Of a DNA stretch of 7,897 nt, positions 1 to 7,897 are shown piece after piece. The stretch is from Clostridiales bacterium (GTDB lineage: Bacteria > Bacillota > Clostridia > Christensenellales > Pumilibacteraceae), in NCBI GenBank assembly GCA_029069015.1, contig JAIEBL010000363.1, positions 1-7,897 on the forward strand, written 5' to 3'. How positions within the stretch are numbered: position 1 is the first letter of the stretch; each line of letters opens with the position of its first letter. Made by a program: the position numbers and the translations under genes. The notes below the pieces were generated by a model, which had not been told where the DNA came from, ran no database searches, and worked only from the letters and a program-made list of their open reading frames with translations.

Positions 1-798
1 ATAACCTGTGCGTGCATCTTGGCGGTTTTCAATACGGGCATAGCGGTGTTCCGTGACTGCGCCGTACGCCTCGTTACGAGCTGCAATTCGTTTGATATGG
101 CGTCGATCGGCGAAGGACCTGTTGCCATTTATATCGTATACCGCGATGAGGTAAAAGTGCATTATCAGGTAATTTCGCTTTTTATTCAAGACGCATACCG
201 CTATCTTATAGAGCGGGCAAGCGATAAGCCGAACGGAAAGCTCGACGTCCCGTTCTACTTCATTTTGGACGAATTCGGAAACGTACCGGCCATCAAAGAT
301 TTCGAAACAACCATTTCCGCCTGCGCAGGAAGGAACATTTGGTTTATTCTGATTATTCAGTCCTACGCGCAGTTAGCCAGCGTCTACGGCACGGCCGTTG
401 CCGAAATCATCAAAGACAATCTGAATATGCACATCTTTTTCGGATCGAATAATCCCGATACGCTCGAAGCTTTTTCACACGAATGCGGATTGCAGACGCG
501 TATATCGCCGCTGAGCGCGTTAAACGGAAACAGCGCGGATATCGACACCTATCATATCGAAACGATTCCGCTCGTGCCCAAAAGCATGTTATCGCATTTT
601 CAACCGGGCGAATGCATTATAACCGAAGCAAACAGCGGATACGTTATGTTTTCCAAGCTTGAACGGTATTTCCTTTGCGACGAGTTCAAGGATTTAAAGC
701 TTGCGTCGGAAAAAGAATATAAGTGCGGCGTCAATCCTTTTGAGAAACGGTATACCTATACGGTAACGAGAAGAAAGCGCAACCGTATGGATTTTTAA
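1..798 (+). CDS. TraG/VirD4-family type IV coupling protein, C-terminal part (5' end outside window)
   Basis: This is a hexameric, membrane-anchored ATPase that links relaxosome DNA to a type IV secretion channel during conjugation. The frame is open from base 1, so the first visible TTG (position 19) is not a real start; 265 residues are visible. The Walker B motif FILDEFGN lies at about visible residues 87-94. It is followed by the family-typical Gly-Arg-Asn segment and the IIQSYAQL sensor-like stretch (cf. ILQSLSQLxxxYG in TraG proteins). The part before Walker B fits the end of the AAA region of TraG, with a conserved T-I-Y-L-V-like strand (here AIYIVYRDE). Walker A and the N-terminal membrane segments must lie upstream. 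The C-terminus is basic (RRKRNRMDF). The next gene starts 33 nt downstream, suggesting co-transcription. Family assignment is firm; the specific element type cannot be told. Confidence 0.88.
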   Translation: MTCACILAVFNTGIAVFRDCAVRLVTSCNSFDMASIGEGPVAIYIVYRDEVKVHYQVISLFIQDAYRYLIERASDKPNGKLDVPFYFILDEFGNVPAIKDFETTISACAGRNIWFILIIQSYAQLASVYGTAVAEIIKDNLNMHIFFGSNNPDTLEAFSHECGLQTRISPLSALNGNSADIDTYHIETIPLVPKSMLSHFQPGECIITEANSGYVMFSKLERYFLCDEFKDLKLASEKEYKCGVNPFEKRYTYTVTRRKRNRMDF

Positions 799-831
799 AG
801 CGGGAGCGGGCAGCATACGGAGGATGCAGAC

Positions 832-1749
832 ATGGATAAAGAGATTGTTATAAATTACATAAGGCAAAAGCGAGGCGCGGAAATAGCGACGCTGCAAAGG
901 GAATACGGCATTACCTATCGGGAAGCCAAATCGATTGTAGACGAATTGGTGCATAAAGGGTGTCTGGCGTATGAAGCGGGCATCCACTACGTTTGGGTGG
1001 ATAAAGAGGACTCGGCGTCACTCGATAAACCGTGGAAAGTGGAGGGAAGAAGGCTTTATTTTTCCCCTAAGACGGAGAGTGCGTCCGATCAAAGGGAAGA
1101 AGCTGCGGCAAGTAACAATGCCGCGCGCGCAAAAAATGAGCGTATAGAAGAGATCCGTTACGATGCGCTATACCATTGTATTAAAAAAGGAACGGCTTCT
1201 CCGGCGCTATTGCAATGCGCTTTTTCAATCAATTTCGCGCAGGCGTGGCAACTCATAGAATGGATGCAATACAACGGGTATATCACTTCGCAGGAAAAAA
1301 GTGCGTGTTACCGCATCAACGTAACGGAAGAACAGTTCAACGAGATCATAAAAAGAATGGCGCAACCGTCTTCGAACATAATGACGGATTCGGAAAAATT
1401 GCTTGTCAGAGTCATAAGCGCGGGAAACGTTTCAAACGAAAATGCTGTAGCTACGTTTTTGGCTATCTTGGAACGGCGGCGAGACGTGACAAACGTCAAA
1501 GTGCCGTCGCACGCACTGTGGGCGGAGGAAGTTGAATTCAATAAGGCGGTCGTCAATCAAATCGTCGCTTTGATCCGTTCCGATTTTAACATGGTTCGGA
1601 AAACGGCAATCCAGAAAGCCGGCGTGCATTTTGCCACCGTAAAAAACGCCTGTGATTTGCGTATGGCGCAGGTCTACGAGCGCATCTTATATACCCTGAA
1701 AGGCATGAGTGATATTCAATACGATCAAATACGTGACTGCATCAAGTAA
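832..1749 (+). CDS. Two-winged-helix protein with an FtsK-gamma-like domain, upstream of the FtsZ-like gene
   Basis: This 305-aa protein has no family name I can give with certainty. Residues 3-58 look like a winged helix (helices around IVINYIRQK and YREAKSIVDELV, then a wing at about 45-56). After a polar, low-complexity linker (about 60-105), residues 108-165 closely resemble the FtsK gamma winged helix: an A-L-x-x-C-I-x-x-G-x-A-S-x-x-L-L-Q pattern, an aromatic/Ala recognition segment (NFAQAWQLIEWM), then G-Y-I. The C-terminal 180-305 is predicted mostly helical and is unrecognised. There is no ATPase motor, so the gamma-like domain is detached from FtsK. The start is ATG with GGAGG at 819-823 and an 8-nt spacer. 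Position between a coupling ATPase and an FtsZ-like GTPase suggests a DNA-binding adaptor, analogous in place to TubR of TubZRC, or a transfer/relaxosome accessory. DNA binding is inferred; the function is unknown. Confidence 0.72.
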   Translation: MDKEIVINYIRQKRGAEIATLQREYGITYREAKSIVDELVHKGCLAYEAGIHYVWVDKEDSASLDKPWKVEGRRLYFSPKTESASDQREEAAASNNAARAKNERIEEIRYDALYHCIKKGTASPALLQCAFSINFAQAWQLIEWMQYNGYITSQEKSACYRINVTEEQFNEIIKRMAQPSSNIMTDSEKLLVRVISAGNVSNENAVATFLAILERRRDVTNVKVPSHALWAEEVEFNKAVVNQIVALIRSDFNMVRKTAIQKAGVHFATVKNACDLRMAQVYERILYTLKGMSDIQYDQIRDCIK

Positions 1750-1764
1750 GTATAGCACGCACGC

Positions 1765-1793
1765 TTGCACGTTTCCTTTGCATGTGTTAAACT
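1765..1793 (+). promoter_or_regulatory. Weak candidate promoter and direct repeat before the FtsZ-like gene
   Basis: In the 83-nt gap between the winged-helix and FtsZ-like genes, TTGCAC (1765-1770) and TAAACT (1788-1793) are 17 nt apart, with only 3/6 and 4/6 consensus matches. The same stretch holds two copies of a TTGCAyGTkT repeat (1765-1774 and 1778-1787), 13 bp apart and differing at two positions, after a GCAC-rich run. It may be an operator or DNA-binding site for the upstream protein. It may also be chance. Confidence 0.28.
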
Positions 1794-1832
1794 ATTTATC
1801 GGATCAAAAAATAAGAAAGGAGTCTGTTCGCT

Positions 1833-2753
1833 ATGTATAAAATACCCAAAGTAAAGGTTTTCGGTGTAGGGGGCGCAGGCTGCAATTTTATCGAGAAAAT
1901 TATCGGAAAGCCCGTTGCGGGAGTGAAATATTTCGCGGTTGACGACGATTGCGGCAGATTGCAGATTTCGACTTGCGAAAATAAGATCCGGCTCATTGGC
2001 AGCGACCACCATGGGGCGGATTGTGCGTATGCGCAAAAGACGGTAGCGGCAAATGAAAGTCTGCTCAAAGAGGCGGTCCAAGGCGCGGATATGGTGATCC
2101 TGGTTGCGGGAATGGGCGGCGGTATCGGTTCGGTCGTCACGCCTGCTTTGGCCCAAATGGCTAAGAGCAGCGGCGCGCTTACGATTGCGGCGGTATGTAC
2201 GCCTTTTATGTTCGAGGGAGAAAAGCGGCTAGCAAATGCCGAGCGTGGACTGCAAGCCCTTAGAGAATGCGCCGACGCAGTTGTTGCTGTTCCGTGCGAA
2301 AATCCGAGAGAAAACGTGCCGCAAAATGTCCCCGTGACGGAAATGATAAAGCGCACGGATGAAACGATCGTGCGTATTACGCGTTTGCTTTTAGAGCCCG
2401 TACTTGTGCCCCAAGTTATCAATTTGGAGTATGAGGATGTCGCGATCTTTTTGCGCGGCGCAAAACGTGCTTTATTTGGTTTCGGCGTCGGAGAAGGGGA
2501 AAACAAAATCGACAAGGCGCTTCACAGTGCGTTAAACGGCATATCGGCGGCAATGCCGATTGCCGATGCAACGGGTGTTTTTCTATACGTCGAGGGTGGC
2601 GACGATCTTGTATTAAACGACATCAGTACGATTGCAACGTGTTTAAAGGATGTCGTCAACTCTTCCGCAAATATTCTTTTTGCGGTCAATATGGATAGCG
2701 GGCTTTCGGGCAAATTAGAAGTTTCCGTTCTTGCCGTGCAAAACGAGATATAA
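1833..2753 (+). CDS. Divergent FtsZ-family GTPase without C-terminal tail
   Basis: This 306-aa protein spans both FtsZ core domains. It has the N-terminal GVGGAGCN (11-18; FtsZ GVGGGGGN), the tubulin/FtsZ signature loop AGMGGGIGS (92-100; FtsZ AGMGGGTGTG), FEGEKR plus A-x-x-GL (127-140), and a T7-like loop NLEYEDV (197-203). The activation-domain strands end near residue 303. Changes from housekeeping FtsZ: signature-loop Thr to Ile and GTG to GSV, a degenerate T3 loop where GLGAGxNP is expected, and the first T7 acidic residue Glu instead of Asp (Asp202 kept). The disordered linker and conserved C-terminal peptide that bind FtsA/ZipA/SepF-type partners are absent. It is therefore unlikely to be the division FtsZ. 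The start ATG has AAAGGAG (1816-1822) with a 10-nt spacer. It lies 83 nt after the winged-helix gene and just before a terminator. A filament-forming segregation or transfer role is inferred; GTPase activity is plausible but may be altered. Confidence 0.85.
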   Translation: MYKIPKVKVFGVGGAGCNFIEKIIGKPVAGVKYFAVDDDCGRLQISTCENKIRLIGSDHHGADCAYAQKTVAANESLLKEAVQGADMVILVAGMGGGIGSVVTPALAQMAKSSGALTIAAVCTPFMFEGEKRLANAERGLQALRECADAVVAVPCENPRENVPQNVPVTEMIKRTDETIVRITRLLLEPVLVPQVINLEYEDVAIFLRGAKRALFGFGVGEGENKIDKALHSALNGISAAMPIADATGVFLYVEGGDDLVLNDISTIATCLKDVVNSSANILFAVNMDSGLSGKLEVSVLAVQNEI

Positions 2754-2801
2754 AAGGAAGAGATTTTTTACGGCATTTTGAAAAATGAATATAGAAAACG
2801 T

Positions 2802-2831
2802 AAAAAGACTTGCATTATTGCAAGCCTTTTT
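2802..2831. terminator. Bidirectional intrinsic terminator between FtsZ-like gene and tRNA-Leu
   Basis: The stem is CTTGCA (2809-2814) with TGCAAG (2819-2824), loop TTAT, then one A/C mismatch, one G-C pair and five A-T pairs. The arms are flanked by AAAAA (2802-2806) and TTTTT (2827-2831), so a U-tract follows the hairpin on either strand. It can end the + strand element operon and, read from the other side, the tRNA-Leu transcript. Confidence 0.85.
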
Positions 2832-2835
2832 CATT

Positions 2836-2863
2836 TGGTGCGGATGAAGGGACTCGAACCCAC
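2836..2863 (-). other. Candidate attachment site (tRNA-Leu 3' end)
   Basis: Many integrative elements recombine within the T arm/3' end of a tRNA gene and rebuild it on integration. The conjugation-related genes lie exactly on the 3' side of this tRNA. The matching second copy of the repeat would lie to the left, outside the window, so this is only a candidate. Confidence 0.35.
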
Positions 2864-2919
2864 ACGTCTAAGACATCGGCTCCTAAGGCCGACGCGTCTG
2901 CCAATTTCGCCACATCCGC
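2836..2919 (-). tRNA. tRNA-Leu (anticodon UAG), CCA encoded
   Basis: Read on the - strand, acceptor GCGGATG pairs with CATCCGC and is followed by discriminator A and an encoded CCA (2836-2838). The D arm is GCG/CGC. The anticodon stem TCGGC/GCCGA encloses the 7-nt loop CTTAGGA with anticodon TAG (complement at 2883-2885), reading CUN Leu codons. The class II variable arm has the stem GTC-TTA-GAC. The T loop is TTCGAGT. The outer T stem is imperfect: three G-C pairs, then a U-U mismatch and a G-U wobble. The 3' end faces the putative mobile element. Confidence 0.95.
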
Positions 2920-2938
2920 AAAAGCAACTTGTGTGCCC

Positions 2939-2967
2939 ATAGTAGCATTTTTTATAGGGAAAGTCAA
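2939..2967 (-). promoter_or_regulatory. tRNA-Leu promoter
   Basis: On the - strand, -35 TTGACT (complement 2962-2967) and -10 TACTAT (complement 2939-2944) are separated by exactly 17 nt, with TGC before the -10 (extended -10). The tRNA 5' end lies 19 nt beyond the -10, so the leader is short. The -35 box contains the TGA stop codon of the upstream glycosylase gene. Confidence 0.8.
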
Positions 2968-3446
2968 GTATTTTGCGTAAGCGCCGCTTTGAGTGCGGCA
3001 AGCCACGCTTCGGTGGAAAAGCGGCCGTTGGCGGGGCTTGTGGACGGAAGATTTACGCAAAGCGGGGCTAACTTGGGAAAGTTTTGCAGAAAGAGCTTGT
3101 GCGCGGTCTTGCCGTTTGTTAAAATCGAAGAAATAGGGTGTTCTTTTAAAAGCACGGGGATATCGGCAATGCGGGGAGAACGGATATCTTTATCCATCGA
3201 GCCGACGATTTCGCAAGAGATCACGATATCCCATAGCGCAATTTTGCCGTTTGTTAAAAGCTGCTTTTTTTCTTCGATTGTGTTAGGTAGCGTGCAACCG
3301 AAAAAGTCGGCGAGCACGCGCCAAAAGCGGTTTTGCCGATTGCCGTAATAAAAGCCTTCCTCGCGCGATTTAACGCTCGGAAAGCTTCCCAATATCAGCA
3401 CGCGGCTGTCTGTATTGATAAACGGTTCGAATCCTTCAAAAAACAT
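2964..3446 (-). CDS. Hypoxanthine (deoxyinosine) DNA glycosylase, UDG superfamily family 6
   Basis: The 160-aa protein belongs to the small DNA-deoxyinosine glycosylases of the uracil-DNA glycosylase superfamily. These excise hypoxanthine formed by adenine deamination and start base excision repair in the cytoplasm. Visible motifs are the motif-1 region LILGSFPSVKS (17-27), FYYGNRQNRFW (32-42) with Asn39, IALWDIV (69-75) and the C-terminal motif LPSTSPAN (133-140). The residue between motifs usually written GHPQNRFW in this family reads GNRQNRFW here. Asn39 matches, as I recall, the Asn reported as important in the Methanosarcina enzyme. Length is normal. The ATG start lies 3 nt after the stop of the transporter gene upstream on the same strand, so the two are very likely one operon; the ribosome binding site is weak, suggesting translational coupling. 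The gene ends within the tRNA promoter. Confidence 0.88.
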   Translation of the reverse strand: MFFEGFEPFINTDSRVLILGSFPSVKSREEGFYYGNRQNRFWRVLADFFGCTLPNTIEEKKQLLTNGKIALWDIVISCEIVGSMDKDIRSPRIADIPVLLKEHPISSILTNGKTAHKLFLQNFPKLAPLCVNLPSTSPANGRFSTEAWLAALKAALTQNT

Positions 3447-3449
3447 ATA

Positions 3450-4304
3450 TTACGATTCCGAATCTTGTTTTACGGGCGCTTGCTCTGCGGTGGTGCTTTC
3501 GGTCGGTGCGTTTTCTTGTTTTGTATTCGGTTTGTTTTTCGAGCGGTATACTGCATGGTAAGCGCAACCGATCAAGCCGCCGCCGATGATATTGCCTAGG
3601 GTAGAGGGAAGCAGCGAAAACAGCAATGCGCGCCCAACAGTCAGCCCCGCAGCGGTGATGCTGTCGACCGTAGCTTTTGTCAGGAGTCCCGCCGAAAGGT
3701 AGTACATATTGGCGACGCTGTGCTCGAAGCCGCAAGCGACGAAAGCAAAAATGGGAGCGTAGAGTGCGAGTATTTTGCCCGCTGTACTTTTGCTTGCCAT
3801 AGCGCCCCATACCGCCAAGCAAACGAGCATGTTGCAGAGAATGCCACGTAAAAACGATTCGAAAAAAGAAAGATTACATTTAGCCGCTGCGGTGTTTGCG
3901 CATGCTTCTGCTACCGCACCTTTTTGTATGTGCGAGAACACAACGAGCAGAGCAATAAGTACGCCGCCGATGAAATTCCCTGCATAGACGATGCTCCAGT
4001 TTTTGAGCACGGAACGTACTTTGACGTCTTTTCCGATGGCGGGAGAAACGAGCAGGCAGTTGCCCGTGAACAGCTCTGCACCGCATATCACGACCAGGAT
4101 TAGCCCTACGGGGAATACAGCGCCTTTCACTAAGCTTGCGCGGCTACCCGTGAGACCTGCTGACGTTGCGGTTGCGACTGCCGCGCCGAACGCGATAAAC
4201 GCGCCTGCCAAAATGCCGAGTATGAGTATTTTATACCATTTGAGCGACGTCTTTTTTTTGGCGACTTCTATGTAGTTATGTGCAATTTCCGATGGGGTAA
4301 ACAT
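3450..4304 (-). CDS. Formate/nitrite transporter (FNT) family channel
   Basis: This is a 284-aa, six-helix inner-membrane protein of the FocA/NirC fold, which forms pentameric channels for small monovalent anions such as formate, nitrite, lactate or hydrosulfide. Visible are the FNT signature GAELFTGN (75-82, omega loop after helix 2), the conserved pore Lys before LSFF (Lys142), RGILCN (153-158) and the central His in GFEHSVANMYY (His195). Hydrophobic segments lie near 24-49, 62-86, 104-124, 150-172, 176-194 and 224-250. The C-terminal 30 residues are charged and Thr/Glu/Gln-rich, presumably cytosolic. The start is the ATG complement at 4302-4304, chosen because GGGAG (complement 4311-4315) lies 6 nt upstream; an in-frame start 57 nt earlier would overlap the promoter. 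In a fermenting anaerobe formate export/import is the likeliest job, but the substrate is not decidable here. It is the first gene of an operon with the DNA glycosylase. Confidence 0.92.
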   Translation of the reverse strand: MFTPSEIAHNYIEVAKKKTSLKWYKILILGILAGAFIAFGAAVATATSAGLTGSRASLVKGAVFPVGLILVVICGAELFTGNCLLVSPAIGKDVKVRSVLKNWSIVYAGNFIGGVLIALLVVFSHIQKGAVAEACANTAAAKCNLSFFESFLRGILCNMLVCLAVWGAMASKSTAGKILALYAPIFAFVACGFEHSVANMYYLSAGLLTKATVDSITAAGLTVGRALLFSLLPSTLGNIIGGGLIGCAYHAVYRSKNKPNTKQENAPTESTTAEQAPVKQDSES

Positions 4305-4332
4305 GTGCTTCTCCCGTAATTGTTGATACCTT

Positions 4333-4361
4333 ATCATACCATATAAAAACGCTAAAAGCAA
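4333..4361 (-). promoter_or_regulatory. Promoter of the FNT channel operon
   Basis: On the - strand, -10 TATGAT (complement 4333-4338) is preceded by TGG (extended -10). It is 17 nt from TTGCTT (complement 4356-4361), a poor -35. The FNT start codon is about 29 nt further on, allowing a short leader. Confidence 0.65.
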
Positions 4362-4368
4362 GCTTTTA
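4353..4368. promoter_or_regulatory. Palindromic candidate operator
   Basis: TAAAAGC (4353-4359) and GCTTTTA (4362-4368) form a perfect 7+7 inverted repeat with an AA spacer. It covers the -35 box of the FNT promoter and lies about 32 bp before the -35 of the divergent mgsA promoter. A dimeric repressor or activator could act here. The factor is unknown. Confidence 0.4.
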
Positions 4369-4399
4369 TTTTGATTCTCGGCGCAATCGTCGCAAATGC

Positions 4400-4428
4400 T
4401 GGACTTTTTTCGTTGCGTTTGCTATACT
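4400..4428 (+). promoter_or_regulatory. Promoter of the mgsA-led operon
   Basis: TGGACT (4400-4405, 4/6) and TATACT (4423-4428, 5/6) are 17 nt apart, with TGC directly before the -10 (extended -10). The mgsA ATG lies 45 nt after the -10. It fires away from the FNT promoter. Confidence 0.65.
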
Positions 4429-4473
4429 TGTATCGGAAAGCAAAACAAATGGATATTTCGGCAAGGGGGAGCT

Positions 4474-4836
4474 ATGGAGAAAAAGACGATTGCACTCATA
4501 GCGCACGACAACAAGAAAAACGAAATCGTGTCGTGGGCGATAAAAAACAAATCGCGTCTAGAAAAGTTTTCGCTTTGTGGAACGGGGCATACCGCCAAAA
4601 TGGTGGAAGAAGCGACGGGGCTACCCGTAAAGGCTTACCTTTCCGGTCCGCTCGGCGGCGACCAACAAATCGGCGCAAAAGTTGCCGAGGGCGAAATTTC
4701 CATGGTCGTATTCTTTTGGGATCCGCTTCAGATGCAACCGCACGATCCCGACGTAAAAGCGTTGCTTCGTATTGCGGTGGTGTACGATATTCCCATTGCC
4801 ACAAACGAAGCGACAGCCGATTGCATTATTAAGTAA
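4474..4836 (+). CDS. mgsA: Methylglyoxal synthase
   Basis: The enzyme converts dihydroxyacetone phosphate to methylglyoxal and phosphate in the cytosol, a glycolytic bypass used when phosphate is short or sugar phosphates pile up. All key motifs are present: LIAHD (8-12, phosphate-site Asp12 and Lys15), CGTGHT (35-40), SGPLGGDQQ (57-65) with catalytic Asp63 (E. coli Asp71), WDPL (82-85, Asp83) and HDPDVKALLR (90-99) with His90 and Asp93 (E. coli His98, Asp101). It ends at ATNEATADCIIK, giving 120 aa. This is shorter than the 152-aa E. coli enzyme, lacking its N-terminal extension and last helix, as in many Gram-positive forms. The ATG at 4474 is chosen because AAGGGG lies 5 nt upstream and homology starts there; the frame is open further upstream but overlaps the promoter. 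The next gene starts 58 nt on with no terminator between. Confidence 0.95.
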   Translation: MEKKTIALIAHDNKKNEIVSWAIKNKSRLEKFSLCGTGHTAKMVEEATGLPVKAYLSGPLGGDQQIGAKVAEGEISMVVFFWDPLQMQPHDPDVKALLRIAVVYDIPIATNEATADCIIK

Positions 4837-4894
4837 GGCTAGGCATTCATCAAGACAAAAATATTCCGAATTTGTACGGAACGAGGAGAGATTT

Positions 4895-6091
4895 ATGATT
4901 CAAGAAAAAATGCGGGTCGGAAACGTAGAAATCGCGAACAGAGTCGTGATCCAACCCATGGAAGGGTGCGACTGCTTGGAAAACGGTGCGCCGAGCGAAC
5001 TGACGGTGAATAAGTATCTATCGTTTGCAAAGAGCGGCGCGGGCATCATTTGGTTCGAAGCGTGTGCCGTTTGCAAGGAAGGGCGTACGAACGTTCGTCA
5101 GATGAACATAAACGAAGGAAACGTTGACGCGTTTACGAACCTACTTAAAGACATTCGCGGGGCAGCGACGGATGCCGGATTCCCTGCGCCTAAGCTTATT
5201 TTGCAATTGACGCATTCGGGGCGGCAGTCCATCGTGCCCATGATTGCGTACCGCAACGAGGTCTATGAAGCAAAGCGGCCGATGAAAGACGAGTATATCG
5301 TGTCGGACGAGTATTTGGATACGTTGCCCGAAAAGTTTGCAAAAGCTGCGCAGCTTGCCGTAGCTGCGGGGTTTGACGGCATCGACATGAAGTCTTGCCA
5401 CGGCTATTTGTTGCAAGAATTGCTCTCTGCCTACAACCGAGAAGGGAAATACGGCGGTTCGTTTGAAAACCGTACGCGTTGCTACTTGCAGTGCTTTGAT
5501 GCGATAAAGGCCGTCGTGCCCAAAGATTTCATTTTGGCGGCGCGTATCGGGCTTTCGGATATGGTGCAAAAGCCGTTTGGGTTTGGTACGGACGAACAGG
5601 GGAATCTGGATTTGACGGAAGCCAAGCGGTTTGTGCAGATACTTACCGAGCGCGGTTTGAAGCTTTTGAACGTGACGATCGGCAATCCCTATTTCAATCC
5701 GCATATCAACCGTCCGTTCCGCGTAGGGCCGTATAAGGCGCCCGAATCGGCGGAAACGGGGCTCAAAAGGTTTTACGACGTAGAAAAGGAAATGAAGAAA
5801 ACTTTCCCCGATTTGCCGATCGTGGGATCGGGCGTGTCGTATTACAAAAACGATTTGATGGAGCAAGCCGAAAAACTGCTTTGTGACGGGGCTTGCGATT
5901 TTGTGGGCTTCGGGCGCAACGCCATTGCGTATCCCGAATTTTACGTCGATTACCTTGCAGGAAAATTCGACGGCAAAAAATGTTGCGTGACCTGCTCGAA
6001 GTGCACGACGCTGATGCGCAACGGTTGCGTTTCAGGTTGCGCCACGTTCAACGAGTATTACAAAGATTTGTTTAAGAGGGAGAAACTATGA
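4895..6091 (+). CDS. Old Yellow Enzyme-family NADH:flavin oxidoreductase with C-terminal cysteine cluster
   Basis: This 398-aa FMN TIM barrel belongs to the family that reduces activated C=C bonds (enoates, dienoyl-CoA, ketosteroid-like enones). Motifs: N-terminal NRVVIQPMEG (15-24), QLTHSGR (104-110), GFDGIDMKSCHGYLLQELLSAY (159-180, read in two halves) followed by YGGSFENRTR (186-195), and the phosphate-binding region VGSGV (310-314) with FVGFGRNAIAYP (336-347). At the usual His/Asn substrate-binding pair the residues are Lys166 and His169. The C-terminus has Cys363, 364, 367, 370, 378 and 382. C364-x2-C367-x2-C370-x11-C382 resembles the 4Fe-4S motif of dienoyl-CoA reductases but with shorter third spacing. 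The FAD/NADPH domains of those long enzymes are absent; the FAD protein two genes on may supply electrons. The ATG has GAGGAG (4883-4888) with a 6-nt spacer. Its stop overlaps the next start by 4 nt. Substrate unknown. Confidence 0.9.
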   Translation: MIQEKMRVGNVEIANRVVIQPMEGCDCLENGAPSELTVNKYLSFAKSGAGIIWFEACAVCKEGRTNVRQMNINEGNVDAFTNLLKDIRGAATDAGFPAPKLILQLTHSGRQSIVPMIAYRNEVYEAKRPMKDEYIVSDEYLDTLPEKFAKAAQLAVAAGFDGIDMKSCHGYLLQELLSAYNREGKYGGSFENRTRCYLQCFDAIKAVVPKDFILAARIGLSDMVQKPFGFGTDEQGNLDLTEAKRFVQILTERGLKLLNVTIGNPYFNPHINRPFRVGPYKAPESAETGLKRFYDVEKEMKKTFPDLPIVGSGVSYYKNDLMEQAEKLLCDGACDFVGFGRNAIAYPEFYVDYLAGKFDGKKCCVTCSKCTTLMRNGCVSGCATFNEYYKDLFKREKL

Positions 6092-6825
6092 AACAGGTTG
6101 CACTTGTAACGGGTTCGGCGCGCGGCATCGGGAAAGGCATCGCCGATTTATTGCAGGAAAAAGGGTTTGCCGTCGTATATTCGGACGTGCAAAGCGAATT
6201 AGAGGGATGTGCGTACTACAAAAAGTGTGACATCACGTCGGCGCAAGACCGTGAGGCTTTAAAGCAGTATATCGAAGAAACATTCGGCAGATTGGATCTG
6301 CTCGTAAACAATGCAGGCATTGCATGCAAGACGCGGTTGGACATTTTGGAAACGACGGAAGAAAGCTTCGACCGTCTGCTTTCCGTCAACACGAAAGGTA
6401 CGTTTTTCATGTGTCAGCTCTTTGCTAACTATATGATCGCTTGCAAGAAAAGGGGGCTGAAAGACTATACGCCGCGCATCGTCAATATCACGTCCAATTC
6501 GAGTTATACGTCCAGTACGTCGCGGGGCGAGTATTGCATTTCGAAAGCGGGTGCGGCGATGATCACGTCGCTTTTTGCCGATCGGTTGGGCGAATACGAA
6601 ATTCCCGTTCTGGAAATTCGTCCCGGCATCATCAAGACCGACATGACTGCCGTCGTTTCGGAAAAGTACGATAAGCTGATTGCCGAGGGCATTACGCCGC
6701 TCAAACGGTGGGGGCAGCCGTGCGATATCGCAAAGGCGGTGCTTGCCGTGGGCGAAGGGCTTTTGGACTTTTCGACGGGAACGGCCATCAACGTAGACGG
6801 CGGCTTCCATATAAAAAGGCTGTGA
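6088..6825 (+). CDS. Short-chain dehydrogenase/reductase (FabG-like, classical SDR)
   Basis: This 245-aa cytosolic NAD(P)-dependent alcohol/ketone oxidoreductase has the cofactor motif TGSARGIG (8-15), NNAG (74-77), Asn101 of the catalytic tetrad, Ser136, and the YxxxK pair Tyr149/Lys153 in GEYCISK. It continues with RPGIIKTDMT (178-187), which contacts the cofactor, and ends with TGTAINVDGGF. Asp33 after the second strand (YSDVQ) favours NAD(H) over NADP(H), by the usual SDR rule. It resembles the group automatically named 3-ketoacyl-ACP reductase, but there is no fatty acid synthesis gene nearby, so that name should not be taken as its function. The start overlaps the OYE stop (ATGA, 6088-6091), indicating translational coupling. 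The next gene starts 7 nt after its stop. Partnership with the OYE and flavoprotein suggests interconversion of a hydroxy/keto group on the same substrate. Confidence 0.93.
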   Translation: MKQVALVTGSARGIGKGIADLLQEKGFAVVYSDVQSELEGCAYYKKCDITSAQDREALKQYIEETFGRLDLLVNNAGIACKTRLDILETTEESFDRLLSVNTKGTFFMCQLFANYMIACKKRGLKDYTPRIVNITSNSSYTSSTSRGEYCISKAGAAMITSLFADRLGEYEIPVLEIRPGIIKTDMTAVVSEKYDKLIAEGITPLKRWGQPCDIAKAVLAVGEGLLDFSTGTAINVDGGFHIKRL

Positions 6826-6832
6826 GAAAGCA

Positions 6833-7897
6833 ATGAAGATTTTGGAGTACGACGCCGTCGTTATCGGAAGCGGTGCGGCGGGGTATAACTGCGCAGATTG
6901 GCTGTACGACTATGGCTGTAAGAATATTGCCGTCGTCACCGAGGGCAAGAATGTCGGCACGTCCCGCAATACGGGAAGCGACAAGCAGACCTACTATAAG
7001 CTTTCTTTATCGGGAAGCAGCGGCGACAGCGTCACGAGTATGGCGGATACGTTGTTTGCGGGCGGCGCGATGGACGGCGATTTGGCGTTATGTGAAGCGG
7101 CGAACTCGGTGCGCAGTTTTATCAAGCTTGCAAACTTAGGCGTGAATTTTCCTACGAACGAATACGGCGAATACGTGGGCTATAAAACGGACCACGATCC
7201 GTATCAGAGGGCGACTTCGGTAGGACCGTATACGTCCAAAAAAATGACGGAAGTTTTGGAACAGTCCGTCTTAAAGAAGGGTATTACGCTTCTTGATAAC
7301 TGCCAGGTGATACGGCTTTTAAAGGGAAAGTCGGGTATCATCGGTTTGCTTGCCATCGATTTGACCATAAAAAACAAACTCGAATACGTGGCAATCCGCT
7401 GTCCGAATGTCGTTCTGGCAACGGGTGGTCCCGCCGCTATATATTACGACAGCGTATATCCCGCGTGCCATACGGGTTCTTCCGGACTTGCGCTGGAAGT
7501 CGGGGCGGAATTCGTTAATCTTTCCGAATGGCAGTACGGCCTTGCGTCCGTCGATTTTCGTTGGAACGTTTCAGGCACGTATCAGCAGGTTTTGCCGCGC
7601 TACATTTCGATAGACGAGAACGGCGTCGAGCGCGAGTTTCTGACCGAGTATTTCGAGACAGCGGCGCAAATGCTCAAAAGCGTATTTTTAAAAGGGTACG
7701 AGTGGCCGTTCGACGTACGCAAGCTCTACGGCTCGTCGTATATCGACCTCTTGGTGTATGCCGAAACCGTTTTAAAGGGTCGCAAAGTGTATATGGATTT
7801 TACACGCGAACCGTCGGGGGTGGAGAAGGGCTTTGCGAGCTTAGACGAAGTTGCGTATACCTATCTGAAAAATTCGGATGCGCTGATACCTCTTCCC
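6833..7897 (+). CDS. FAD_binding_2-type flavoprotein, partial (3' end outside window)
   Basis: 355 residues are visible and the frame stays open to the last base. The N-terminus is an FAD-binding Rossmann segment, DAVVIGSGAAGYNCA (7-21) with Glu37 closing the second strand, followed by the flavin-contact region GTSRNTGSDKQ (42-52). The second dinucleotide-site element is VVLATGG (about 197-203), then HTGSSGLALEVGAEF (about 216-230). This is the layout of succinate/fumarate reductase-type flavoproteins and L-aspartate oxidase. However, the family's FQFHPT stretch is replaced by EWQYGLASV, so the substrate-binding His is missing and fumarate is unlikely. There is no signal peptide or Tat motif, so it is cytosolic, unlike secreted respiratory flavin reductases of gut anaerobes. 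The ATG lies 7 nt after the SDR stop, with a modest GAGAAAG ribosome site in the gap. It probably works with the OYE and SDR on one compound; substrate unknown. Confidence 0.85.
   Translation, partial: MKILEYDAVVIGSGAAGYNCADWLYDYGCKNIAVVTEGKNVGTSRNTGSDKQTYYKLSLSGSSGDSVTSMADTLFAGGAMDGDLALCEAANSVRSFIKLANLGVNFPTNEYGEYVGYKTDHDPYQRATSVGPYTSKKMTEVLEQSVLKKGITLLDNCQVIRLLKGKSGIIGLLAIDLTIKNKLEYVAIRCPNVVLATGGPAAIYYDSVYPACHTGSSGLALEVGAEFVNLSEWQYGLASVDFRWNVSGTYQQVLPRYISIDENGVEREFLTEYFETAAQMLKSVFLKGYEWPFDVRKLYGSSYIDLLVYAETVLKGRKVYMDFTREPSGVEKGFASLDEVAYTYLKNSDALIPLP

Follow-up and report, generated by a model that had tools for sequence, protein, structure and literature searches.

Organization of the locus

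The window, that is, the whole stretch of 7,897 nucleotides analyzed here, begins within a VirD4/TraG-type ORF, followed by ORFs for proteins of 305 and 306 aa, and the ORF scan places all three on one strand (Table 1). The original prediction had placed a two-winged-helix gene and then a tail-less FtsZ-family gene after VirD4, and this arrangement is confirmed by ORFs at exactly the positions of Table 1 and by Pfam matches. A run of 305 stop-free codons has a chance probability of about 3e-8 at the base composition of the window, and homologues were found for both the 305-aa and the 306-aa proteins.

Table 1 Position, strand and supporting method of the features in the window.
Feature	Position	Strand	Basis
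VirD4/TraG-type ATPase gene, 3' part (5' end lost at the contig end)	1..798	+	Pfam
305-aa winged-helix protein, two FtsK gamma domains and C-terminal helical bundle	832..1749	+	Pfam, model
First gamma-type winged helix, residues 3-57 of the 305-aa protein	838..1002	+	Model elements H3-13 to E52-55
Second gamma winged helix, about residues 108-171 of the 305-aa protein	1153..1344	+	PF09397
C-terminal helical bundle, residues 225-305 of the 305-aa protein	1504..1746	+	Model
FtsZ-family protein without tail, 306 aa	1833..2753	+	Pfam
Terminator-like hairpin, between the FtsZ-like gene and the convergent tRNA	2802..2831		Pattern scan, both strands; consensus match only
tRNA-Leu (TAG), 3' end facing the FtsZ-like gene	2836..2919	-	ARAGORN

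In the 700-2840 region, the gaps measure 33 bp between VirD4 and the gene of the 305-aa protein (hereafter the gamma gene), 83 bp between the gamma and FtsZ-like genes, and 82 bp. A pattern scan of both strands finds no terminator-like site between the gamma and FtsZ-like genes, so that, with a common strand and such short gaps, one operon is possible in the window. The GC3 values of the two genes are also nearly equal (0.531 for the FtsZ-like gene and 0.533 for the gamma gene). The genome is 84.8% complete and the region upstream of VirD4 lies off the contig. The ordinary ftsZ of this genome (423 aa) belongs to a different contig, where it follows ORFs identified by eye as ftsQ and ftsA. The tRNA-Leu and uracil-DNA-glycosylase genes are not adjacent in the relatives examined, which provide no empty-site comparison. 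In one genome (G049, locus L076, 7281-8196), pieces resembling by eye a broken serine recombinase directly adjoin tRNA-Leu (TAG) at its 3' end; this is the tRNA that the window also carries.

A winged-helix protein with two FtsK gamma domains

The two winged helices first noticed in the 305-aa protein are FtsK gamma domains, since two of its stretches match Pfam FtsK_gamma (whole-protein score 51.3 bits, cut-off 30.6). Taken alone, the second stretch (PF09397 at 1159-1308) reaches 31.7 bits, over the cut-off, and the first (847-966) reaches 25.7 bits, under it. In the structure model (pLDDT 71, pTM 0.35), two wHTH units are followed by a C-terminal helical bundle. In Foldseek, the model resembles the gamma domain of E. 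coli FtsK (2j5p) with a target TM of 0.79 and an E value of 0.023; no match is found at E 0.001 or better, and the likeness to FtsK gamma rests on the target TM. The model also resembles the centromere binder AspA (target TM 0.54-0.63).

The protein shares PF09397-type winged helices with FtsK and SpoIIIE but differs from them in having no FtsK_SpoIIIE motor, two gamma copies, and the helical bundle. The recognition segment of its gamma also differs from that of the FtsK of its own genome. TubR-type winged-helix proteins are about 100 aa long, and the expectation that the 305-aa protein would be unlike TubR holds for its size, its two FtsK_gamma domains, and its bundle.

The alignment of the 305-aa protein took in nine relatives. 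The helical bundle is conserved in two alignments (A4 and A6), even in a relative lacking the second gamma (locus L082), which lies directly after VirD4 and matches no Pfam family, yet aligns with the window protein at both ends. Among the gamma proteins beside VirD4, the C-terminal parts vary. Close full-length relatives are rare: a search of 396 genomes of the order at E 1e-32 finds them in 3, one of which is that of the window. In one of these three (G372, locus L081, 13069-17066), no VirD4 is present on the 20-kb contig, and the gamma gene lies directly downstream of an AAA-AAA-M41 protease gene. A class-wide search with the gamma profile gave mostly frames of FtsK length.

A VirD4 clade without membrane segments

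The VirD4 fragment of the window matches T4SS-DNA_transf (97.8 bits) and TraG-D_C (87.5 bits). It is 72-74% identical (72% over 268 aligned columns) to the VirD4 of locus L082, a 569-aa protein without membrane segments from another family of the order (genome G402). At E 1e-40, this clade occurs in 13 of the 74 genomes of the window's family, at 17 places including the window, and its proteins in that family are 53-67% identical to the L082 protein. Together with L082 they make the 18 clade loci considered below. The same search also yields 12 places with longer VirD4-type proteins that are separate from the clade (27-35% identity).

The maximal 19-residue hydropathy near the N-terminus is 0.77-0.96 in all five clade proteins tested (the N-terminus of the window protein is off the contig), compared to 2.46-2.93 in five of the six longer VirD4-type proteins used as control and 1.28 in the sixth. 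The clade is without membrane segments in these five relatives. The three full-length clade proteins scanned score 237-244 against NF045973, the CD1115 family, only just under its cut-off of 250; the window fragment, too short to judge, scores 136.6. Clade members share the T4SS-DNA_transf and TraG-D_C domains with CD1115-family VirD4/TraG coupling ATPases, but differ in the missing N-terminal membrane segments of the relatives tested, in their scores under the cut-off, and in their usual neighbors, p538 and ClpP. VirD4 matches 1778 plasmid records, all below 60% identity, the six matches listed being at 27-30%. A weak PADLOC match of the L082 protein to mad8 (24.7 bits) was taken to reflect the shared ATPase fold, and this identity was rejected.

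p538, ClpP and gamma genes accompany VirD4

A gene for the protein p538 lies directly upstream of VirD4 in 16 of the 18 clade loci, the two misses being L103 and the window, whose contig is cut at that point. p538 has no Pfam match and no match in 72,556 plasmid records, and a search at E 1e-5 did not find it in the genome of the window, which is 84.8% complete and has VirD4 truncated by the contig end; an empty result of this search is not evidence of absence. ClpP protease is detected by tblastn at 12 of the 18 loci; that of locus L108 matches Pfam CLP_protease with 201 bits. Directly downstream of VirD4 and on the same strand, nine of the 18 loci carry a gamma/winged-helix gene belonging to one BLAST cluster, and the other half have no gamma gene directly after VirD4. 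Three of these nine genes were scanned with Pfam: those of the window and of L103 exceed the FtsK_gamma cut-off, and that of L082 gives no family. An additional FtsK_gamma gene is found third after VirD4 in L113.

The FtsZ-like gene is present in only one of the 18 VirD4-clade loci, that of the window, and is absent from all nine other gamma/winged-helix loci, L081 included. This search covered 19 sequences, the 18 clade loci and L081, with the window as the only positive; adjacency was judged only from the VirD4 and gamma side and from two distant FtsZ-like relatives. The winged-helix/GTPase pair, which the original prediction would have conserved across elements, is therefore not conserved among these loci.

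A tail-less FtsZ with a remodelled nucleotide site

The 306-aa protein has an FtsZ fold and scores above the cut-offs of Pfam Tubulin/FtsZ (89.1 bits) and FtsZ_C (45.3 bits). It has no C-terminal tail, since only three residues follow the last strand, which ends at position 303. In FtsZ, the C-terminal linker and tail bind FtsA, ZipA and SepF. The protein also misses the cut-off of the FtsZ equivalog model TIGR00065 (295.2), with 195.9 bits, as do two relatives (P0011, 206; L023, 198.3). It differs from division FtsZ in its missing tail, in a T3 loop four residues shorter, in its place outside the division gene cluster, and in its score under the equivalog cut-off.

We compared the nine FtsZ-like rows of the tree described below with 27 canonical FtsZ sequences, which are part of the same 51 tree rows. 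In all nine rows, NT is replaced by DD in T2 (NTD to DDD), N by Cys or Ser in T6, and four residues are missing from T3. In eight of the nine, the T4 threonine is replaced by Ile or Met and the Asp of T7 by Glu, mostly in the form NLEYED. Five of the six conserved T1 positions and all four T5 positions are kept. The nucleotide site of this family is remodelled in a common way, which would fit a nucleotide-binding protein with a changed cycle and is not evidence for a dead enzyme. Indeed, a pseudo-GTPase-like decay of the nucleotide loops is not supported as a general trend: with loop limits set by the analyst, 18 of 41 loop positions are lost compared to 24 of 45 other positions (one-sided p 0.86), so that the loops show no excess of losses and the GTP site no sign of a general decay. 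The mean column identity of the family alignment is 79%.

The evidence leans against membership of the TubZ family, as judged from FtsZ models and a tree without TubZ: FtsZ_C is over cut-off, the FtsZ model gives 195.9 bits, and all 49 distinct sequences of solved structures matched at E 0.001 are named FtsZ. Neither TubZ, PhuZ nor CetZ is among the 50 rows listed by Foldseek and by VIA-align for the model of the protein, although such lists carry no weight as evidence of absence.

Relatives of the FtsZ-like protein

The close relatives (P0005, P0006 and P0008-P0013) are 309-311 aa long and 41-49% identical to the window protein, and come from collections without gene context. Our tree comprises 51 hand-picked rows, including 29 of 58 homologues from protein collections and no TubZ; P0014 (215 aa), P0015 (185 aa) and the fused P0007 were among the sequences left out. 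All nine FtsZ-like rows group together with support of 100/99. Their clade is separate from the FtsZ of the window's own family, and its closest neighbor is FtsZ from another family within the order (85/88). By its sequence, the GTPase belongs to a distinct FtsZ-derived family and is no recent duplicate of the host ftsZ, in agreement with the original prediction of a lineage of its own. P0007 (405 aa) fuses an FtsZ-like portion with the end of a DNA cytosine methylase, possibly as a result of misassembly.

Three of the 74 genomes of the window's family have a second FtsZ-type match: that of the window, G034, and G020. In G034, the related gene (L023, 8430-9356) is the sole occupant of a 1130-bp gap flanked by tRNA-Ser and tRNA-Gly; the corresponding gap of the congener G033 is 161 bp and empty. 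The long branch that attaches the G034 copy to the FtsZ-like clade may be false, and the G020 copy falls outside the clade. Genes read by eye as type I restriction-modification are found in L023 beyond the tRNA-Ser genes. In G020 (L024, 8152-11019), a 955-aa ORF combines TIR (5-123), FtsZ (160-456), FtsK alpha, FtsK motor and gamma (881-942) domains, a fusion observed in one of the 74 genomes.

The family is rare among the genomes searched. No match other than its own comes near the score of the window protein among the 74 family genomes, nor among 391 genomes with matches listed to E 1e-84; among 396 genomes with matches listed to E 1e-70, there is no other, all remaining matches being open frames of at least 374 aa, and in another family none of 265 genomes has a close copy to E 1e-88. 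These genome sets overlap, and distant tail-less copies of the G034 and G020 type are detectable only in the 74-genome search. Searches with the family alignment found nothing in the genome contigs searched, and the viral contigs searched gave no match. Close relatives were found neither on plasmids, where 115 records have FtsZ-type matches, all below 60% (best among the matches listed, 32%), nor in phages, with 23 such records, all below 60% (best among the matches listed, 34%). Three other candidates were discarded: L037 and L038, from a search of genome contigs with P0011, are respectively an apparent ordinary spirochaete ftsZ in a division cluster, as read by eye, and a 351-aa archaeal FtsZ-type ORF, and the phage record H21 (MT835896.1, L119, "Bacteriophage sp.") was identified by eye as a bacterial division cluster containing ftsA and ftsZ.

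Interpretation of the locus

We tentatively hypothesize, with a probability of about 0.4, that VirD4 and the gamma protein form a split FtsK-like DNA pump and that the FtsZ-like gene is a separate, mobile single gene whose product is predicted to modulate the division ring of the host. We infer the biochemistry of both parts from sequence and models. VirD4 without membrane segments would be a cytosolic motor; the gamma protein would bind a DNA motif via its winged helices, and its helical bundle would load or gate the motor, as gamma does within FtsK, but in trans. The FtsZ-like protein is predicted to bind nucleotide, given its FtsZ fold and retained phosphate loops, and may join or cap host FtsZ filaments; the partners of host FtsZ would have no tail by which to tether it, and division would be slowed or repositioned.

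The separation of the two parts is suggested by the gamma gene directly following VirD4 in half of the clade loci when the FtsZ-like gene accompanies it in one. The lone G034 gene, which fills a tRNA gap that is short and empty in G033, and the well-supported clade of nine rows, apart from the FtsZ of the host family and with common loop changes, point to an independent FtsZ. Nevertheless, several observations weigh against this explanation. The three genes of the window could form one operon, the place of L023 in the clade might be an artefact of its branch, and the nucleotide loops have no excess of lost positions, so that a general decay of the GTP site is not shown. As for the pump, p538 was not found in the incomplete genome of the window, where VirD4 is cut, half of the VirD4 loci have no gamma gene, the C-terminal parts of the gamma proteins differ, and L081 has its gamma gene without VirD4 on its contig.

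Second in our ranking, though unlikely, is that the three genes form one module, in which a tail-less FtsZ would position or scaffold the VirD4-gamma DNA pump as a new FtsZ-FtsK-type machine. The shared strand, the short gaps with no terminator-like site between the gamma and FtsZ-like genes, and the similar GC3 values are consistent with this, as is the union of FtsZ, FtsK and gamma domains with TIR in the 955-aa protein of G020. It is countered by the single VirD4 locus with an FtsZ-like gene and by the FtsZ part of the G020 fusion, which lies outside the clade of the window and occurs in one family genome. Because of this fusion in a related genome, a bolder version stays under consideration, in which a filament of tail-less FtsZ would serve as positioning scaffold for a VirD4 motor and twin-gamma reader, a union of cytoskeleton and DNA motor outside division; we give it little credence.

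Third, the FtsZ-like protein might be an immune decoy or sensor that mimics FtsZ to phage proteins attacking host division, which we consider improbable. Effectors of conflict systems include FtsK and, rarely, FtsZ/tubulin domains, and decoy roles have been suggested for those effector domains that are inactive enzymes (PMC7159879). The TIR-FtsZ-FtsK fusion of G020, the genes read as restriction-modification near the L023 copy, and the piece of DNA methylase in P0007 also speak for it. However, PADLOC gives no model match for the three window proteins or the lone L023 protein, and the nucleotide loops show no general decay. The likeness to these conflict systems lies in FtsZ- and FtsK-type domains outside division; they differ in being centered on vWA-MoxR and other NTP-dependent cores, and no vWA or MoxR domain appears in the Pfam scan of the nine window ORFs. 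The fusion also belongs to another genome than that of the window.

The original prediction saw in the locus a TubZRC-like, tubulin-type partition module stabilizing an integrative conjugative element, which we now regard as very unlikely; a plasmid-style segregation module is unlikely altogether. As in TubZRC (type III partition), where the winged-helix gene comes first and the GTPase gene second, a winged-helix gene precedes a tubulin-superfamily GTPase gene; a tRNA gene stands at the end, and the likeness of the gamma model to AspA also speaks for this explanation. However, the family and size of the winged-helix protein and the FtsZ type of the GTPase differ, the pair is not conserved, and no centromere is apparent: repeats of 10 bases or longer with copies within 400 bp, scanned over 700-2840, form families of two copies at most, and the gaps of 33 and 83 bp leave no room for an array (the region upstream of VirD4 being off the contig). 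The conjugative element is not supported either, given a VirD4 clade without membrane segments and just under the conjugation cut-off, a clade locus (L103) that adjoins dnaG and rpoD, and p538 unmatched in plasmid records. Among the neighbors scanned, a selection of loci, and with the upstream side of the window missing, no relaxase or VirB4 was recognized. Finally, changed nucleotide motifs and the missing tail might suggest a decaying duplicate without function, which is hardly credible in view of identical changes in up to nine of nine relatives, the high column identity of the family, and an intact ORF.

What was suspected to be a segregation module becomes two questions. One concerns the ClpP-p538-VirD4-gamma cluster, where FtsK-type DNA readers would partner in trans with a VirD4 ATPase that has no membrane segments; the other concerns a tail-less FtsZ family with a remodelled nucleotide site that is rare among the genomes searched. 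We found no account of the cluster or the family in the open-licence full-text literature, and either could provide FtsZ or VirD4 with a role outside division or conjugation.

The cluster of ClpP, p538, VirD4 without membrane segments and gamma is recurrent (L104-L118 and L082), with not every gene at each locus. Its accessory genes vary; some loci encode a protein with two AAA domains and an M41 peptidase, DnaJ-Sel1, or Hsp70-type proteins. In L103 (G010, 11474-15316), a 1280-aa protein combining TIR, NPHP3_N NTPase, TPR and an APH-type phosphotransferase is encoded two genes upstream of VirD4.
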